Below, piece by piece: positions 1-64,000 of a stretch of 64,000 nucleotides of DNA; position 1 is the first letter of the stretch, and each line of letters begins with the position of its first letter. The stretch comes from Halovivax gelatinilyticus. Lineage in GTDB: Archaea; Halobacteriota; Halobacteria; Halobacteriales; Natrialbaceae. The position numbers and the translations under genes were made by a program. The stretch covers positions 3,113,992-3,177,991 of the forward strand of contig NZ_CP101322.1 of NCBI RefSeq assembly GCF_024300625.1, in the 5' to 3' direction. A model generated the notes under the pieces. The model was not told the origin of the DNA. It saw nothing but the letters and a program-made list of their open reading frames with translations, and did not search any database.

Positions 1-1062
1 AAGGCGCTCTCGGGCGTCGGCGCGCAGTACGAGTCCGAGGTCGTCTACCAGAACATGCAGGACCAGTGGGAGGAGAAGGGGGTCGTCTTCATGAACATGG
101 ACCGCGCGGTCCAGGAACACCCCGAGATCGTCAAGGAGCACTTCATGACCTCCTGCGTCCCTCCGTCTGACAACAAATTCGCCGCGCTTCACGGCGCAGT
201 CTGGTCAGGCGGATCGTTCGTGTACGTCCCAGAGGACGTCACGGTCGAGATGCCCGTCCAGGCCTACTTCCGCATGAACTCCGAGGGGATGGGTCAGTTC
301 GAACACACCCTCATCGTGGCCGAACCCGGCAGTGAGGTCCACTACATCGAGGGCTGTTCGGCACCGAAGTACTCGGCGTTCAATCTCCACAGCGGAGGCG
401 TCGAGGTCTTCGTCAAAGAGGACGCACACGTCCAGTACTCGACCGTACAGAACTGGTCGCGAAACACCTACAACCTGAACACGAAGCGAGCTATCGTCGA
501 GGAAAACGGCACGATGGAGTGGATCTCGGGCTCGATGGGCTCGAAAGCCACCATGCTCTACCCGTGTTCGATCCTAAAAGGGCGCGGCGCGACCGACACC
601 CACATCACGATCGCGTTCGCCGGCGAGGGTCAGGACATCGACACCGGCGCGAAGGTCTACCACAACGCGCCAAACACGAAGTCGACGATCGAGTCGAAGT
701 CGATCTCGAAGGACGGCGGCCGTACCAACTACCGGGGCCTCGTCCACATCGCCGACGGTGCCGAGAACTCCTCGACCGCCGTCGAGTGTGACGCGCTGAT
801 GTTCGACAACGAGTCGACGTCTGACACCATGCCGTACATGGAGATCGAAGAGTCGAAAGTCGACGTCGCTCACGAAGCGACCGTCGGCAAGATCGGCGAC
901 GAGGACATCTTCTACCTCCAGTCGCGCGGACTGGACGACGACGACGCGAAGAAGATGATCGTCGCCGGATTCATCGAACCGATCACGGAGGAACTGCCGA
1001 TCGAGTACGCAGTCGAGCTCAACCGACTCATCGAGCTCGAGATGGAGGGAAGCCTCGGGTAA
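1..1062 (+). CDS. sufB: Fe-S cluster assembly protein SufB (5' end outside window)
   Basis: This is the scaffold subunit of the SUF iron-sulfur assembly system, which works in the cytoplasm with SufC and SufD. The frame is open from base 1, so the real start lies upstream; the Met codon at 55 is internal. The C-terminal beta-helix region has the family motif VECDALM, whose Cys matches the functional cysteine of E. coli SufB, and HEATVGKIG, which matches the conserved His-Glu pair. The stop is followed two bases later by sufD, so the two genes are clearly one operon; sufC would be expected just upstream. The assignment is very secure, and only the N-terminus is missing. Confidence 0.95.
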   Translation, partial: KALSGVGAQYESEVVYQNMQDQWEEKGVVFMNMDRAVQEHPEIVKEHFMTSCVPPSDNKFAALHGAVWSGGSFVYVPEDVTVEMPVQAYFRMNSEGMGQFEHTLIVAEPGSEVHYIEGCSAPKYSAFNLHSGGVEVFVKEDAHVQYSTVQNWSRNTYNLNTKRAIVEENGTMEWISGSMGSKATMLYPCSILKGRGATDTHITIAFAGEGQDIDTGAKVYHNAPNTKSTIESKSISKDGGRTNYRGLVHIADGAENSSTAVECDALMFDNESTSDTMPYMEIEESKVDVAHEATVGKIGDEDIFYLQSRGLDDDDAKKMIVAGFIEPITEELPIEYAVELNRLIELEMEGSLG

Positions 1063-1064
1063 CC

Positions 1065-2282
1065 ATGAGTACGCAGGTACACGCTACGCTCACCGACGAG
1101 ACGGTCCGGAAGATCAGCGACGCGAACGACGAACCCGAGTGGCTCATCGAGACTCGCCTCGACGCGCTCTCGGCGCTCGACGATCTCGAACTGCCCCACG
1201 TCATCCAGACGCCGGGTCGATCCTGGACGAACCTGGAGGCGCTCGACTTCGAGTCGCTCGTCGACCCACTGACCGCGGCCGAAGAGAAGGACCTGGTCGG
1301 TGACGATGACGTCGTCGTCACCACGCTCGCCGAGGCCGCCTCGGACGACGAGTACGCGGATATCGTCCGCGAGAACTTCGGCAGCATCGTCGATCCGCAA
1401 GAGAACTTCCTCACCGCGCTCTCGACGGCGCTGTTTAGCTCCGGGACGTTCATCTACGTGCCAGAGGGCGTCGACGCCGAAGACGTGAAGATCCGCACCG
1501 AGATGAACTCTCGGTCGCTCTTTAACTATACGCTCGTCGTCGCCGAGGAGTCTTCGACCGCCACGATTTTAGAGCGCCAGTATTCCGGCGCGGAACTCGA
1601 CGAAGACCGATACTACAGCGCGGTCGTCGAGGTCGCTGCGGGCGAGAACGCCCACGTCCAGTACGGCTGGCTACAGAACCTCGATCAGGATACGTACAAC
1701 TACACGCTAAAACGCGGTCGGACCGACACGTACGCCACGATCAACTGGATCGAAGGCAACCTCGGCTCCCGGCTGACGAAGTCAGCCGTCGAGACGACCC
1801 TCGACGGCAGTGGTTCCGAGAGTCAGATCGTCGGTGCGTTCTTCGGTCACGAGGATCAACACTTCGACGTCAACGCCCGCGTCTGGCACCGTAACGAGCA
1901 CACGACGGCGGACCTCGTCACCCGTGGCGTCCTCGACGACGAGGCGCGCTCGGTCTACGAAGGGGTTCAGGACGTCGGTCGAGACGCGTGGGATACGAGC
2001 TCCTACCAGCGTGAAAATACGCTTATGCTTTCGGACGAGTCGGAAGCCGACGCCAGTCCGAAGCTCATCATCAACAATCACGACACCGAGGCGAGTCACT
2101 CTGCAACCGTCGGGCAGGTAGACGCCGAGGAGTTGCTCTACATGACCTCGCGTGGTATCGGGGAGAAGGAAGCAACCGACATGTTGGTGAAAGGATTCTT
2201 CGTCCCCGTTCTGGATGAGATTGCGATCGACGAGTTCAGAGACGATCTCGAATCGCTAATCACGGCACGACTCGACGAATAA
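1065..2282 (+). CDS. sufD: Fe-S cluster assembly protein SufD
   Basis: SufD is the partner of SufB in the SufBC2D complex that assembles Fe-S clusters. The 405-residue protein has the SufB/SufD beta-helix core, with the conserved C-terminal block ASHSATVGQVD carrying the His that matches the functional SufD histidine, and the following YMTSRGI segment. It has no Cys where SufB has one, which separates it from SufB. The ATG at 1065 lies two bases after the sufB stop, so translation is probably coupled. The first 90 residues are acidic and variable, as in other haloarchaeal SufD proteins. Homology is certain; the precise role in cluster or iron handling is inferred from E. coli. Confidence 0.94.
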   Translation: MSTQVHATLTDETVRKISDANDEPEWLIETRLDALSALDDLELPHVIQTPGRSWTNLEALDFESLVDPLTAAEEKDLVGDDDVVVTTLAEAASDDEYADIVRENFGSIVDPQENFLTALSTALFSSGTFIYVPEGVDAEDVKIRTEMNSRSLFNYTLVVAEESSTATILERQYSGAELDEDRYYSAVVEVAAGENAHVQYGWLQNLDQDTYNYTLKRGRTDTYATINWIEGNLGSRLTKSAVETTLDGSGSESQIVGAFFGHEDQHFDVNARVWHRNEHTTADLVTRGVLDDEARSVYEGVQDVGRDAWDTSSYQRENTLMLSDESEADASPKLIINNHDTEASHSATVGQVDAEELLYMTSRGIGEKEATDMLVKGFFVPVLDEIAIDEFRDDLESLITARLDE

Positions 2283-2459
2283 CGCGAGCATCATTTCGTT
2301 CGAATCGGTTTCGAACATTTTCTCGTGACCACTTTCGTCACTGATTCCGGTTAATCCCCCATTTAGTCACTTCCATCACCACCTGTAACAGTAGCTCGAC
2401 GAGTGGTGTTGCATCGACTAACTGCACAGATTTCATATCATTTCTCCCCGTCTGACGGG

Positions 2460-2466
2460 TATTTTA
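2460..2466 (+). promoter_or_regulatory. TATA-like box upstream of the RHH protein gene
   Basis: The AT-rich heptamer TATTTTA stands in GC-rich DNA 28-34 nt before the ATG at 2494. That is slightly farther than the usual 25-27 nt of a leaderless haloarchaeal promoter, so a very short leader is possible. Inferred from position and composition only. Confidence 0.4.
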
Positions 2467-2493
2467 GTAGGGGTAGCACGTAGCCGTAGATCA

Positions 2494-3417
2494 ATGCAGA
2501 CACTGTCGCTCGAACTCGACGAGGAGACGATGGAGACGCTCGAGGTGGAGCGGTCACTCATCGGGTTCGAGAGCCGTGCGGCGTACGTCCGCTGGATCAT
2601 CCAGCACCGAGCAGCGATCGAGCAGGAGGCGGACGCCGGCGAGGTGCTAACCGCCTACAGTGAACGGATCGCGAAACTGGAGTCGCGCCTGGCGTCGATC
2701 GAAGCGGACGACGACGGACCGGAGTTACCGGCAACTGGAGACGCTATCGGCAGTTCAGACGACATTCGTCCGGAAGATGGCTCGGAACCGACGGAGGCCA
2801 CGTCCGGAAAACGCACGACTGCGGACGGTGGATGGACGTCGACGACGACTGGTGAGTCTTCGATCGGGGAGAATTCGAACGGCTCTCAGCTAAGCGCATC
2901 TCCGTCGTCAGTGTCCGAGGAGATCTGTGCGACGAACCTGCGCCCCGAACGGGTCGAGCGGATACGCGACGACGCGCTATCGGACGACGCTGGCGTGCTC
3001 GGCTCGGTCGAGGGCGATCGGTTAGACGAACTATCGCGCAGAGCGGTGGCGAAGACGCGCGAAACGCTAAATCGCGACGTCGAAACCGGTCTCGAGTATC
3101 GATCGTCGACTGACCTGGCCGATACCGCTGGTGACATCCGGCCGGGTGACGACGTCGCAGACCTCGATTCGATCGACGTACCCGGACGGTCGGGGGATCT
3201 GGTCGACCAGCGTCGCGAGCTGGTCGGTCGCGCACTCGCGCACCTGCGCGACGAGGGAGCGGCCCGGAAATCCGACTTCGTCGACGCGCTCTACGAGGAG
3301 TATCCCGCGGGATACGGCTCGCCCGGTGGCTGGTGGCGCTGTCTGAAACGCGGGTTAAAACAGGTCGAGTCCGTCGGAGGCGGAGACGGCAGCCGAATCT
3401 GGCGGATCGACGAGTAA
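2494..3417 (+). CDS. RHH-type protein with coiled coil and C-terminal winged-helix-like domain
   Basis: This 307-residue protein is likely a haloarchaeal DNA-binding protein; its target is unknown. Residues 1-40 look like a ribbon-helix-helix unit (beta strand MQTLSLELD followed by two helices). A short coiled coil with ERIAKLESRLASIE follows, then a long acidic Ser/Thr-rich linker to about residue 140. The last 70 residues, from RRELVGRALAHLRDEG to the end, form a compact helical domain with a Trp pair (GGWWRCLKRGL) and a final strand resembling a winged helix. It stands alone between sufD and a convergent USP gene. Family is assigned by pattern only, and it could be an architectural rather than a regulatory protein. 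Confidence 0.6.
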   Translation: MQTLSLELDEETMETLEVERSLIGFESRAAYVRWIIQHRAAIEQEADAGEVLTAYSERIAKLESRLASIEADDDGPELPATGDAIGSSDDIRPEDGSEPTEATSGKRTTADGGWTSTTTGESSIGENSNGSQLSASPSSVSEEICATNLRPERVERIRDDALSDDAGVLGSVEGDRLDELSRRAVAKTRETLNRDVETGLEYRSSTDLADTAGDIRPGDDVADLDSIDVPGRSGDLVDQRRELVGRALAHLRDEGAARKSDFVDALYEEYPAGYGSPGGWWRCLKRGLKQVESVGGGDGSRIWRIDE

Positions 3418-3442
3418 CCCGACTCGTTAGATCGTCGTCGAA

Positions 3443-4210
3443 TCACTCGCTTTTGTCGCGTTGGACGACCAGTATCGGCCCGAGAAATCGGGTTGCGAGC
3501 TGTTTCGATGGCATGCCGAAGACGAACGTCGCGACCGACGGATCGCTCTCGCCCATGACGACGGCGTCGTACTCCGCGGCGACCTCGGCGATCCGATCGA
3601 TGCCACCGTCGACGTCGTCGATCACCTGGTCGAGGTCGTTCGGGTCGATCCCGCGTTTCGTTAGCCGATCTGTTACGCCATCGAGGAACGTTTTGGCGTC
3701 GTCGACCGTTTCCGCGTCGACGAGTCCGTGATACAGCGTAACGGTGACGTTGGAGGCGGCGAAGAGGCCGCCGACGACCGTCGCGATCCGATCGACGCCG
3801 ATCGTCCCACGGATCGCGACGAGGACGTGAGCCGGCGGTTCACACGCGTTGGGGACGAGAACGGCGTGACACCTGTGCTCGGTACTTATCCGGTCTAAGG
3901 TTTGCTGTTCGGACCGCGTGAACACGAGTTTTCGCTCGACCGTCGCGCCCGCATCGGTGAGTGCTCGTTCGAACTCGCCGAGTTTACGCTGAGCACGATC
4001 CTCGAACTGCATACGTGCCTGTCCGGGTGGCGTCTGCTCGGGAAGGACGTGATAGCCGAGCAGGACGACGTGGGCGTTCGCCAGGAGTTCGGGGACGCCC
4101 TCCGGTAGCGTCTCTCCGGTGAGTACCTCGAGTGGCACGAGTACGGACGGTCGATCGTCGGGTCGTGACGGTTTCGCTGTCATGTTTCGATCGGATTCCT
4201 GTTTCGTCAT
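3443..4210 (-). CDS. Tandem universal stress protein (USP) domain protein
   Basis: The 255-residue protein holds two USP-like alpha/beta domains in tandem, roughly residues 15-135 and 140-255; the second ends in the family strand GPILVVQRD. The usual nucleotide motif (G-2x-G-9x-G-S/T) is not intact in either copy, so ATP binding is doubtful. The start at 4210 was chosen because it falls two bases after the permease stop; the open frame further upstream overlaps the permease. Haloarchaea often pair APC permeases with USP genes, and the coupling here suggests that this protein modulates the transporter upstream. That role is inference. Confidence 0.8.
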   Translation of the reverse strand: MTKQESDRNMTAKPSRPDDRPSVLVPLEVLTGETLPEGVPELLANAHVVLLGYHVLPEQTPPGQARMQFEDRAQRKLGEFERALTDAGATVERKLVFTRSEQQTLDRISTEHRCHAVLVPNACEPPAHVLVAIRGTIGVDRIATVVGGLFAASNVTVTLYHGLVDAETVDDAKTFLDGVTDRLTKRGIDPNDLDQVIDDVDGGIDRIAEVAAEYDAVVMGESDPSVATFVFGMPSKQLATRFLGPILVVQRDKSE

Positions 4211-4212
4211 AC

Positions 4213-5649
4213 TCAGAACGCACCTCGCAGGTCGACGTCGGCGGCGTAATATCGGTACCAGAGGTAAGCGACGCACATAATGACGGTGCCAATGACGATC
4301 GAGACGCGGTCCATGAACGCGATCAGCGCGAAGCTGGAGACGCCACCGGCAACTGGGAGGATGGGGTATCCTGGCGCCCGAAACGTCGGTTCGTACCACT
4401 CGGGTGATCGGCGACGTAAGACGACGAGTGCGACGCAGATCAGTCCGTACATGACGAGGTGAAGGAAGGACGCGACTTCGGCGAGTATCCTAACCTGACC
4501 GGTTGCCGTAAGAACGAGGATCGGGCCACCGGCGAGTGCGAGTGCCACGTGTGGGGTTCCAAAGCGCAGGTTTACCTCGCCGGCTCGTCTCGGGAGCAGG
4601 GCGTCTCGACTGAGCGCGTACACGGTTCGCGAGGAGCTGAGTATCGACGCGTTTGCGCTGGAGAACGTTGCCAGTAGTCCACCGATGAGAATTAGTACCG
4701 CGCCGGGCAGCCCGGCTACTTCGCGGGCGACTTCTACGACTGCGGTTTCACCGGCGGCTTCGAGCGATTGACTGTCGAGAATCGCCGTAGAGACGAGTAT
4801 CGTCACGACGTAAAAGATTCCGACCAGGACGACCGAACCGACCATCGCTACTGGTAGGTTTCGGCTGGGTTCTCTGATCTCACCTGCGACGGTGGCCACC
4901 TGTGCAAATCCGAGGTAGGAGGTAAAGACGAGTGCGGCGGTCGTGAGCATCGGAACGTATCCGTGTGGCACCATTGATTCGGTCGTCGCCGGCTCGCCGA
5001 TGAAACCGACCGCGTCAATCGAGCCGTGGGTGAGAAATCCCGTCAGGATGACGAGTAAGACGATCACGACGACGTTCTGTATTTTGGCGGTGTGTTCGGT
5101 TCCGGCGACGCTGACGACCGTCAAGACGATGCCGAACCCCACCCCTAACAGGGCGGGTGGTGGCCCAACTGCGATGCCGACTTCCGCCGTGACCGCTGCG
5201 ACGTACTCGCCCAGTCCGACGAGGTAGAACGCCGACGCGAAGACGAGGCCGAGCCAGAGTCCGAGCCCGACGATCGCACCGAACGCGGTATCCATACTCC
5301 GCGAGATGAAGAAGTAACCGCCGCCCGATCGGGGCATCGCCGTCGCAAGTTCCGACGTCGGAAGCGCAACGAGCATGGCGATCACCGCGCCAATGGCGAA
5401 CGAGATGGCGGCGGCGGGTCCGGCTTCCCCGGCTGCGAGGCCCGGAAAGACGAAAATGCCCGCACCAATCATCGTGCCGATGCCGATCGCGAGGCCTCCG
5501 GTCAACCCGATCGTCCGTTCGAGTTGGGTTCCCTCGTCGTGAACGGTCGCCTCGGCATCGGGATCCGGATCGTCCAGCAGCGGTTTCTCCCCGTCGATGT
5601 TCGTCGAGGCGCCAGAATGGTCGCGCGGTGACGTCGCCTCGTCGTCCAT
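4213..5649 (-). CDS. APC-superfamily amino acid permease
   Basis: A 478-residue integral membrane transporter, probably for an amino acid or other small organic cation/anion, acting in the cytoplasmic membrane. About 12 hydrophobic segments follow a 50-residue acidic cytoplasmic N-terminus. The first membrane segment carries the APC signature [15 protein letters not shown], which forms the substrate and Na+/H+ site in this superfamily. The ATG at 5649 was preferred over a TTG at 5676. The stop is two bases from the downstream USP gene, indicating an operon. Substrate cannot be read from the sequence. Confidence 0.88.
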
Positions 5650-5749
5650 ACGCTCATTATTGGTTGCAAATGCCAAATGCGTACCGCCGGTGACCGGTTA
5701 GTCACCCTATTCGGTAGTCGCCGAGGGTTCGCGGGTCGGACGGTGGAAG

Positions 5750-5756
5750 TTAAGTA
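5750..5756 (+). promoter_or_regulatory. TATA-like box for the ferritin-like/DtxR operon
   Basis: TTAAGTA lies 23-29 nt before the ATG at 5779 within otherwise GC-rich DNA, the spacing expected of a leaderless haloarchaeal transcript. Inferred. Confidence 0.5.
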
Positions 5757-5778
5757 GGCCCGCCCCTGAATCTGGGCT

Positions 5779-6273
5779 ATGAGTCTGGGACAGCGCGTGA
5801 CGACGGACCACCAGCTCACCCGGCTGCTACAGATCGGGGTCGTGCTGGAGGAAGTCGTCGAATCGCGCGCCGCCCACCACCTGGAGAGCCTCCCCGAGGC
5901 CGAACGCGAGGCGATCGACGACGAGATCCGCGAACTGTTAGACGAGGCGGCCGACGAGTCTGCGGACCATCGTGATCGGTTGGAAGCCCTGATCGATCAA
6001 CTCGATGCAGAGACGGTCTCCTACGAGGAGATAAACGCGCTCGTCGACGCTCGGTACGGCCCGCCGGAGGATACCGACGGCGTGTTGTACGATCAATTGT
6101 GTAACGAGGAAACGGCCTACAAGTTCTACGACGACCTGATCGCGGCTATCGAGGCGTCCGATGCGACGTACGCCATCGATCGAGCGGAGTTACTGGAGAC
6201 GCTACGTGCGATTCGGGCCGAAGAGCGCGAAGGGGTCGAGGACGTGACCGACATTATGGAGCGAAGAGCATGA
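5779..6273 (+). CDS. Ferritin-like helical protein
   Basis: A 164-residue, almost wholly helical and acidic protein. Helices carry spaced Glu and His residues (EEVVESRAAHHLE near residue 30, EETAYKFYDDL near 110, RAEEREGVEDV near 150), a pattern typical of ferritin-like/rubrerythrin-type diiron four-helix bundles. It is encoded 28 nt before a DtxR-type metal regulator, apparently in the same transcript, which supports a role in iron or manganese handling or oxidant protection. It has no rubredoxin-type Cys domain. Assignment to the superfamily rests on pattern and context, not on a database match. Confidence 0.62.
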   Translation: MSLGQRVTTDHQLTRLLQIGVVLEEVVESRAAHHLESLPEAEREAIDDEIRELLDEAADESADHRDRLEALIDQLDAETVSYEEINALVDARYGPPEDTDGVLYDQLCNEETAYKFYDDLIAAIEASDATYAIDRAELLETLRAIRAEEREGVEDVTDIMERRA

Positions 6274-6301
6274 ACGGGGCGACGTCACCGGGGGTGTCGA
6301 G

Positions 6302-6724
6302 ATGAACACGGCCGATCAGTATCTCAAAGCGGTGTATCTAGCGCAGTCGGTCTCAGACGGCCCGGCGGCGACGGGACAGCTCGCCGATATGCTGGACGTC
6401 AGTCCGGCGAGCGTCAACGAGATGATCGGCAAGCTCGAAGCGCGGGAACTTCTAGAACACGAGAAGTACAAGGGAGCGACGCTCACCGATGACGGTATCG
6501 AGCGTGCAAGGGACGCGTTGACGACCTACTGCATCATCGAGCGATTTCTGGCAAACGTCCTCGAAGTCGAAAACTTTCGCGAGGAAGCACAAGCCCTGGA
6601 GGCAGTCATCGACGACACGGTCGCCGAGCGGTTGGACACGATCATCGACCGCCCGAGCGAGTGCCCTGACTGCTTCGATCCGGATGCGGACTGCTGTAAG
6701 TATCTGGAAGCCTGTCTGGAGTGA
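6302..6724 (+). CDS. DtxR/SirR-family metal-dependent transcription regulator
   Basis: A 140-residue regulator with an N-terminal winged helix (NTADQYLKAVYLAQ; TGQLADMLDVSPASVNEMIGKLE; wing GATLTDDG) and a dimerisation/metal-binding domain with IERFLANVLEV. Family members bind Fe2+ or Mn2+ and repress metal uptake or storage genes. The C-terminal tail contains CPDCFDPDADCCKYLEAC, a Cys-rich cluster that could add a metal or redox site. No SH3-like third domain is present, as in other short archaeal members. It follows the ferritin-like gene by 28 nt, so joint control of iron storage is likely. Confidence 0.88.
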   Translation: MNTADQYLKAVYLAQSVSDGPAATGQLADMLDVSPASVNEMIGKLEARELLEHEKYKGATLTDDGIERARDALTTYCIIERFLANVLEVENFREEAQALEAVIDDTVAERLDTIIDRPSECPDCFDPDADCCKYLEACLE

Positions 6725-6854
6725 TCGACTCCTCACAGCGGGTCGTGGTTTCGACCCAATCGTAGAATTACTCGTGGGGGAGGCGCATCTGGTTGGCTCC
6801 GGCCAAAAAGTAACACTATTAGGCTGTCACCGGATACCCTACTGATGCGAACGG

Positions 6855-6927
6855 AGTCCCGTGGTGTAGCGGCCAATCATCTGAGCCTTTGGAGCTCAGG
6901 ACGGCGGTTCGAATCCGCCCGGGACTA
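6855..6927 (+). tRNA. tRNA-Gln (anticodon TTG)
   Basis: A complete 73-nt cloverleaf. The 7-bp acceptor stem (AGTCCCG with CGGGACT) is perfect and is followed by discriminator A. The anticodon stem TGAGC/GCTCA closes the loop CTTTGGA, giving anticodon TTG at loop positions 34-36. The T arm GGCGG-TTCGAAT-CCGCC is perfect. CCA is not encoded and no intron is seen. An AT-rich stretch around 6811-6822 may serve as its promoter. Confidence 0.97.
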
Positions 6928-7095
6928 CTTCTATACGTCGACTCGCGCGCTCTCGAACCGTGGATCCTTCAGTTCGAGTCATCACACGTGTCGCGCCCTG
7001 GGCCATCTCAGCGTACGGCTACGACCGTGGTCAACGCTGCGAGTTGTGCTGACGTAACCGAAACCGATTCGTCGCCCACGCGTCTCATACCTGGT

Positions 7096-7713
7096 ATGCA
7101 CTCGCGGCGGGAACTGGCTCGGGCGCTGTCGGCAGTCAGTGACTTCGACCAGCCGATCGCTTCCCTGGAGCAGTATCTCACGTCGCCCGAACTGGCCTCG
7201 CACGTCTGTCACGTAGCTGAGATGGCAGGCGACGTGTCGGATCGGACCGTCGTCGACCTCGGGACCGGAACCGGCATGCTCGCTATCGGCGCTAGATTCG
7301 GTGGGCCGGATCGAATCGTCGGGATCGACGTGGACGCAGGGGCGCTGTCGACCGCAGTCGAGAACGAACGGCGGATATTTGCCGACCGGTCGATCGAGTG
7401 GATACGGGCCGACGCGACCCGTCCCCCGCTCTCGATTTCCGGTGTAACCGTCTTCTCGAACCCACCGTTTGGCGCCCAGAACGCTTCGTCTCACGCCGAT
7501 CGAGCGTTTCTCGTCGCGATCGCAGATATCGCATCCGTCTCCTATACGATTCACAACGAGGGGAGCCGGTCGTTCGTCGAGTCGTTCGCCGACGACGTGG
7601 GTGCGTCGCTGACCCACGCGTTCGCGGCCGAGATTCCGGTCGGCCGGCGGTTCGACTTTCACACCGAAGACAGGCGCGACCTGCCGGTCGAGGTGTACCG
7701 AATCGAGTGGTGA
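7096..7713 (+). CDS. METTL5-like SAM-dependent methyltransferase
   Basis: A 205-residue Rossmann-fold methyltransferase. Motif I is VVDLGTGTGMLAIGA, the acidic loop is GIDVDAGAL, and the catalytic motif is NPPFGAQ, the NPPF form typical of N6-adenine RNA methyltransferases such as METTL5, which modifies small-subunit rRNA. The ATG at 7096 gives the usual family start (helix before SLEQYLTSP); the frame upstream runs back into the tRNA gene and is not coding. Substrate is inferred from the family. Confidence 0.85.
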   Translation: MHSRRELARALSAVSDFDQPIASLEQYLTSPELASHVCHVAEMAGDVSDRTVVDLGTGTGMLAIGARFGGPDRIVGIDVDAGALSTAVENERRIFADRSIEWIRADATRPPLSISGVTVFSNPPFGAQNASSHADRAFLVAIADIASVSYTIHNEGSRSFVESFADDVGASLTHAFAAEIPVGRRFDFHTEDRRDLPVEVYRIEW

Positions 7714-7732
7714 CGAACGTCGGCAGCGCGGC

Positions 7733-9727
7733 TCAGTTGTACGTCTCGACGGTGGCGATCACGACGCTGGTTCCGTCGTGTTCGGCGAACAGGTCCCCAC
7801 CGTCACGAACGATGCTCACGCCCTCCAGTTCCACCGACTCGCCATCGTCGGGAACCGCTTTCGAGTCGACCGTTTCGTTATCTTCCCTCGCCGAGATCGA
7901 GAAGGTACCGTCGGACGACTCGACGGTGAATCCGTAGCTGGCGACGCGAGTTTCGCTGTCGACCGGGTCGGATTCGAACGCGAGAGTCGACGATCGGTCG
8001 TCACTCGACAACCAGACCTGATAGACCGTTTCGTTTCCGACGACGTCCCACCCCGTTCGCTCGGCGGTGACCGTCTCGCGCCAGCCGAGGCCGCCGAGTT
8101 CGACCGACTGCTCGCCGTAGAACGCGAGCCGATTCGCGCTGATCGCGTCGGTCCAGACGTTTCGGTCGTCGGACCAGACGATGACGCCGCTGGCGGTGAC
8201 GGCCTCTCCGACCCCGAGGGCTTCGATGGGCGCGATCGACACGAGTTGATTCTCCACGCGCTCGTCGTACGTGACGTGATAATCTTCGACGGTGAGCGTC
8301 GAGTCGGTGTCGCTCGCGTCGAATGCGAAGGCGTTGACGAGGACGGCCGGGCCGGTGATCGCCGCGACGACGAGCAGGACGACGAGTAACGCCGTTCCGC
8401 GTCGAGAGAGGCGATCGAGTGCGAGTGTGCGACCGAGGCGATCGACGAATGGGGTTTGGTCTGCTCCGGGGTCGGCTCCACCGGACGGCTCGTCAACCAT
8501 CGGTGTATCGACGGGAAGATCATCCCTGTCGTCGGGTGGCTCGATATCGGTGCGCTGTCCCGGCCCGGTCGAGCGTCTGGAAGGTAGTTCACGCTGTTCG
8601 ACCTCGGGCGTATCGGTCGGCGGTGTGATATCGGCGAGCACGACCGGACCCGTCGCGTTCTCGGAGTCGTTCGAGCCGTCGGTAGCCGTCGATCGGGAAG
8701 CCTCGTTCGTATCGTGTGCACGTACTCCCGCGTCGTCCGCGCTCGATCGAGTCGGTAGTAGCGGACGGTCCGAGGCGACGACGGCGAGCGTTACGACGAT
8801 CGAGAGGGCGACGATAACCAGCACACCGGGTCCTCGAAAGAGGTAGTAGACGCCTTCGGGACCGTACCAGTAGATCGCCCACAGTGATTTCGAGAACGCA
8901 AAGAGGACGATTGCCAGCCAGAGGTGCAAAGGGTCCGGCAGCGTCCGTCGGTATCGAAGCAAGGCGAGGCCGAGGAGGAATCCGACGAAAAAGCCGAGCG
9001 CGTGTCCCTGGATGGCGATCGTCGCCCAGGACGGGGTCGATGCTGGACTGGCTGTCGGTTCGGTCCAGACGATTGGATGCTGAACGGCTCGAACCGTCGT
9101 CGCGAGGGCGCCGTGTGCGCCGAGGACGCCGACGAGCGTCGCGATCGGATACCGGACGATGGCGAACCCGGCGAATGCGTAAACGACGCCGGAGAACCCG
9201 ATGACCGGGCCGACGGCGAAGAGACTCGTCACCAGTCCGATCGCCAAGACGGCCCCCGGAAAGACGACGAACGCCCGAACCCGGGGATCTGTGGGGACGT
9301 ACGGAAGCGTTCGTTCGCCGGTCTCTCGAGGGTTGTGCCCCCAGGCGTACTCGGCGATCGGTGCGACGACGAGCGCCCCGGTGAGATTGCCGATGAGGTG
9401 ACTCGCATCGGCGTGTGAGAACGACGCCGTGAGCATCCCGAGCGGGTATTGATACGACCACGCGCGGAATGGGATCGTCACCGGCTCGCTCCAGGACGTC
9501 CACCCATCCTGGACGAACAGATAGACACAGAGGACGAATCCGACGACGACGAGCGATCCCCACGGGACGCCGAGATATAGTCTCGATCGAAGTGGCGCGA
9601 GCCAGTGGCGCTTGCGGTCCACTCGGTACATCGCATACAGGCTGCACGCGAAGAGGGCCACGACGCCGACCAGCATCCCCGCTTGCGCCAATCGCTGCAT
9701 GTCTCCGTTCTTCGCTCCGATCGGCAT
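7733..9727 (-). CDS. Rhomboid-family intramembrane protease with long linker and extracytoplasmic domain
   Basis: A 664-residue membrane protein. Residues about 15-330 form the rhomboid core: HLIGN (His110, Asn114) in the second core helix, the nucleophile motif GFSG (Ser179) and GHALGF (His242), so the Ser-His dyad is intact. An acidic, Pro/Ser/Thr-rich linker of about 110 residues follows. A further membrane segment (about 447-470) comes next, and then a roughly 190-residue beta-rich domain that would face outside. Rhomboids cut transmembrane helices; the tail may recruit substrate or be processed itself. Its stop is 20 nt from the methyltransferase stop (convergent). The ATG at 9700 is a possible alternative start. 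Confidence 0.82.
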   Translation of the reverse strand: MPIGAKNGDMQRLAQAGMLVGVVALFACSLYAMYRVDRKRHWLAPLRSRLYLGVPWGSLVVVGFVLCVYLFVQDGWTSWSEPVTIPFRAWSYQYPLGMLTASFSHADASHLIGNLTGALVVAPIAEYAWGHNPRETGERTLPYVPTDPRVRAFVVFPGAVLAIGLVTSLFAVGPVIGFSGVVYAFAGFAIVRYPIATLVGVLGAHGALATTVRAVQHPIVWTEPTASPASTPSWATIAIQGHALGFFVGFLLGLALLRYRRTLPDPLHLWLAIVLFAFSKSLWAIYWYGPEGVYYLFRGPGVLVIVALSIVVTLAVVASDRPLLPTRSSADDAGVRAHDTNEASRSTATDGSNDSENATGPVVLADITPPTDTPEVEQRELPSRRSTGPGQRTDIEPPDDRDDLPVDTPMVDEPSGGADPGADQTPFVDRLGRTLALDRLSRRGTALLVVLLVVAAITGPAVLVNAFAFDASDTDSTLTVEDYHVTYDERVENQLVSIAPIEALGVGEAVTASGVIVWSDDRNVWTDAISANRLAFYGEQSVELGGLGWRETVTAERTGWDVVGNETVYQVWLSSDDRSSTLAFESDPVDSETRVASYGFTVESSDGTFSISAREDNETVDSKAVPDDGESVELEGVSIVRDGGDLFAEHDGTSVVIATVETYN

Positions 9728-9867
9728 ACGCGTTTCCCTCCGAACGTTGTCGATGGCTGGCGTAGTCTCGTCAGCCGATGTCGTGGCGAAACTCGAGAAC
9801 CGTTCGATCGATACCGTCGTGCGCTGGCTTCGAAAGGTACAAACAGCTAACTCGCACAGGTAGGGGT

Positions 9868-10149
9868 ATGGAACTGCGGGTCACCGAACACACCGACGAG
9901 GAACTCGCCATCGAAATAGCCGGCGAGGACCACACCTTCATGAACGTCCTGAAGGGAACCCTGCTCGAACGAGAGGAGATCCGGGCGGCCACCTACGACA
10001 TCAACCCAGAACAGTCCGGCGGACAGACCGATCCCATTCTGACGGTCAAAACCGACGGCAGCGTCGAACCGATCGACGCACTGGAAGCGGCCGCGGGCGA
10101 CGTGCGCGAGAAGGCGGCGGCGTTTCGCGACGCGTTCGAGTCGGCCTGA
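9868..10149 (+). CDS. rpoL: DNA-directed RNA polymerase subunit L (Rpo11)
   Basis: A 93-residue archaeal RNA polymerase subunit that pairs with subunit D in the assembly platform, equivalent to eukaryotic RPB11. The core motif [13 protein letters not shown] and the strand-turn ATYDINPEQ are the family hallmarks. The ATG at 9868 gives the normal length; the frame before it overlaps the divergent rhomboid gene promoter and is discarded. This gene is a strong archaeal marker for the window. Confidence 0.95.
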
Positions 10150-10203
10150 ACCGAATACAGCTCGAATCCGACGCGTGAACTAGCTTCAGGCGTGCCCGTC
10201 CGA

Positions 10204-11019
10204 CTACCATCGAATCTCGATACCCCGATCTGCGAGGTACTCCTTTGTCGCTTCGATCGAGTAGCTGTCGAAGTGAAATATCGAGGCGGCGAGCGCCGCG
10301 TCCGCGTCGGCTTCAGTGAATACGTCGTACATGTCCGCCGGTTCGCCACAGCCGGAGGAGGCGATGACCGGTGTGTCGACGGCGTCACAGACCGCGCCCG
10401 TCAGCGCGAGGTCGTACCCGTCTTTCGTTCCGTCTCGGTCGATCGAGTTGACGAATAATTCGCCGGCGCCGCGTTCCGCTGCCGTTTCGGCCCACTCGAT
10501 GACGTCGATTCCGGTCCCCTCGCGCCCCCCTTTTTTCGTACACTCGAACCAGCAGGATTCGCCGTCGACCTCGACGTAGTGTTCACCCACATCGTCGTAC
10601 CGACGTCTAGCGTCGACGCTGATGACGATGCACTGACTGCCGAAGGCCGCGGCTCCCTCGCTGATCAGTTCCGGCCGCTCTAGCGCACCCGTCGTGATGG
10701 ACACCTTGTCGGCTCCGGCGCGAAGCGTTTCGGCGATATCGTCGGTGGTTCGAATCCCGCCACCGACGGTTAGCGGGATGAACACCTCGTCGGCGACGGC
10801 CCTGACGACGTCGAGCATCGTTTCGCGACCCTCGGCGGAGGCTGTGATATCGAGGAAGACGAACTCGTCGGCGCCCGCTTCGTTGTATTCGCGAGCCATC
10901 TGGACCGGATCGCCCGTATACTGTAGGTCCTCGAAGTTGACGCCGGTGTAGACGGCGGGGGTTCCGTCTTCGTCGAGGTCGACGTCGATACAGGGGATAA
11001 TTCGTTTCGTCAGGCCCAT
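10204..11019 (-). CDS. hisF: Imidazole glycerol phosphate synthase, cyclase subunit HisF
   Basis: HisF uses ammonia from HisH to turn PRFAR into imidazole glycerol phosphate and AICAR in histidine synthesis. The 271-residue (beta/alpha)8 barrel shows the catalytic aspartates in [13 protein letters not shown] and IVISVDARR, the phosphate sites LTVGGGIRT and VIASSGCGE, and DGTKDGYD. The ATG at 11019 was chosen because it starts the family-standard [10 protein letters not shown]. No other his gene lies nearby, as is common in haloarchaea where his genes are scattered. An AT-rich CTTTACTA about 22-30 nt upstream could be its TATA box. Confidence 0.95.
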
Positions 11020-11104
11020 GTAGCGGATTATTCGTCGCCGCGGTAGTAAAGTCGTCCGGAATCGGTTCCGGCGGGCTCGATGGCGCCGTGGGAGCCGAGA
11101 GGTG

Positions 11105-11111
11105 TTTTTAA
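11105..11111 (+). promoter_or_regulatory. TATA box of small membrane protein gene
   Basis: TTTTTAA lies 27-33 nt before the ATG at 11138, in GC-rich DNA. Spacing fits a leaderless or near-leaderless transcript and supports the small gene downstream as real. Confidence 0.55.
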
Positions 11112-11137
11112 GTGTTCGTCGGCCGAATCGTTGAGCG

Positions 11138-11299
11138 ATGACGGACGATTCGGACGAACCTGACGACGAGTCGGTAGCGGGAATACGAGAAACGGCGCCG
11201 ATGAGCGAGTACGGCCGCTCGGCGGTCGGACTCGGCCTCATCGTATTTCTCATCGGAATGATCGTCGCCTTCGCACTACCGGTACTCGGGACGCTATAA
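11138..11299 (+). CDS. Small single-span membrane protein
   Basis: A 53-residue protein with an acidic cytoplasmic N-terminus (MTDDSDEPDDESVAG) and one hydrophobic helix from about residue 28 to 50 (VGLGLIVFLIGMIVAFALPV). It has a clear TATA box at the leaderless spacing, the acidic bias of its neighbours and a sensible stop eight bases before the convergent RHH gene, so it is very likely expressed. It lies divergent from hisF. Such proteins are common in haloarchaea; no function can be assigned from the sequence. Confidence 0.65.
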   Translation: MTDDSDEPDDESVAGIRETAPMSEYGRSAVGLGLIVFLIGMIVAFALPVLGTL

Positions 11300-11307
11300 G
11301 GGGGTTC

Positions 11308-11520
11308 TCAGAACACGTATTCGTCGTCGTGGCCCATCATACCGTCGTCTTCGAATCCGGGTTCTTCGTTCTGTTGCGGACCGCTCGTCTTGTAGGCCTT
11401 AATTCCAGTCGAGAGGAGATCTTCGACCGCTTCTTCGCGGTTTACGAACTCGCCGCGCTCGACCATCTGGGCGATTTGCATCTCGAGGTGTTCCGGGATC
11501 GTGAGCTCAACTTTCGGCAT
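11308..11520 (-). CDS. Ribbon-helix-helix (CopG-like) transcription regulator
   Basis: A 70-residue protein. Residues 1-45 form a ribbon-helix-helix unit: strand PKVELTIPEHL, helix EMQIAQMVERG, turn EFVNREEAVEDLLSTGI. Such proteins dimerise and bind operators through the paired N-terminal strands. The tail is acidic and Met/Gly-rich (DDGMMGHDDEYVF) and probably disordered. It is preceded by a well-placed TATA box. The target is unknown; small RHH regulators in haloarchaea are often autoregulatory. Confidence 0.75.
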   Translation of the reverse strand: MPKVELTIPEHLEMQIAQMVERGEFVNREEAVEDLLSTGIKAYKTSGPQQNEEPGFEDDGMMGHDDEYVF

Positions 11521-11544
11521 CTGACTCGGGTTTCGGTGGAGGGG

Positions 11545-11551
11545 TATTTAA
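11545..11551 (-). promoter_or_regulatory. TATA box of RHH regulator gene
   Basis: On the minus strand the sequence reads GCTTAAATACC, with the TTAAATA core 25-31 nt before the ATG at 11520. This is a close match to haloarchaeal TATA boxes at leaderless spacing. Confidence 0.6.
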
Positions 11552-11734
11552 GCCTGACGGGGATTCTACACCGGCGTATTGGAGGCCCCTGATACGGGTT
11601 TCAGTCCGCTTCGCCAGTCGGTTCCTCCCCGACTCCGTCGTCTCGGTCACGTCTCTCTTCCCTTCGATCGATGCTGAGATCTAGTTCGACGTCAGAAATA
11701 GGACGAGTGTACTCGATACGTCGATTTCTGGTGG

Positions 11735-12034
11735 TCAGTTATTGCCCATCACGGAGTCGATCGTTCGCTTGATCGTCGTTCCGGGTTGGGTGATCGTGTC
11801 CAGGCGTTGGCGCATCTGGCGCTGGTTGAAGTAGCTGGCGAAGGCCAGGATGGTCGGCGGCCAGAGCCCGACGAACAGTCCTCGCTCTCGATCACCACGC
11901 GCGAAAAAGTAGTACCACGAGAGCGCGACCGACGCGCCCGCGGCGATCAGCGCCGGACTCATGGCTTGTTGCCCAACTTCTTCAGCTGTTTCACCGGATA
12001 CCTCCCGTTCACGGAGCTTTTGTCTGGTTGCCAT
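11735..12034 (-). CDS. Conserved-looking haloarchaeal membrane protein, unknown function
   Basis: A 99-residue protein with a charged N-terminus and two hydrophobic segments (about residues 25-46, SPALIAAGASVALSWYYFFA, and 51-68, RGLFVGLWPPTILAFASYF), separated by a short charged turn. The C-terminus is basic and amphipathic (RQMRQRLDTITQPG). It has no recognisable domain. It lies alone, divergent from the sulfite-oxidase-fold gene, and could be a two-helix anchor for another protein. Confidence 0.62.
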   Translation of the reverse strand: MATRQKLREREVSGETAEEVGQQAMSPALIAAGASVALSWYYFFARGDRERGLFVGLWPPTILAFASYFNQRQMRQRLDTITQPGTTIKRTIDSVMGNN

Positions 12035-12233
12035 ACGAGCAATCCGTCGGCCAGCCCCGACTTGGTTATGTGACGGCTATCGGTCGGTGCAACTGGGTGA
12101 AACGGTCGCCACGATCGTTTCACCGAGTTTCACCGGCGCACGCGTCTCGTCAAATCGAACGTTACCTCGGCCACCGTCTCTCGAATGCACAGAAACCGCC
12201 ACACATACGTCACCGAGACCCCTGGATAAACGC

Positions 12234-12824
12234 ATGAAAGATCTCACCGACCTCTACCGGGACCACGGCGACGAGCGGCTGCCGCCCGGGCAGCGAGAGA
12301 CGACGGCGTTTCCCGTCCTGAGCAAGGGAGAGACGCCGGCCGTCGACCGGGACGAGTGGTCTCTCGCCGTCTCCGGTGCGGTCGAATCGTCTCGGACGTT
12401 TTCGTTCGAATCGTTCAGCGAGCTGGGGGCCGAGACCCAACGACAGGATTTCCACTGCGTGACCGGCTGGAGTCGATTCGACTGTACGTTTACGGGTATC
12501 TCGTTTCCGACGCTCGCCGAAGCGGTCGACGTCTCCGAGGAAGCCACCCACGTTCTCTTTTCTGCGTCCGACGGCTACACGACCGATCTCCCGCTCGCCG
12601 ATTGCATGCACGAGGGCGTCCTATTCGCCTGGGAATTCGACGGTGACCCGTTGCCCGACCCCCACGGCGGTCCGGTTCGCGTCGTCACGCCGCACAAATA
12701 CGCCTACAAAGGGGCGAAGTGGGTGGACGGCGTCGAGTTCCTCACCGAACCGGAACTGGGCTTCTGGGAGAAACGCGGCTACTCGGAAACGGCCGACCCC
12801 TGGCGAGAAGAGCGATATAGTTAG
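12234..12824 (+). CDS. Sulfite-oxidase-fold molybdopterin-dependent oxidoreductase
   Basis: A 196-residue protein with the SUOX/MsrP-type molybdopterin fold. The motif DFHCVTGWSRFD holds the Cys (about residue 75) that ligates molybdenum in this superfamily. The later blocks HGGPVRVVTPHKYAYKGAKWVDGV and GFWEKRGY are the family cofactor and C-terminal signatures. It has no Tat signal, so it would act in the cytoplasm, unlike MsrP, and it lacks the dimerisation domain of sulfite oxidase. The ATG at 12234 gives the compact domain; the frame before it is rejected. The substrate is unknown. It is one of three Mo/W-pterin-fold proteins in the window. Confidence 0.82.
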   Translation: MKDLTDLYRDHGDERLPPGQRETTAFPVLSKGETPAVDRDEWSLAVSGAVESSRTFSFESFSELGAETQRQDFHCVTGWSRFDCTFTGISFPTLAEAVDVSEEATHVLFSASDGYTTDLPLADCMHEGVLFAWEFDGDPLPDPHGGPVRVVTPHKYAYKGAKWVDGVEFLTEPELGFWEKRGYSETADPWREERYS

Positions 12825-12856
12825 GCTGAAGGTGGTTCCGTTCCGAGCACGTATCG

Positions 12857-14221
12857 ATGGAGCGACCCCTCGGTGGTCGGGCAGCACTCTCTGATTCGAC
12901 CGCTGATACAGAGACGCTGGTCAGTAGAAGTCGTTCGCTCACCGACGTCTCCCCTTGCGATCTCCTCGATTGTACCGTCCGTCCCCTCGTTCGGTGGCGC
13001 GCTCCGGACGGAATCGACGTCGTCGGTTGCGGGGAGGCCGCGAGACTCCGCGCGACCGGTCTCGATCGCTTCGATTCGGTTCGCACGCAGGCCTCGACGG
13101 TGTTCGAACGGATCGCTCACGACGGGCCGGCGATCGCACGGCCCCGTGCGTTCGGCGGCTTCGCCTTTCACGACGACCGGTCTCCGCCTTCGTCGAGTCC
13201 GTGGAACGGATTCGACCGGGCGCAGTTCGTCATTCCGCGCGTACAACTCACCGAAACCACCGGCGAGACCTGGCTCACGGTCGTCGACGCGCCCGAATCT
13301 ATCGACGACGCGATCCGATCGTGGCACGATCGCGTTACCGATGGGACGATCGACCGTGAACCAGATCGATCACTCGGTGAGACGGCCAGTGGTCACCCCG
13401 CCGTCGTCGATTCGGTTCGTTCGACCGAAATAGGCGAATGGCGCGACCAGATCGAAGCCGCCATAGCGGACATCGAGTCGACACCGCTAGAGAAAATCGT
13501 CCTCGCTCAGGCACGGACGAACGACCTCGATCGACCGATTCGGCTCGCCGCGACGCTCGCCCAGCTGGGGCGTCGGTACCCGGATTGTTACCGGTTCGCG
13601 TTCAGTGGTCTCGGATCGGCGACGTTCTTCGGCGTTCCGCCCGAACGACTCGTCGCCAAGACGGATGAGAGGATCGATACCGAAGCTCTCGCAGGCTCGG
13701 CTCCCCGCGGATCGCTGCCGGCCACCGACGAAACCTACGCGTCGCACTTAGAGACCAGCCAGAAGATTACGAACGAACACGAACTCGTCGTCGAGTCGAT
13801 CGAACGCCAACTCGAGCCACTCGCCGATCGGATCGACGTCGGCGATCGACGGGTCAAACGCCTGGCGACGATTCAACACCTTCGAACGCCGATATCCGGC
13901 ACACTCGCCGGCGAGCGACACGTCCTCGACGTCGTCGAAGCGTTACACCCGACGCCGGCCGTCGGCGGCGTTCCCCAGCAGCGGGCCCTCGACGCGATTC
14001 GATCGATCGAGTCGTTCGACCGCGGCTGGTACGCCGCTCCGGTCGGGTGGTTCGACGCCGACGGCGACGGGGAGTTCGCCGTCGCGATCCGATCCGGCGT
14101 GGCGGCCGACCGTCGGATCACGCTGTTCGCCGGCAACGGCATCGTCGCCGGAAGCGACCCCGACGCGGAGTGGGACGAGGTCGAACTGAAGTTCAAGCCG
14201 ATACTCGAGGAACTCAGATGA
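12857..14221 (+). CDS. menF: Isochorismate synthase MenF
   Basis: MenF converts chorismate to isochorismate, the entry step to menaquinone. The 454-residue protein has a variable N-terminal half and the chorismate-binding domain from about residue 195: LEKIVLAQARTNDL, the core FAFSGLGSATFFGVPPERLV, then LAGSAPRG, KITNEHELVVESI, IQHLRTPISGTL, LHPTPAVGGVP and the final FAGNGIVAGSDPDAEWDE. The conserved Glu and His residues in these blocks form the Mg2+ site. The stop overlaps the menD start (ATGA), which couples the two genes and favours a menaquinone rather than salicylate or siderophore role. Confidence 0.93.
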   Translation: MERPLGGRAALSDSTADTETLVSRSRSLTDVSPCDLLDCTVRPLVRWRAPDGIDVVGCGEAARLRATGLDRFDSVRTQASTVFERIAHDGPAIARPRAFGGFAFHDDRSPPSSSPWNGFDRAQFVIPRVQLTETTGETWLTVVDAPESIDDAIRSWHDRVTDGTIDREPDRSLGETASGHPAVVDSVRSTEIGEWRDQIEAAIADIESTPLEKIVLAQARTNDLDRPIRLAATLAQLGRRYPDCYRFAFSGLGSATFFGVPPERLVAKTDERIDTEALAGSAPRGSLPATDETYASHLETSQKITNEHELVVESIERQLEPLADRIDVGDRRVKRLATIQHLRTPISGTLAGERHVLDVVEALHPTPAVGGVPQQRALDAIRSIESFDRGWYAAPVGWFDADGDGEFAVAIRSGVAADRRITLFAGNGIVAGSDPDAEWDEVELKFKPILEELR

Positions 14222-16026
14222 GCGCGCCCAACCGATCGACGCTGTGGGGGAAGATACTCGTCGACGAACTCGCGGCGGGCGGTCTCGATGCGGTATGTAT
14301 CTCGCCGGGGAGCCGGTCGACACCGTTGACCGTCGCGTTCGCCGCTCACCCGGACGTCGAGGTTTTCTCACACCTCGACGAACGCGCCGGGGCGTACTTC
14401 GCGCTCGGTCGCAGTCGTCGAACCGGCAAACCAACGGCGATCGTCTGTACGTCAGGAACCGCGGTCGCGAACGTCCACCCGGCCGTTCTCGAAGCTGATA
14501 GCGGTCGCGTTCCCTTGCTTGTGCTATCAGCAGATAGGCCGCCCGAGTTACGCGACAGCGGCGCCAACCAGACGATCGATCAGCGCAAATTCTTCGGCGG
14601 TGCAGTTCGCTGGAGCGTCGATCTCCCCGAGCCGTCGGCCGTCGATCGGACGGTCAGGAGCCTTCGGACGACGGCGGCCCGGGCGCTGGCTCGGACTCGG
14701 ACGGCGCCGTCCGGGCCGGTCCACGTAAACTGTCCGTTCACGAAGCCCCTCGAACCGGGTGCCGTGACGGAGGCCGACGTTGGCGGCGATATCGAGGCGG
14801 TCGACGAGCGAACGAGGCCGGTCCAGGCCGACGAATTCGAACACGAACGGGACGGTCCGTACGTTGCTTCGTCTCTCGGTACGGCCGAACTGGACGATCG
14901 AACGTTCGAAACGCTCGTGGACGATCTTACTTCGGCGACGCGGCCGGCGATCGTCGTCGGCCCCATCGGTCCAGGACTCGTCGCCCCAAAGCGGGAGTGG
15001 CGATCGGAACTGGTCTCACTGGCGGAGTCACTTGGCGGACCGATTCTGGCCGACCCGCTTTCCGGAGTGCGGTTCGGACCCTGGGCCGACTCTCCGACTC
15101 TCTGTTGTGCGTACGACGCCTACGTCGATCGAATCGCGTTCGATCCCGACTGCGTCCTCCGAATAGGCGGGCCACCGACGTCGAAGTCGCTCGTCCACGC
15201 GCTGCGAACGGCGAATCCGACGCAGTACCTCGTCGATCCCGCTGGTCACTGGCGAGAGGCGACGTTCTCGGCGACCGACCTGCTCGTCACCGATCCAGCC
15301 GGACTCGTCGCGCGTCTCGACGCGCGCGTGGGCGACGACACCTCGCCCGTTCCCGACTGGCTCGCTCGGTTCCGGCGGGCCGAGTCGGTCACCGCCTCGA
15401 TTCACGACGAGGCCCTCTCGCAGTCGTCGCTCGAACGCGAGCCGTTCGAAGGGTCGATACTCTCGACGGTGTTCGAAACGACGCCCGATCCGGCAACTGT
15501 CTTCGTTTCGAACAGCATGCCGATCCGAGACGCCGATCGATTCGGCGGTCGACGTGAGGCGTCGCTGACCGTGCTCGGAAACCGGGGCGTCAGCGGTATC
15601 GACGGTATCGTCAGCACCGCCCTCGGTGCCGGGAGCGTCGACGACGATTCGCTCACGCTCGTGACTGGTGATCTGGCCTGTTATCACGATTCGAACGGCT
15701 TGCTCGCGATCGAACGAGCCGGAGTCGATGCGACGATCGTCGTCATTCACAACGACGGTGGCGGGATCTTCCACGCGCTGCCGATAGCGGACCACGATCC
15801 GCCCTTCACAGAACAGTTTTTGACGCCACACGGACTCGATTTCGAACCGCTCGCTGAGATGTACGGCCTCGAATACGCACGAACTGAGCCCGCCGGGTTT
15901 GAACGAGCCTACCGTGACGCACTCGACGCGGATGGCGCTCACTTGCTGTCGGTCGAGGTGGACGCAGAGACGAGTCACCGACGTCGGGAAGCGCTCGCCG
16001 AGATGGTTTCTCGGCGACTGGAGTGA
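14218..16026 (+). CDS. menD: SEPHCHC synthase MenD
   Basis: MenD is a thiamine-diphosphate enzyme that adds 2-oxoglutarate to isochorismate, the second menaquinone step. The 602-residue protein starts at the ATG at 14218, overlapping the menF stop, which gives the family-standard opening with GLDAVCISPGSRSTPL. The catalytic Glu is in HLDERAGAYFALG, followed by CTSGTAVANVHPAV. The cofactor half carries NSMPIRDAD, GNRGVSGIDG and the Mg-ThDP motif TGDLACYHDSNGL, then VIHNDGGGIF. It forms one operon with menF, and the next gene downstream is convergent. Confidence 0.95.
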   Translation: MSAPNRSTLWGKILVDELAAGGLDAVCISPGSRSTPLTVAFAAHPDVEVFSHLDERAGAYFALGRSRRTGKPTAIVCTSGTAVANVHPAVLEADSGRVPLLVLSADRPPELRDSGANQTIDQRKFFGGAVRWSVDLPEPSAVDRTVRSLRTTAARALARTRTAPSGPVHVNCPFTKPLEPGAVTEADVGGDIEAVDERTRPVQADEFEHERDGPYVASSLGTAELDDRTFETLVDDLTSATRPAIVVGPIGPGLVAPKREWRSELVSLAESLGGPILADPLSGVRFGPWADSPTLCCAYDAYVDRIAFDPDCVLRIGGPPTSKSLVHALRTANPTQYLVDPAGHWREATFSATDLLVTDPAGLVARLDARVGDDTSPVPDWLARFRRAESVTASIHDEALSQSSLEREPFEGSILSTVFETTPDPATVFVSNSMPIRDADRFGGRREASLTVLGNRGVSGIDGIVSTALGAGSVDDDSLTLVTGDLACYHDSNGLLAIERAGVDATIVVIHNDGGGIFHALPIADHDPPFTEQFLTPHGLDFEPLAEMYGLEYARTEPAGFERAYRDALDADGAHLLSVEVDAETSHRRREALAEMVSRRLE

Positions 16027-16075
16027 TCGTCGAGGTCGCGACCCGACGTTTGGAGCGGTCGCTGACCGTTCGGTT

Positions 16076-17077
16076 CTACGGTTTGAGTGCCCACGACACC
16101 GCGATCGCGTATCCGAGTGGGGTCCAGAACGCACCAAGCACAACGAGCCCGAGCCCGGAGATCGGTGAGATGGGACCGTAGAGTGCGAGCCACGCGGGTG
16201 CGAGTACGGCCCAGGTGCCGAACGCGACGAGCGCCACCCGGGGAAACGTGAGGAGGTACCCGACGAGGACGATCGTACAGAGCCCGACGATGGCGTTGAC
16301 GCCGAGCGGGAACACCGGGGCGACGGTGGCAAAGACGAAGAGCGGGTAGAGCAGGGCGACGCAACTGATTCCGAGGAGCGTTGCGGGATCGAGCGTCCGG
16401 TGTTCGCTCGCGAGGTCGACTTCGTCGGTCCAGCTGTGAACGGTAAAGTCACTCGAGCGATCGTCGGACCGATCGCTTTCGACGGTTCGTCCGCTGTGTT
16501 CGGTCGATCCACTGGCGAACGGTTCGAACCCGTTCGACCGCGTCGAGCGGCCGCGATCGGTCGATTCCCGCGTTCGGTCGGATGCGCGTTCTCGTGACTC
16601 CCACCACCCCTCAGAACGCATCCGTCGCTGGCGTCGAGCCCGGTGTCTGGCGTGGTGACTCGGTCCTCCCTGCCGGTGGTGATGTGCTCCGTCACGTCGG
16701 CGGCGGTTTGTACTGGTGGCACCCTCTCGCTCGGTTCGTTCTCCCGCCTTCCGTTCGGAGTCGTTCGTCCGACCACTCTGGTCGACATCGGTTCGAACGT
16801 CGTGGGCCGACGCCGAATCCGCACTCGGTGTCGTCCCCGAGACTGCGGAATTCGAACGACAGTACGAATCGTGACCGATCCGGTCGTACCTGGCCCGTTC
16901 GATGGGATCACCGAGAACCGCGTGCGCGTCGCAGACGCGTTTGAAGGCGTCGGCCGCGTCGGGGGCGTCGTTACGGTCGGGGTGGGTTTCGAGCACGCGT
17001 TCGCGATAGGCGGCGTCGATCTCGTCGCTGGCGGCCTCGCGGCCGATCCCCAGGACGTCGTAGAACGTCTCGCCCAT
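16076..17077 (-). CDS. Membrane-bound J-domain (DnaJ-like) protein
   Basis: A 333-residue protein with an N-terminal J domain (residues 1-65) containing the HPD motif at 32-34, the site that stimulates Hsp70 ATPase activity. No Gly/Phe or zinc-finger region follows. Instead there is a long disordered linker (about 70-225) with a very basic His/Arg-rich patch around 125-160, unusual in an acidic haloarchaeal proteome. The last 100 residues contain about four membrane segments. It would recruit DnaK to the membrane. It lies inverted inside the menaquinone cluster, convergent with menD and divergent from the amidohydrolase gene. Confidence 0.83.
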   Translation of the reverse strand: MGETFYDVLGIGREAASDEIDAAYRERVLETHPDRNDAPDAADAFKRVCDAHAVLGDPIERARYDRIGHDSYCRSNSAVSGTTPSADSASAHDVRTDVDQSGRTNDSERKAGERTEREGATSTNRRRRDGAHHHRQGGPSHHARHRARRQRRMRSEGWWESRERASDRTRESTDRGRSTRSNGFEPFASGSTEHSGRTVESDRSDDRSSDFTVHSWTDEVDLASEHRTLDPATLLGISCVALLYPLFVFATVAPVFPLGVNAIVGLCTIVLVGYLLTFPRVALVAFGTWAVLAPAWLALYGPISPISGLGLVVLGAFWTPLGYAIAVSWALKP

Positions 17078-17174
17078 CCGATCTGTCTGTTTCTATCGTG
17101 TGATAAAAAACGAATCGGCGATGCGTGTGAATCGAACCCCGCAGTTTCTTCCTATTCGCTGCTAAGGCGTCGGT

Positions 17175-18599
17175 ATGGACATCGTTATCCGAAATACGCA
17201 CGCGCTGACGATGCGAGGTGGAGCTCTCGGCTCCATCGAGTCGGCCACGATCGGCGTCGACGACGGTGATATCGACGTAATCGGCCCAGCAGACGAGGTC
17301 GATGTTGTCGGCGATCGCGAAATTGACGGACGCGGGACCGTCACGTTACCCGGGTTCGTCGACGTTCACGCACACACTGGGCTCACGCTCCTTCGAGGGG
17401 GTGCCCAGGACGTTCCGGAGATCGAGTGGATGAACCAGACGCTCGGTCCGTTCGCGGAGGCGATGACCGAAGAAGATGCCGTCTCCGGGGCGCGTCTGGG
17501 CGTCCTCGAAGCAGTTAGATCGGGCGTGACGACCGTGGGGGAGTACGCGGCCGATGTCGCCCGACTCGTCGAGGAAGTCTACCTCCCGCTCGGTGTCGGC
17601 GTCGCGGCGGCCGAGACGATCAACGCCGTCGACAGCGATCGGGGTTCGCTCGGACCGGACGATCCCTATCCGATGGACGACGACCTGGCCGAAGCCGGAC
17701 TCGAGCGAAACGAGGCGCTCTTCGACCAGTTCGATCGGACGGAACTGGTGACACCCATGTACGGCCCGCAGGCGCTGGACATGGTTCCGACGTGGCTCGT
17801 AGAGGAGGTACGGGATCGAAGTCGGTCACGGGGGCGGTCGATTCACATGCACGTCGCCCAGGGCGAGAGAGAACAGCGTCAGATCGAAGCTCAGTACGGC
17901 GATGATCGGACGACCATCGGCGTTCTCTCAGAACTAGGTGTGCTGAACGATCGACTCCTCGCGGCGCACCTCCACGGAGCGTCTCGGGCCGAGCGACGGT
18001 CGCTGGCCGACGCCGGCGTCAGGATGGCCGCGAATCCAAGTTCGATCGTGGCTATCGATGGCATCGTCCCGCCGATCGTCGAGTATCGCGACGCCGGTGG
18101 AACCGCCGGGATCGGCACCGATCAGGCCCCGGGTCCGGGCGGTCACGATTTCGTTCGCGAACTCCGAACCGCCGCGCTCGTTTCGAAGGCCGATCGCACC
18201 GACCCGACGGCGTTTCCGGCGTGGGAGGCGCTCCGCGTCGCCACCATCGAGGGGGCGGCAGCCCTCGGAATCGACGACCGCGTGGGATCGCTAGAACGGG
18301 GAAAGCGCGCGGACCTCCTGGTCTGTGATCTGTCCCACCCGTCCATCGCACCGACCGTCACCGATCCGTTCGAGACGGTCGTTCCAAATCTCATCTACGG
18401 CGCGACGAGCGAGGCGATCAGTAACGTCTTCGTCGACGGAACGCCGGTCGTAGAAGACCGCACGCTGGTAACGGCCGATTCCGAGGCGATCGTCTCCGAC
18501 GCTCAGGAGCGCGCCGAACGCGTGTTCGAGGAGGCGGGTGACGCCTGGCGGGCGGCGGGAAGTCGTCTGGCCGGTCGGTTCGGCGACGGAACGCCCTAA
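17175..18599 (+). CDS. Amidohydrolase of the MtaD/TrzN (COG0402) type
   Basis: A 474-residue TIM-barrel metal-dependent hydrolase or deaminase. Metal ligands are visible: HAH (His65, His67), His226 in HMHVAQG, the AHLHGAS block (His265) and Asp316 in GIGTD. The residue three after His226, a catalytic Glu in MtaD and related deaminases, is Gln229 here. Substrates in this family are adenosine-type compounds, guanine or triazines. It sits between menD and menB. MqnX, the aminofutalosine deaminase of the alternative menaquinone route, belongs to the same group, but the classical Men pathway is encoded here, so that role is unlikely. Specificity remains unknown. Confidence 0.8.
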   Translation: MDIVIRNTHALTMRGGALGSIESATIGVDDGDIDVIGPADEVDVVGDREIDGRGTVTLPGFVDVHAHTGLTLLRGGAQDVPEIEWMNQTLGPFAEAMTEEDAVSGARLGVLEAVRSGVTTVGEYAADVARLVEEVYLPLGVGVAAAETINAVDSDRGSLGPDDPYPMDDDLAEAGLERNEALFDQFDRTELVTPMYGPQALDMVPTWLVEEVRDRSRSRGRSIHMHVAQGEREQRQIEAQYGDDRTTIGVLSELGVLNDRLLAAHLHGASRAERRSLADAGVRMAANPSSIVAIDGIVPPIVEYRDAGGTAGIGTDQAPGPGGHDFVRELRTAALVSKADRTDPTAFPAWEALRVATIEGAAALGIDDRVGSLERGKRADLLVCDLSHPSIAPTVTDPFETVVPNLIYGATSEAISNVFVDGTPVVEDRTLVTADSEAIVSDAQERAERVFEEAGDAWRAAGSRLAGRFGDGTP

Positions 18600-18683
18600 T
18601 CCGCTTTCACGAACGACGAGCGATGGGTATCGTGAGTCGCCGCTTCGACAGTCTATTTGGTCCGCCCGCTGAATAGTCGGACA

Positions 18684-19571
18684 ATGGTTTCCGAACTCTT
18701 CGACGCCGATCGGTGGCGACCGATCGAGGACGTCGATTTCGAGGACATTACATACCACCGTGCGGTCGACGCCGGCACGGTCAGAATCGCGTTCGACCGA
18801 CCCGCGGTCAGAAACGCGTTCCGGCCGCGAACGGTCGACGAACTCTCCGCCGCGCTGGATCACGCGAAGCGACTGACCGACGTCGGTTGCATCCTTCTGA
18901 CGGGGAACGGTCCGTCCCCGAAAGACGGTGGGTGGGCGTTTTGCTCCGGCGGCGACCAGCGAATCCGCGGCGACGCGGGTTACGAGTACGAGGGAGACGA
19001 GGACGGCGCAGCGGAGAGCGGCCGACTTCACATACTCGAGGTGCAACGACAGATTCGTCACATTCCGAAAATCGTCGTCTGCGTCGTCCCCGGCTGGGCC
19101 GTCGGCGGCGGACACTCGTTGCACGTCGTCTGCGACATGACCCTCGCCTCGCGCGAGCACGCGAAGTTCCTCCAGACCGATCCCGACGTGGCAAGTTACG
19201 ACGCGGGGTTCGGATCGGCGTACCTGGCGCGACAGGTGGGACAGAAGAAAGCGCGCGAGATATTCTTCCTCGGAAAGACCTACGACGCCGACGAGGCGGC
19301 CGAGATGGGCATGGTCAACGACGTCGTCCCGCACGAGGAGTTAGAGGAGACGGCGATAGCGTGGGGCGAGCGAATCAACGCGAAGAGTCCGACCGCGATG
19401 CGGATGTTAAAGTACGCGTTCAACCTGGCGGACGACGGCTTCGTCGGTCAGCAAGTGTTCGCCGGCGAAGCGACGCGGCTGGGCTACCGAACGGACGAAG
19501 CGCGCGAAGGGCGTGACGCGTTCGTCGAGGACAGAGATCCCGACTTCGACGACTACCCCTGGCACTACTGA
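18684..19571 (+). CDS. menB: 1,4-dihydroxy-2-naphthoyl-CoA synthase MenB
   Basis: MenB closes the second ring of the naphthoquinone by converting o-succinylbenzoyl-CoA to DHNA-CoA. The 295-residue crotonase-fold enzyme has the oxyanion-hole segments GWAFCSGGDQRIRG and PGWAVGGGHSLHVVCD, the loop QTDPDVASYDAGFGSAYLA with the MenB-typical catalytic Asp/Tyr region, and ending FDDYPWHY. The ATG at 18684 was preferred to a TTG at 18657. It begins the second group of men genes, with menA 69 nt downstream. Confidence 0.95.
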   Translation: MVSELFDADRWRPIEDVDFEDITYHRAVDAGTVRIAFDRPAVRNAFRPRTVDELSAALDHAKRLTDVGCILLTGNGPSPKDGGWAFCSGGDQRIRGDAGYEYEGDEDGAAESGRLHILEVQRQIRHIPKIVVCVVPGWAVGGGHSLHVVCDMTLASREHAKFLQTDPDVASYDAGFGSAYLARQVGQKKAREIFFLGKTYDADEAAEMGMVNDVVPHEELEETAIAWGERINAKSPTAMRMLKYAFNLADDGFVGQQVFAGEATRLGYRTDEAREGRDAFVEDRDPDFDDYPWHY

Positions 19572-19640
19572 TCGTCCACACGATCGAGTCCCCGAGCGCA
19601 ATGCCAACGTTGACACTCTCACAGAACGGATGATCGAGCA

Positions 19641-20582
19641 ATGACGACGGCCGAGGTGAACGTCTCTCGTCCACGAGCCTGGGTGATGGCGGCCCGTCCG
19701 CAGACGCTGCCGGCCGCGATTGCGCCGGTACTCGTCGGAACGGCGATCGCACTGCACGAGCACGTGTTCGCGTTGTACCCGGCGCTGTTCGCGGCGATCG
19801 GGGCGGCGCTGATACAGATCGGAACGAACTTCGCGAACGATTACTACGACGCAAAGCACGGAGCCGACACTGACGACCGGGACGGCTTTACCCGCGTGAC
19901 CCAGTCCGGGTTGATTCCAGCTCACCGCGTCAAAGTAGCGACGATCGCGACGTTCGCGCTCGCCATCCTCACTGGCACGTACCTCGTCTACGTTGGCGGG
20001 CTTCCGATCGTCGTGATCGGCCTGCTCAGCGTGTTCTGCGGCTGGGCCTACACCGGCGGACCATACCCGCTCGGGTACCACGGCCTCGGTGAGGTGTTCG
20101 TCTTCGTCTTCTTCGGTCTCGTCGCGGTTGCCGGAACGTTCTACGTGCAAGCCGCCGCGACGCTAGCCGACCCGCTCACGCTTTCGATTCCGTCCGGCAC
20201 GATCGTCGTCGAAGCGCTCGTTGCAGGCGTTCCGATGGCCACGCTCGCCTCGGCGATCCTCGTCGTGAACAATCTCCGAGACATCGAGACCGACGCCGCG
20301 GTCGGCAAGCGGACGCTCGCCGTCAGGTTCGGTGAGCGATTCAGCCGGTACGAATACGCGGCCTTGCTCGCTGTCGCGTACCTCGTCCCGTTCTGGTTTT
20401 ACGCGCAGCCAACCTTCACGACGTTCGTGCTCGCGCCGCTGCTGACGATTCCGCACGCCGCCTTACTCACGCGGTATCTCTGGACTCACGATGGCAGCGA
20501 TCTCAACTGGGCGCTCGAACGGACCGGAATACTGCTCACGCTGTATGCAATCTGTTTCGCCGGAGGGCTGATCCTCGCGTGA
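19641..20582 (+). CDS. menA: 1,4-dihydroxy-2-naphthoate polyprenyltransferase MenA
   Basis: MenA attaches the prenyl tail to DHNA in the membrane, giving demethylmenaquinone. The 313-residue protein has about eight to nine membrane helices. The UbiA-type Asp-rich motifs are NDYYDAKHGADTDDRD (about residue 71) and NNLRDIETDAAVGKRTLAVRFG (about 210), which bind prenyl diphosphate through Mg2+. The N-terminal ARPQTLPAAIAPVLVGTA is typical of MenA rather than of UbiA or digeranylgeranylglyceryl phosphate synthase. Its stop overlaps the menC GTG start, so translation is coupled. Confidence 0.94.
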   Translation: MTTAEVNVSRPRAWVMAARPQTLPAAIAPVLVGTAIALHEHVFALYPALFAAIGAALIQIGTNFANDYYDAKHGADTDDRDGFTRVTQSGLIPAHRVKVATIATFALAILTGTYLVYVGGLPIVVIGLLSVFCGWAYTGGPYPLGYHGLGEVFVFVFFGLVAVAGTFYVQAAATLADPLTLSIPSGTIVVEALVAGVPMATLASAILVVNNLRDIETDAAVGKRTLAVRFGERFSRYEYAALLAVAYLVPFWFYAQPTFTTFVLAPLLTIPHAALLTRYLWTHDGSDLNWALERTGILLTLYAICFAGGLILA

Positions 20583-21622
20583 GCGTCCAACTCGACGTCC
20601 GCCGCTTTACGTGTCCGCTCGCCGAGCCGCTCGAGACCGCGGACGGAACGATCGAATCTCGAACCGGGTTTCTGATCCGTCTCTCGGACGGTTCGAACGT
20701 CGGCTACGGGGAGGCGACGCCGCTCGAGGGGTGGACCGAGTCGATCGAGGACTGCGAGGAGGCGCTCGAGGCCGCCGTCGAGGCGAGCGAACACGGTCGC
20801 TCGGCCATGATCGACGCGACCGATCACACCACCGCGGCGAGACACGGCATCTCGCTCGCACTCGCTGACCTCGCCTCGACGATCGATGCACAGCCGTTGT
20901 ACCGAGACCTCGGGGCACTTACGCGGGTTCCACGGGTCCCGGTCAACGCGACGGTCGGTGACGGCGATCCGGACGAGACGGCCGCCGCGGTGGCCGACGC
21001 GTCTGCTCGCGGATTCGGCTGCTGTAAGATCAAGGTCGGTACGCGTTCCGTCGACGAGGACGTAGAGCGGATACGTGAGGTGCGGGAGGTCGTCGGTGAC
21101 GAGGTCGATATCCGCGTCGACGCGAACGGCGCATGGACGTTCGATCAGGCCAGTCGGGCGGTCAAATCGTTCGATACGCTCGACGTTTCGATCCTCGAAC
21201 AACCGCTGCCGGCGGGTGCGCTCTCCGGACTCGCGGAGCTTCGGGGTAACGGGGTGGCGATCGCAATCGACGAGGGCGTCCTCGAACACGGTGTGGACGC
21301 TATTTTGGAAGCGCAGGCGGCTGACGTCTTCGTCTTCAAACCGATGGCGCTCGGTGGCGTGGACGTGGCTCGTCAGCTCGCAGCCTGGGTTGCGGAGTCG
21401 AACCGACGGGTGATCGTCACCACGACGATCGACGCGGTGGTCGCGCGAACGGCGGCCGTCCACCTCGCCGCAGCCATCCCGAACGTGCTTCCCTCCGGGC
21501 TGGCGACCGCATCGTTGCTCGAACGCGATCTCGGCCCCGATCCCGTGTTCATCGACGGGGGAACGGCGGTCATCCCGCAGACGAAAGGACTCGGCGTGGA
21601 GGGCGTCTGGGACGGCACATGA
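20579..21622 (+). CDS. menC: o-Succinylbenzoate synthase MenC
   Basis: MenC dehydrates SHCHC to o-succinylbenzoate. The 347-residue enolase-superfamily protein has the KxK motif in CCKIKVGTR, metal ligands in DIRVDANGAW, ILEQPL and AIDEGV, and the second catalytic Lys in VFKPMALGG. The start is a GTG at 20579 that overlaps the menA stop by four bases, and the resulting N-terminus fits the family. The enolase superfamily also includes N-acylamino acid racemases and dipeptide epimerases, but its place between menA and menE settles the role. It overlaps menE by ATGA. Confidence 0.93.
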   Translation: MSVQLDVRRFTCPLAEPLETADGTIESRTGFLIRLSDGSNVGYGEATPLEGWTESIEDCEEALEAAVEASEHGRSAMIDATDHTTAARHGISLALADLASTIDAQPLYRDLGALTRVPRVPVNATVGDGDPDETAAAVADASARGFGCCKIKVGTRSVDEDVERIREVREVVGDEVDIRVDANGAWTFDQASRAVKSFDTLDVSILEQPLPAGALSGLAELRGNGVAIAIDEGVLEHGVDAILEAQAADVFVFKPMALGGVDVARQLAAWVAESNRRVIVTTTIDAVVARTAAVHLAAAIPNVLPSGLATASLLERDLGPDPVFIDGGTAVIPQTKGLGVEGVWDGT

Positions 21623-23196
21623 CGACTCACTTCGATTCGGTCGTTGACCTCGTCACTACGCGGACGGCGGCGACGCCCGATCGGCTCGCGATGATCGACG
21701 GTCTGGACGGACGGCGCTGGACCTACCGACAACTGGATCTGGCGGTGGACGCGATCGCCGCCGACCTGGACGCAGTCGCGACCGACCGGGTCGCCGTCGT
21801 CTGTCCGCCCGGGCCGTCGTTCGTCCAGCTCGCCTTCGCGGCCATGCGTCGTGGCGTGACGCTGGTTCCGCTCGCGCCAGACGAATCGAGCGAGGAATTG
21901 AGACCGAAAGTCGAGCAGGCGGCCCCCGATGCGATCGTTTGTACGGGAGAGACGGAATCGACGGCGGTCGATCTGGGATCGACGGGCGGGGGTATCGGCG
22001 TCCACCGACTCTCCGAGCTGATCGATTCGGACGAATCGATTCCGTTCGGTGGTTCGGTCGATACCGGGGCGGACGACGTATCTGGCGTTCACGAAGCGGT
22101 CCATTCGCCCGAACTAACGACGACGTCGACGTCAGCACCGATTGGTGATCCCGTTTCGCTCGATCCTGACTGGGTGCAACTGATCTGTTTTACCTCGGGC
22201 ACCTCGGGCCGGCCGAAGGGCGTGAAACTCACCGTCTCGAATCTGCTCGAAAGCGCGAACGCCTCAGCGTATCGGCTGGGCGTCGATCCGTCGGACCGAT
22301 GGTTGGTCCCCTTGCCGATGCATCACATGGGTGGGTTCGCGCCGGTGATTCGATCGGCACGATACGGCACCGCGGTCGTTCCCCTTCGGTCGTCGGAGCC
22401 GGATCGGATCGCCGGTGCCGTCTCTACGTACGCGTGTACCGGCATTTCACTCGTGCCGACGATGCTTCGACGGCTCATAGACCTCGGATGGGAGCCGCCG
22501 GACTCGCTCCGATTCGTGCTCGTCGGTGGGGCGCCCACACCGCCGGCGCTGGTCGAACGCGCACTCGGGGCCGGCGTGCCGATTTACCCGACCTACGGCG
22601 CGACGGAGACGAGTTCGCAGGTGGCGACGGCAACCCCGTCGCAGGTATCGACGTCGCCCGACACGGTCGGCCAACCGCTCGTCGGGACGACGGTTCGGAT
22701 CGTCGACGACGAGGGGAGTCCAGTCGAACCGGGCGGGACCGGCGAACTGCTCGTCGGCGGTCCGACGGTGTCCTCGGGCTATCTCGACGCGACACAGACC
22801 GATCGATCGTTCGCCGACGGCTGGTTCGTCACCGGCGATCTCGGACACCGGGACGACGCCGGTCGATTGTGGGTCACCGGCCGTCGGAGCGATCGGATCG
22901 TCACGGGCGGGGAGACGGTCGATCCGGCCGAGGTACGACGCGTACTCTGTGATCATCCGGCCGTCATCGACGCGGCCGTAGTCGGCCTCCCGGACGAAAC
23001 GTGGGGCGAGCGCGTCGGTGCGGTGGTCGTCGTCGACGATCGGTCTCTGTCGGCCGAGTCGGTGCGATCGTTCTGTCGCGATCGTCTCGCGACGGCCAAG
23101 CGACCGCGAACGATCGCGTTCGTCGACGATCTCCCGCGGACCCACTCGGGAACGATCGACCGCGATGCGGTTCGTCGTCGACTTCGCGACGTGTAA
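21619..23196 (+). CDS. menE: o-Succinylbenzoate-CoA ligase MenE
   Basis: MenE activates o-succinylbenzoate with ATP and CoA. The 525-residue ANL-superfamily adenylating enzyme shows the P-loop-like CFTSGTSGRPKGVKLT, the adenine motif YGATETSSQ, GWFVTGDLG, and the catalytic C-terminal Lys in LPRTHSGTIDRDAV. A roughly 45-residue acidic Ser/Thr-rich stretch precedes the phosphate-binding motif and is probably a surface insertion. It overlaps the menC stop (ATGA) and is the last gene of the menB-menA-menC-menE operon. Confidence 0.92.
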   Translation: MTTHFDSVVDLVTTRTAATPDRLAMIDGLDGRRWTYRQLDLAVDAIAADLDAVATDRVAVVCPPGPSFVQLAFAAMRRGVTLVPLAPDESSEELRPKVEQAAPDAIVCTGETESTAVDLGSTGGGIGVHRLSELIDSDESIPFGGSVDTGADDVSGVHEAVHSPELTTTSTSAPIGDPVSLDPDWVQLICFTSGTSGRPKGVKLTVSNLLESANASAYRLGVDPSDRWLVPLPMHHMGGFAPVIRSARYGTAVVPLRSSEPDRIAGAVSTYACTGISLVPTMLRRLIDLGWEPPDSLRFVLVGGAPTPPALVERALGAGVPIYPTYGATETSSQVATATPSQVSTSPDTVGQPLVGTTVRIVDDEGSPVEPGGTGELLVGGPTVSSGYLDATQTDRSFADGWFVTGDLGHRDDAGRLWVTGRRSDRIVTGGETVDPAEVRRVLCDHPAVIDAAVVGLPDETWGERVGAVVVVDDRSLSAESVRSFCRDRLATAKRPRTIAFVDDLPRTHSGTIDRDAVRRRLRDV

Positions 23197-23296
23197 TCGA
23201 GTATCGTGACGGTTTGTTCGTCGCCAGTCCTTCGAGGTAGTACTCGCGGGTTCTTCGATGCAATCGCTTAATGGGTCAGCAGCGCTACGACCGAAC

Positions 23297-24064
23297 GTGT
23301 GTACGCTCGCCCTCGCGTGGCAGCAGTTCGACGGGACTCCGGTCGTCGTGGCCGCCAATCGAGACGAGGCGCTCGACCGACCGGCTGAACCGCCGGATCG
23401 TTTCGCCGAGGATCCCGTCGTGGTCGCACCCCGAGACACGAGAGCCGGTGGCACCTGGATCGGGGTGAACGAGTACGATCTGTTCGTCGGGATCACCAAT
23501 CGGTGGACCGACGCTGACATCGCTGGTGATCGTTCGCGAGGGTTGCTTGTCGCGGATGCGTTGCGTCGAGAATCGGCCGAGACCGCGATCTCGTTCGTCT
23601 CCGACTCCTGTGAGCAATTCGAGTACAGCGGGTTCTATCTGGTGGTCGCCGACGCCGACGACGCGTTCGTCTGCGACTGGGATGGAACGCTCTCTATCGA
23701 ATCACTGGAACCGGGCTGCCACGTCGTCACGAACGTCGGTCACATCGATTCGCCGACCGTTCCGTCACGCCGGCGGGATGCGGGTCATCGTCAACTCTCG
23801 TCGGGCCGTCTCGTCCGTCGGGCGCTCTGTGCTGAGTCGACGGACACGCTCAATCCGTCTCCATCTGACGCCGTCACTGACTGGCTCGACCGAGCCGAAT
23901 CGGTGCTCGGTGATCACGAGTACGGCGTCTGCCGGCACGAGAACGGATTCGGGACGCGTTCGTCATCGCTCGTCTCCCTCGGCGCCCACCGTGAGTATCG
24001 GTACGCCGACGGACCTCCCTGTCGCACTCCGTTCGAACGCGTCGAACTCGAAAGCCACCTTTAA
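23297..24064 (+). CDS. NRDE (TANGO2-like) family protein
   Basis: A 255-residue protein of the NRDE family, named for the motif ANRDE found here near residue 22; related eukaryotic TANGO2 is linked to heme or lipid trafficking, but the biochemical role is not settled. Cys2, part of the family-standard MCTLALAW start, suggests an N-terminal-nucleophile-like fold. For that reason the GTG at 23297 was chosen; the open frame upstream adds residues unlike the family. Other family blocks are RAGGTWIGVN, GIxNR (GITNRWTD), SRGLLVADAL and NVGHIDSPTVPSR. It follows menE by 100 nt. Confidence 0.85.
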   Translation: MCTLALAWQQFDGTPVVVAANRDEALDRPAEPPDRFAEDPVVVAPRDTRAGGTWIGVNEYDLFVGITNRWTDADIAGDRSRGLLVADALRRESAETAISFVSDSCEQFEYSGFYLVVADADDAFVCDWDGTLSIESLEPGCHVVTNVGHIDSPTVPSRRRDAGHRQLSSGRLVRRALCAESTDTLNPSPSDAVTDWLDRAESVLGDHEYGVCRHENGFGTRSSSLVSLGAHREYRYADGPPCRTPFERVELESHL

Positions 24065-24136
24065 GCGGTTTGCTACCCGTTGTCCGTGTATGGACAGCCG
24101 CTACCGGACACCGACACGACGACGCGGGGTGGTACC

Positions 24137-24487
24137 GTGAGTATCGCCGAACTCGAAGCGGAACTCTCGGCCGACGAGCGAGCGGGGCTCGAACTGGTCA
24201 GAGCGAGTGGTGGAATCCATCAGAGCGAGTTCTGGAAGGAACTCGACGTCTCCTCGAGGAAGGGGAGTCGAATCGTCGAACGTCTGGTCGAGAAGGGACT
24301 CGTCAACAGGGACGACGCCGTCTACAAGGGCCACAACACGTATTTCATCACTCCCACGGCGCGCGATCTGGATTTTACGCTCCTGATGGCCGGCGACATG
24401 CTCTCACCGTTTATCGGCGAGGAGGAAGTCGATCCGAACAGCGACGCGTTCTCTCAGTGGATCATGAACCTCGCCTACGAGGAGTGA
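24137..24487 (+). CDS. Winged-helix (MarR-like) transcription regulator
   Basis: A 116-residue DNA-binding protein. Residues 14-75 form a winged helix: DERAGLELVRASGGIHQSEFWKELDV, a recognition helix SSRKGSRIVERLVEKG and a wing YKGHNTYFITP. The remaining tail is acidic and ends in WIMNLAYEE. The GTG at 24137 opens with the compact MSIAELEAEL; TTG and GTG codons further upstream would add a disordered stretch. It lacks a visible ligand domain, so it may act as a general or chromatin-type HTH protein. Target unknown. Confidence 0.75.
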   Translation: MSIAELEAELSADERAGLELVRASGGIHQSEFWKELDVSSRKGSRIVERLVEKGLVNRDDAVYKGHNTYFITPTARDLDFTLLMAGDMLSPFIGEEEVDPNSDAFSQWIMNLAYEE

Positions 24488-24602
24488 CCCGAACGTAGCG
24501 AGAGTGATCTGGCGCCGTAGCGAGTGTCTCGACTCGGGGCTGGTTGCTATCCGTTGGACACGAAGACCGAATTAGATCCGAATACGTCGCTGAAACCGTG
24601 GG

Positions 24603-25010
24603 TCAGGGATGACGCCGCTCGATGAGGACGAACGGGTCGCGCTCTCTGTTGTAGTACGGAACGTCGCCGTCGATCGCTTCGATCAACCGTCGGTGGACCT
24701 CGCGTGCGGCCCGACCTTCGTCGGGTTCGAGGTGGTGTCTGCCTCGCATGTCGGTCCAGAACCCGCCGTCGAGCCAGAGCAAGGTTTCGTCGTTCGACTG
24801 GTAGACGACGTCCCCGTCGTCGGTTAAGCCCTCGACCGCGAGTTGCCGACCGGAGAGCTGCGCTCTGGCGAGGACGGCCACGAGCTGTCGCCGCGATACC
24901 GGCGCGTGGAGTGCGACGGAGTCAATCGTACTCCCGAAGTAGTCTTCGACCAGGTCGCACGCGCGGGAGAACTCGTCGAAATCAACGGCGCCGATGGGTT
25001 CGTCGAGCAT
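24603..25010 (-). CDS. Haloarchaeal protein of unknown function
   Basis: A 135-residue acidic soluble protein that I do not recognise. The first 60 residues are helical (DFDEFSRACDLVEDYFG; SRRQLVAVLARAQLSG). The middle is beta-rich with Trp pairs (ETLLWLDGGFWTDMRGRHH), and a last helix is followed by YYNRERDPFVLIERR. There is no signal peptide, membrane segment or Cys. It lies alone between two unrelated genes. Codon use and acidity match the neighbours, so it is probably real. Confidence 0.6.
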   Translation of the reverse strand: MLDEPIGAVDFDEFSRACDLVEDYFGSTIDSVALHAPVSRRQLVAVLARAQLSGRQLAVEGLTDDGDVVYQSNDETLLWLDGGFWTDMRGRHHLEPDEGRAAREVHRRLIEAIDGDVPYYNRERDPFVLIERRHP

Positions 25011-25185
25011 ACTCTATCGATTGTGTCGTTAACTACCTATCTTCCTTAGATTAGATAAGTGTATCCCTCGATTTCTTCGGTCGATCGGTGAACCATCGAT
25101 CTGTTCGGATTCGTAGCTCGACTGCGTCTTATTTGAGCGAAGACAGCCCCACGAATTCGTTCGAGAATGCGTACGGTTCGTAGAC

Positions 25186-26451
25186 TCAGGCGAGAGCGCT
25201 TCCGACGCGAACGACCGCTCGTTCCCCGAACGCGGGGCCGACGAACTGTACGCCGACCGGGAGTCCATCTGCGGTACCGGCCGGGACGGAGATCGCCGGG
25301 AGGTCCGCGAGGTTTACCGGCACGGTGTTCGCGTCGGCGAGGTAGAGCGAGAGTGGATCGTCGAGTCCTTCGCCCCGTTCGAACGGAAACACTGGCATGG
25401 TGGGTGAGGCGAGCACGTCGACGTCTGAGAGCACCCGGTCGAAATCTTGCTTGATCCACGCGCGAGCGTCCTGTGCCTGTTTGTAGTACTTGTCGTGGTA
25501 TCCTGCAGAGAGCGCGTACGTGCCGAGGAGGATGCGTCGTTTGACCTCTTCGCCGAAGCCGTCCTCTCTGCTCTGGGCGAACGCGTCGTTCCAGTTTCCG
25601 TCCGAGTCGCTCGCGTGGCCGTATCGAACGCCGTCGTACCGGGCCAGGTTGGACGACGCTTCGGACGTAGCGATGACGTAGTAGGCTGCGACGGCTGATT
25701 CGACCGAGGGAAGGTCGACTTCGGTGTAACTCGCCCCGGCCGATTCGAGTTCGTCTAACGCGTTCCAGAACGTCTCCACGACGGCCCCGTCGGCGCCGTC
25801 GAGTAACTGGGTCGGGACGCCGATCGTCGTCCCGTCGACGTCGCCGTCGGCGGCCGAAGCGTAGGACTCCTCGTCTGGAGATTCGCGCGTCGTGGCGTCG
25901 CGTTCGTCGGGTCCGGCGATGACGTCGAGGAGTTCGGCGGCGTCCTCGACCGTGTTCGCGAACGGACCGATCTGTTCGAGACTGTTCGCGTAGGCGATAA
26001 GTCCGTACCGCGAGACGAGCCCGTAGGTCGGTTTGAGTCCGACGACGCCGCAGAACGCGGCCGGACAGCGGATCGATCCACCGGTGTCCGATCCCAGGGC
26101 GAGATCTGCCTCTCCGGCGGCGACTGCGGCGGCCGACCCGCCCGACGACCCTCCCGGAACGCGTCCGGGCGCCGCTGGATTGTCGGTCGGTCCGAAGTAC
26201 GACGTTTCCGTCGTCGTCCCCATTCCGAACTCGTCCATGTTGGTCTTTCCGACGATCGTCGCTCCCGCGTCGCGAACGCGGCTGACGACCGTGGCGTCGT
26301 ACGGCGGAACGTACGATTCGAGCATCCGAGAGGCGCAGGTCGTCCGTATTCCCTCCGTCGAGATGTTGTCCTTGATCGCGATCGTCAGTCCCGACAACGG
26401 CCCGTCGTCGGCGGGTTCAATTTCCGTTTCAGTGATGAATGCGTCGCTCAT
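25186..26451 (-). CDS. gatA: Asp-tRNA(Asn)/Glu-tRNA(Gln) amidotransferase subunit A
   Basis: GatA is the amidase subunit that frees ammonia from Gln or Asn for the transamidation of mischarged tRNA. The 421-residue protein has the catalytic Ser-cisSer-Lys triad: Lys in AIKDNISTEG, and Ser residues in PGGSSGGSAAAVAAG and GSDTGGSIRCPA. It is a little shorter than the bacterial form. gatC precedes it by five bases; gatB is not in the window. Archaea generally use GatDE for Gln-tRNA, so this complex most likely makes Asn-tRNA. Confidence 0.94.
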   Translation of the reverse strand: MSDAFITETEIEPADDGPLSGLTIAIKDNISTEGIRTTCASRMLESYVPPYDATVVSRVRDAGATIVGKTNMDEFGMGTTTETSYFGPTDNPAAPGRVPGGSSGGSAAAVAAGEADLALGSDTGGSIRCPAAFCGVVGLKPTYGLVSRYGLIAYANSLEQIGPFANTVEDAAELLDVIAGPDERDATTRESPDEESYASAADGDVDGTTIGVPTQLLDGADGAVVETFWNALDELESAGASYTEVDLPSVESAVAAYYVIATSEASSNLARYDGVRYGHASDSDGNWNDAFAQSREDGFGEEVKRRILLGTYALSAGYHDKYYKQAQDARAWIKQDFDRVLSDVDVLASPTMPVFPFERGEGLDDPLSLYLADANTVPVNLADLPAISVPAGTADGLPVGVQFVGPAFGERAVVRVGSALA

Positions 26452-26456
26452 GACTT

Positions 26457-26735
26457 TCAGGACACGTTGGGACCTTTGAACCGGCCGTCCTCGGTTTCTG
26501 GCGCGTTGGCGAAGATCTGGTCGGCGTTCAGCGTTTCTCGTGATTCGTCCGGTCTGAGCACGTTCGTAAGAGGCGCCTCCCGGTCTACCGACGGAACGTC
26601 GTCGAGAACGTCGAACGCCTCGACGATCTCGCTAAAATCGTCCGTAAATTGCGCGACCTCCTCGTCGGAGAGGTTCACTCGTGCCAGCTCTCCGACGTGG
26701 CGTACGTCGTCGGGGCTAACGGCGTCGTTGCTCAT
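26457..26735 (-). CDS. gatC: Asp-tRNA(Asn)/Glu-tRNA(Gln) amidotransferase subunit C
   Basis: GatC is the small subunit that wraps GatA and GatB and stabilises their contact. The 92-residue protein has the family N-terminal helices VRHVGELARVNLSDEEVAQFTDDFSEI, the linker FDVLDDVPSV, and the C-terminal peptide LRPDESRETLNADQIFANAPETEDG, which lies along GatA in known structures. It is the first gene of the gatC-gatA pair, five bases before gatA. Confidence 0.93.
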   Translation of the reverse strand: MSNDAVSPDDVRHVGELARVNLSDEEVAQFTDDFSEIVEAFDVLDDVPSVDREAPLTNVLRPDESRETLNADQIFANAPETEDGRFKGPNVS

Positions 26736-27120
26736 GTCGAATTCGACTCACCTGCCGGGAGTAAGCGTTTCGATACGCACGCTCGTCGCTTTCAACCGAC
26801 CGTAGCCACCCCTGGACCGCTCAGATGCGACGATTGCGGTACGGACGACGGAATAATTGGACGTTGACGGTACGAGACGAACATGTTCGCGCAGTTCCCA
26901 TTTGCTGGGAATCGTCTATGTGTCCAAACGAGTCGAACACTCTCGTCCAGGTGATGAGCGATACGTATCGGCGTAGGCGAAGAATATACCGCCGGCGGTC
27001 GAATGTTCGCTCGGGAACCGACCGATCGAACCTGCCGGTTCGGACGAACGAATGCGGCGACGTGAAGTCGACACCTTTTCAACGGCACCACTACGAGACA
27101 ATGCTAGTGAGGACGGCACA
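26736..27120 (+). other. Divergent intergenic region between gatC and the 4Fe-4S gene
   Basis: 385 bases with no convincing gene; the short frames here lack acidic composition. It must hold both divergent promoters. On the minus strand GCTTACTC is near the leaderless position for gatC. On the plus side an AT-rich GAATATACC near 26985 is about 130 nt from the 27121 start, so the respiratory operon may have a long leader. No clear repeat or hairpin was seen. Confidence 0.5.
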
Positions 27121-28809
27121 ATGAGTACGAACACTGAGGATGAATCGTTCCATCCGCTCGGCGAGGAGTGGGAATCCGAGCTCACGTCGATGCTCGACGA
27201 CACCGAGTACGACACCGATCTCGGTCTCGCCATGGCGGAAGACGCCCAGCGACTCGTCGCTGGTGAGTTGACGGAAGCCGAATTCCACGAGAAGTATCAC
27301 GACGATGTGATGGCGGAATTCGGCGAGGACGAGCGCCCGACGGCCGAAGCCTACGAGGAGGCACAGGAAGGAGGCGGACTCTTAGACGCGCTCGCGTCAC
27401 TGAAAGGCGACGACGAACAGAGCAGACGCGACGTCATGAAGAAGATGGGCGTCGGCGGTGCGTTCCTCGGAATGGGAGCACTGACGACCGCCGAAGACGG
27501 CGTCGGCGACGGCATCGTCCAGGCGAGCGAGGACGAGCGAGACGGTACCCAGTGGGGGATGACCATCGACCTCGAAGTCTGCGACGGCTGTCTCTCTTGC
27601 GTCCAGGCCTGTGGCGAGGAGAACAACCTGGACCAGGGGGTCAACTGGATGTACGTCCTCGCCTACGAGGACTCCAACGTCTCCGTTCCCGATGATCCAG
27701 ATGGACCACGCGATTATCCGTTCCTCGTCCGCCCGTGTCAACACTGCACCGACGCACCCTGTGAGAAGGTCTGTCCGACGACGGCCAGACACACCCGCTC
27801 GAAGGACGGCCTCGTCCTGACCGACTACGACGTCTGTATTGGCTGTCGGTACTGTCAGGTCGCCTGTCCGTACGGCGTTAACTACTTCCAGTGGGGCGAA
27901 CCCGACATCTCCGACCAGCAGATCGTCGATCAGATGAACGAGGAGATGGGAATGGACGTAGAGCGGGGCGAACCTGGCGACCACATCGTCGGCGATTACT
28001 CGGATTACGCCGACGGAGACGAACACCTCCGTCGGGTCGACAGTCGCGCCCCCCGCGGCGTGATGAGCAAGTGTACGTTCTGTCCGACCCGTCAGGACGG
28101 ATTCTCCGGCGACGAGATGGTCGGGACGACCGCCTGCCAGCAGGCCTGTCCGCCCGGTGCGATCCAGTTCGGCGACGTCAACGACCCGGCCAGCGATGCG
28201 AGCCTCTACGCCGAGTATCCGGCGCTCGGCCGCGCGATCGAGGACCTCTTCGGCCGAGCACGAATGGCTCCGACCCCGGAGGACGTCGAGGAAGGACTCG
28301 AAGAGATCGACGCGGACGAAGACGACGTCGACATGGATGTCATCGTCGAGGAGGCCGAGATCATGGACTACGAGGAACTCGCACTCGTGCGAGCGATCGT
28401 CGTCCTGACCGACGATCTGGAAATCGACGACTACGATCGACCGCGAGCGATGGCCGACGACATCGAAGCCGCCCGCGAACTCGTCGATGCACTCGAAGAC
28501 GCCGGCGTCGACTTCGAAGACGAGCGCGTTCGACGCGTTCTTCGAACGGGTGACGAGTCACCGGACGACGCTGAAGCCGTTCTCCAGGGATCCTACGGGA
28601 GCGCCGAATCGACGTTCAAGCTTCTCGAGGACATCGGCACGAATCCGAACGTGACGTACATCGGGAACGAACCCGGTCCGAGCGCAGAACAGGTTCCTGG
28701 CCCCGTCGCCTACGATTCCGTTACGTACGACCGCGCAGACGGTTCGGAACCGGCGCTCGTCGACAACCGGAAAGACGTGCTGGATGAAGAAACCGTGCGG
28801 GGGATCTAA
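27121..28809 (+). CDS. PsrB/DmsB-like 4Fe-4S protein with internal Tat motif
   Basis: A 562-residue electron-transfer subunit. A roughly 95-residue helical acidic domain comes first. A Tat-like motif SRRDVMKKMG at 101-110 and a hydrophobic stretch VGGAFLGMGALTTA follow. The PsrB-type ferredoxin core starts at about 145, with Cys154, 157, 160 and 164 in the first cluster motif, then CQHCTDAPCEKVCP, CIGCRYCQVACPYG, CTFCP and CQQACPPGAI, consistent with four [4Fe-4S] clusters. A roughly 130-residue acidic insertion precedes the usual ending FKLLEDIGTNPNVTYIG. The ATG at 27121 was chosen over a frame-extending start at 27052. It is the first gene of the operon with the NrfD gene. Confidence 0.87.
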   Translation: MSTNTEDESFHPLGEEWESELTSMLDDTEYDTDLGLAMAEDAQRLVAGELTEAEFHEKYHDDVMAEFGEDERPTAEAYEEAQEGGGLLDALASLKGDDEQSRRDVMKKMGVGGAFLGMGALTTAEDGVGDGIVQASEDERDGTQWGMTIDLEVCDGCLSCVQACGEENNLDQGVNWMYVLAYEDSNVSVPDDPDGPRDYPFLVRPCQHCTDAPCEKVCPTTARHTRSKDGLVLTDYDVCIGCRYCQVACPYGVNYFQWGEPDISDQQIVDQMNEEMGMDVERGEPGDHIVGDYSDYADGDEHLRRVDSRAPRGVMSKCTFCPTRQDGFSGDEMVGTTACQQACPPGAIQFGDVNDPASDASLYAEYPALGRAIEDLFGRARMAPTPEDVEEGLEEIDADEDDVDMDVIVEEAEIMDYEELALVRAIVVLTDDLEIDDYDRPRAMADDIEAARELVDALEDAGVDFEDERVRRVLRTGDESPDDAEAVLQGSYGSAESTFKLLEDIGTNPNVTYIGNEPGPSAEQVPGPVAYDSVTYDRADGSEPALVDNRKDVLDEETVRGI

Positions 28810-30158
28810 TGAGCACGAAAACGCCGACCGAGGACGACATCCTCCGACCGATCAAGAACACGACCTCGAAGTGGTTCGTGCTGTTCGGCATTGCTGGCCT
28901 CGCGTTCGGGCTCTTTCTGATCGGCTGGGCCTACCAGCTCATGTACGGTCTCGAAGTGACCGGCCTCTCCGACTGGGGATCCGGCGGCGGCGTCACTTGG
29001 GGACTGTACATCGGCGCCTTTATCTGGTGGGTCGGGATCGCCCACGGCGGCATTATCCTCTCAGCGGCGGTTCGACTTCTCGGCATGGAGCGCTACATGC
29101 CCGTTGCCCGGATGGCCGAACTGCTGACGATCGGTGGACTGTCTGCGGCCGGATTCTACATCATCGTCCACATGGGCCGACCGGACCGGATGGTGACGAG
29201 CGTCCTCGGACACTATCACATCACCGTCCACAACTCGCCACTCGTGTGGGACGTGACGGTCATTACGGCTTACTTCGTCCTGACGGCGACCTACCTCGGT
29301 CTGACGCTGCGCTACGACATCTCGCGCATGCGCGAAGACCTTCCGAGTCACTTCTCACCGGTGTACTCGGCGCTGACGTACGGCTACACCGAAGAAGAAG
29401 ACGAGGTCATTGAACGGATGGTCTGGTGGGTCGCCGCCGCGATCATCATCATGGCTCCGCTCTTGCTTCACGGCGGTGTGATCCCGTGGCTGTTCGCACT
29501 GCTGCCGACCTATCCGGCCTGGTTCGGAGGCATTCAGGGGCCGGTGTTCCTCTCGATCGCGCTTACATCCGCGATCAGTGGGGTCATCATCATCTCCGCG
29601 GCGTTCACGCGCGCGTACAACTGGGACCACATCATCACTGAAGACGTCTTCCGCGGCCTGCTACTCTGGCTCGGATTCTTCTGTCTGATGTTCGTCTGGT
29701 TCCAGCTCCAGCGGATCATCACCGGATCGTTCTTCGCCGGTATCTCTGGCACGTACGCGACACAGGCGATGCTCAGCTCGGTCATCTACGTCGGCGCGCT
29801 CGCCGCCGTCATGGCCGTGCTGATCTTCATCTTCGCCCAGGCGTTGCGTCCGTCGCTCTTTACGAAGACCCGTGCGCTCGTCGCTGCGGTCTTTGTACTG
29901 GGGGCGACACTGTTCGAGAAGACGTTCTTCGTCGTCGAGGGATTCCAGACGGTGGAGTTCTCCATCTACGAGGGTGTCCCCGGGCCCTACTTCCCGAGCC
30001 TGATCGAGATGTCCTCGGTCCTGGGAACGATCGGAATGGTTACCATCATCTTCCTGCTCGTCTCGAAGGTCGTCCCCGTGGTCGAACTCCACGCCGTAGA
30101 GCACCTACAGGAGGGACACGAACCGGAACAGGAAGCTCCACAGGAGGTTGAAGCATGA
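28809..30158 (+). CDS. NrfD/PsrC-family membrane quinone oxidoreductase subunit
   Basis: A 449-residue integral membrane protein with about ten helices, of the NrfD/PsrC family that exchanges electrons between menaquinone and an Fe-S partner. The first helices carry WGLYIGAFIWWVGIAHGGI, a family-typical quinone-site region, and HMGRPDRM lies in the next loop. The C-terminal tail is acidic and cytoplasmic. Its start overlaps the Fe-S gene stop by one base, and its stop overlaps the next small membrane gene (ATGA), so all three are translated together. Similar subunits occur in alternative complex III and in DMSO or polysulfide reductases; no catalytic subunit is adjacent. Confidence 0.88.
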   Translation: MSTKTPTEDDILRPIKNTTSKWFVLFGIAGLAFGLFLIGWAYQLMYGLEVTGLSDWGSGGGVTWGLYIGAFIWWVGIAHGGIILSAAVRLLGMERYMPVARMAELLTIGGLSAAGFYIIVHMGRPDRMVTSVLGHYHITVHNSPLVWDVTVITAYFVLTATYLGLTLRYDISRMREDLPSHFSPVYSALTYGYTEEEDEVIERMVWWVAAAIIIMAPLLLHGGVIPWLFALLPTYPAWFGGIQGPVFLSIALTSAISGVIIISAAFTRAYNWDHIITEDVFRGLLLWLGFFCLMFVWFQLQRIITGSFFAGISGTYATQAMLSSVIYVGALAAVMAVLIFIFAQALRPSLFTKTRALVAAVFVLGATLFEKTFFVVEGFQTVEFSIYEGVPGPYFPSLIEMSSVLGTIGMVTIIFLLVSKVVPVVELHAVEHLQEGHEPEQEAPQEVEA

Positions 30159-30478
30159 ATTTCACGGCAACCGCACTCGATCTGAGCACGGCCGCACTCG
30201 CGAACCTACCGCTGTATCACGGCTACTCGGGAAGCGACATCACCGGGTTTCCCGGCCCTGGCAGCTGGCTCATCTTCGGCGTCGTCCTGATGCCGGTGTA
30301 CGTGATGACCGTCGCCTGGTTCGTCGGCAAACCGAGCCAGCCCAAGACCGGTCTACTCGGCGTCGTCTACCTCGTCGGTATCACGGCACAGATGTGGATC
30401 GGGATGTTCCTGTTGACCGTCCTCATCGGCATCGTCTTCTACGGCGGTGCACCCGAACCGATTCCCTGGCCGTTCTGA
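30155..30478 (+). CDS. Small two-span membrane subunit of the NrfD module
   Basis: A 107-residue protein with two clear hydrophobic helices: about 35-56 (PGSWLIFGVVLMPVYVMTVAW) and about 67-95 (TGLLGVVYLVGITAQMWIGMFLLTV). The segment GKPSQPKTG lies between them. No cofactor ligands are visible except scattered His/Tyr in the N-terminus. Its ATGA overlap with the NrfD gene suggests a structural subunit of the same membrane complex. I do not recognise the family. Confidence 0.7.
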   Translation: MNFTATALDLSTAALANLPLYHGYSGSDITGFPGPGSWLIFGVVLMPVYVMTVAWFVGKPSQPKTGLLGVVYLVGITAQMWIGMFLLTVLIGIVFYGGAPEPIPWPF

Positions 30479-30511
30479 CCGGGTTGTCGGTTCGGGCGGT
30501 TTGCGGACTCG

Positions 30512-30517
30512 TTTTTT
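30512..30517 (+). terminator. Poly-T terminator-like run after the NrfD operon
   Basis: A run of six T residues 34 nt after the last stop of the Fe-S/NrfD operon, in GC-rich DNA. Archaeal termination often needs only a T-run, so this is a plausible end point. Confidence 0.4.
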
Positions 30518-30691
30518 GCCGGTGTCACTATCGCTTCGGTATGCGAACAGGTGATCGCAACGTGGCGATAGCGGCCTATCTCGCGTTAATCTGTGGATTC
30601 ACCGATTTCACACCGCGCTACCGGTGTGTGCTGACGCCATTAGCAAACATACAAGAGTCGTCCTCGGCTAGTTCCACCACGACTTCGAACT

Positions 30692-31804
30692 ATGAGCCAG
30701 ACATCAGACGACGTATACGATGCCCTCCGAGCCATCGAGGATCCGGAACTCGGAGACGACATCGTTTCACTCGGCCTCGTCAACGACGTGTCGGTCGAGG
30801 ACGACACCGCGACCGTCTCAGTCGCACTGAATACACCCTTCGCGCCGTCGGAACTCGACCTGGGTACAGAAATTAGAGACGCAATCGACGAACTCGGGCT
30901 CGAACCCGACTTACGCGCCCGCGTTAGTGCAGACATTGGGTTCGATAACGAACTCCTCCCGCGGGTGAAAAACGTGATCGCCGTCTCGTCCGGGAAGGGC
31001 GGCGTCGGAAAGACGACCGTCGCCGCCAATCTGGCGGCGGGATTAGAGAAGATGGGCGCGATGGTCGGCCTACTCGATGCTGATATTCACGGTCCGAACG
31101 TGCCGCGAATCCTCCCGGTCGAGAGCGACCCCGGCGTCACGCCTGACGATAATCTGGTGCCGCCACGTTCGGATGGCGTCCGCGTCATTAGCACCGGATT
31201 TCTCTTAGAAGACGACGACGATCCGGCCATGCTGCGCGGTCCGATGGTCAACAAATTCATGATGAAGTTCTTCGAGGGCGTCGAGTGGGGCCGACTCGAC
31301 TACCTCGTCGTCGACCTGCCGCCGGGGACGGGAGACGCGACGTTGAACCTCTTACAGGCGATGCCCGTCACCGGCACCGTCATCGTCACCACGCCACAGG
31401 ACATGGCGCTCGACGACACGCGAAAGGGGATCGGCATGTACCGCGAACACAATACGCCGGTCCTTGGCGTCGTCGAGAACATGAGCACGTTCGTCTGTCC
31501 GAGTTGTGGCGACGAACACCGCCTCCTGGGCGACGAGTCCGCCATCGAAGCGACGCTCGAAGACTTTTCGGTCCCGCTGGTCGGTTCGTTACCGATGCAC
31601 CCTGACTTCGGAACCGACGGCTCGGACGGCGCGGTCGTCAAGGACGAAGCGAGCCCGATATCCGGGCAGGTCGAGGCCATCGTCGAGGCGATCGCAGATC
31701 GAATCAGCGTCGTCAACCGAACGAAAGTGGCGAAACACCGCTCGGATGACGACGCGGACGAGGCAAAATCACCGATCAAGAGCGAGTACGACGTGTTCGA
31801 CTGA
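30692..31804 (+). CDS. Mrp/NBP35-type iron-sulfur cluster carrier ATPase (ApbC)
   Basis: A 370-residue protein that carries and delivers [4Fe-4S] clusters in the cytoplasm. Residues 1-85 are a MIP18/PaaD-like (DUF59) domain, followed by the ParA/MinD-type ATPase with the deviant Walker A motif SSGKGGVGKTT, the Mrp motifs LLDADIHGPN and VDLPPGTGD, and the Cys pair CPSC near residue 269, which binds a bridging cluster in dimers. The acidic C-terminal tail is haloarchaeal. It is adjacent to an Fe-S-rich respiratory operon. Confidence in the family is high; the client proteins are not known. Confidence 0.93.
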   Translation: MSQTSDDVYDALRAIEDPELGDDIVSLGLVNDVSVEDDTATVSVALNTPFAPSELDLGTEIRDAIDELGLEPDLRARVSADIGFDNELLPRVKNVIAVSSGKGGVGKTTVAANLAAGLEKMGAMVGLLDADIHGPNVPRILPVESDPGVTPDDNLVPPRSDGVRVISTGFLLEDDDDPAMLRGPMVNKFMMKFFEGVEWGRLDYLVVDLPPGTGDATLNLLQAMPVTGTVIVTTPQDMALDDTRKGIGMYREHNTPVLGVVENMSTFVCPSCGDEHRLLGDESAIEATLEDFSVPLVGSLPMHPDFGTDGSDGAVVKDEASPISGQVEAIVEAIADRISVVNRTKVAKHRSDDDADEAKSPIKSEYDVFD

Positions 31805-31817
31805 GCGATCGAGCCCG

Positions 31818-32993
31818 TCAGCCACCGGGATAATCGGTACGTTTTGTCGACTCCCTCTCTTCGAGACGCGACTCGACGTACAACCGAACGTGATCGTCCA
31901 TCCGGCGCTTGTAGCCGGCACGGCGGGCGAGTCGATCGAGTTCGCGAGAAACCAGACTGCCGTACTGGAGCGCCTTCTTCTCTCTCGTTGAAATCGAATC
32001 GGGAAGGTGAACACTCGCAACCTGCCGAAGCGTTATCTTTCGTGCCGACGCCGAGACGAGGTGTTCCGGTCCCAGACGGAGTGCGTCTGCGATCAGGTCG
32101 TCGTGAAGATACGGAAACACCGGTGTTACACCGGCAGCTTCGACCGCCAGGATATCACGCGGCAGCTGGTCCGAGACCGTCTTCAGTTGTTCTGTGACGG
32201 CTCCACGAACCGAGTTCGCTTCGACTCGGTGATCCAGCCTGGCGATCTTTTCATACCCGCCAAAGAGTTCGTCCGCCCCTTGGCCGAATACCAGTCGATC
32301 GATCCCGTCGCGCGCGGCCGCTTCGGCGACCAGGTAGACCGACGTTCCGATCGCGACGTCCATCGCGTTCGTCCGACCGGTAGCGTGCGCGACGCGTGGA
32401 ATCGCCCGTTCGACCTCATCGATCGTGAGTTCACGAACGCGGAGGTCATCGGTTCGGCTCATCGCCGCGGCCGCCGATCTCGCCGCTTCGAGGTCGTGTC
32501 CGTCGGGAAAGCCGACGGTGTAAAGCGGGACGTCGAGCATCGATGCGAGCAGGGCCGAGTCGACTCCGCCGGAGAATGCAACGGCCGTTCGGTCGGTTTC
32601 TACGTCTCCGAGGATTCGACGAATCGTCGCGTCGATATTCGAGCAGATCGACGCGTGATCTGACGCCGGTTCCGGAGCTGGAAGATCCCAGACCGACGTC
32701 GGGTTCGACGGGTCACCGACGCAGCCGGGTGGATAGGTGACGGGATCGACGAGCGTCGTCGGCGAGTGACTCCAGTCGTCGAATTCGATAGCGGTGTTCG
32801 ATTCGTCCGTCTCGATCAGCTCTCGTTCGACGTACAGCGGGACGCGACCGAGCACGTCGCGAACGAGCCTGCCGTCGATCGATCCGGCGAATCCCGCCAC
32901 ACCTGGCAACGGATCGCGCCGTTCGATCGCGTTTCGGACGAGGGCAGTCGAGTCGGCGGTCCAGCCGAACGAGAGCGCGTTTCGAGCCGTCAT
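31818..32993 (-). CDS. Asparagine-synthetase-like ATP-pyrophosphatase without glutaminase Cys
   Basis: A 391-residue protein with the C-terminal asparagine synthase domain: PP-loop SGGVDSALLA at 141-150, LVFGQGADELFGGYEK, and AVEAAGVTPVFPYLHDDL. The N-terminal 110 residues keep only traces of the class II glutaminase (VAGFAGSIDGRLVRD), and the essential Cys2 is absent (it starts MTARN), so it cannot use glutamine directly. It may amidate with free ammonia, or adenylate another carboxylate. Its start shares one base with the PHP gene stop, so they form an operon. Substrate is not assigned. Confidence 0.82.
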   Translation of the reverse strand: MTARNALSFGWTADSTALVRNAIERRDPLPGVAGFAGSIDGRLVRDVLGRVPLYVERELIETDESNTAIEFDDWSHSPTTLVDPVTYPPGCVGDPSNPTSVWDLPAPEPASDHASICSNIDATIRRILGDVETDRTAVAFSGGVDSALLASMLDVPLYTVGFPDGHDLEAARSAAAAMSRTDDLRVRELTIDEVERAIPRVAHATGRTNAMDVAIGTSVYLVAEAAARDGIDRLVFGQGADELFGGYEKIARLDHRVEANSVRGAVTEQLKTVSDQLPRDILAVEAAGVTPVFPYLHDDLIADALRLGPEHLVSASARKITLRQVASVHLPDSISTREKKALQYGSLVSRELDRLARRAGYKRRMDDHVRLYVESRLEERESTKRTDYPGG

Positions 32994-33676
32994 TAGAACA
33001 TTCCACCGAGACTGTTGACGACGCGTCGTTTGACGCCGCCGGCGGCTTGTCGGAAGCTGATGTGCCAGGGGGTTCGTTTTCCGTCGACCGTCGTCTGTCC
33101 GGCCGCGATCGCCTCGACGATCGCCTCGACGCTACGCTCTTCGGAGTGTACGTGTGTGACGGCCTGGCCGACCATTTCGCTGATGTGTGCGTCGCTGCCG
33201 GCCGTCATCGGTATGCCGTGAGAGTCGGCGAACTTCCTGGCCTGGCGGTTCGATCGGCCGGTGAGCAAACGGGAGTTGTAGACTTCGATCGCGTCGGCGG
33301 CGGCGAGTTCGGTTCGAGTGATTCTGGCCATGACGCCGTGTCGCGACTCCTGGAACGGGTGCGGTACGATCGCGATCCCGCCCCGCTCGCGAATCCCGTT
33401 TAGGGTTTCGGCAAACGAGAGCCCCGGGGGAACGGCCTCTTCGATGCCGATTCCGAGCACGTGGCCGGCCTTGCTCGAAATTTCGACTCCCGGGATGGCG
33501 AGTAGATCGTACGACGGCGCCCGTTCGACGGCTTCCAGACTCGCCTCGATCTCGTCGTGGTCGGTGATGGCGATGGCGTCGAGACCGACGGCCTGGGCCT
33601 GTTCTAACACGAGGTCCACCGGGTCGCGTCCGTCGTACGATCGGGACGTGTGGGTGTGAAGTTCCACCGTCTGCAC
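32993..33676 (-). CDS. PHP-domain metal-dependent phosphoesterase
   Basis: A 227-residue PHP-superfamily hydrolase. Metal-binding motifs are ELHTHTSRSYDG at the N-terminus, ITDHDEI, the Glu in PGVEISS, VPHPF and SDAHISE, so the trinuclear site looks complete. Relatives cleave phosphoesters such as RNA cap or nucleotide 3',5'-bisphosphates, or histidinol phosphate. The GTG at 33676 was chosen because it places the first metal motif at the N-terminus as in the family; the frame extends upstream to a TTG. It is transcribed before and overlaps the asparagine-synthetase-like gene by one base. Confidence 0.82.
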   Translation of the reverse strand: MQTVELHTHTSRSYDGRDPVDLVLEQAQAVGLDAIAITDHDEIEASLEAVERAPSYDLLAIPGVEISSKAGHVLGIGIEEAVPPGLSFAETLNGIRERGGIAIVPHPFQESRHGVMARITRTELAAADAIEVYNSRLLTGRSNRQARKFADSHGIPMTAGSDAHISEMVGQAVTHVHSEERSVEAIVEAIAAGQTTVDGKRTPWHISFRQAAGGVKRRVVNSLGGMF

Positions 33677-33759
33677 GTACGTTCGTTTCTCGTGGCCGAG
33701 CAAAAGGGACTCGGTCGGTCGCAATACTGTTTCGGTGACCGATCCCGTTGGTCGTTCGA

Positions 33760-36516
33760 TCAGGCCGCCTGTTCGGTCAGCAACCGGCGCAGGACCATGT
33801 GCAGGATGCCGCCGTGTTCGACGTAATCGACGGCCGCAGGCGTTCCGACCTGTGCCGTGACCGGGAACGTGGTGGTCTCGCCGTCTCCGTCGGTCGCCGT
33901 GACCGTCAATTCGGCGTTCGGTTCGAGACCGTCGTCGAGCCCTTCGATCGTGAAGACCTCTTCGCCGGTCAGATCGAGTTCCTCCCAGCCGCGGCCGTCG
34001 TCGAACTGCAGCGGGAGAACGCCCATTCCGATCAGGTTGTCCCGGTAGATGCGCTCGTAACTCTTCGCGATCGTCGCCCGTACGCCGAGGAGGTCCGTCC
34101 CTTTCGCCGCCCAGTCGCGGCTCGACCCGGTACCGAACTCGTCACCGGAGAGGACGACGAGTGGCGTCTCCTCGTCACGATACCGTTCGGAGGCCTCGAA
34201 GACGGTGGTCTCTTCGTCGGTCGGGTGGTGGATGGTGTAGCCACCCTCGACGCCGTCTAGAAGCTGGTTTTCGATTCGCACGTTGGCGAACGTGCCGCGC
34301 ATCATCACTTCGTGGTTACCGCGACGTGAGCCGTAGGTGTTGAACTCCCAGGGTTCGACGCCTCGCTCTTTGAGCCACTGGCCCGCGGGGAGGTCCTCGC
34401 CGAACGGGCCGGCCGGACTGATGTGGTCTGTCGTGACGGTGTCGCCGAGCGTGAGTAAACACCGGGCGTCCGCGATATCGCTCACGCCGGGTTTTTCGAG
34501 CGGGAAGTCCTGGAAGAACGGTGGTTCGCGGATGTACGTCGATTCACCGTCCCATTCGTAGACGTCGCCCGTCGGGGCGTCGAGCGCCTCCCACCGCTCG
34601 TCGCCTTCGAACACCGAGGCGTATTTTTCTTCGAACATCTCCGGCGAGACGGAGTCGTGGATGGTTTCGCGAACTTCCTCCGGATCTGGCCAGATATCTT
34701 CGAGGAAGACTGGCTCGCCCTCGTCGTCCGTTCCGATCGGCTCGGTTTCCAGGTCGACATCCATCTTGCCCGCGAGGCCGTAGGCGACGACCAGCGGCGG
34801 ACTGGCGAGGTAGTTCGCCCGGATCTTCGGGTGAATTCGCGCCTCGAAGTTGCGGTTTCCGGAGAGGACGCTCGTCGTCCACAGGTCGTGTTCGTCGATC
34901 GCGGCTTCGATCGGTTCGGCGAGCGGGCCGGCGTTGCCGATACAGGTCGTACAGCCGTAGCCCACGACGTGGTAGCCGAGCGCCTCGAGGTCGTCGAGGA
35001 GGTCCGCTCGTTTCAGGTACTCCGTGACGACCTGGCTACCCGGTGCGAGGCTGGTCTTGACGTACTCGGGCACTTCCAGCCCGCGCTCGGCGGCGTTTCG
35101 CGCGAGCAAGCCGGCGGCGACCATCACGGACGGATTCGACGTGTTCGTACAGCTGGTGATCGCGCTGACGAGGACGCTCCCGTGACCGATCTCTACCTCG
35201 GTGCCGTCGTCGAGTTCGACCGGAACCGTCTCGTCCAGATCGAGCCCGCGCTCGGCGACCAGTGAGCCGTCACCGGCATCGATGTCGCTTCCGATCGCCG
35301 CACCGCCGTCGTCGATCACGCCCTGTTCTTCGAGCAGCGACGGGAAGTGCTCGTCCAGGTCGCCCATCGGAATGCGGGCGTGTGGCTTCTTGTGGCCCGC
35401 CAGGCTCGGTTCGACCGTCCCGAGGTCGAACTCAACGACGTTCGTGTACTCCGGTTCCTGTTCGCCGAACAGCCCCTGGGCCTCAAGGTACTCCCGCACG
35501 AGGTCGACGTGTTCCGGTTCGCGTCCGGTGAGTTCGAGGTACTCCATGGTCTTTTCGTCCGGCGGGAAGAGGCTAATCGTCGATCCCTGCTCGGGAGCCA
35601 TGTTCGAGATGGTCGCTCGGTCGGCGACCGAGAGTTCCGAGACGCCGGGTCCGAAGAACTCGACGAACTTGTCTACGACGCCGACCTCGCGCAGTTTCTC
35701 CGTCAGGTGTAAGACGAGGTCCGTAGCCGTTGCGCCTTCGGGCAGTTCGCCCGTGAGGCGGACCCCGACAACCTCGGGCAGCGACATCGTGATCGGCTGA
35801 CCGAGCAGCGCGGCTTCGGCTTCGATGCCGCCGACACCCCAGCCGACGACGCCGATGCCGCCGATCATCGGCGTGTGGCTATCCGTCCCGACCAGCGTGT
35901 CGGGGAGCAACCAGCGTTCGCCGTCTACCTCCCGGTCGTGAACGACGCGGCCGAGGTGCTCTAAGTTGACCTGGTGGACGATTCCGGTTCCCGGCGGGAC
36001 CACGTTGAAGTCCTCGAACGCCTGCTCGGCCCACTTGATCGCGCGGTAGCGCTCTTCGTTGCGTTCGTACTCGAGTTCGACGTTTTTCTCGTAGGCGTCA
36101 CCGGAGCCGAAGTGGTCGACCTGAACGCTGTGATCGATGACGAGGTCGCAGGGCACTTCCGGCTCGACGATGGTCGGGTCGACGTCCTGTCGGTCGGCGG
36201 CCGAGCGCAGCGCCGCCAGGTCGACGACGGCCGGCACACCTGTTAGGTCCTGGAGAACGACCCGGGAGACGGTAAACGGCACCTCGACGTCTGGGACGTT
36301 CGGTTGCCACGAGGCGGCGTTCTCGACGTCTTCGAGGTCGATCGACTCGCCGTCTGCGTTTCTGAGAACCGATTCGAGCATGATTCGGATGCTCACCGGG
36401 AGCGTCTCGAGGTCGCACAGGCCGGCATCCTCGAGTGCGGTGAGGTCTGCCATCTGATAGGTCGTCCCGTCGTGTTCGAACGGACGGATGGCGTCTGAAA
36501 CGTCGTCTAGAGACAT
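33760..36516 (-). CDS. acnA: Aconitate hydratase (aconitase A type)
   Basis: Aconitase interconverts citrate and isocitrate in the TCA cycle. The 918-residue protein has the full AcnA/IRP1-type layout. Three Cys ligands for the [4Fe-4S] cluster occur in AITSCTNTSNPSVM and GYGCTTCIGNAG. The substrate and swivel-domain motifs are TDSHTPMIGGIGVVGWGVGG, GDTVTTDHISPAG, GSRRGNHEVMMRG and GDEFGTGSSRDWAAKG. Length matches the family. It stands alone, and its expression would depend on the SUF and Mrp systems for its cluster. Confidence 0.96.
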   Translation of the reverse strand: MSLDDVSDAIRPFEHDGTTYQMADLTALEDAGLCDLETLPVSIRIMLESVLRNADGESIDLEDVENAASWQPNVPDVEVPFTVSRVVLQDLTGVPAVVDLAALRSAADRQDVDPTIVEPEVPCDLVIDHSVQVDHFGSGDAYEKNVELEYERNEERYRAIKWAEQAFEDFNVVPPGTGIVHQVNLEHLGRVVHDREVDGERWLLPDTLVGTDSHTPMIGGIGVVGWGVGGIEAEAALLGQPITMSLPEVVGVRLTGELPEGATATDLVLHLTEKLREVGVVDKFVEFFGPGVSELSVADRATISNMAPEQGSTISLFPPDEKTMEYLELTGREPEHVDLVREYLEAQGLFGEQEPEYTNVVEFDLGTVEPSLAGHKKPHARIPMGDLDEHFPSLLEEQGVIDDGGAAIGSDIDAGDGSLVAERGLDLDETVPVELDDGTEVEIGHGSVLVSAITSCTNTSNPSVMVAAGLLARNAAERGLEVPEYVKTSLAPGSQVVTEYLKRADLLDDLEALGYHVVGYGCTTCIGNAGPLAEPIEAAIDEHDLWTTSVLSGNRNFEARIHPKIRANYLASPPLVVAYGLAGKMDVDLETEPIGTDDEGEPVFLEDIWPDPEEVRETIHDSVSPEMFEEKYASVFEGDERWEALDAPTGDVYEWDGESTYIREPPFFQDFPLEKPGVSDIADARCLLTLGDTVTTDHISPAGPFGEDLPAGQWLKERGVEPWEFNTYGSRRGNHEVMMRGTFANVRIENQLLDGVEGGYTIHHPTDEETTVFEASERYRDEETPLVVLSGDEFGTGSSRDWAAKGTDLLGVRATIAKSYERIYRDNLIGMGVLPLQFDDGRGWEELDLTGEEVFTIEGLDDGLEPNAELTVTATDGDGETTTFPVTAQVGTPAAVDYVEHGGILHMVLRRLLTEQAA

Positions 36517-36755
36517 TGTGAATGCTTGCTACCGAGTACATTTCAATCTGGCGAGTTCGGATCCGTGATTCGTACCCGTCGGACCGTCTGGAGTATGTTT
36601 TGGCGATATCACGTCTCGATACATCGCCGGTCGCACTCGCAATCACACCGTGAGTCGCCGGTATCAAATTGGTCCGACGGTTCGAGTTCGGTTAATTCTC
36701 GCAGTTTGTGGATCTGGAATCCCCCAGGTACTGGTATTGCACTGTCTCGCAGTAG

Positions 36756-37181
36756 TCAGGGGGCACTGTCGGCGATGGCGTACTGCAGGTGGACGAATTC
36801 GTCGAACGTCATCGGCGCCCGGCGTTCGATCTTCTGTTGGACTTCCTTCGGATCGAGATCGAGTTCGACCTCGGCCGCGAGCGTCTCGACGTCGAGCACC
36901 GCCGTCGACATGCCGAGGAGGAGGTGTTCGCACGCTTCGACCGCTATCGTTTCGGCGTCGGGTTCAGTCTCATCGAGTGCGAGGAGCGAACTCGCCTCAT
37001 CGAGTGAGAGCCGGGGTGAGCCACCGCCAACGAGCGTGTCCAGGCGTTCGCGATCGACGCTCGTTCGGGCCGTCGCGTCTTCGATACCCGCAGATTCGAC
37101 GGCGGACGCGAGCGCGTCGTCGTACTCGCGACGGAGCGTCTCCGGTCGGTCGGGTGCCGACAGGCGTTGTTCGTAGAACAT
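36756..37181 (-). CDS. Haloarchaeal DUF5791-like protein
   Basis: A 141-residue acidic helical protein. The opening MFYEQRLSAPDRPETLRREYDDAL and the repeated short helices, each ending in a DEASSLLALDE-like segment, resemble what I recall of the haloarchaeal DUF5791 family; that name is from memory and less certain than the ORF. The C-terminal half alternates charged helices (DPKEVQQKIERRAPMTFDEFV) and looks like a tandem HTH-like bundle. The ATG at 37181 was preferred over the longer frame. Function unknown; it is divergent from the GH2-like gene. Confidence 0.65.
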   Translation of the reverse strand: MFYEQRLSAPDRPETLRREYDDALASAVESAGIEDATARTSVDRERLDTLVGGGSPRLSLDEASSLLALDETEPDAETIAVEACEHLLLGMSTAVLDVETLAAEVELDLDPKEVQQKIERRAPMTFDEFVHLQYAIADSAP

Positions 37182-37397
37182 ATCGGTATCCTCGTGATTC
37201 GGTCTGAAAGCCGTTGTTATCTCCCCTCGCCATCCGCATTTCGGCCGCGTTTTCAGACGCGTGATCGGAGCGCTCGGATCTGGGTCGGCCGATGCGTTCG
37301 GGACGACGTACCCCTGGGTCGATTTCCTGGGTCTCGTCTCGGCGCTTCGACCATACCGTCGCAACAGCTTTCAGGTCGGCGTTCACTCTCAGTGATA

Positions 37398-39254
37398 ATG
37401 ACCGGAACGTGGCGTGGTGGTATCGTCGAGTCGATGGCCGACGGTGACCGTCCGACGGTGACGGAGTGGCAGACCGTGTCGGTTCCCGGACGGAACGAGT
37501 CGTTCGTCGGGGAATCGGCACCGATCGCGTACGAGCGGCGATTTCCGGACCCCCGGACCTCCGAGTCCGAACGCGGCGAACTGGAACTGTCCGGCGTGTT
37601 CGGCGACGTCCACGTGTGGCTCAACGAGTCGTACCACGGCGTCTTCGAACGTCCGCTCGATACGGTGTCGATCACGTTCGATCCCAAACCTGACAACGAC
37701 CTGCTCGTCGTCTGTGAGCCCAACGAACACACCGACGGATTGCTCGAACGCGGAACGGTCCCGCCCGAAGCGGCCGTACCAGGCATCCGCGGCTCCGTTA
37801 CGGTTAGTCGGCGACCGCCGACGATACTTCGCGACCTCTTCGTTCGACCATCCGTCACCGAAGACGACGCCAGGCTTTCTGTCACGGTCGTGATCGACTC
37901 GACCGAACCCGTCGACGATACCCTGACGTTTACGTTGCGCCCGGAGGGCTTTCGGGGCGGCGGTTCGATGGATCGAACGTCGGTCGAGGCCGACGCCGGC
38001 GACGATATCAGCGTCGAGACGACGATCGACGTTCGCGATCCGACGCTGTGGTGGCCGCGAGAACTCGGATCAGCCAACCGCTATTCACTCCGCGCGAAAC
38101 TCGGAGAGCAAGTTCTCGAACGGTCGGTCGGATTGCGTCGGGTCGAATCCGACGACGGCGGCTTTCTCGTCAACGGCCACCGCGTGGCGGCCCGCGGATT
38201 TACGGTTCATCCGGGAGACTTCGATGACTCGCTCGTCTCCGAGGCGGTCGAGGCGAACGCAACGGTTCTCAGATTCCCGAACCACGTCCCCGGTCACGAC
38301 GTCTACGACGCGTGTGACGAGGCCGGATTGCTCGTCTGGCAGGGATTGGCCGAGTCGAAGCCGATGGACGTCGATCGGGCGACCTCGACCGGTCGTCGCC
38401 TGTGCGACCGGTACGGCCACCACCCGAGCCTCGTTGGACTGTCGCTGCTCGAGGACGATTCGGCGCTGCGTTCTGACCCGCTCGGCGCGGGAACGATCGC
38501 GAAAATACGGTATCGCTACCGCGCGTGGCGAACGAACGTCGATCGAGGCGGGGCCGACGACGTTGCTGCGCGCCTTCCAGACGACATCCCCGTGATCCCG
38601 ACGATCGGTTCGCCGGGAAGTAGATCGGATGCGTTCACGCTGTGGCCCGGATGGGCATCACTGAACGCGACCGATGTCGACTGGATTCTCTCGCGATACT
38701 CGCCCCGGTCAAAGGCTGTCGCCGGATTCGGTGCGCCGACGGGGGACGTCCACCAGGACGAATTACCGGCGCAGATGGCTGCCATCGTTGACCGACGTGG
38801 CCTCTCGGCCGACGAACTCGATTCGTATCAGGTGACGGTGCTGAAAACCGTCGCCGAGTACCTGCGCTATCACGGGTACGGCACGATCGTCGCAGATACC
38901 CTCTGTGATCGATTCGAAGCAGGCGGGTTCGGCGTCCTCCGGGCCGACCGAACGAGAAAACCCGGGTTCGGCGCGATCGCCGACTCGTTCGAACCGCTTC
39001 AGACGATCGTCGTCGGTCGGCCGACCGACGGTGCATCGGCTCGGTTAGCGCTCGTGAACGATGAGAGAGAACCAGCCAGCGTGACGATTTCCTGGCGGGC
39101 AGGCTCCGCTGAAGGGTCTCTCGAGGCGACGGCCGACCCGATGTCGGTTGTGGATCTACAGGCGATCGAGATTCCCGGCGATAGCGACGCGCTCGTGATC
39201 GAAACCGCTACGGAGTCACGTCGCCTTCAGAATCGATATCGACTCGACGGATGA
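37398..39254 (+). CDS. Glycoside hydrolase family 2-fold protein, catalytic glutamates apparently lost
   Basis: A 618-residue cytoplasmic protein shaped like a beta-mannosidase or beta-galactosidase. An N-terminal sugar-binding jelly roll (FGDVHVWLNESYHGVF near 70) comes first, followed by immunoglobulin-like sandwiches ending in DPTLWWPRELG (214-224), then a TIM barrel starting GFLVNGHRVAARGF. In active enzymes the acid/base Glu follows HHPSL in a GNNE motif; here the segment is HHPSLVGLSLLEDD (341-354). The nucleophile block SEFG is replaced by AGFG. It may bind glycans or act as a regulator or scaffold. The ATG at 37398 excludes a non-coding upstream extension. Confidence 0.72.
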   Translation: MTGTWRGGIVESMADGDRPTVTEWQTVSVPGRNESFVGESAPIAYERRFPDPRTSESERGELELSGVFGDVHVWLNESYHGVFERPLDTVSITFDPKPDNDLLVVCEPNEHTDGLLERGTVPPEAAVPGIRGSVTVSRRPPTILRDLFVRPSVTEDDARLSVTVVIDSTEPVDDTLTFTLRPEGFRGGGSMDRTSVEADAGDDISVETTIDVRDPTLWWPRELGSANRYSLRAKLGEQVLERSVGLRRVESDDGGFLVNGHRVAARGFTVHPGDFDDSLVSEAVEANATVLRFPNHVPGHDVYDACDEAGLLVWQGLAESKPMDVDRATSTGRRLCDRYGHHPSLVGLSLLEDDSALRSDPLGAGTIAKIRYRYRAWRTNVDRGGADDVAARLPDDIPVIPTIGSPGSRSDAFTLWPGWASLNATDVDWILSRYSPRSKAVAGFGAPTGDVHQDELPAQMAAIVDRRGLSADELDSYQVTVLKTVAEYLRYHGYGTIVADTLCDRFEAGGFGVLRADRTRKPGFGAIADSFEPLQTIVVGRPTDGASARLALVNDEREPASVTISWRAGSAEGSLEATADPMSVVDLQAIEIPGDSDALVIETATESRRLQNRYRLDG

Positions 39255-39694
39255 GGGATCGATTCGGCGTTCCGACTATCGTTTTTTTCGGTCGAGTCCG
39301 TTCACAAGCGCGACTCCGCTGATCGGGTACGCCAACGTGTATCGTGATATCGCGTCCTGGATTTGACCGTCCGTATCCGTGGTGACTCGTATCGCTGCCC
39401 TCGCGTATCGTGTCTGTCCTGTCGTACCCTAATCGACCCGTGCGGGCTTGCGCGATTGATCCACCGTTACTTAAACGAGATCGCATATTCGCTCGGCGTA
39501 CCTGCAAATAACTCCGAGGGGCTTGCTAACGGTTTTCACAGCGGGTAGTACCGGTACCTTTAACTATTGAGCGACTGTACGATCCAGTACCAGAGCGCCA
39601 CCGGTCAGGCGCGTATCGCTCGACGATCAATGACAGGGAATCTTGCTATTCGGGATTTCGCCGATCACGAGCGATCGCTGTCACCGGTGCGGGT
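39255..39694 (+). other. Long intergenic region before the coiled-coil gene
   Basis: 440 bases between two same-strand genes. No ORF here has haloarchaeal acidic composition; a 61-codon frame at 39363 is Cys/Arg-rich and probably spurious. It contains a T-run after the GH2-like gene, AT-rich boxes CTTAAACG at 39470 and TTTAACTA at 39559, and a 30-codon frame from 39630 that overlaps the coiled-coil start. A leader of about 100 nt, or an untranslated RNA, is possible. Confidence 0.45.
39282..39288 (+). terminator. T7 terminator-like run after the GH2-like gene
   Basis: Seven consecutive T residues 28 nt after the stop codon, standing out in GC-rich DNA. This matches the T-run type of archaeal terminator. 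Confidence 0.5.
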
Positions 39695-40597
39695 ATGGCA
39701 CAGAGGTTTGAACACATGGTAGACGAATCGAAAAACATCGAACTGACAGACGACGACTTAGAAAACAAATCGAAAGGACAGCTCATCAAGAAGGCCGGTC
39801 AACTCCGAGACCGGCGAAACGAGCTGAACCAGATGGCTTCTGAACGCGCTTCCAAGCGCGACGATCTCAACGCGAAGACTCGCGAGAAAGTCGACGAGGC
39901 CCAGGAACACCGCGAGAAACGCGACGAGTTGAACGAACAGGTCCAGGAGCACAAAGAGCTTCGTAACGAACTCAACGCGGAAGCGAACGAACTCTTCGAT
40001 AAGGTCGACGGCCTGAAATCAGACCTCGAACTCGACGAAGGCAAAGACCTCCAGGAACTCGAAGACGAGATCGAGCAACTCGAGTTCAAACAGCAAACCG
40101 AGGTTCTCTCGAGCGAAGAAGAGCGCGAACTCATCGAGAAAATCGAGGCCAAACGCGAGGAGTACGCCGACCGACAGGAGAAGCTCGAAGGCAGCGGTGA
40201 ACTCGAAGAGATCCGCGCCGAGGCTGAGGAAGTGCGCTCGGATGCGTCACAGCACCACCAGAAGGTGACCGAACTGGCGGACGAGGCCCAGGAACATCAC
40301 AACCAGATGATCGAGGCCTACCGCGAAGCCGACGACATTCGCGACGACGCAGACGAGATGCACGAGTCGTTCGTCGAGGCCCAGGAAGCTGCCGACCGCC
40401 ACCACGAGGATTTCGTTCGCGTCCAGAAGCGACTCCGCGAGATGGACAAGAAGGAAGAAAAACAGCGCAAGTCCGCGCGCGATAAGAAGAAAGAGGCGGC
40501 CAAAGAGGAGGCCGAGGAGATCTACCAGAAGTTCAAGGAAGGCGAGACGTTAGACACCGAGGACCTGATGAAGCTCCAGAAGACCGGCTTGCTGTAA
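39695..40597 (+). CDS. Long coiled-coil protein
   Basis: A 300-residue, highly charged protein that is nearly all alpha helix. Heptad-like coiled coil runs from about residue 25 to 270 with repeated motifs such as RDRRNELNQMASERAS and EAQEHREKRDELNEQ, a break near ELDEGKDLQ, and a Lys-rich segment (KKEEKQRKSARDKKKEAAK) unusual for an acidic proteome. The C-terminus ends in a short hydrophobic helix EDLMKLQKTGLL that could dock a partner. An internal ATG at 39716 (MVDESKNIEL) is equally plausible as the start. There is no SMC ATPase domain. Function unknown. Confidence 0.78.
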   Translation: MAQRFEHMVDESKNIELTDDDLENKSKGQLIKKAGQLRDRRNELNQMASERASKRDDLNAKTREKVDEAQEHREKRDELNEQVQEHKELRNELNAEANELFDKVDGLKSDLELDEGKDLQELEDEIEQLEFKQQTEVLSSEEERELIEKIEAKREEYADRQEKLEGSGELEEIRAEAEEVRSDASQHHQKVTELADEAQEHHNQMIEAYREADDIRDDADEMHESFVEAQEAADRHHEDFVRVQKRLREMDKKEEKQRKSARDKKKEAAKEEAEEIYQKFKEGETLDTEDLMKLQKTGLL

Positions 40598-40683
40598 GCG
40601 GTATCGTCCGATTCTTACCGCTCATTGACTGCACGAGCGACGCCGCTGCCTCTCGGAGATCCACGCCGGTCCTAGCCGTCACC

Positions 40684-40724
40684 ATCGTGTGTCGATGAGT
40701 CGATCGATCGTGTGTCGATGAGTC
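40684..40724. repeat. Two copies of an 18-bp direct repeat
   Basis: ATCGTGTGTCGATGAGTC occurs at 40684-40701 and again at 40707-40724, with a period of 23 bp. The copies are identical. They lie in the convergent spacer between the coiled-coil gene and the HalOD1 gene, so a terminator-proximal or slippage origin is more likely than an operator. Confidence 0.8.
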
Positions 40725-40763
40725 CATCCCTCGAGGGCTCGCCAGTCCCCGCTGTCGACGCGG

Positions 40764-41075
40764 TTACTCGAGCTTTCGAATGAAGATGGTACCATCGCCG
40801 TAGATAGTGACGCCGTAGTCGTCGACGGGGATCCAGACGTGTCCGACGTTTCTGTTCCCGGCCTGCTTCGTTGGGTTGAAGAGTGAATCGAGGCTGTCAG
40901 GATCGATTCGTTCGTAGAGGCTTGGCACGTCGATCGGGTCGGTTCCCGTCAGGTCCGCGATCGCATCGACGATAGAGAGTGCCAGCGACTGATCGTCGCT
41001 CCAGTCGTGTTTGATCGTCGTGGTCTGCGTTGGGTCGCCCGTACGTGCTGGCGTATTGCTGTCAATTGCGTTCAT
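40764..41075 (-). CDS. HalOD1 output-domain protein
   Basis: A 103-residue haloarchaeal protein. After an N-terminal Thr/Asp-rich tail, residues 28-103 match the HalOD1 output domain pattern: SLALSIVDAIADLTGTDPIDVPSLYERIDPDSLDSLF, then a strand block ending GVTIYGDGTIFIRKL. HalOD1 domains are found alone or at the end of haloarchaeal signalling proteins and are thought to act as outputs or switches, but their activity is not established. The ATG at 41075 was chosen over the longer frame. A TTTTATA box lies about 65 nt upstream, suggesting a short leader. Confidence 0.78.
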   Translation of the reverse strand: MNAIDSNTPARTGDPTQTTTIKHDWSDDQSLALSIVDAIADLTGTDPIDVPSLYERIDPDSLDSLFNPTKQAGNRNVGHVWIPVDDYGVTIYGDGTIFIRKLE

Positions 41076-41485
41076 TGTGTATCCCCTCTCCCGTTTAGAC
41101 GGGGGATTCACGTGGTATGTCGAAGGTAGATATAAAACCCCGTCAGACATTTTTCACGACGGTGTCCTACAATACGAACGATCGCTACGTCGAGGACTGT
41201 TACGGTGAAACCGACACTCTCTCGTAGTAGACAGTCGGTTTCGTCGGGACGAAACGGTTCGTTGATCGGGAGAAGTACGTCGATACCCGGGCTCTCTGTC
41301 CGACACTTCTTAGCTGATTGCCAGGACGAGCGTTGGGGTAGGTGTCCGATTTCGTCAGATCGCTTCGTTCGCCCCGCGGACGCGTGTCGGACAGGTGGCA
41401 CACACTCACAGACCGGCCGCGCTGACTCGGCGGCGGGCCGGTCGGAGGTAAAGGATTTTATCGACGGGGGAGCAACGTCGTCACA
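41076..41485. other. Intergenic region between HalOD1 and DUF373 genes
   Basis: 410 bases without a credible gene. On the minus strand a TTTTATA box near 41135-41142 would drive the HalOD1 gene; on the plus strand TTTTAT at 41456 serves the DUF373 gene. An 11-bp inverted pair (CTGTCCGACAC at 41297, GTGTCGGACAG at 41384) is present but is within what chance allows. Confidence 0.45.
41456..41461 (+). promoter_or_regulatory. TATA box of the DUF373 gene
   Basis: GATTTTATC, with the TTTTAT core 25-30 nt before the GTG at 41486. The leaderless spacing also supports the GTG as the true start. Confidence 0.55.
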
Positions 41486-42643
41486 GTGACCACCCTGGTC
41501 GTCTGTCTGGATAGAAACGACGACGTCGGCCGTAAGACGGGGCTCGCGACGCCGGTCGTCGGTTGGGAGGCCGTCCGGGCGCTCGTGACGGACGTCGGAC
41601 TGGCCGACCCCGAAGACTCTGGAGTAAATTCACTCCTCGAAACGCTTCGCGTCGCCCAGCAACTGCGAGACGAGAACGAGGATGTCGTCGTGGCCGTGGT
41701 CTCGGGCGAGCGCGAGTCCATCGTCAGTGCCGATCGGGCGGTTGCTGGGCAGCTCGACGAACTGGTCGCCGAGTACGCACCCGATTCGGCCGTCGTCGTC
41801 ATCGACGGCGCGGACGACGAACAGCTGGTGCCGATCGTCGAAAGTCGGATCCCCGTCGACTCAGTCGACCGCGTCGTGGTCAGACAGGCTCGCGACATCG
41901 AATCGACGTACTATCTCCTAAAGCAGTTTCTCGGCGACGCCGAGTTGCGCCAGACCATTCTCGTTCCGCTGGGTCTCACGTTACTCGTGTTTCCGATCCT
42001 CTCGACGGTCGTCGGTCCCGCCGAAGGGGCCGCCGCGATCACGACCGTGATCGGATTGTTCTTGCTGTACAAGGGATTCAACGTCGACGACTTGTTGACG
42101 GCGCTCACGATCAAAGTGCGCGATTCGCTCTACGCCGGGCAGATTTCCGTCGTCACGTACGTCGTCGCTGGTGGACTGACGCTCATGGGTCTCTTCGCCG
42201 GCGCACTGGGCGTTTCCGCGCTCGAAGAGTCCTCGGGCGTACTGATCCCGGCTGTACAATTCGCCTTCGACAGCATCCCCTGGATCGCCGCCGCCGCGCT
42301 CGTTGCGAGTGCCGGCAGATTGTTAGACGAATTGATCCGCGACGAACCGCTCAGACGGTCGTTTCTCAACTTACCGTTCATCGTCGTCAGCGTTGGTCTC
42401 GTCTTACACGGGTTCGCTGCGTACTTCCTCCAGCAACAGGGCGTCATCGATCCGGTAACGATTCCGGCGTTCTCTATCGGTCTCATTCAGGTGTCGGAAT
42501 TCACCGCCTCCGCGGGCGAGCGACTGGCTGGCTACGTCGGGACCGCGTTCGTACTAAGCATCGTCGGTGTTCGCCTGACGTCGTACCTCCGGGGGCCGTC
42601 GATCGAGGACGCCGAACTTACAGAGCGACCCGACTCGGAGTAA
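41486..42643 (+). CDS. DUF373 family archaeal membrane protein
   Basis: A 385-residue protein with an N-terminal cytoplasmic Rossmann-like domain (residues 1-150; TLVVCLDRNDDVG, then alternating strands such as VVVAVVSGE and AVVVIDGADDE) and a C-terminal region with about six to seven membrane helices from residue 155. The opening VCLDRNDD and the conserved TPVVGWEA are characteristic of DUF373, a family found in archaea and not biochemically defined. The GTG at 41486 follows a good TATA box. The dph6 gene follows after its own TATA box, so it is probably transcribed separately. Confidence 0.85.
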   Translation: MTTLVVCLDRNDDVGRKTGLATPVVGWEAVRALVTDVGLADPEDSGVNSLLETLRVAQQLRDENEDVVVAVVSGERESIVSADRAVAGQLDELVAEYAPDSAVVVIDGADDEQLVPIVESRIPVDSVDRVVVRQARDIESTYYLLKQFLGDAELRQTILVPLGLTLLVFPILSTVVGPAEGAAAITTVIGLFLLYKGFNVDDLLTALTIKVRDSLYAGQISVVTYVVAGGLTLMGLFAGALGVSALEESSGVLIPAVQFAFDSIPWIAAAALVASAGRLLDELIRDEPLRRSFLNLPFIVVSVGLVLHGFAAYFLQQQGVIDPVTIPAFSIGLIQVSEFTASAGERLAGYVGTAFVLSIVGVRLTSYLRGPSIEDAELTERPDSE

Positions 42644-42698
42644 CCGTCGGGTCGCGGCGGTCGCCCACCGCACTCGATCGTATCGAACAACGTGATCC

Positions 42699-42705
42699 AT
42701 ATAGC
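42699..42705 (+). promoter_or_regulatory. TATA box of the dph6-like gene
   Basis: CATATAG lies 22-28 nt before the ATG at 42727, at leaderless spacing, supporting this start over the long upstream frame. Confidence 0.5.
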
Positions 42706-42726
42706 CGCGGATACGAACGGACGAGT

Positions 42727-43452
42727 ATGGCCGATCAATCTGGACACTGGATCTCGCTATTTTCCGGTGGGAAAGACTCGTCGTTTGCGTTGTACAGGGC
42801 GCTCGAACGAGGGATGCCGGTTTCACATCTCGTGACGATTCACCCACAGAGTGACTCGTACATGTATCACGTTCCGGCTACCGAGCTAGCCGAGCTCGCA
42901 GCGGAGGCGATCGGTATCGACCTCCGGTCCGTCTATCCGGACGACTTCGAACCAGAACGCGCGAAGGACTCCTCGACGCAGGGTGATATGGAGGTAGAAC
43001 CCCTCGAGGCGGCGTTACGATCGCTCGACGACGAGCTGGATGGTGGAATTGACGGACTGATCGTCGGTGCGGTCGAAAGCGAGTTTCAGCGCGACCGGAT
43101 TGCCGGCGTCTGTGAGCGCCTGGGATGTGATCTCTTCGCGCCGCTCTGGCGTGAATCACCCCGAACCATCGTCGATGCAATGTTCGAATCGGGATTCGAG
43201 ATCTGTATCGTCGAGGTAGCCGCTGACGGGCTGGACGAGTCGTGGCTGGGACGAACGCTTGACGACGAGGCGTTCGAAGAACTGGAGTCGCTCGCTGAGT
43301 CACACGGCGTCCACCCACTCGGTGAAGGGGGCGAGTTCGAGACGATCGTCGTCGACGGCCCGCATATGGATCGTCGAATCGATCTCGCGTTCGAAACTGA
43401 CTGGGAGGGAACGCGCGGAGGGATTACCATCGTAGACGCATCACTCGAGTAA
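42727..43452 (+). CDS. dph6: Diphthine-ammonia ligase (Dph6 type)
   Basis: Dph6 performs the last step of diphthamide synthesis, amidating diphthine on elongation factor 2 with ATP and ammonia. The 241-residue protein has the PP-loop ISLFSGGKDSSFALY at the N-terminus, the substrate motif GAVESEFQRDRI and the C-terminal family block HPLGEGGEFETIVVDGP. The ATG at 42727 is supported by a TATA box; the upstream frame overlaps DUF373 and is not coding. The pathway is limited to archaea and eukaryotes. Other dph genes are not in the window. Confidence 0.92.
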   Translation: MADQSGHWISLFSGGKDSSFALYRALERGMPVSHLVTIHPQSDSYMYHVPATELAELAAEAIGIDLRSVYPDDFEPERAKDSSTQGDMEVEPLEAALRSLDDELDGGIDGLIVGAVESEFQRDRIAGVCERLGCDLFAPLWRESPRTIVDAMFESGFEICIVEVAADGLDESWLGRTLDDEAFEELESLAESHGVHPLGEGGEFETIVVDGPHMDRRIDLAFETDWEGTRGGITIVDASLE

Positions 43453-43510
43453 CCGATCTGCAGGCCGCATTCGACCGCTCATCGCGTCACGTACCTACTC
43501 ATCGAACGGC

Positions 43511-44476
43511 CTACTCGGTCGAAATTTGGGTGTGGGCGCCGATGAGCGCTTCTGCGAGGTTGACGTCTTCGAGCAAGGTGTTTTCGTCGACGATCGACGC
43601 GCGGATCTCGGCGTTTCGGAGGGTGACGTTCGGGAAGATGACGGCGTTTTCGAGGGTCGTGTTTTCGATCATTGCGTCGGCCATCACGTGAACGTTCTCA
43701 CCGATCGTCGCCCCGTCGAGGGTGGCGCTCTCGGCGACGAGCGACTCTCCGTCCAGGTACCAGCCGACCGCGTCGAGGTAGCTTTCCGGCGTGCCGATGT
43801 CGAACCAGGCGTCCTCGAACGTGAACGCGTAGGTGGGTTCCCGTCGCTGGAGCCACTGGACGAACCAGCCGGGCTCGTCGGGATTGTTGTCCCCGTCTAG
43901 ATACGTCGGGAGAAGGGGAAGGGTATCTTCGGTAAAGGCGTAACAGGCGATCGAGACGAGGGTGCTCTTCGGCTGGTCCGGTTTCTCCTGGAAATCGACG
44001 ACGCGATCTCCGTCGAGGTCGACGATCCCGTACTCGCTCGCGCGATCGACCGAACCAACGTCGTACGCCGCGATGACGGGAGATTCTTTCTGATCGAAGT
44101 ACTCGAGAAAGTCCGAGACGTCGAATCCGAGCAGGTTGTCGCCGGCGATGACGAGCAGATCGTCGGCTATCTCCTCTCTGTCGATCAACTGTGCGAGCGC
44201 GCCGACGACGCCGAATTTCTCGCCCTCTGCGCGCGTTTCCTCGATCGATAATTCGGGCTTTTCGTACGTACTCTCTGCCAGGTGAGTCTCGAACGCCGCT
44301 TCGAACCGCTCGTTCGTGCTGACGTAGACGGTATCGATGCGGTCGTCGCGTTCCAGTTCGTCGAAAATCCGATCGATGACGGTCGTTTCACCGATCGGTA
44401 AGAACATCTTGGGCCGGTTTTTGGTGATCGGCCACAACCGGGTCGCGTACCCGCCCGCGAGGACGACAGCCTTCAT
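43511..44476 (-). CDS. Sugar-phosphate nucleotidyltransferase
   Basis: A 321-residue enzyme that would join a sugar 1-phosphate to a nucleoside triphosphate, giving an NDP-sugar for surface glycans. The N-terminal Rossmann domain opens with VVLAGGYATRLWPITKNRPKMFLPIG, the pyrophosphorylase signature, followed by LVIAGDNLLGFD (metal Asp) and VVDFQEKPDQP. The C-terminal third is a left-handed beta helix of hexapeptide repeats (ATIGENVHVMADAMIENTTLENAVI). Haloarchaeal relatives act in N-glycan synthesis, but the sugar and base cannot be read here. The ATG at 44476 was chosen; one at 44482 adds two residues. Confidence 0.88.
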   Translation of the reverse strand: MKAVVLAGGYATRLWPITKNRPKMFLPIGETTVIDRIFDELERDDRIDTVYVSTNERFEAAFETHLAESTYEKPELSIEETRAEGEKFGVVGALAQLIDREEIADDLLVIAGDNLLGFDVSDFLEYFDQKESPVIAAYDVGSVDRASEYGIVDLDGDRVVDFQEKPDQPKSTLVSIACYAFTEDTLPLLPTYLDGDNNPDEPGWFVQWLQRREPTYAFTFEDAWFDIGTPESYLDAVGWYLDGESLVAESATLDGATIGENVHVMADAMIENTTLENAVIFPNVTLRNAEIRASIVDENTLLEDVNLAEALIGAHTQISTE

Positions 44477-44534
44477 ACCCATCGATTCATCGGGCTGGTG
44501 TAAGTCAGTTACCCTCGATCGGGTGACTGTCCGG

Positions 44535-47500
44535 TCACAGCGCGTCGGCGAGCACTTCGATAGGCGTCGGCGGGAGCGTCGAATCGGACGACCCGTACTG
44601 CAACTGCGTTCGACACGACGCCCCGGGGGCGACGATCCGGTCTCCGTCGCTCGCTTCGACCTGCTCGAAGAGGATCGACGCGATCGCATCCGACATGGAG
44701 GCGTGTTCGGCTTCGTATCCGAAACTGCCGGCCATCCCGCAACACCCCGAATCGAGCGCATCGACGTCGTATCCTGCCCGGCGAAGGACCGAAACGGCGT
44801 GGTGGTCGCGCCTGGTCGCCTTCTGATGGCAGTGGCCGTGGTAGACGATCGACCTGGACGGAGGCGGGTCGAACGCGAGAGAATCGTCGAGAGCGAATAT
44901 ATCGAGGTACTCGCAGACGCCGTACGTCGCGTAAGCGACGACATCGGTCGATCTCCCCGGGTAGAGATCGAGATAATCTGATTGCACCATCACCGCGTCC
45001 GACGGCTCGACGAAGACGACGTCCCACCCGTTCTCGACGTACGGGATCAAGGTATCGACCGCCTCTTCGGCGCGCTCTCTTGCTATGTCGAGAAAGCCCT
45101 TCGAGTACGCGGGTCGGCCGACGTCGCCGAGAGAGGTCGGAACACCGACGGTGACGTCCGCGGCTTCGAGGACGCGAACGGCCGCTTCGCCCACCGACGG
45201 CTTCGCGTAATTCGTGTACGTATCGGCTATCACGAGCGCCTTGCGTCCGTCCGTTGTCGAACGAGCGTTGGAGGTCGGTTCGCCGCGATTTCCGACCCCG
45301 TCGGCGTGTCGTTCGAACCAGTCGACGAACGTTTCGCGGTGGAACGTCGGTAACGGGCGACTCGCGTCGATTCCGACGGCTCGTTCGAGCAGCCACCGGC
45401 CGCCGGGAACGCGCTGGGCCGCGTTCGATAGCGGTGCGAGCAGACTTCCCCACGCAGAGAGGGTGTGGACGTTCGCGAACAGTCGATCGCGCAGCGTCGC
45501 TCCGTTTCGTTCGTTGTACTCGTGGGTGAGTTCGACCTTGAGCTTGGCCATGTCGACCTCGCTCGGGCAATCGACGGCACAGCCCTTACAGCCGATACAG
45601 AGGTCCAGGACCTCCGTCTTGAACTCGTCGTCGAACGCCACCCCCGGCGGGAGTTCTCCGCTCATCGCTCGCCGGAGCGCGTTCGCCCGCCCGCGGGTGC
45701 TGGTGATCTCCTCGTCGCTCGCCCGGTAGGTCGGACACATCACGCCGCCGGTCGTGGACTGATCGCCTCGACAGCCGCCACAGCCGTGACACAGCTCGAC
45801 CATCCCGGCCAGCCCGTTGTCGTTGTCCCAGGCTAACGTCGGCTCGAATCCGGCGTCGAACTCGTAGGACGGATCGAATCGGAGGTTCTCGTCGAGCGAG
45901 ACCGATTTCGTCCGTTCGTCCAGTTCTCCGGTTTCGTCGCGAAGCGACGCATCCATGCGTCGGTCCGCTGTCGAGTCGGAGGCGGCCGCATCGAATCCGC
46001 AGACCTGTCCGGGGTTGAGCACCCACTTCGGGTCGAACGCGGTTTTCAACCGACGAAACGTCCGCCAGATACGATCTCCGTAGAGCTTTCGGTTCCACTG
46101 CGTTCGGGCACGGCCGTCGCCGTGCTCACCCGAGATGGATCCGCCGAGGTCGACGACGAGGTCGGTGACGTCGGCGGCGATACCGCGCAATTGATCGATT
46201 CCGACGTCCGTCTTCGTGTTCACGAGCGGACGGACGTGTAATACGCCGGGGCCGGCGTGCGCGTAGAACGACGCGTACGTCCCGTGTTCCTCGAGAATCT
46301 CCTCGAACGATTCGACGAACTCCGGGAGTCGGGCCGGCGGGACGGCCGTATCCTCGATAAAGGAGATGTGTTTCGCGTCGGTCGTCCGAGACAGAAGAAT
46401 CGGCAACCCGGCCTTTCGTAGCTTCCAGAGTTTCGCTCGTTCGGATCGCTCGTACGCTTCGAGCGCGTCGATGGCTCGAACCTCGTGATCGACCGTTCGG
46501 GCCGACCGCGTCTCGTGGCCGTCTGCACGGGCGGGCTCGATCGATGGACATCGATCGGCGAGTAACTCGCCGACGCGTTCGCGTCCCTCGTCGGCCGACT
46601 CGGCGTAGAACTCGACGAGTAGCGTGGCGTTGGTTCCGTCGGGAAGCGCCTCCGTAACCGGGCCGAACGTGGTCGTTCCCCTGGCCAGATCGATAAGGAC
46701 GTCGTCTAACACTTCGACGGCGGACGGCTCGTGTTCGAGAATCGGCGAGACGTCTGCCATCGCGTCGTGCAGATCGGGATAGCAAAGCATCGCGACGGCT
46801 TTCGTCTCCGGAACCGGTTCGAGCGAGACGGTCGCTTCGGTCACGATCGCGAGCGTCCCTTCGCTCCCGGCGAGTAGTCGTGCCAGATTAACCGTGTCGC
46901 CGTCTCCGGTCGATTCACCTCCTGGTAGGTCCGTCCCGCGGGCTTCCGCGACGAGACGATCGAGGTTGTACCCGGAGACGTTCCGCTTGAGATCGGGATA
47001 GGCGGCTTCGATCTCGTCGCTCTCTTCGGCTACGATTCGGGCGACCTCGGCGTAGACGCGTTCGGGGATGTCACCGTCCGAATCGCCGCGATCTGTGAGT
47101 TCCGTGAGCGACATCTCGCCGAACCGAGTAACCGTTCCGTCAGCGAGCACCACCTCACACGACTCGATGTACGCGTCGGTTTTGCCGTATTCGAGCGAGT
47201 GGGCTCCAGTAGAGTTGTTTCCGATCGCGCCGCCGATCGCGCTCTTATCGCCCCAAGCGGGATCCGGGCCGAACGTTAGCCCGTGTCTGGAAAGTCGCTC
47301 GTCGAGCGAGCCGAGGACCACGCCCGGCTGAACGGTGGCCGTCCGGGCCTGCGGATCTACGGCGCGTATCTCGTCCATGTAACGGGTAAAATCCAGCACC
47401 ACGGCTCGATTTACGGTTTGGCCCGCGAGGCTCGTCCCGCCACCCCGCGGCAAGACGGGGATCTCCGCGTCGTAGCAGTAGGAGACGACGGCGGCGACGT

Positions 47501-47711
47501 CCTCGGTCGATCGCGGGAAGACGACGCCGATCGGCGTCACCTCGTAGGCGCTCGCGTCGGTGGCGTACAGCGATCGGGAGTACCGATCCATGCGAACCTC
47601 TCCCTCGATACGGGTGCGCAACTCCGCCGCTACCGTGGGGTGAACTACGTCGTTGCTCGCGTAGTCGTAGTTCGCTCGTGGATCGGCGGTTGGCCCGCGT
47701 TCGCCTGCCAT
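44535..47711 (-). CDS. FAD-linked oxidase / 4Fe-4S fusion (YdiJ/D-lactate dehydrogenase-like)
   Basis: A 1058-residue fused oxidoreductase. Residues 1-about 560 form a VAO-type FAD enzyme: FAD motif VLPRGGGTSLAGQTVN, IGGAIGNNSTGAHS, LLAGSEGTLAIVTEATV and, near the end, SGEHGDGRARTQWNRKLYG. Two ferredoxin-like [4Fe-4S] motifs follow (CHGCGGCRGDQST with a distal CPTY, and CIGCKGCAVDCPSEVDM). The C-terminus is a GlpC-type CCG domain with GHCHQKAT and DSGCCGMAGSFGYE. Such fusions oxidise D-lactate, 2-hydroxyglutarate or other 2-hydroxy acids and pass electrons to the quinone pool. Substrate is unresolved. Confidence 0.9.
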   Translation of the reverse strand: MAGERGPTADPRANYDYASNDVVHPTVAAELRTRIEGEVRMDRYSRSLYATDASAYEVTPIGVVFPRSTEDVAAVVSYCYDAEIPVLPRGGGTSLAGQTVNRAVVLDFTRYMDEIRAVDPQARTATVQPGVVLGSLDERLSRHGLTFGPDPAWGDKSAIGGAIGNNSTGAHSLEYGKTDAYIESCEVVLADGTVTRFGEMSLTELTDRGDSDGDIPERVYAEVARIVAEESDEIEAAYPDLKRNVSGYNLDRLVAEARGTDLPGGESTGDGDTVNLARLLAGSEGTLAIVTEATVSLEPVPETKAVAMLCYPDLHDAMADVSPILEHEPSAVEVLDDVLIDLARGTTTFGPVTEALPDGTNATLLVEFYAESADEGRERVGELLADRCPSIEPARADGHETRSARTVDHEVRAIDALEAYERSERAKLWKLRKAGLPILLSRTTDAKHISFIEDTAVPPARLPEFVESFEEILEEHGTYASFYAHAGPGVLHVRPLVNTKTDVGIDQLRGIAADVTDLVVDLGGSISGEHGDGRARTQWNRKLYGDRIWRTFRRLKTAFDPKWVLNPGQVCGFDAAASDSTADRRMDASLRDETGELDERTKSVSLDENLRFDPSYEFDAGFEPTLAWDNDNGLAGMVELCHGCGGCRGDQSTTGGVMCPTYRASDEEITSTRGRANALRRAMSGELPPGVAFDDEFKTEVLDLCIGCKGCAVDCPSEVDMAKLKVELTHEYNERNGATLRDRLFANVHTLSAWGSLLAPLSNAAQRVPGGRWLLERAVGIDASRPLPTFHRETFVDWFERHADGVGNRGEPTSNARSTTDGRKALVIADTYTNYAKPSVGEAAVRVLEAADVTVGVPTSLGDVGRPAYSKGFLDIARERAEEAVDTLIPYVENGWDVVFVEPSDAVMVQSDYLDLYPGRSTDVVAYATYGVCEYLDIFALDDSLAFDPPPSRSIVYHGHCHQKATRRDHHAVSVLRRAGYDVDALDSGCCGMAGSFGYEAEHASMSDAIASILFEQVEASDGDRIVAPGASCRTQLQYGSSDSTLPPTPIEVLADAL

Positions 47712-47900
47712 ATACGCTGTTTCGACCGTGGACCCACTTAACGGTCCGGTCGGATCCGCCCGCGGTCATTTTATCCGCGACGTGTTGGGGCGAGTCCCTC
47801 GGTGACGTCGCCACTATCTCGCGCATTCGTCCGTCTGCCGTGCTGGAGTCGGGCTCGCGCCGTCGATCTACGAACGTAACGCCAATGCTCTGTGCTGACG

Positions 47901-47906
47901 TTTATC
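47901..47906 (+). promoter_or_regulatory. TATA box of the flavoprotein gene
   Basis: TTTATC lies 25-30 nt before the ATG at 47931, the leaderless distance, and favours that start over one at 47892. Confidence 0.5.
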
Positions 47907-47930
47907 AGTGTGGACGATATACGCTCACCT

Positions 47931-48515
47931 ATGTCAGACGTATCAATCGTTGGCGGCGGTCCGGCTGGACTGTCCTGTGCACTGTTTACGGCCAAGAACG
48001 GGCTCGAGACGACGCTCTACGATGCGGACGAGACGTGGATGCACAAGGCACACCTCTTTAATTTCCCGGGCATCGGCTCGGCCGACGGCTCGACGCTCCT
48101 CGAAGTTATGCGCGATCAGGTCGACTGGGTCGGGGTCGAGCGCAACCAGGGCGAACGCGTCGAATCGATATCGACCGGCGACGATGGCTTCTCGGTCCAG
48201 ACGGACGGCGGATCCGACGAGTCTACGTACGTCGTCCTCGCGACGGGTGCCAACCGTGATCTCGCCGAATCCATCGGGTGTGCGTTCGACGATGGGGTCG
48301 TCGACGTCGACGTGACGATGGAGACCTCGATCGATGATCTGTACGCGACGGGGGCGATGGTGCGAGCCGAGGAGTGGCAGGCCGTCATCTCGGCGGGCGA
48401 CGGTGCCGCGGCGGCGCTCAATATCCTCTCGAAAGAACGCGGCGATCATTACCACGATTTCGACACGCCTGCTGACGCAGATCGCGTATACAGCTCACTC
48501 GTGGACGAGGGTTGA
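47931..48515 (+). CDS. Thioredoxin-reductase-like flavoprotein lacking the NADPH domain
   Basis: A 194-residue protein with the FAD domain of the TrxR family: SIVGGGPAGLSCALF at the N-terminus, the family segment HLFNFPGIG, YVVLATGAN at about residue 105, and the C-terminal FAD block TSIDDLYATGAMV followed by ISAGDGAAAALNIL. In TrxR the NADPH domain and the redox CxxC sit between the last two blocks; here they are joined with about 20 residues, so both are absent. It could take electrons from another carrier or act as a flavin-based sensor. The ATG at 47931 is supported by a TATA box. Confidence 0.8.
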   Translation: MSDVSIVGGGPAGLSCALFTAKNGLETTLYDADETWMHKAHLFNFPGIGSADGSTLLEVMRDQVDWVGVERNQGERVESISTGDDGFSVQTDGGSDESTYVVLATGANRDLAESIGCAFDDGVVDVDVTMETSIDDLYATGAMVRAEEWQAVISAGDGAAAALNILSKERGDHYHDFDTPADADRVYSSLVDEG

Positions 48516-48553
48516 GTCGGTGGCCGGTGGACCGGGTGTTCGTCTCTCGGATT

Positions 48554-48712
48554 TCAGGATTCCGGTGTGACCACGTCGGTACAGTTCGGACACTCGGCGT
48601 AGCAAGCGCTCATCCCATCGTTCTCGTACTCGATGAGGACTCTGGACGTTGGTATCGGCGTGTGACACTCCGGACAGCTTCCGGTGACGGGGTGGGTGAG
48701 TGACAGTTCCAT
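48554..48712 (-). CDS. Small zinc-ribbon protein (DUF7837-like)
   Basis: A 52-residue protein with one zinc ribbon: CPECHTPIP and, about 25 residues later, CPNC. The strand VLIEYENDG lies between them. Such small putative zinc-binding proteins are very common in haloarchaea; the DUF7837 name is from memory and uncertain. The ATG at 48712 gives the usual size; the frame can extend to 48763 with a further 17 residues. No function can be assigned. Confidence 0.65.
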   Translation of the reverse strand: MELSLTHPVTGSCPECHTPIPTSRVLIEYENDGMSACYAECPNCTDVVTPES

Positions 48713-48932
48713 CGTGTCTGCTACCGACTCCACATCAGTGGGGTAAAAGTTCGACCAAACCATGGTGAAAGTGAAACTGGAGAGAGCGTCGAACCTGTTC
48801 GATTCATCGTGTTCATAGCTCGTTCACTGGGGCCGTATCGACGCCTTCGTTCGGCCGCCCTGAGATCTTCGGTGTCGGTTGCTACCTGTTCACGTGTTGG
48901 CGCTCCCGTGAGTCGGACGGCATTGCCGGTGG

Positions 48933-50423
48933 GTGAACTATCTTTGTTCGGTGTTCGAAAGGATCCTATCGTTCTCCGTGACACGGTTCCCGAACCCCGT
49001 CCGGCTCACGATACTGGCCGTCGGACTCGCGCTCGCTCGCCTTGGTCTCTTAGACCGCGAGCGCGCCGTTCAGACGACGGCGCTCGCCTGGCCACGCGTC
49101 GTGACCGGCATCGCGCGGATGTCAAAGAGCGCCGTCGACGTCGCGATGGTCGGTGTGGCCGTCGGTACGTCCGCCGTTGCCGGTGTCGGATTCGCCGGTC
49201 CGTTCTGGGGGCTGGCGTTCGCCATCGGTGGTGGCGTCGCCGGCGGAACGATCGCGCTAGTTTCCCAGCGTTACGGTGCCAAGGCGTACGACGAACTCGG
49301 ACTCGCAGTCCGAGCCAGCACGCTCCTCGTGGTCGTCATAAGCCTCCCCGTCGTGGTCGTCTTCTGGGTGTTTCCCGCAGAACTCGTCTCGCTGCTCAGC
49401 AGCAACGAACGGGCGGTTGCCTACGGGGCCACCTACCTCCAGTACGTCGGCCTCGGCGTCCCCTTCGCGGGGTTGAACCTCGTTGGGAGTCGCGTCCTCG
49501 TCGGCTCCGACGACGCCTACACGGCGATGCAGGTGCGTGCGGCCGGTGCGCTCGCGAACATCGGCCTCAACGCGGTGTTTATCTTCGGTCTCGACTGGGG
49601 TGTTGCCGGTGCAGCGCTCGGAACGGTCCTCGCGAACGTCGCCGTAACCGCCGCGTTCGCCATCGGACTCGCCCGCGGACGATTCCCGGGTATCGGTGCG
49701 TTTCCCGTCCAGATCGATCCCGTCGGCTCGTACGTCGATCCCGCGACGATTCACGATCTGGTCGTCATCGGGACGCCCGTCGGCGCGAGAAATCTCGTCT
49801 GGACCACCGCCGAGTTCCCGATGTTAGGAATCCTCGACATCTTCGGCGAGAACACCGTGGCGGCGTTCGTCATCGCCCGACGCATCTGGGGTATCATGAA
49901 CACGCCCGGCTGGGGCTTCGGTCTCGCCTCGTCGAGTCTCGTCGGACAGGCGCTCGGGAAGAACGACGAGCGAACGGCGGAGGCGTACGGACGCGAGATT
50001 ATCCGGTTTTCGGTCGCCACCTACCTCGTTTCGGCCGTTCTCATCGCGATATTCGCAGAACACATCGTGGTCCTCTTCGCCGAAGACCCGACCAGCCCGG
50101 AGATTCCGATCGCGACCGATCTGGTCTACGCCGCGTGCGTCGCCGTCCTGTTCCAGGGCGTCGCTGGCGCCGCCGCCGGTCCGCTCGATGCGAGCGGTGA
50201 CACACGCGTTCCCTTCTTCAGTCAGTTTCTCGGGATGTTCTGCGTCGCGATCCCGCTCGCTTACCTCGGTGCGACGACGCCGCTCGGATACTGGGGTCTG
50301 TATCTCGCATTCGTCGCCGAAACGAGCGTCCCGGCGGCGATCAACTACTGGCGATTTCGGACGAACCGGTGGAAGGCGATCAGCGAGACGTACCGTCCAG
50401 ACGTTGCCGTGGCCGACGATTGA
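48933..50423 (+). CDS. MATE-family efflux transporter
   Basis: A 496-residue membrane transporter with 12 predicted helices in two six-helix halves. It exports organic cations or drugs with Na+ or H+. The N-terminal half has AWPRVVTGIARMSKSAVDVAMVG and the family GGGVAGGTIALVSQRYGA; the second half repeats the pattern at NLVWTTAEFPMLGILDIFG and GFGLASSSLVGQALGKND. The GTG at 48933 opens the frame; another start some residues later is possible. Neighbours give no hint of substrate. Confidence 0.88.
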   Translation: MNYLCSVFERILSFSVTRFPNPVRLTILAVGLALARLGLLDRERAVQTTALAWPRVVTGIARMSKSAVDVAMVGVAVGTSAVAGVGFAGPFWGLAFAIGGGVAGGTIALVSQRYGAKAYDELGLAVRASTLLVVVISLPVVVVFWVFPAELVSLLSSNERAVAYGATYLQYVGLGVPFAGLNLVGSRVLVGSDDAYTAMQVRAAGALANIGLNAVFIFGLDWGVAGAALGTVLANVAVTAAFAIGLARGRFPGIGAFPVQIDPVGSYVDPATIHDLVVIGTPVGARNLVWTTAEFPMLGILDIFGENTVAAFVIARRIWGIMNTPGWGFGLASSSLVGQALGKNDERTAEAYGREIIRFSVATYLVSAVLIAIFAEHIVVLFAEDPTSPEIPIATDLVYAACVAVLFQGVAGAAAGPLDASGDTRVPFFSQFLGMFCVAIPLAYLGATTPLGYWGLYLAFVAETSVPAAINYWRFRTNRWKAISETYRPDVAVADD

Positions 50424-50514
50424 GCGGTACGTCTCGTTTTGCCTCGACTCGAACGGACTCGGTGGCGTGGCCGACAGTCAGAGTAATTAACCCGTTCGGC
50501 GACAACGACCGAGT

Positions 50515-51288
50515 ATGGACGTCGAACAGCGAGTTCACATCGTCCCGGTCGGATTCGAGTACGATCGCGTGTTCGATCCGATCGAACGCCAGCGTGCGGA
50601 CGTCGCGTACCTGCTCGTCTCCGAAGACGACGGAGCCGTTCCGTCGTACTTCGACGACCTGCGATCGGCCGTCGAGTCGGTAGTTCGCGACGTTTCAGTC
50701 ATCGAAACCGATTTCACGGATGTCTACGCCGTTCTCGGCGACGTCACCACGCTGGCGGCGTCTCACGAGGGTGACAACGTCTACGTCAACGTCTCCGGTG
50801 CCGGGACGATTCCGGCCATCGGCGCGACTATCGCGTGTATGGACGTCTCGACCGACGCGACGGCGTATCACGTCGAACCGGAGACCACCGCCTACGACGG
50901 TATCGATCGGCCGATTACGTCTGGCGTTTCGGAGACGACCGAGATACCGATCTATCCGATCGATTCGCCTTCCCGTGATCAGATCGCGATCATGGACTTT
51001 CTCGCCGATCCGGCGGCTCACGACGACCGGTTCGAAACGACGCACCCGAAGAAGAAGGACGTGATCGCCTACGCACGCGATACCGAGCTCTCGTTTCTCT
51101 CCGATCGGTCACCCTCGACCGAGAAGGGAGCGTTCAGGTTGCTCGATACGCACGTCGTGAAACCCCTCGAAATCGACGGTTACGTCACCGTCGAGCAGGT
51201 TGGCCGCCGCCGGCTGGTTCACCTGACCGACCGCGGTGTGAACGCGCTCAGAGCGTTCAGGCACAAACTCGAGTACGGAGATTCGTAG
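50515..51288 (+). CDS. HFX_2341-type regulator with CARF-like N-domain and C-terminal wHTH
   Basis: A 257-residue protein. Residues 1-150 form a Rossmann-like fold (VHIVPVGFEYDRVFDPI; DNVYVNVSGAGTIPAIGATIACMD) resembling CARF domains, which bind nucleotides in CRISPR-linked regulators such as Csa3. The C-terminal 110 residues are a winged helix (RDQIAIMDFLADPA; EKGAFRLLDTHVVKPLEIDGYVTVEQVGRRRLVHLTDRG). This matches the haloarchaeal HFX_2341/DUF6293 group as I remember it. No CRISPR or cas gene is present in the window, so its ligand and targets are unknown. Confidence 0.75.
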   Translation: MDVEQRVHIVPVGFEYDRVFDPIERQRADVAYLLVSEDDGAVPSYFDDLRSAVESVVRDVSVIETDFTDVYAVLGDVTTLAASHEGDNVYVNVSGAGTIPAIGATIACMDVSTDATAYHVEPETTAYDGIDRPITSGVSETTEIPIYPIDSPSRDQIAIMDFLADPAAHDDRFETTHPKKKDVIAYARDTELSFLSDRSPSTEKGAFRLLDTHVVKPLEIDGYVTVEQVGRRRLVHLTDRGVNALRAFRHKLEYGDS

Positions 51289-51358
51289 GGGAGACGTTCC
51301 CTACGCGTGCAGGTTGGAGTCGGTCGTCGCGTTCGGCACGGACGGGATGACGAAGCAC

Positions 51359-51946
51359 TTACCGTTCGGTGCGCTCGTCGATTTCCGCTCCCGCTCGCAC
51401 CTGAACGTATAGATCGGTCCCGAGGCGGGCGAGTTCCAGGTCCTCGCTCAACCGATGGCGGTGGGTTCTCAGTGCGTCCGAATCGATCGAGTCGAGCGGT
51501 GTTTCACACGCGGCGACGATCGACGGATCGGCCACCTCGAACGCCGGTCCGCGGAGCCGAGGACCGTTCGATAGCCCTCGCTCCTTCGCGCTCAGGAGTT
51601 CGGTGATGGCGAGGATGGTCTGGCGCAGTCGTCGTCGCTCGTCCGCCGGAGCGGGCAGCGAGACCGAGCGCTGGATCGTATCAACGGCGTGCGTGACGGC
51701 CGCCGGATCGATCGAGAGCAACTCGCACGAATCGGTCACCGAAAGTTCGGGGCCCTCTGAGCGCCGACTGGCAACGTAGAGCGCTGCGAGCGCCCGCTCC
51801 GTGGGATCGAACGTCTCCTCGACCGTTTCGGACGAACACCGGAGCACACCGCTGGCGATTTCCGTCAACCCCTCTCTTTCGACGTCGGATGCGACGTTTT
51901 CGACCGGCGATCCTGCGCGTCGAAGGGACGGTTCGCGTTGGACCAT
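51359..51946 (-). CDS. Helical haloarchaeal protein of unknown function
   Basis: A 195-residue acidic protein with a mostly helical profile: TEIASGVLRCSSETVEETFDPTERALAALYVASR and RRRLRQTILAITELLSAKERG. It has no membrane segment or cofactor motif. It resembles haloarchaeal domain-of-unknown-function proteins, but I cannot name the family with confidence. It is read toward the HFX_2341-type gene, and its upstream region contains an AT-rich 14-bp palindrome that may be an operator. Confidence 0.6.
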   Translation of the reverse strand: MVQREPSLRRAGSPVENVASDVEREGLTEIASGVLRCSSETVEETFDPTERALAALYVASRRSEGPELSVTDSCELLSIDPAAVTHAVDTIQRSVSLPAPADERRRLRQTILAITELLSAKERGLSNGPRLRGPAFEVADPSIVAACETPLDSIDSDALRTHRHRLSEDLELARLGTDLYVQVRAGAEIDERTER

Positions 51947-51987
51947 ATGTACTCCCTTCCGTGGAACTGTCGTATCGATTTCCGAGA

Positions 51988-52001
51988 TAGTATCGATACT
52001 A
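51988..52001. repeat. 14-bp perfect palindrome, possible operator
   Basis: TAGTATCGATACTA is a perfect palindrome in an unusually AT-rich patch between two divergent genes, 42 nt before the start of the minus-strand gene at 51946. A dimeric regulator, perhaps the HTH protein encoded at 52179, could bind here; this is inference, as several such palindromes are expected by chance in 64 kb. Confidence 0.4.
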
Positions 52002-52178
52002 ATGTTACTATTGGCACTACTGTCCCGAACGACGGTATACCGATCGGCAGTAGCTGTCGGATGCTGAACGTTACACGTGTCCTTCGGGGTGATCGTAAAA
52101 CTCGACGTACAGGGGTGGATTCCCAGCGCGTGGGATTAACGGACCATCACTAACCCCATCCGTCACGCAGATACGAGT

Positions 52179-52553
52179 ATGTCCACGGCATCCACCGGCG
52201 CACATCCGTGCAATCTGATGGCCCAGGATGGGACCGACGGCTGTGATCCTCCGCTCATCGTCGAGGTCCTCTCCGATCCGGACGCCAGAGCGATGTACGC
52301 CGCACTCGAAGAGCCGAAGTCGGCGAGCGATCTCGTCGAAGAGCGTGGATTATCGACGAGCGGCGTCTATCGAAAACTCGAAATACTGAACGAGGCGGGG
52401 TTGATCAGGCCCGTCCCGTCGAGGGGATCGGCTGCGACCCGCTACGTCAGAGCGATGGATTGCGTCTCGATCACCTACGACGAACCGATCCGAATCGAGT
52501 GTCTGAAACACGGACTGGCGCTGCACTGTGACGTTCCGATCCAGGACCGATAG
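52179..52553 (+). CDS. ArsR-like winged-helix regulator
   Basis: A 124-residue transcription regulator. The winged helix spans about residues 28-95: IVEVLSDPDARAMYAALEEPKSASDLVEERGLSTSGVYRKLEILNEAG, then a wing RPVPSRGSAATRYVRAM. The N-terminus contains two Cys (CNLM near 12 and GCDP near 22), and the C-terminus has CLKHGLALHCDV, so a metal- or thiol-sensing Cys site is possible. It is 115 nt before fhs on the same strand and might control the formate/C1 genes. Confidence 0.75.
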   Translation: MSTASTGAHPCNLMAQDGTDGCDPPLIVEVLSDPDARAMYAALEEPKSASDLVEERGLSTSGVYRKLEILNEAGLIRPVPSRGSAATRYVRAMDCVSITYDEPIRIECLKHGLALHCDVPIQDR

Positions 52554-52668
52554 CGCCGGTCGAGTTCGACGGTGCACCGACGCGCTACCGACTGCACCCG
52601 ACGTATCGAACGATTCGCGTATCCGACGCCAACGTTGATGGTGTCACCGCAGAAATACTCCCGAAACC

Positions 52669-54387
52669 ATGCCCACAGACGACGCCTCCGACCCGAGCGT
52701 ACCGACCGATTACGAGATCGCTCGATCGACCGACATCGAACACATCGCGAACGTCGTAGAACCGTACGGACTCTCCCGCGAGGACCTGGCGCTCTACGGC
52801 GATCACGTTGCGAAACTTCCGTTCGAGACCATCGATCGGATCCGTACCGAACACGACGATGACGGCAAACTGATACTCGTCACCGGGATGACTCCGACGC
52901 CGATGGGCGAGGGAAAAACGGTGACGACGGTTGGGCTCGGACAGGCGTTAAACCGGATCGGAACGGACGCCCTGGTCGCCATCCGCGAGCCGTCACTCGG
53001 ACCGGTCTTCGGGGTGAAAGGCGGTGCCGCAGGTGGCGGCTACTCGCAGGTGTTGCCGATGGAGGATATCAACCTCCACTTTACCGGAGATCTCCACGCG
53101 CTCACCGCCGCGCACAACCTCGTCGCGACGATGCTCGATAACCACATCAAACAGGGAAACGCCCTGGATATCGACGTCAATCAAATCGAGTGGCCCCGGG
53201 CGATCGACATGAACGACCGCGTCCTGCGCGAGACCGTCGTCGGACTCGGCGGATCGGTCACGGGCGTCCCGCGCGAAGACGGGTTCGTCCTGACCGCGGC
53301 GTCGGAACTGATGGCCGTTCTCTGTCTCGCAGACGGTATCGACGACCTCAAAGCTCGCGTGAGTCGGATGATCGTCGCGTACGATGGCGACGGAAGGCCC
53401 GTTACCGCCGACGACATCGACGCGACGGGCGCCGTCTGCGTCCTGCTGAAGGACGCGCTGATGCCGAACCTGGTTCAGACGATCGAGGGCACCCCGGCGC
53501 TCGTCCACGGCGGGCCGTTCGCGAACATCGCCCACGGGACGAACTCGTTGTTGGCGGACGAAGTCGCGAGACACATCGGCGACTACGTCGTCACGGAGGC
53601 GGGATTCGGGTCCGATCTCGGCGCGGAGAAGTTCATGAACATCGTCTGTCGGTTCGCGGATATGGAACCCGATGCGATCACGCTCGTCGCCTCCGTCAGG
53701 GCGCTCAAGTACCACGGACAAAACATGTGGCCGGCGGACCTCGACGCGCTCGAAGCCGAGGACGTCGACGCCGTCCGCGACGGTCTCTCGAACCTCGACG
53801 CACACGTCAGAAACCTAACACAGTACGGCGTCCCGGTCGTCGTGGCGATCAACCGCTTCCCGGGCGATACCGACGCGGAGATCGCCGCCGTCCGCGACCA
53901 CTGTGAGACCGAACTCGGTGTCGACGTCGCCGAATCGCGAGTGTTCGAATCGGGCGGTGCGGGTGGCGTCGAACTCGCCGAGAAGCTGGTCACCGCGGCC
54001 GAAACCGACTCGACGTTCCGTCCGCTCTACGACCTCGACGTGCCGATCGCCGAGAAGATCGAGACGGTCGCGACCGAGATGTACGGTGCCGACGGCGTCG
54101 AATTTCACAGCAGCGCCGAGTCCGACCTGGAGCGACTCACCGACCTCGGTTTCGACGACGTGCCGATCTGCATGTCGAAGACGTTTCACTCCTTGAGCGA
54201 CGATCCGAGCCTGAAAGGTGTCCCCGAAGATTGGACGCTCGAAGTGCGAGACATCTATCCGTCCGCCGGGGCCGGATTTCTGGTCGTCCTCACGGCCGAC
54301 GTTCTCACGCTTCCGGGTCTCCCCGGCGAACCAGCCGCCGCCGGAATGGACGTCGACACTGACGGCAACGTGAGCGGCCTGTTCTAG
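52669..54387 (+). CDS. fhs: Formate-tetrahydrofolate ligase
   Basis: Fhs uses ATP to join formate to tetrahydrofolate, giving 10-formyl-THF for purines and C1 exchange. The 572-residue protein carries the P-loop-like TPTPMGEGKTVTTVGLGQAL near residue 75, the substrate block REPSLGPVFGVKGGAAGGGYSQV, HFTGDLHALTAAHNL and, near the C-terminus, YPSAGAGFLVVLTADVLTLPGLP. Length fits the family (about 550-560), with a small acidic N-terminal extension. It lies just upstream of a formate dehydrogenase region, suggesting that formate is both oxidised and assimilated. Confidence 0.95.
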   Translation: MPTDDASDPSVPTDYEIARSTDIEHIANVVEPYGLSREDLALYGDHVAKLPFETIDRIRTEHDDDGKLILVTGMTPTPMGEGKTVTTVGLGQALNRIGTDALVAIREPSLGPVFGVKGGAAGGGYSQVLPMEDINLHFTGDLHALTAAHNLVATMLDNHIKQGNALDIDVNQIEWPRAIDMNDRVLRETVVGLGGSVTGVPREDGFVLTAASELMAVLCLADGIDDLKARVSRMIVAYDGDGRPVTADDIDATGAVCVLLKDALMPNLVQTIEGTPALVHGGPFANIAHGTNSLLADEVARHIGDYVVTEAGFGSDLGAEKFMNIVCRFADMEPDAITLVASVRALKYHGQNMWPADLDALEAEDVDAVRDGLSNLDAHVRNLTQYGVPVVVAINRFPGDTDAEIAAVRDHCETELGVDVAESRVFESGGAGGVELAEKLVTAAETDSTFRPLYDLDVPIAEKIETVATEMYGADGVEFHSSAESDLERLTDLGFDDVPICMSKTFHSLSDDPSLKGVPEDWTLEVRDIYPSAGAGFLVVLTADVLTLPGLPGEPAAAGMDVDTDGNVSGLF

Positions 54388-54428
54388 CGTTGTGAACGCC
54401 CGCGCGAACTGGAAACTACAATTTGAAA

Positions 54429-55001
54429 TTACCCGTTGAAAGAGTCGCGATGCCAGGCTACCCAGATAGCGGTGTACACCGTCTGGAGATCGAAGTCTCC
54501 CCTCGCTCTCAGGGCGATACATCGATCGAGGTACTGCCGGTACGTCGCGACGCTCGGCGCGTCGGGATACCGTTCGTCGAGTTCACCGTGCTCGTAGAGG
54601 ACGGTCCACTCCGCACAACTCATCACGAGGTGAGCGGACGGATCGAGAAACTGGGCGAACGCGCTCGCGATCGAGACGTCCACTCCGGACAGGTCGGTTA
54701 GCGCCTCGATTGTCGGTTCCACTTCGGATTCATCGACCGCGGTCGATACGGCCGCGTGGACGGCTTCGTACTCGTTGTTCCCGAACGACTCTTCGCCCGC
54801 GCGGCGCCCTTCGTCGGGGTGCGCGCCGAGAAAGCGCCTGTAGTACCACTGGACGATCCACTCGACGTCGCGCCATCCATAGTCGCCGCTCGCGAGGGTC
54901 CGGGGAAGTACGTCCAGGTGTTCTCGCTCGATGTCGGCGAGCGGCTGACGCTGCTCGTATTCGCTCGCCAGCGTCTCTATTCGCTCTCCGGTTAGCTCCA
55001 T
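54429..55001 (-). CDS. Haloarchaeal protein of unknown function
   Basis: A 190-residue acidic soluble protein, mainly helical. It contains Trp/Tyr-rich segments (GWRDVEWIVQWYYRRFLGA near residue 43; IWVAWHRDS at the end) and a central helix pair (VSIASAFAQFLDPSAHLVMSCAEWTVLYEHG). The pattern resembles proteins that bind base or nucleotide substrates, but nothing specific is recognised. It lies inverted between fhs and fdhF, convergent with fhs. The composition is typical of the host, so recent transfer is not indicated. Confidence 0.6.
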   Translation of the reverse strand: MELTGERIETLASEYEQRQPLADIEREHLDVLPRTLASGDYGWRDVEWIVQWYYRRFLGAHPDEGRRAGEESFGNNEYEAVHAAVSTAVDESEVEPTIEALTDLSGVDVSIASAFAQFLDPSAHLVMSCAEWTVLYEHGELDERYPDAPSVATYRQYLDRCIALRARGDFDLQTVYTAIWVAWHRDSFNG

Positions 55002-55215
55002 ACGGTTCGGTGGCCTGCGATCGGCGTGAACGTTTTCCTTCCACTGAGGTTCCCTTCAGCTGTTCATCCAGTAGGTGTATCGAGGGTGTTTACCGGATCC
55101 CAGACAGCGAGCCGTCGACAAATTCGAGTTGCTGGGTATGAGAGAAAGTTTCATACCCGCTCGGACGGCACCTCTAGGTTGACCGATCGGCCGGCCAGGC
55201 GTTCGAGGAGATACT

Positions 55216-57360
55216 ATGGCAACTCAGGACACAGACCCGGTGAAGACGATCTGCCCGTACTGCGGCGTCGGCTGCGGGATCAAGGTACAGTCAGGCGAGG
55301 AGCCCGGCGACATGCGATTCGTCCCGTGGGGCGATGCGCCGGTGAACGAGGGTCGCATCTGTATCAAAGGCGGAGCGGCGACGGAGGTCGTAGATCACGA
55401 GGACCGATTAACCGACCCGCTCGTCAGGGAAGACGGCGAGTTTCGCGAAGCGTCCTGGGAAGAGGCCTACGAACGCATCGTCGCCGAGATGGGTCGTATC
55501 CGGGACGAGTACGGACCCGACGCGATGGGCTTTTTCGGTTCCTCGAAGGTGATGAACGAGGAGAACTACCTCCTCCAGAAGCTCGCGCGTCGGTACGGAA
55601 CCAACAACGTAGACAACTGCACGCGGATGTGTCACGCCTCGACGGTCTGGGCCCTCCGGACGAGTCTCGGCGCCGGGGCGATGACCAACAGCATGGCCGA
55701 CCTGCGCGAAGCGGCCGACGTCCTCTGGATTCAGGGGGCCAACCCGGGCGAACAGCACCCGATCGCGAACAGTCAGTACTTCCGACAGGCTGTGCTCGAC
55801 GGGGCGACGGTGATCCAGGTCGACCCGCACGCGAACAAGACGACGCGCTCGTTCAAGATCGACGAGACCGACCGTCACCAGCACCTCCAGCTGGAACCGG
55901 GCACCGATATCCCGCTGTTGAACGTCGTCATCAAGACGATCCTCGACCACCACGAGTCTCATCCCGAAGACGGCTGGATCGACGAGGAGTTCGTCGAGGA
56001 AAGAACCGAAGGGTTCGACCACCTCGTCGAGACCCTCGCCGACTTCGACGCCGAAGCCGCGGCCGAAACCTGCGGCGTCCCGCTCGAGGAGATCGAGCGA
56101 GCCGCGGCGGCGTACGCGTCGGCCGACAACGCGGCCATCTTCACCGGGATGGGCATGAGCCAGCACGCCTGCGGGGTCGACAACGTCCAGAACGAGATCA
56201 ATCTCGCGCTCATCACCGGGAACCTCGGCCGACCTGGCACGGGCGTCAATCCACTGCGCGGGCAGAACAACGTCCAGGGTACCTGTGACGTCGGAGCGAT
56301 GCCGAACGTCCTGCCGGGCTATCAGCTCGTCGACGACGACGAGGCACGTGCGTCGGTCGAGGACGTCTGGGGATTCGACGTCCCTGCAGAGCCGGGATTG
56401 ACGAACGTCGAGATCTCGGACGCGATCGGTTCGTCGATCCACGGCCTCTACGTCATGGGGGAGAATCCGGTGATGAGCGAACCGGACGCAAACCGCGCGA
56501 TCGAGCGAATCGAGAACGATCTCGAGTTCATGGTCGTCCAGGACATCTTCATGACCGAGACGGCGGAGTACGCCGACGTGGTACTCCCGGCGACGAGCTG
56601 GGCCGAACGGGGCGGGACGGTCACCAACACCGACCGGCGCGTCCAGTTGATGCGACCGGTAGCGAACGTCCACGAGAACACCAGACACGATCTCGACATC
56701 GTCTGTGAGGTGGGCCGTCGACTGTTCGACGACGGCGACGAACACTTCGACTTCGACGAGCCGGAAGCGGTGTTCGAAGAGCTACGTCGGGTCTGTCCGA
56801 GTTACCACGGTATGACGTACGAGGCGCTCGGAGAGGAGGGTATCCAGTGGCCCTGTTACGAGGAGGGTGACGAGGGCGATCAGTACCTCTACGAGGAGAC
56901 GTTCGACACGGAGAACGGACTCGGTCGGATCGTCGGCGTCACCCATCAACCGCCGAAGGAGACGCCCGACGAGGAGTATCCGCTCATCCTCACGACCGCC
57001 AGACTCGAAGAGCACTACAACACGGGGACGATGAGTCGTCGATCCCCGACGCTCTCGCGCCAGCACCCTGAGAACTTCGTCGACATTCATCCGAACGACG
57101 CCGCGAAATACGGTGTCGAAGACGGCGACGAGGTTACGATCCGATCGCGACGCGGGGAGATCACCGTCCGCGCCCAGGTTACCGAGGATATCAAAGAGGG
57201 TGTCATCTGGACGACCCCGCACTTTGCTGCCGCCTCGGCGAACCGGTTGACGAACAACGTTCTCGACGAGCGAGCGAAAATACCGGAGTACAAGGCCGCC
57301 GCCGCGGAGATCGAAGTCGGCGTCGAACCCGCTACTGGCACCTCTCCGGCTGACGACTGA
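55216..57360 (+). CDS. fdhF: Molybdopterin-dependent formate dehydrogenase, catalytic subunit (Cys type)
   Basis: A 714-residue enzyme that oxidises formate to CO2 with a bis-MGD cofactor. The N-terminal [4Fe-4S] ligands are Cys13, 16, 20 and 49 (CPYCGVGCGI and GRICIKG). The metal ligand is Cys139 followed by His140 (RMCHAST), so this is a cysteine rather than a selenocysteine enzyme. Later cofactor blocks are WIQGANPGEQHPIANS, GLYVMGENPVMSEPD and LPATSWAERGGTVTNTDRRVQ. There is no Tat signal, so it is cytoplasmic. No FdhB or electron-acceptor subunit follows; a soluble ferredoxin or an NAD-linked partner elsewhere is likely. Confidence 0.95.
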   Translation: MATQDTDPVKTICPYCGVGCGIKVQSGEEPGDMRFVPWGDAPVNEGRICIKGGAATEVVDHEDRLTDPLVREDGEFREASWEEAYERIVAEMGRIRDEYGPDAMGFFGSSKVMNEENYLLQKLARRYGTNNVDNCTRMCHASTVWALRTSLGAGAMTNSMADLREAADVLWIQGANPGEQHPIANSQYFRQAVLDGATVIQVDPHANKTTRSFKIDETDRHQHLQLEPGTDIPLLNVVIKTILDHHESHPEDGWIDEEFVEERTEGFDHLVETLADFDAEAAAETCGVPLEEIERAAAAYASADNAAIFTGMGMSQHACGVDNVQNEINLALITGNLGRPGTGVNPLRGQNNVQGTCDVGAMPNVLPGYQLVDDDEARASVEDVWGFDVPAEPGLTNVEISDAIGSSIHGLYVMGENPVMSEPDANRAIERIENDLEFMVVQDIFMTETAEYADVVLPATSWAERGGTVTNTDRRVQLMRPVANVHENTRHDLDIVCEVGRRLFDDGDEHFDFDEPEAVFEELRRVCPSYHGMTYEALGEEGIQWPCYEEGDEGDQYLYEETFDTENGLGRIVGVTHQPPKETPDEEYPLILTTARLEEHYNTGTMSRRSPTLSRQHPENFVDIHPNDAAKYGVEDGDEVTIRSRRGEITVRAQVTEDIKEGVIWTTPHFAAASANRLTNNVLDERAKIPEYKAAAAEIEVGVEPATGTSPADD

Positions 57361-57452
57361 GGGTAACCCAGGGGGTTGTACGAACGCAGGGCCGTTGTGC
57401 GGTGAGTTCGTGCGAGGACAACGTTTTACCGTCGCTGTGAATTCGGTTAGGT

Positions 57453-59192
57453 ATGGCACCGCGTGCCCCCGATCGGATCGTGCGTGTCGACCTCACCGAC
57501 GAGCGGGTCGAGTCGGAGCCGGTTCCCGAGCGCTGGCGGCGATTGTACGTCGGTGGGAAGGGTCTCGGGGCGCGCTATCTCTTCGACGAACTCGAGCCGG
57601 GCGTCGATCCGCTCGGTGCGAAGAACGTTTTGGGGTTCGTGCTCGGACCGCTCAGCGGGTACCTTCCCGGCGACGGTCGCTACGCGGCGATCACGAAGTC
57701 TCCGCTCACCGGAACCTTTCTCGACTCCTACGCAGGTGGTGAGTTTCCCGCCGCGCTGGCCGGATCGCTCGGCGATCACATCGGTATACTCGTAACCGGA
57801 CGTGCCAGTCGACCGGTTCGGCTGGACGTAGCGAATGGATCCGTCTCCATCGAACCGGCCGAATCGTGGGGCGAGGATACGGTCGAGACCGACCGTCGCC
57901 ACCCGGACGCGAGTGTGGCGTGTATCGGCCCGGCCGGCGAGCACGAGGTCTCGTTCGCGACGATCGCCTCCGACGAGGCGACGCACCACGCCGGACGCGG
58001 TGGTGCCGGTGCTGTCATGGGGTCGAAACGGTTGAAGGCCGTCGTCGCTCGAGACGACCCGCCGACACCCGACTCGGTGCTGGCTCGGTTGCGGGCGCGA
58101 GCGACGGATCGGTATCGCGAGAGCGAAACCGGGATCTGGCAATCCACCTCGGAGACCGTAGAGACCGTCGACTTCGCGAACGAGGCGGGCGTCCTCTCGT
58201 CTTACGGGTGGCGCGAGCGCGGGTTCGACGACACCGAGAGCGTGGGAATCGAGGCGGCGCGCGACGTCGCCACCGGACGGGAACGTGACGGACCGATCCC
58301 CGGTGGGTTTCGCGTCGACACTGACGAAGGCGAGACGGTTCCGCGAGGCGCAACGGCCATGACCCTCGGCGCCGGTCTCGGTATCGACGACTTCGAGGAG
58401 ATTTCCCGGCTCGGACACCGGTGCAACCGCCTTGGCGTCGATCTGATCGAGGCCGGAAACGCTATCGCGTGGGCGATTCGAGCGGCCGACGACGGCTTCC
58501 TTGACCGCGACCTCTCGTTCGGATCGCCGTCCGACGCCCGCGACCTGCTCTTCGAAATCGGGAATCGATCGTCACCGCTGGGAGAGGCGCTGGCGGCGGG
58601 TATCGACGTCGCAGCCGAGCGCTACGGTGGCGATCAGTTCATTCCGTCCGTTAAACGACAATCCCTGCCCGCGTACGATCCGCGCGCCACGTCGAGTATG
58701 GCGCTCGCCTACGCCACGAGCGATCGCGGCGGCTGTCACCGGCGGGCCCGACCGATCGAACGAGCGGTGTTCGAAGCTGACTGGGACGCAACACGGACGG
58801 TCGACGCGATCGTTCGGGCCCAGAACGAGCGGTCGCTTCGCTGGAGCCTCGTCGCCGACGACTTCGTCGGCGAATCGATCGACGCCGCCGAGTGGCTCGA
58901 CGCCGTCGGTGTCCCGTATCACGACCTCGACTCGACTGGCGAGCGCATCTGGAATCTCGTCCGATTGTTCAACGTCCGGGAAGGATTCGACCGTCGCGAC
59001 GACGCCTTTCCCTCGGAGCTCGTCGATGGAACGGTCGATCAGGATGCGTTCGAGTCGCTGCTCGATACGTACTACGTCCAGCGGGGCTGGGACCGCTCCG
59101 GTTGCCCTACCGAACAGACGCTCTCTGCCCTCGATCTTGATTCCTTCGTCGACGATTCGTTGGGTGCTAAAGACTCGACCGTCGATGAGTGA
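57453..59192 (+). CDS. Aldehyde ferredoxin oxidoreductase family protein without the [4Fe-4S] cysteines
   Basis: A 579-residue member of the AOR family, which normally holds a tungsto-bispterin and a [4Fe-4S] cluster. Family landmarks: WRRLYVGGKGLGARYLF (28-44), pterin-binding TKSPLTGTFLDSYAGGEF (81-98), HHAGRGGAGAVMGSK (178-192), RCNRLGVDLIEAGN (323-336), YATSDRGGCHRRA (420-432) and FNVREGFDRRDD (506-517). Only Cys157, 324, 428 and 551 exist. The CxxCxxxC motif expected near 270-300 and the fourth ligand near 469 are missing. It may bind pterin without normal electron transfer. It lies 93 nt after fdhF and before yqeC. Confidence 0.85.
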   Translation: MAPRAPDRIVRVDLTDERVESEPVPERWRRLYVGGKGLGARYLFDELEPGVDPLGAKNVLGFVLGPLSGYLPGDGRYAAITKSPLTGTFLDSYAGGEFPAALAGSLGDHIGILVTGRASRPVRLDVANGSVSIEPAESWGEDTVETDRRHPDASVACIGPAGEHEVSFATIASDEATHHAGRGGAGAVMGSKRLKAVVARDDPPTPDSVLARLRARATDRYRESETGIWQSTSETVETVDFANEAGVLSSYGWRERGFDDTESVGIEAARDVATGRERDGPIPGGFRVDTDEGETVPRGATAMTLGAGLGIDDFEEISRLGHRCNRLGVDLIEAGNAIAWAIRAADDGFLDRDLSFGSPSDARDLLFEIGNRSSPLGEALAAGIDVAAERYGGDQFIPSVKRQSLPAYDPRATSSMALAYATSDRGGCHRRARPIERAVFEADWDATRTVDAIVRAQNERSLRWSLVADDFVGESIDAAEWLDAVGVPYHDLDSTGERIWNLVRLFNVREGFDRRDDAFPSELVDGTVDQDAFESLLDTYYVQRGWDRSGCPTEQTLSALDLDSFVDDSLGAKDSTVDE

Positions 59193-59258
59193 TGCCGGTT
59201 GGAGCCGGCTGGGCGATCGATGGGGAATCGACATAACGAGTGCGATCGAATCCCGACT

Positions 59259-60017
59259 ATGGAACTCGAACGCGCTCTCGAAGCCGATGCGGGACTCATC
59301 TGCGTCGTCGGCGCCGGGGGAAAGAAAACGACGCTCTACACGCTCGCGAATCGGCTCGATCGGGCCGTTCTCACCGCGACGGTTCGGATCCCAATCTTCG
59401 ACGGGATCGTCGAATCGGTCGTCGTCGGTGACGATCCGCTCTCGGTGACGGCCTCTCACTCGGACGCGTGGCCGATCGGCCTCGTTCCCGGACGCGAGGG
59501 TGACCGATACCTCGGCTTTGCACCCGATATCGTCTCCGAAATCGCCGCCACGCACGATGGACCGGTACTCGTCAAAGCGGACGGTGCTCGCACTCGCGAG
59601 TTCAAGGCACCGAGTGAACGGGAACCGCAGATTCCATCGACCGCCGACGTCGTCCTTCCGATCGCCAGCGTCGACGCCGTCGGGCGGGCGCTCTCTGCAG
59701 AGACAGTTCACCGGCCCGAACGTATCGCAGAACTCACCGGTCTCGACCGTGGGCAGCCGATCACGTCGGAGACGATCGCGACGGTGCTCACCCATCCGGC
59801 TGGCGGGCTGAAATCGGTGCCGGCTGGTGCGACGGTCATCCCGGTATTGAACAAGGTCGACGACGAGTCGGACGCAGCGATCGGACGTGAGATCGCTCGT
59901 CGGATCGACGACCGTCTCGATTTGGCCGATTCGAAGCCGCGCGGCGTCTCCGTTCCGCGGATCGTTCTCGCCAGCATGATCGAACCGACGGTCGTAGACG
60001 TCCTCGAACGAAGTTAA
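59259..60017 (+). CDS. yqeC: YqeC-type molybdenum hydroxylase accessory protein
   Basis: A 252-residue putative P-loop protein of the YqeC family, named for its link to selenium-dependent molybdenum hydroxylases. The N-terminal motif CVVGAGGKKTTLYTLAN is a Walker A-like site; VLVKADGARTREFKAPSEREPQIP is the main family signature, and VIPVLNKVDDE resembles a GTPase NKxD motif. The ATG at 59259 gives the family start; the frame upstream overlaps the AOR-like gene end. Its place beside AOR-like and mobA genes suggests a role in cofactor maturation or insertion. Biochemistry of the family is not settled. Confidence 0.85.
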   Translation: MELERALEADAGLICVVGAGGKKTTLYTLANRLDRAVLTATVRIPIFDGIVESVVVGDDPLSVTASHSDAWPIGLVPGREGDRYLGFAPDIVSEIAATHDGPVLVKADGARTREFKAPSEREPQIPSTADVVLPIASVDAVGRALSAETVHRPERIAELTGLDRGQPITSETIATVLTHPAGGLKSVPAGATVIPVLNKVDDESDAAIGREIARRIDDRLDLADSKPRGVSVPRIVLASMIEPTVVDVLERS

Positions 60018-60058
60018 CCGATCTCTTCGGGACGAATGTTCGAGCGTTCCGAGAACGT

Positions 60059-60712
60059 TCAGCGCTCACCGTCCCGTCGGATACGTTCGACTGCCTCGTC
60101 TAGCTCCTCGCGGGTATTGACGTTCGCGAACGTGGCCGGATCGTCGATTTCGTCCGATTCGATCACCGCGTACTCCAGCGTCTCTACTGCGTCGAGTATC
60201 CGCCCGTCCCCGGTTTCGAGCGCCCGTTCGCAGGCCGCGCGCATCGGTTCCACTCGGTACACCGCCTGAGTCGTTTGAAACCAGCCATCGGATAGTCTGG
60301 CGATCGCGCCGTCGCATCCCCGGGCCCGCTCGAAGGCGTACGCCAAAAATGTGGGATCGACGAACGGCATGTCGCACGCGACTACCGCGGCATATTCGGC
60401 GTCCGTCGCGGAAAGCCCCGTAGCGATTCCACCCATCGGACCCCGATCTGGCGTCTCGTCGATAGCGATCTCGACGGGACTTGGATGGCCGCCCATCACC
60501 GACTCGAGTCCCTCTCGTTGGTCGGTTCGCCCGTTGACGACGAGTTCACCGACGACGGGCGCGAGACGGTCGGCAACCCGTCGTACCATCGCCACCCCGT
60601 CGACGTTCGCGAAGGCCTTATCGCCATCGCCAAAGCGCGTAGAGCGTCCACCGGCGAGGATCACGCCCGCTCGGTTCGACTGGGCCGAGCCGCTCGCCTC
60701 CGATTCGCTCAT
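60059..60712 (-). CDS. mobA: Molybdenum cofactor guanylyltransferase MobA
   Basis: MobA adds GMP to molybdopterin, giving the MGD cofactor needed by FdhF. The 217-residue nucleotidyltransferase has the N-terminal signature VILAGGRSTRFGDGDKAF, the guanine-site segment DETPDRGPMGGIATGL and the metal-binding VACDMPFVDP. The last part, FANVNTREELDEA, is typical of MobA and its relatives. It is convergent with yqeC, with 41 nt between the stops. Confidence 0.92.
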   Translation of the reverse strand: MSESEASGSAQSNRAGVILAGGRSTRFGDGDKAFANVDGVAMVRRVADRLAPVVGELVVNGRTDQREGLESVMGGHPSPVEIAIDETPDRGPMGGIATGLSATDAEYAAVVACDMPFVDPTFLAYAFERARGCDGAIARLSDGWFQTTQAVYRVEPMRAACERALETGDGRILDAVETLEYAVIESDEIDDPATFANVNTREELDEAVERIRRDGER

Positions 60713-60843
60713 ACGTCGCCTACGGTGCTCATCGAAAAAAGCGTTCGTCGATCGAGGCGGTGTTTCCGTTCACATCTGCGGTGACACGGACAATCCGAGA
60801 GTGGGAATCGCAACTCTCGAAATCCGCGTTCGATCCGATACTC

Positions 60844-60898
60844 GCCGCTCGCGAGTTTGCTCGCGGCATGAATATGGGCCAACTCGGACTTGAACCGA
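60844..60898 (-). repeat. Partial copy of the tRNA-Ile 3' end plus flank
   Basis: A 55-nt copy of the sequence at 60973-61027, with three mismatches. It includes 24 nt equivalent to the T arm and acceptor 3' strand of the neighbouring tRNA-Ile and 31 nt of its downstream flank, with the stem-loop GCCGCGAG-CAAA-CTCGCG-AG-CGGC. A 3'-end tRNA duplicate is what recombination at a tRNA attachment site leaves behind, although the interval between copies is only about 75 nt. Confidence 0.75.
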
Positions 60899-60972
60899 AG
60901 GAAGACGTTCCGGGTCGCTTCGCTCCCGGGCTGCGACTTCCAGGGCTCAAATCTGAGTCGGATTCCGGACTT

Positions 60973-61003
60973 GCCGCTCGCGAGTTTGCTCGCGGCAAGA
61001 ATA
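60973..61003 (-). repeat. Stem-loop and flank immediately downstream of tRNA-Ile
   Basis: This is the second copy of the flank repeat. On the minus strand the tRNA ends at 61004 and is followed by ATATTCTT and a hairpin-forming GC-rich segment (GCCGCGAG, loop CAAA, then CTCGCGAGCGGC with a 2-nt bulge). It could mark tRNA 3' processing or termination. Together with the first copy it brackets about 75 nt of unique DNA. Confidence 0.6.
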
Positions 61004-61077
61004 TGGGCCAACTCGGATTTGAACCGAGAGCCTCCACCTTATCAGAGTGGCGCTCAACCTGATTGAGCTATTGGCCC
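61004..61077 (-). tRNA. tRNA-Ile (anticodon GAT)
   Basis: A 74-nt cloverleaf. The acceptor GGGCCAA/TTGGCCC is perfect with discriminator A. The D stem is GCTC/GAGC. The anticodon stem CCACT/GGTGG (one T-G pair) holds loop CTGATAA, giving anticodon GAT. The T arm is CTCGG-TTCAAAT-CCGAG. CCA is not encoded. Its last 24 nt are duplicated at 60875-60898. Confidence 0.97.
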
Positions 61078-61150
61078 GCTGCATCAGTTGGTAGCCGGGT
61101 GGGATGTTTAAACGTTTCTTTCCGTTCGCGTCGAACAGTGGGAGACGGCG

Positions 61151-61729
61151 TCAGGGTCGGTCCGGTTCGTCGTCCCCGTCGGAATCGATTCGGTACGATC
61201 CGTCGGACCCGGTGGTCACGTCCTCCGGATCCACGCTGTAGGATTCGTCGCCGAGCGTAACGGTCGAACCGTCCGAGTCCCAGCCGTCGTACTGTCCACC
61301 GCCATCGGGAAATCCGCCCGTCCAGACGGCGCCGGTCGCGAAGCCGTCGGTCTTTGTGTCGACGTACGGGACGACGACGCGGCGTTTCAACAGCATCCTG
61401 ATCGGAATTCGCGTAAGCGGGATGACGATGAGAAATCCGATCGCGTCGGTCACCAGGCCGGGCGTGAGTAAGAACGCACCAGCCGCGATGAGCAGCGCTC
61501 CGTCTAACAATTCGTTCGTCGGAGGTTCACCGGCCGCGAGCGACCGCTGGATCTTTCTCATCGTCCGTCTCCCCTCGGCCCTGACGAGTAACAACCCGAT
61601 GAATCCGGTGAGAACGACGAGTGCGATCATCTCGACGAACCCGATCACGTCCACGTAGACGATGACTCCGCCGAGCAGTACGGCATCGAGAAACGGAATC
61701 GCGAGTAATGCGAGGATCCACCGGAGCAT
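61151..61729 (-). CDS. FxsA family membrane protein
   Basis: A 192-residue membrane protein of the FxsA family. It starts directly with a membrane segment (LRWILALLAIPFLDAVLLGGVIVYV), and two or three further helices follow to about residue 110, including ELLDGALLIAAGAFLLTPGLVTDAIG, the family signature. The C-terminal 80 residues are acidic and soluble. E. coli FxsA reduces F-exclusion of phage T7, but the normal function is unknown. It lies between tRNA-Ile and the thioredoxin-domain gene. Confidence 0.85.
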   Translation of the reverse strand: MLRWILALLAIPFLDAVLLGGVIVYVDVIGFVEMIALVVLTGFIGLLLVRAEGRRTMRKIQRSLAAGEPPTNELLDGALLIAAGAFLLTPGLVTDAIGFLIVIPLTRIPIRMLLKRRVVVPYVDTKTDGFATGAVWTGGFPDGGGQYDGWDSDGSTVTLGDESYSVDPEDVTTGSDGSYRIDSDGDDEPDRP

Positions 61730-61865
61730 TGACCGTCAGTAGATTCCCCACGGTGAAAACCCTTTAGTTCGCACGGATCTCCGTCTCCGCTGGGTTTCAG
61801 TTCGGTCTGAACGTTGGTTTCCGTCGAACGATGGACTTACCCGGGCTACAGTCATCGACACTCCC

Positions 61866-63521
61866 ATGGAACACGACACGCGGGTCGAGTGGCGCGCCTG
61901 GGGATCGGCGGCCTTCGACGAGGCGACCGAGTTCGGAACGCCGTTGTTGTGTTCGATCGTCACCAGCTGGTGTGGCCCCTGTGCGGAGATGGACGAAACG
62001 ACCTATCGCGACCCGCCCATCGCCGCGATCGTAAACGACGCGTTCGTCCCCGTTCGGGTGGACGCCGAACGGAGACCTCGCGTTCGGGACCGGTACAACG
62101 CTGGCGGCTTTCCGTCGACGGTTGTGCTCGCTCCGGACGGGTCGATACTCGACGCAGCGACCTATCTCGAACCAGACGAGATGCGGGACTTTCTCGATCG
62201 GGCACTGGCCCGTCACGAAGAGTGGTCCGAGAATCCCGACGTCACGGAATCGCCCGAACCGGACACCCCGCCGTCGGGCGAACTCGACTCCTTGATCGTC
62301 TCTCGACTCTACGGCGTTCTCGATGCGACCTACGACGATGTACACGGCGGATGGGGTGATAGCCCGAAGTTTCCCGTACCGAGCGCAATCGAATTCTGTC
62401 TCGGACGCGACACGTCGATGGCGTGCGAGTCACTCGACGCGATCGCTGATTCGCTGTTCGACGATCTGAACGGCGGATTCTATCGATTCGCCCACGAACG
62501 CGACTGGACGGATCTCCAGCGCGAGAAACGGCTCGAAGACACCGCGGCGCTCGTTCGGGCGTTCGCTAACGCGTACCTTCACACCGGTTCGGAGAGATAT
62601 CGACAGACGGCTGCTCGGTCCATCGAGTACCTCTGTACGACGCTCTGGGTCGAGTCGAACGAGGGCGCTGACCGACCCACGGGCGGGTTTGCCTCGAGTC
62701 AACTGGCCAGGGATGGTGAGATCGGTCCGTCGAACGGCGTCGCTCCCGATGGCTACCCGGTGGACGAAACCGTGTACGCGGGAGCGAACGCGCTCGCGAT
62801 CGATGCCCTGTTGACGTTCGCCGCGTACACGGACGACCGGCGGGCAAAACGGTGCGCACGTACCGCCCTCGAATCGCTTCGCTCGGAGATGATGCCGGGC
62901 GGGGTCGTCGATCACGTGCTGTTCGAGTCCGATTCGCCTCGGTGTCTCCTCTTCGACCAGGCTCGCACGCTACGCGCGCTACTCACCGCACACAGCGTAC
63001 TCGGCACGGAGTCGCTAGAGGATGCACGGTCCGTCGCCGACGTGACGATCGATCGGTTACGAGACGGAGCGTCGTTCGTCGACGGCCCGACCGAACACGT
63101 TGACAAACGTTCCAGACCGCTGCGCCCGATCGAAGGAAACGCCGAACTCGCGAATGCGCTCTTCGAATTATCGGTCCTCACCGACGATGATCGGTATCGG
63201 ACCGTCGGCCGATCAGCGCTCGAAGCGTTCGCTGGTATCACTGATGGAATCGGTGTGAACGTCGCCACGTACGCCGACACCGTCGGACGGTATATCGATG
63301 ACCCACTCGTCGTCCGCGTTGGATCCGACGCCTGGTCCGATCTCCACCGGGCGTCACTGCGACTTGCGGATCACCGAAAAATCGTCGTTCCAAACGACGA
63401 TTCGGTCCCCCGGGGAACGGCCCGCGTCGAACGCGGTACCGTTCACTCAGAGCGTGCGGACAGTCCGGCCGAGTTGGCCGCACGCGTCAGGGAGGTGGCC
63501 ACCGATGAGTCGGAACGATAG
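61866..63521 (+). CDS. Thioredoxin-domain / six-hairpin (YyaL/DUF255-like) protein
   Basis: A 551-residue protein. Residues 1-115 are a thioredoxin fold with an active site TSWCGPC (Cys36, Cys39) and a cis-Pro loop GGFPSTVV; the context is that of the DUF255/SPATA20 family, whose usual motif is CHWCH. The rest is an alpha-barrel of the six-hairpin type, with SRLYGVLDATYDDVHGGWGDSPKFPVPS, LNGGFYRFAHERDW and PIEGNAELANALFELS typical of YyaL. Natural substrates are unknown; the fusion suggests a redox-linked modifying enzyme. Confidence 0.83.
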   Translation: MEHDTRVEWRAWGSAAFDEATEFGTPLLCSIVTSWCGPCAEMDETTYRDPPIAAIVNDAFVPVRVDAERRPRVRDRYNAGGFPSTVVLAPDGSILDAATYLEPDEMRDFLDRALARHEEWSENPDVTESPEPDTPPSGELDSLIVSRLYGVLDATYDDVHGGWGDSPKFPVPSAIEFCLGRDTSMACESLDAIADSLFDDLNGGFYRFAHERDWTDLQREKRLEDTAALVRAFANAYLHTGSERYRQTAARSIEYLCTTLWVESNEGADRPTGGFASSQLARDGEIGPSNGVAPDGYPVDETVYAGANALAIDALLTFAAYTDDRRAKRCARTALESLRSEMMPGGVVDHVLFESDSPRCLLFDQARTLRALLTAHSVLGTESLEDARSVADVTIDRLRDGASFVDGPTEHVDKRSRPLRPIEGNAELANALFELSVLTDDDRYRTVGRSALEAFAGITDGIGVNVATYADTVGRYIDDPLVVRVGSDAWSDLHRASLRLADHRKIVVPNDDSVPRGTARVERGTVHSERADSPAELAARVREVATDESER

Positions 63522-63525
63522 TGGC

Positions 63526-63552
63526 CTCAAACTACAAACGAGCTCAAACTAC
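63526..63552. repeat. Paired 10-bp direct repeats upstream of trmB-like gene
   Basis: CTCAAACTAC occurs at 63526-63535 and again at 63543-63552, 17 bp apart and directly before the TATA-like box of the TrmB-type gene. The position suits an upstream operator or activator site, possibly for the regulator itself. Inferred from position. Confidence 0.5.
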
Positions 63553-63559
63553 CGAATTG

Positions 63560-63566
63560 TTTAATA
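63560..63566 (+). promoter_or_regulatory. TATA box of the trmB-like gene
   Basis: TTTAATA lies 24-30 nt before the ATG at 63590, at leaderless spacing, with the paired repeats just upstream. Confidence 0.6.
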
Positions 63567-63589
63567 GTGCGTGTCCGCTGAATTCGGGT

Positions 63590-64000
63590 ATGGCGAATCT
63601 CAGGGACCTCGGGCTGTCTGAGTATGAAGCCCGGGCATACAGAACGCTCCTTCAGATGGGTCCCACAACGGCTAAGGAGTTGTCGCGCGCGAGCGACGTC
63701 CCGATGGGACGCGTCTACGACGTGTTAAACAGTATCGAACAGTACAATCTCGTCCGCACGCAGACGGCGAGTCGTCCGAAGAAGTACGTCGCCGTAGAGC
63801 CATCGACGGCGCTAGATCGACTGCTCGAAGACAAAAAACAGGAGCTCGACGAGAAGGCGGCCCAGTACGAGTCGATCGTCGAGGATCTCTCTTCCGAACT
63901 GGTCGCGAACGAACCCGTCGAAGAGCAGTTCTGGACCGCGGCGATCGGTCCCGAAGACACGTTCGACTTGCTGTTAGAGCGTCTCACCGCGGCAGACGAT
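63590..64000 (+). CDS. TrmB-family transcription regulator (3' end outside window)
   Basis: The first 137 codons of a sugar- or metabolite-responsive archaeal regulator; the window ends before the stop. Residues 1-75 form the TrmB winged helix: LRDLGLSEYEARAYRTLLQMGPTTAKELSRAS, then VPMGRVYDVLNSIEQYNLV and a wing YVAVEP. A coiled coil follows (LLEDKKQELDEKAAQYESIVEDL), then the start of the effector or catalytic-like domain FWTAAIGPEDTFDLLLERL. The ATG at 63590 is supported by the TATA box. Targets are unknown; haloarchaeal TrmB proteins often control sugar metabolism. Confidence 0.9.
   Translation, partial: MANLRDLGLSEYEARAYRTLLQMGPTTAKELSRASDVPMGRVYDVLNSIEQYNLVRTQTASRPKKYVAVEPSTALDRLLEDKKQELDEKAAQYESIVEDLSSELVANEPVEEQFWTAAIGPEDTFDLLLERLTAADD

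Follow-up and report, generated by a model that had tools for sequence, protein, structure and literature searches.

A cluster-free clade of the aldehyde oxidoreductase family associated with YqeC and formate dehydrogenase in haloarchaea

The window examined here, the whole 64,000-nucleotide stretch of Halovivax gelatinilyticus DNA that was analysed, encodes a 579-aa member of the aldehyde oxidoreductase (AOR) family which we call AORcf, for cluster-free AOR-family protein (57453..59192, + strand), extending the name to its orthologues. Judged from its sequence, AORcf is an old, well-conserved AOR relative common to haloarchaea that lacks both the [4Fe-4S] cluster and a key catalytic residue. 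Sequence, genomic context and distribution together lead us to favor, with a probability of roughly 0.4, a role as a non-redox protein that handles Mo- or W-bispterin within a maturation module comprising YqeC, MobA and formate dehydrogenase (FDH).

The affiliation of AORcf is not in question. AFOR_N (PF02730, 5e-62) and AFOR_C (PF01314, 5e-76), the pair of Pfam domains that marks the AOR/WOR superfamily fold, span nearly all of the protein, and a fold search returned AORs only below an E value of 0.001. The top match among solved structures is 9mqx (264 bits by sequence; 31% identity in the fold search), followed by sequence by the haloarchaeal WOR83 (9q1t). An earlier note on this DNA had counted only four Cys residues in the translation (157, 324, 428 and 551) and had placed none of them at a cluster ligand position. 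Both statements hold for the 579-aa ORF, and the description is correct because the ligands of Pyrococcus AOR (PfAOR, 1aor), Cys288, Cys291, Cys295 and Cys494, fall on D279, I282, F286 and D469. The loss is shared by haloarchaeal orthologues (47-67% identical to the window protein among those compared): all four ligands are replaced in 63/63 distinct sequences, by D/N/G/T at 288, V/S/D/I at 291, F/Y at 295 and D at 494, with no loss in the sister clade or in canonical AORs, and the Class I combination of CxxCxxxC with a distal Cys occurs in 0/63. The place of CxxCxxxC is taken by a loop (residues 276-288; 58278..58316, +) in which R276 and E277 are invariant, GGF is conserved and the length between them varies, while the fourth-ligand place holds Asp469 (58857..58859, +) in 63/63. 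Cys157, Cys324 and Cys428 are also invariant, but they are not new cluster ligands, because Cys stands in the same columns in AORs that bear a cluster, in all of them or in some; a cluster held by other Cys residues is rejected by this alignment.

The catalytic apparatus has changed as well (residues are numbered as in Pyrococcus AOR, with roles taken from PMC12096430). Where the E-Y-E block carries the catalytic Tyr312-Glu313 pair, AORcf has R-G-A (its residues 298-300; 58344..58352, +); the Glu313 position is Ala in 56, Gly in 5 and Ser in 2 of the 63 sequences, and that of Tyr312 is Gly in all. Tyr452 is mostly replaced by Arg; Asp489 is Trp, the sister clade also being without Asp489. None of these three substitutions had been remarked in the earlier note, nor had the presence in the same genome of three further AORs (L001, L002, L004), all with a cluster. 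In the second shell of Thr243, Glu313, Tyr427 and His448, only Glu313 is lost: Thr243 and His448 (His429 of AORcf; 58737..58739, +) are kept in 63/63, and position 427 is Tyr in 58 and Phe in 5. The bispterin cradle is largely intact, with Asp343 in 63/63, Arg76 in 62/63 and the GG and GRGGAG-VMG motifs retained, Asp489 being the exception, and its motifs rank among the most conserved residues of the protein. The proposal that normal electron flow had been abandoned and the pterin site kept fits this pattern. Normal aldehyde oxidation with electron export by AORcf looks impossible on the residues present, and cofactor binding, as predicted from them, looks likely.

An orthologue was found in 205 of the 392 genomes sampled from the order, a count obtained from 212 matches at E<=1e-60 by removing seven genomes that hold a sister or more distant relative; 24 weaker matches were inspected one by one, and a few more were accepted by score. 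In a maximum-likelihood tree (a quick search with SH-aLRT support only), AORcf forms one clade (SH-aLRT 100) on a long stem of 0.89, nested among cluster-bearing relatives. The clade next to it, also haloarchaeal, retains CxxCxxxC, EYE and the fourth Cys. L116, encoded in a genome (G574) that belongs to this phylum but not to the Halobacteriales, branches outside both with its cluster retained. A single loss explains the cluster-free trait. In one phylum-wide search of 295 genomes for cluster-free AORs beyond the order, the best outsider was the cluster-bearing L116. Values of dN/dS between 0.09 and 0.22 in ten pairs place AORcf under purifying selection and rule out pseudogene decay.

The near-obligatory partner of AORcf is YqeC. 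In the window this P-loop protein (GAGGKK-T) is encoded immediately downstream (59259..60017, +; TIGR03172, 165 bits against a cut-off of 73); its likely start is the ATG at 59259, chosen by a near-invariant Met21, with a TTG at 59199 also in frame. Besides the P-loop it has a nearly invariant Cys (C35, 31/32), and a sequence search found no solved relative. A yqeC gene accompanies AORcf in 203 of 205 genomes, the two exceptions being 77% (G133) and 85% (G380) complete, and 53 genomes have YqeC without AORcf. Five of six examined genomes with the sister AOR and no AORcf also lack yqeC. The two genes co-vary within three genera (g1, g3, g5), and the other four g1 genomes have no AORcf, no yqeC and no Fdh-alpha match. 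Fisher p-values (1e-57 for AORcf with YqeC) overstate the evidence, because genomes within an order share ancestry and the counts are not independent; the same caution weighs against the handling role wherever it leans on genome counts. Haloarchaeal YqeC is nearly always found with formate dehydrogenase and mostly without SelD, and the label that NCBIfam gives it, "selenium cofactor biosynthesis", may be misleading in this group.

The second association is with FDH. The upstream neighbor is an FdhF-type alpha subunit (55216..57360, +; TIGR01591, 745 bits against a cut-off of 666) that matches solved FDHs and bears the Cys-His active-site motif RMCHAS. Genomes with a match to it at E<=1e-200 number 190, and all but three of these (187) also have yqeC, so that FDH, like AORcf, is nested within the distribution of YqeC. 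Such a match is present in 158 of the 205 AORcf genomes. In 21 genomes tested among the remaining 47, an Fdh-alpha scoring above the curated cut-off is encoded by at least 16, and weaker FDH-like matches occur in the others; none of eight genomes lacking both AORcf and yqeC has an Fdh-alpha above that cut-off. This is the co-occurrence expected of the proposed YqeC-linked FDH maturation module. The partner enzyme itself is variable. Besides FdhF, AORcf adjoins a NuoG-fused (NAD-type) FDH with a NuoF-like subunit (L038, L046) and a Tat-exported FDH-like protein accompanied by genes for additional subunits and for a TorD-type chaperone (L047, L048, L134), and the Cys-His motif is present in the FdhF proteins and in all five FDH-like neighbors checked. 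One nearly complete genome (G051, locus L131) has an 80% identical FdhF and no yqeC match, an informative exception. In Haloarcula and relatives (L035-L049), a recurring set near AORcf consists of a MopB enzyme with a Tat signal, a TorD-type chaperone, a fusion of FlpD and ferredoxin (720 aa in L042) and a DUF7405 protein resembling Dyp peroxidases.

A convergent gene for a MobA-like molybdopterin guanylyltransferase (60059..60712, - strand; Pfam NTP_transf_3, MobA family models scoring below their cut-offs) completes the set in the window and recurs beside YqeC and FdhF in other genomes; the FdhF-MobA-YqeC unit is retained even where AORcf is absent (L126, L127, L128, L130). On the far side of FdhF lie a 190-aa protein with no Pfam or NCBIfam match (54429..55001, -), copies of which (41-48% identity) recur beside FdhF at six loci from several lineages (L051, L059, L062, L129, L132, L133) and which possibly belongs to the FDH module, and a formate-using neighbor, formate-tetrahydrofolate ligase (Fhs; 52669..54387, +; PF01268, 824 bits). 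At the other end, the 3' part and flank of a tRNA-Ile gene (61004-61077, -) are partly duplicated 129 bp away (60820-60898 versus 60949-61077; 86% over 79 nt), adjoining a gene set that is seemingly absent from the other four genomes sampled in this genus. An integration site could lie here, although the window shows no second boundary.

FdhD is the usual sulfuration factor of FDHs. We found none in the genome of the window or in a further 80 haloarchaeal genomes, 54 of which have FdhF, with a search that was positive in 8 of 14 control genomes, and Pfam detected AFOR domains only, and no FdhD-NarQ domain (PF02634), in AORcf. According to a 2023 review, FDH genes in halobacteria are often unaccompanied by fdhD, and which proteins carry out the maturation there is an open question (PMC10609526). 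Because FdhD is missing and YqeC is known from the gene set of selenium-dependent Mo hydroxylases (Haft and Self 2008, PMC2276186), YqeC is a candidate FDH maturation protein; in both types of client, FDH and Mo hydroxylase, the metal has Se or S as a terminal ligand, which would suggest a shared YqeC step. A selenium role for AORcf itself is unsupported: SelD occurs in 33/392 genomes, its matches adjoin a separate YqeC copy, and the genome of the window yielded no YqeB and no SelD match above the cut-off.

We propose that AORcf, no longer an electron-passing aldehyde oxidoreductase, would hold Mo- or W-bis-molybdopterin in its ancestral cradle, serving as a holder, or as an assembly or transfer platform, beside YqeC and MobA and feeding FDHs in haloarchaea devoid of FdhD. 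In sequence, AORcf would bind Mo/W-bis-MPT, the P-loop protein YqeC would drive a metal-ligand (e.g. sulfido) or transfer step, MobA would add GMP, and the cofactor would pass to FDH; we infer the binding of pterin and metal, each transfer and their order. The proposal draws on the combined loss of ligands and catalytic pair from a protein that keeps most of its cradle, on the single origin of that state within cluster-bearing relatives, on the nesting of both AORcf and FDH within YqeC, on the gene neighborhood and on the absence of FdhD. It is also favored by the exchange of FDH partners by a protein whose electron and proton routes are lost. The wider idea that haloarchaea mature FDH without FdhD by a YqeC-centred pathway, with a retired tungsten enzyme as bispterin platform or chaperone, is put forward more tentatively. 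Several findings run against a handling role. AORcf is not always needed, because 24 genomes have FdhF and YqeC without it. The strict conservation of Thr243 and His448, and the near-invariance of Tyr427, are what an active site, and not a passive holder, would lead one to expect. MPT is the pterin bound by the AOR cradle whereas FDH uses MGD, which would oblige AORcf to act ahead of MobA. The function of YqeC is itself unproven, its deletion in C. difficile having given no clear phenotype (PMC11448449). The suggestion that AORcf might be a cofactor carrier for the adjacent FdhF survives in its general sense, FDH cofactor maturation being the best reading, and is too narrow in its particular one: that AORcf serves FdhF alone, as an obligatory carrier, is disfavored by those 24 genomes, by the 76 of 205 AORcf genomes that have no FdhF orthologue and by the NAD-type and Tat-exported FDHs that also adjoin AORcf.

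The next possibility, close behind though still well short of even odds, is that AORcf works as an enzyme, with Mo/W-bispterin but no cluster, and depends as a client on YqeC in the way that FDH does. Its chemistry would be other than aldehyde oxidation (oxygen or sulfur transfer, or hydration), or it would receive electrons straight from a partner. Cluster-free DMSO and biotin-sulfoxide reductases, members of another family, take electrons directly from theirs. The retained second-shell residues would then find a ready use, and the one-way dependence on YqeC is the pattern of a client, as are the AORcf genomes without an FdhF orthologue and the YqeC genomes without AORcf. Yet the proton-relay residues Glu313, Tyr312 and Tyr452 are lost, no conserved substrate gene lies beside AORcf, and a stand-alone enzyme need not recur beside three unlike FDHs and MobA.

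A role as a subunit docked to FDH, its pterin wired through the Fe-S cluster of the dehydrogenase, is improbable. FdhF and AORcf likely form one operon, being separated by 96 bp in the window and by 14 bp and 11 bp in two other genomes (G023, G054), as such a subunit might be. However, three FDH architectures would have to offer identical docking to a protein that has gained no new conserved domain, and FdhF with YqeC does without AORcf in the 24 genomes already mentioned. It is less probable again that AORcf has no metal cofactor and keeps the AOR fold as a relic, with a structural or regulatory role. The replacement of Asp489 by Trp and the loss of both halves of the catalytic pair would suit a relic, as would the AlphaFold model, which is poor around the active site. 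That model is only fair (pLDDT 69.7, below 50 around 160-182, 232-272, 276-286 and 295-305), and it therefore supports the fold and not the active-site geometry. Against a relic stand the strong conservation of the cradle and the near-absence of AORcf from genomes without YqeC. It is very improbable that AORcf is an ordinary AOR with a cluster bound through different residues: the ligand set of WOR5 consists of three Cys and one Asp (PMC12096430) and AORcf has its invariant Asp469, but the motif positions carry unlike residues in a loop of variable length and the invariant Cys columns are common to cluster-bearing AORs.

Were the handling role correct, an oxidoreductase would have turned into a cofactor chaperone. 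The gene set points to YqeC, and secondarily to AORcf, as candidate halobacterial FDH maturation proteins, a candidacy directly testable in cultivable haloarchaea. A nearby [4Fe-4S] cluster has been described as common to all tungstoenzymes (2025 review, PMC12096430), a rule that this conserved and widespread clade breaks, the AOR fold here doing something else. Class I WORs are defined by a [4Fe-4S]-bearing WorL, and the searched main-text passages of the classification into 92 WOR clades mention no cluster-free clade (PMC13328260); PMC12096430 describes partial losses of cluster ligands only, in WOR4 and WOR5. The clade is new relative to these descriptions, and it may have been mentioned elsewhere.

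Among known systems, the Class I WOR/AOR enzymes (PfAOR, 1aor; AmWOR1, 9mqx; WOR83, 9q1t) share with AORcf the AFOR_N/AFOR_C architecture, the cradle motifs, Thr243, Tyr427 and His448; unlike them, AORcf lacks the cluster Cys residues, Glu313 and Tyr312 and is tied to YqeC and FDH. Its nearest relatives, the sister haloarchaeal AORs (L075, L076, L079, L080, L082; 42-46% identical), have in common with it Tyr93, a His in the place of Ala183 and the AT(S/A)DRGxCH block, and differ in retaining CxxCxxxC, EYE and the fourth Cys. WOR4Pf, with one Cys lost and a 3Fe cluster, and WOR5/ASOR, with three Cys and an Asp (PMC12096430), also depart from the four-Cys set, but AORcf has lost all four. YdhV and the class II benzoyl-CoA reductase BamB, described as cluster-bearing and with a Cys metal ligand (PMC12096430), have the AOR fold without the usual second-shell residues, whereas AORcf retains three of the four and has no cluster; BamB is its weakest match among solved structures (110 bits), and AORcf has three invariant Cys residues (157, 324 and 428) in a protein whose active-site model is unreliable. 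The YqeC-SelD system of selenium-dependent Mo hydroxylases (PMC2276186) also employs YqeC, but in haloarchaea SelD adjoins its own, separate copy. FdhD occupies a place similar to that proposed for AORcf, in the handling of the FDH cofactor, and the two have no sequence relation.
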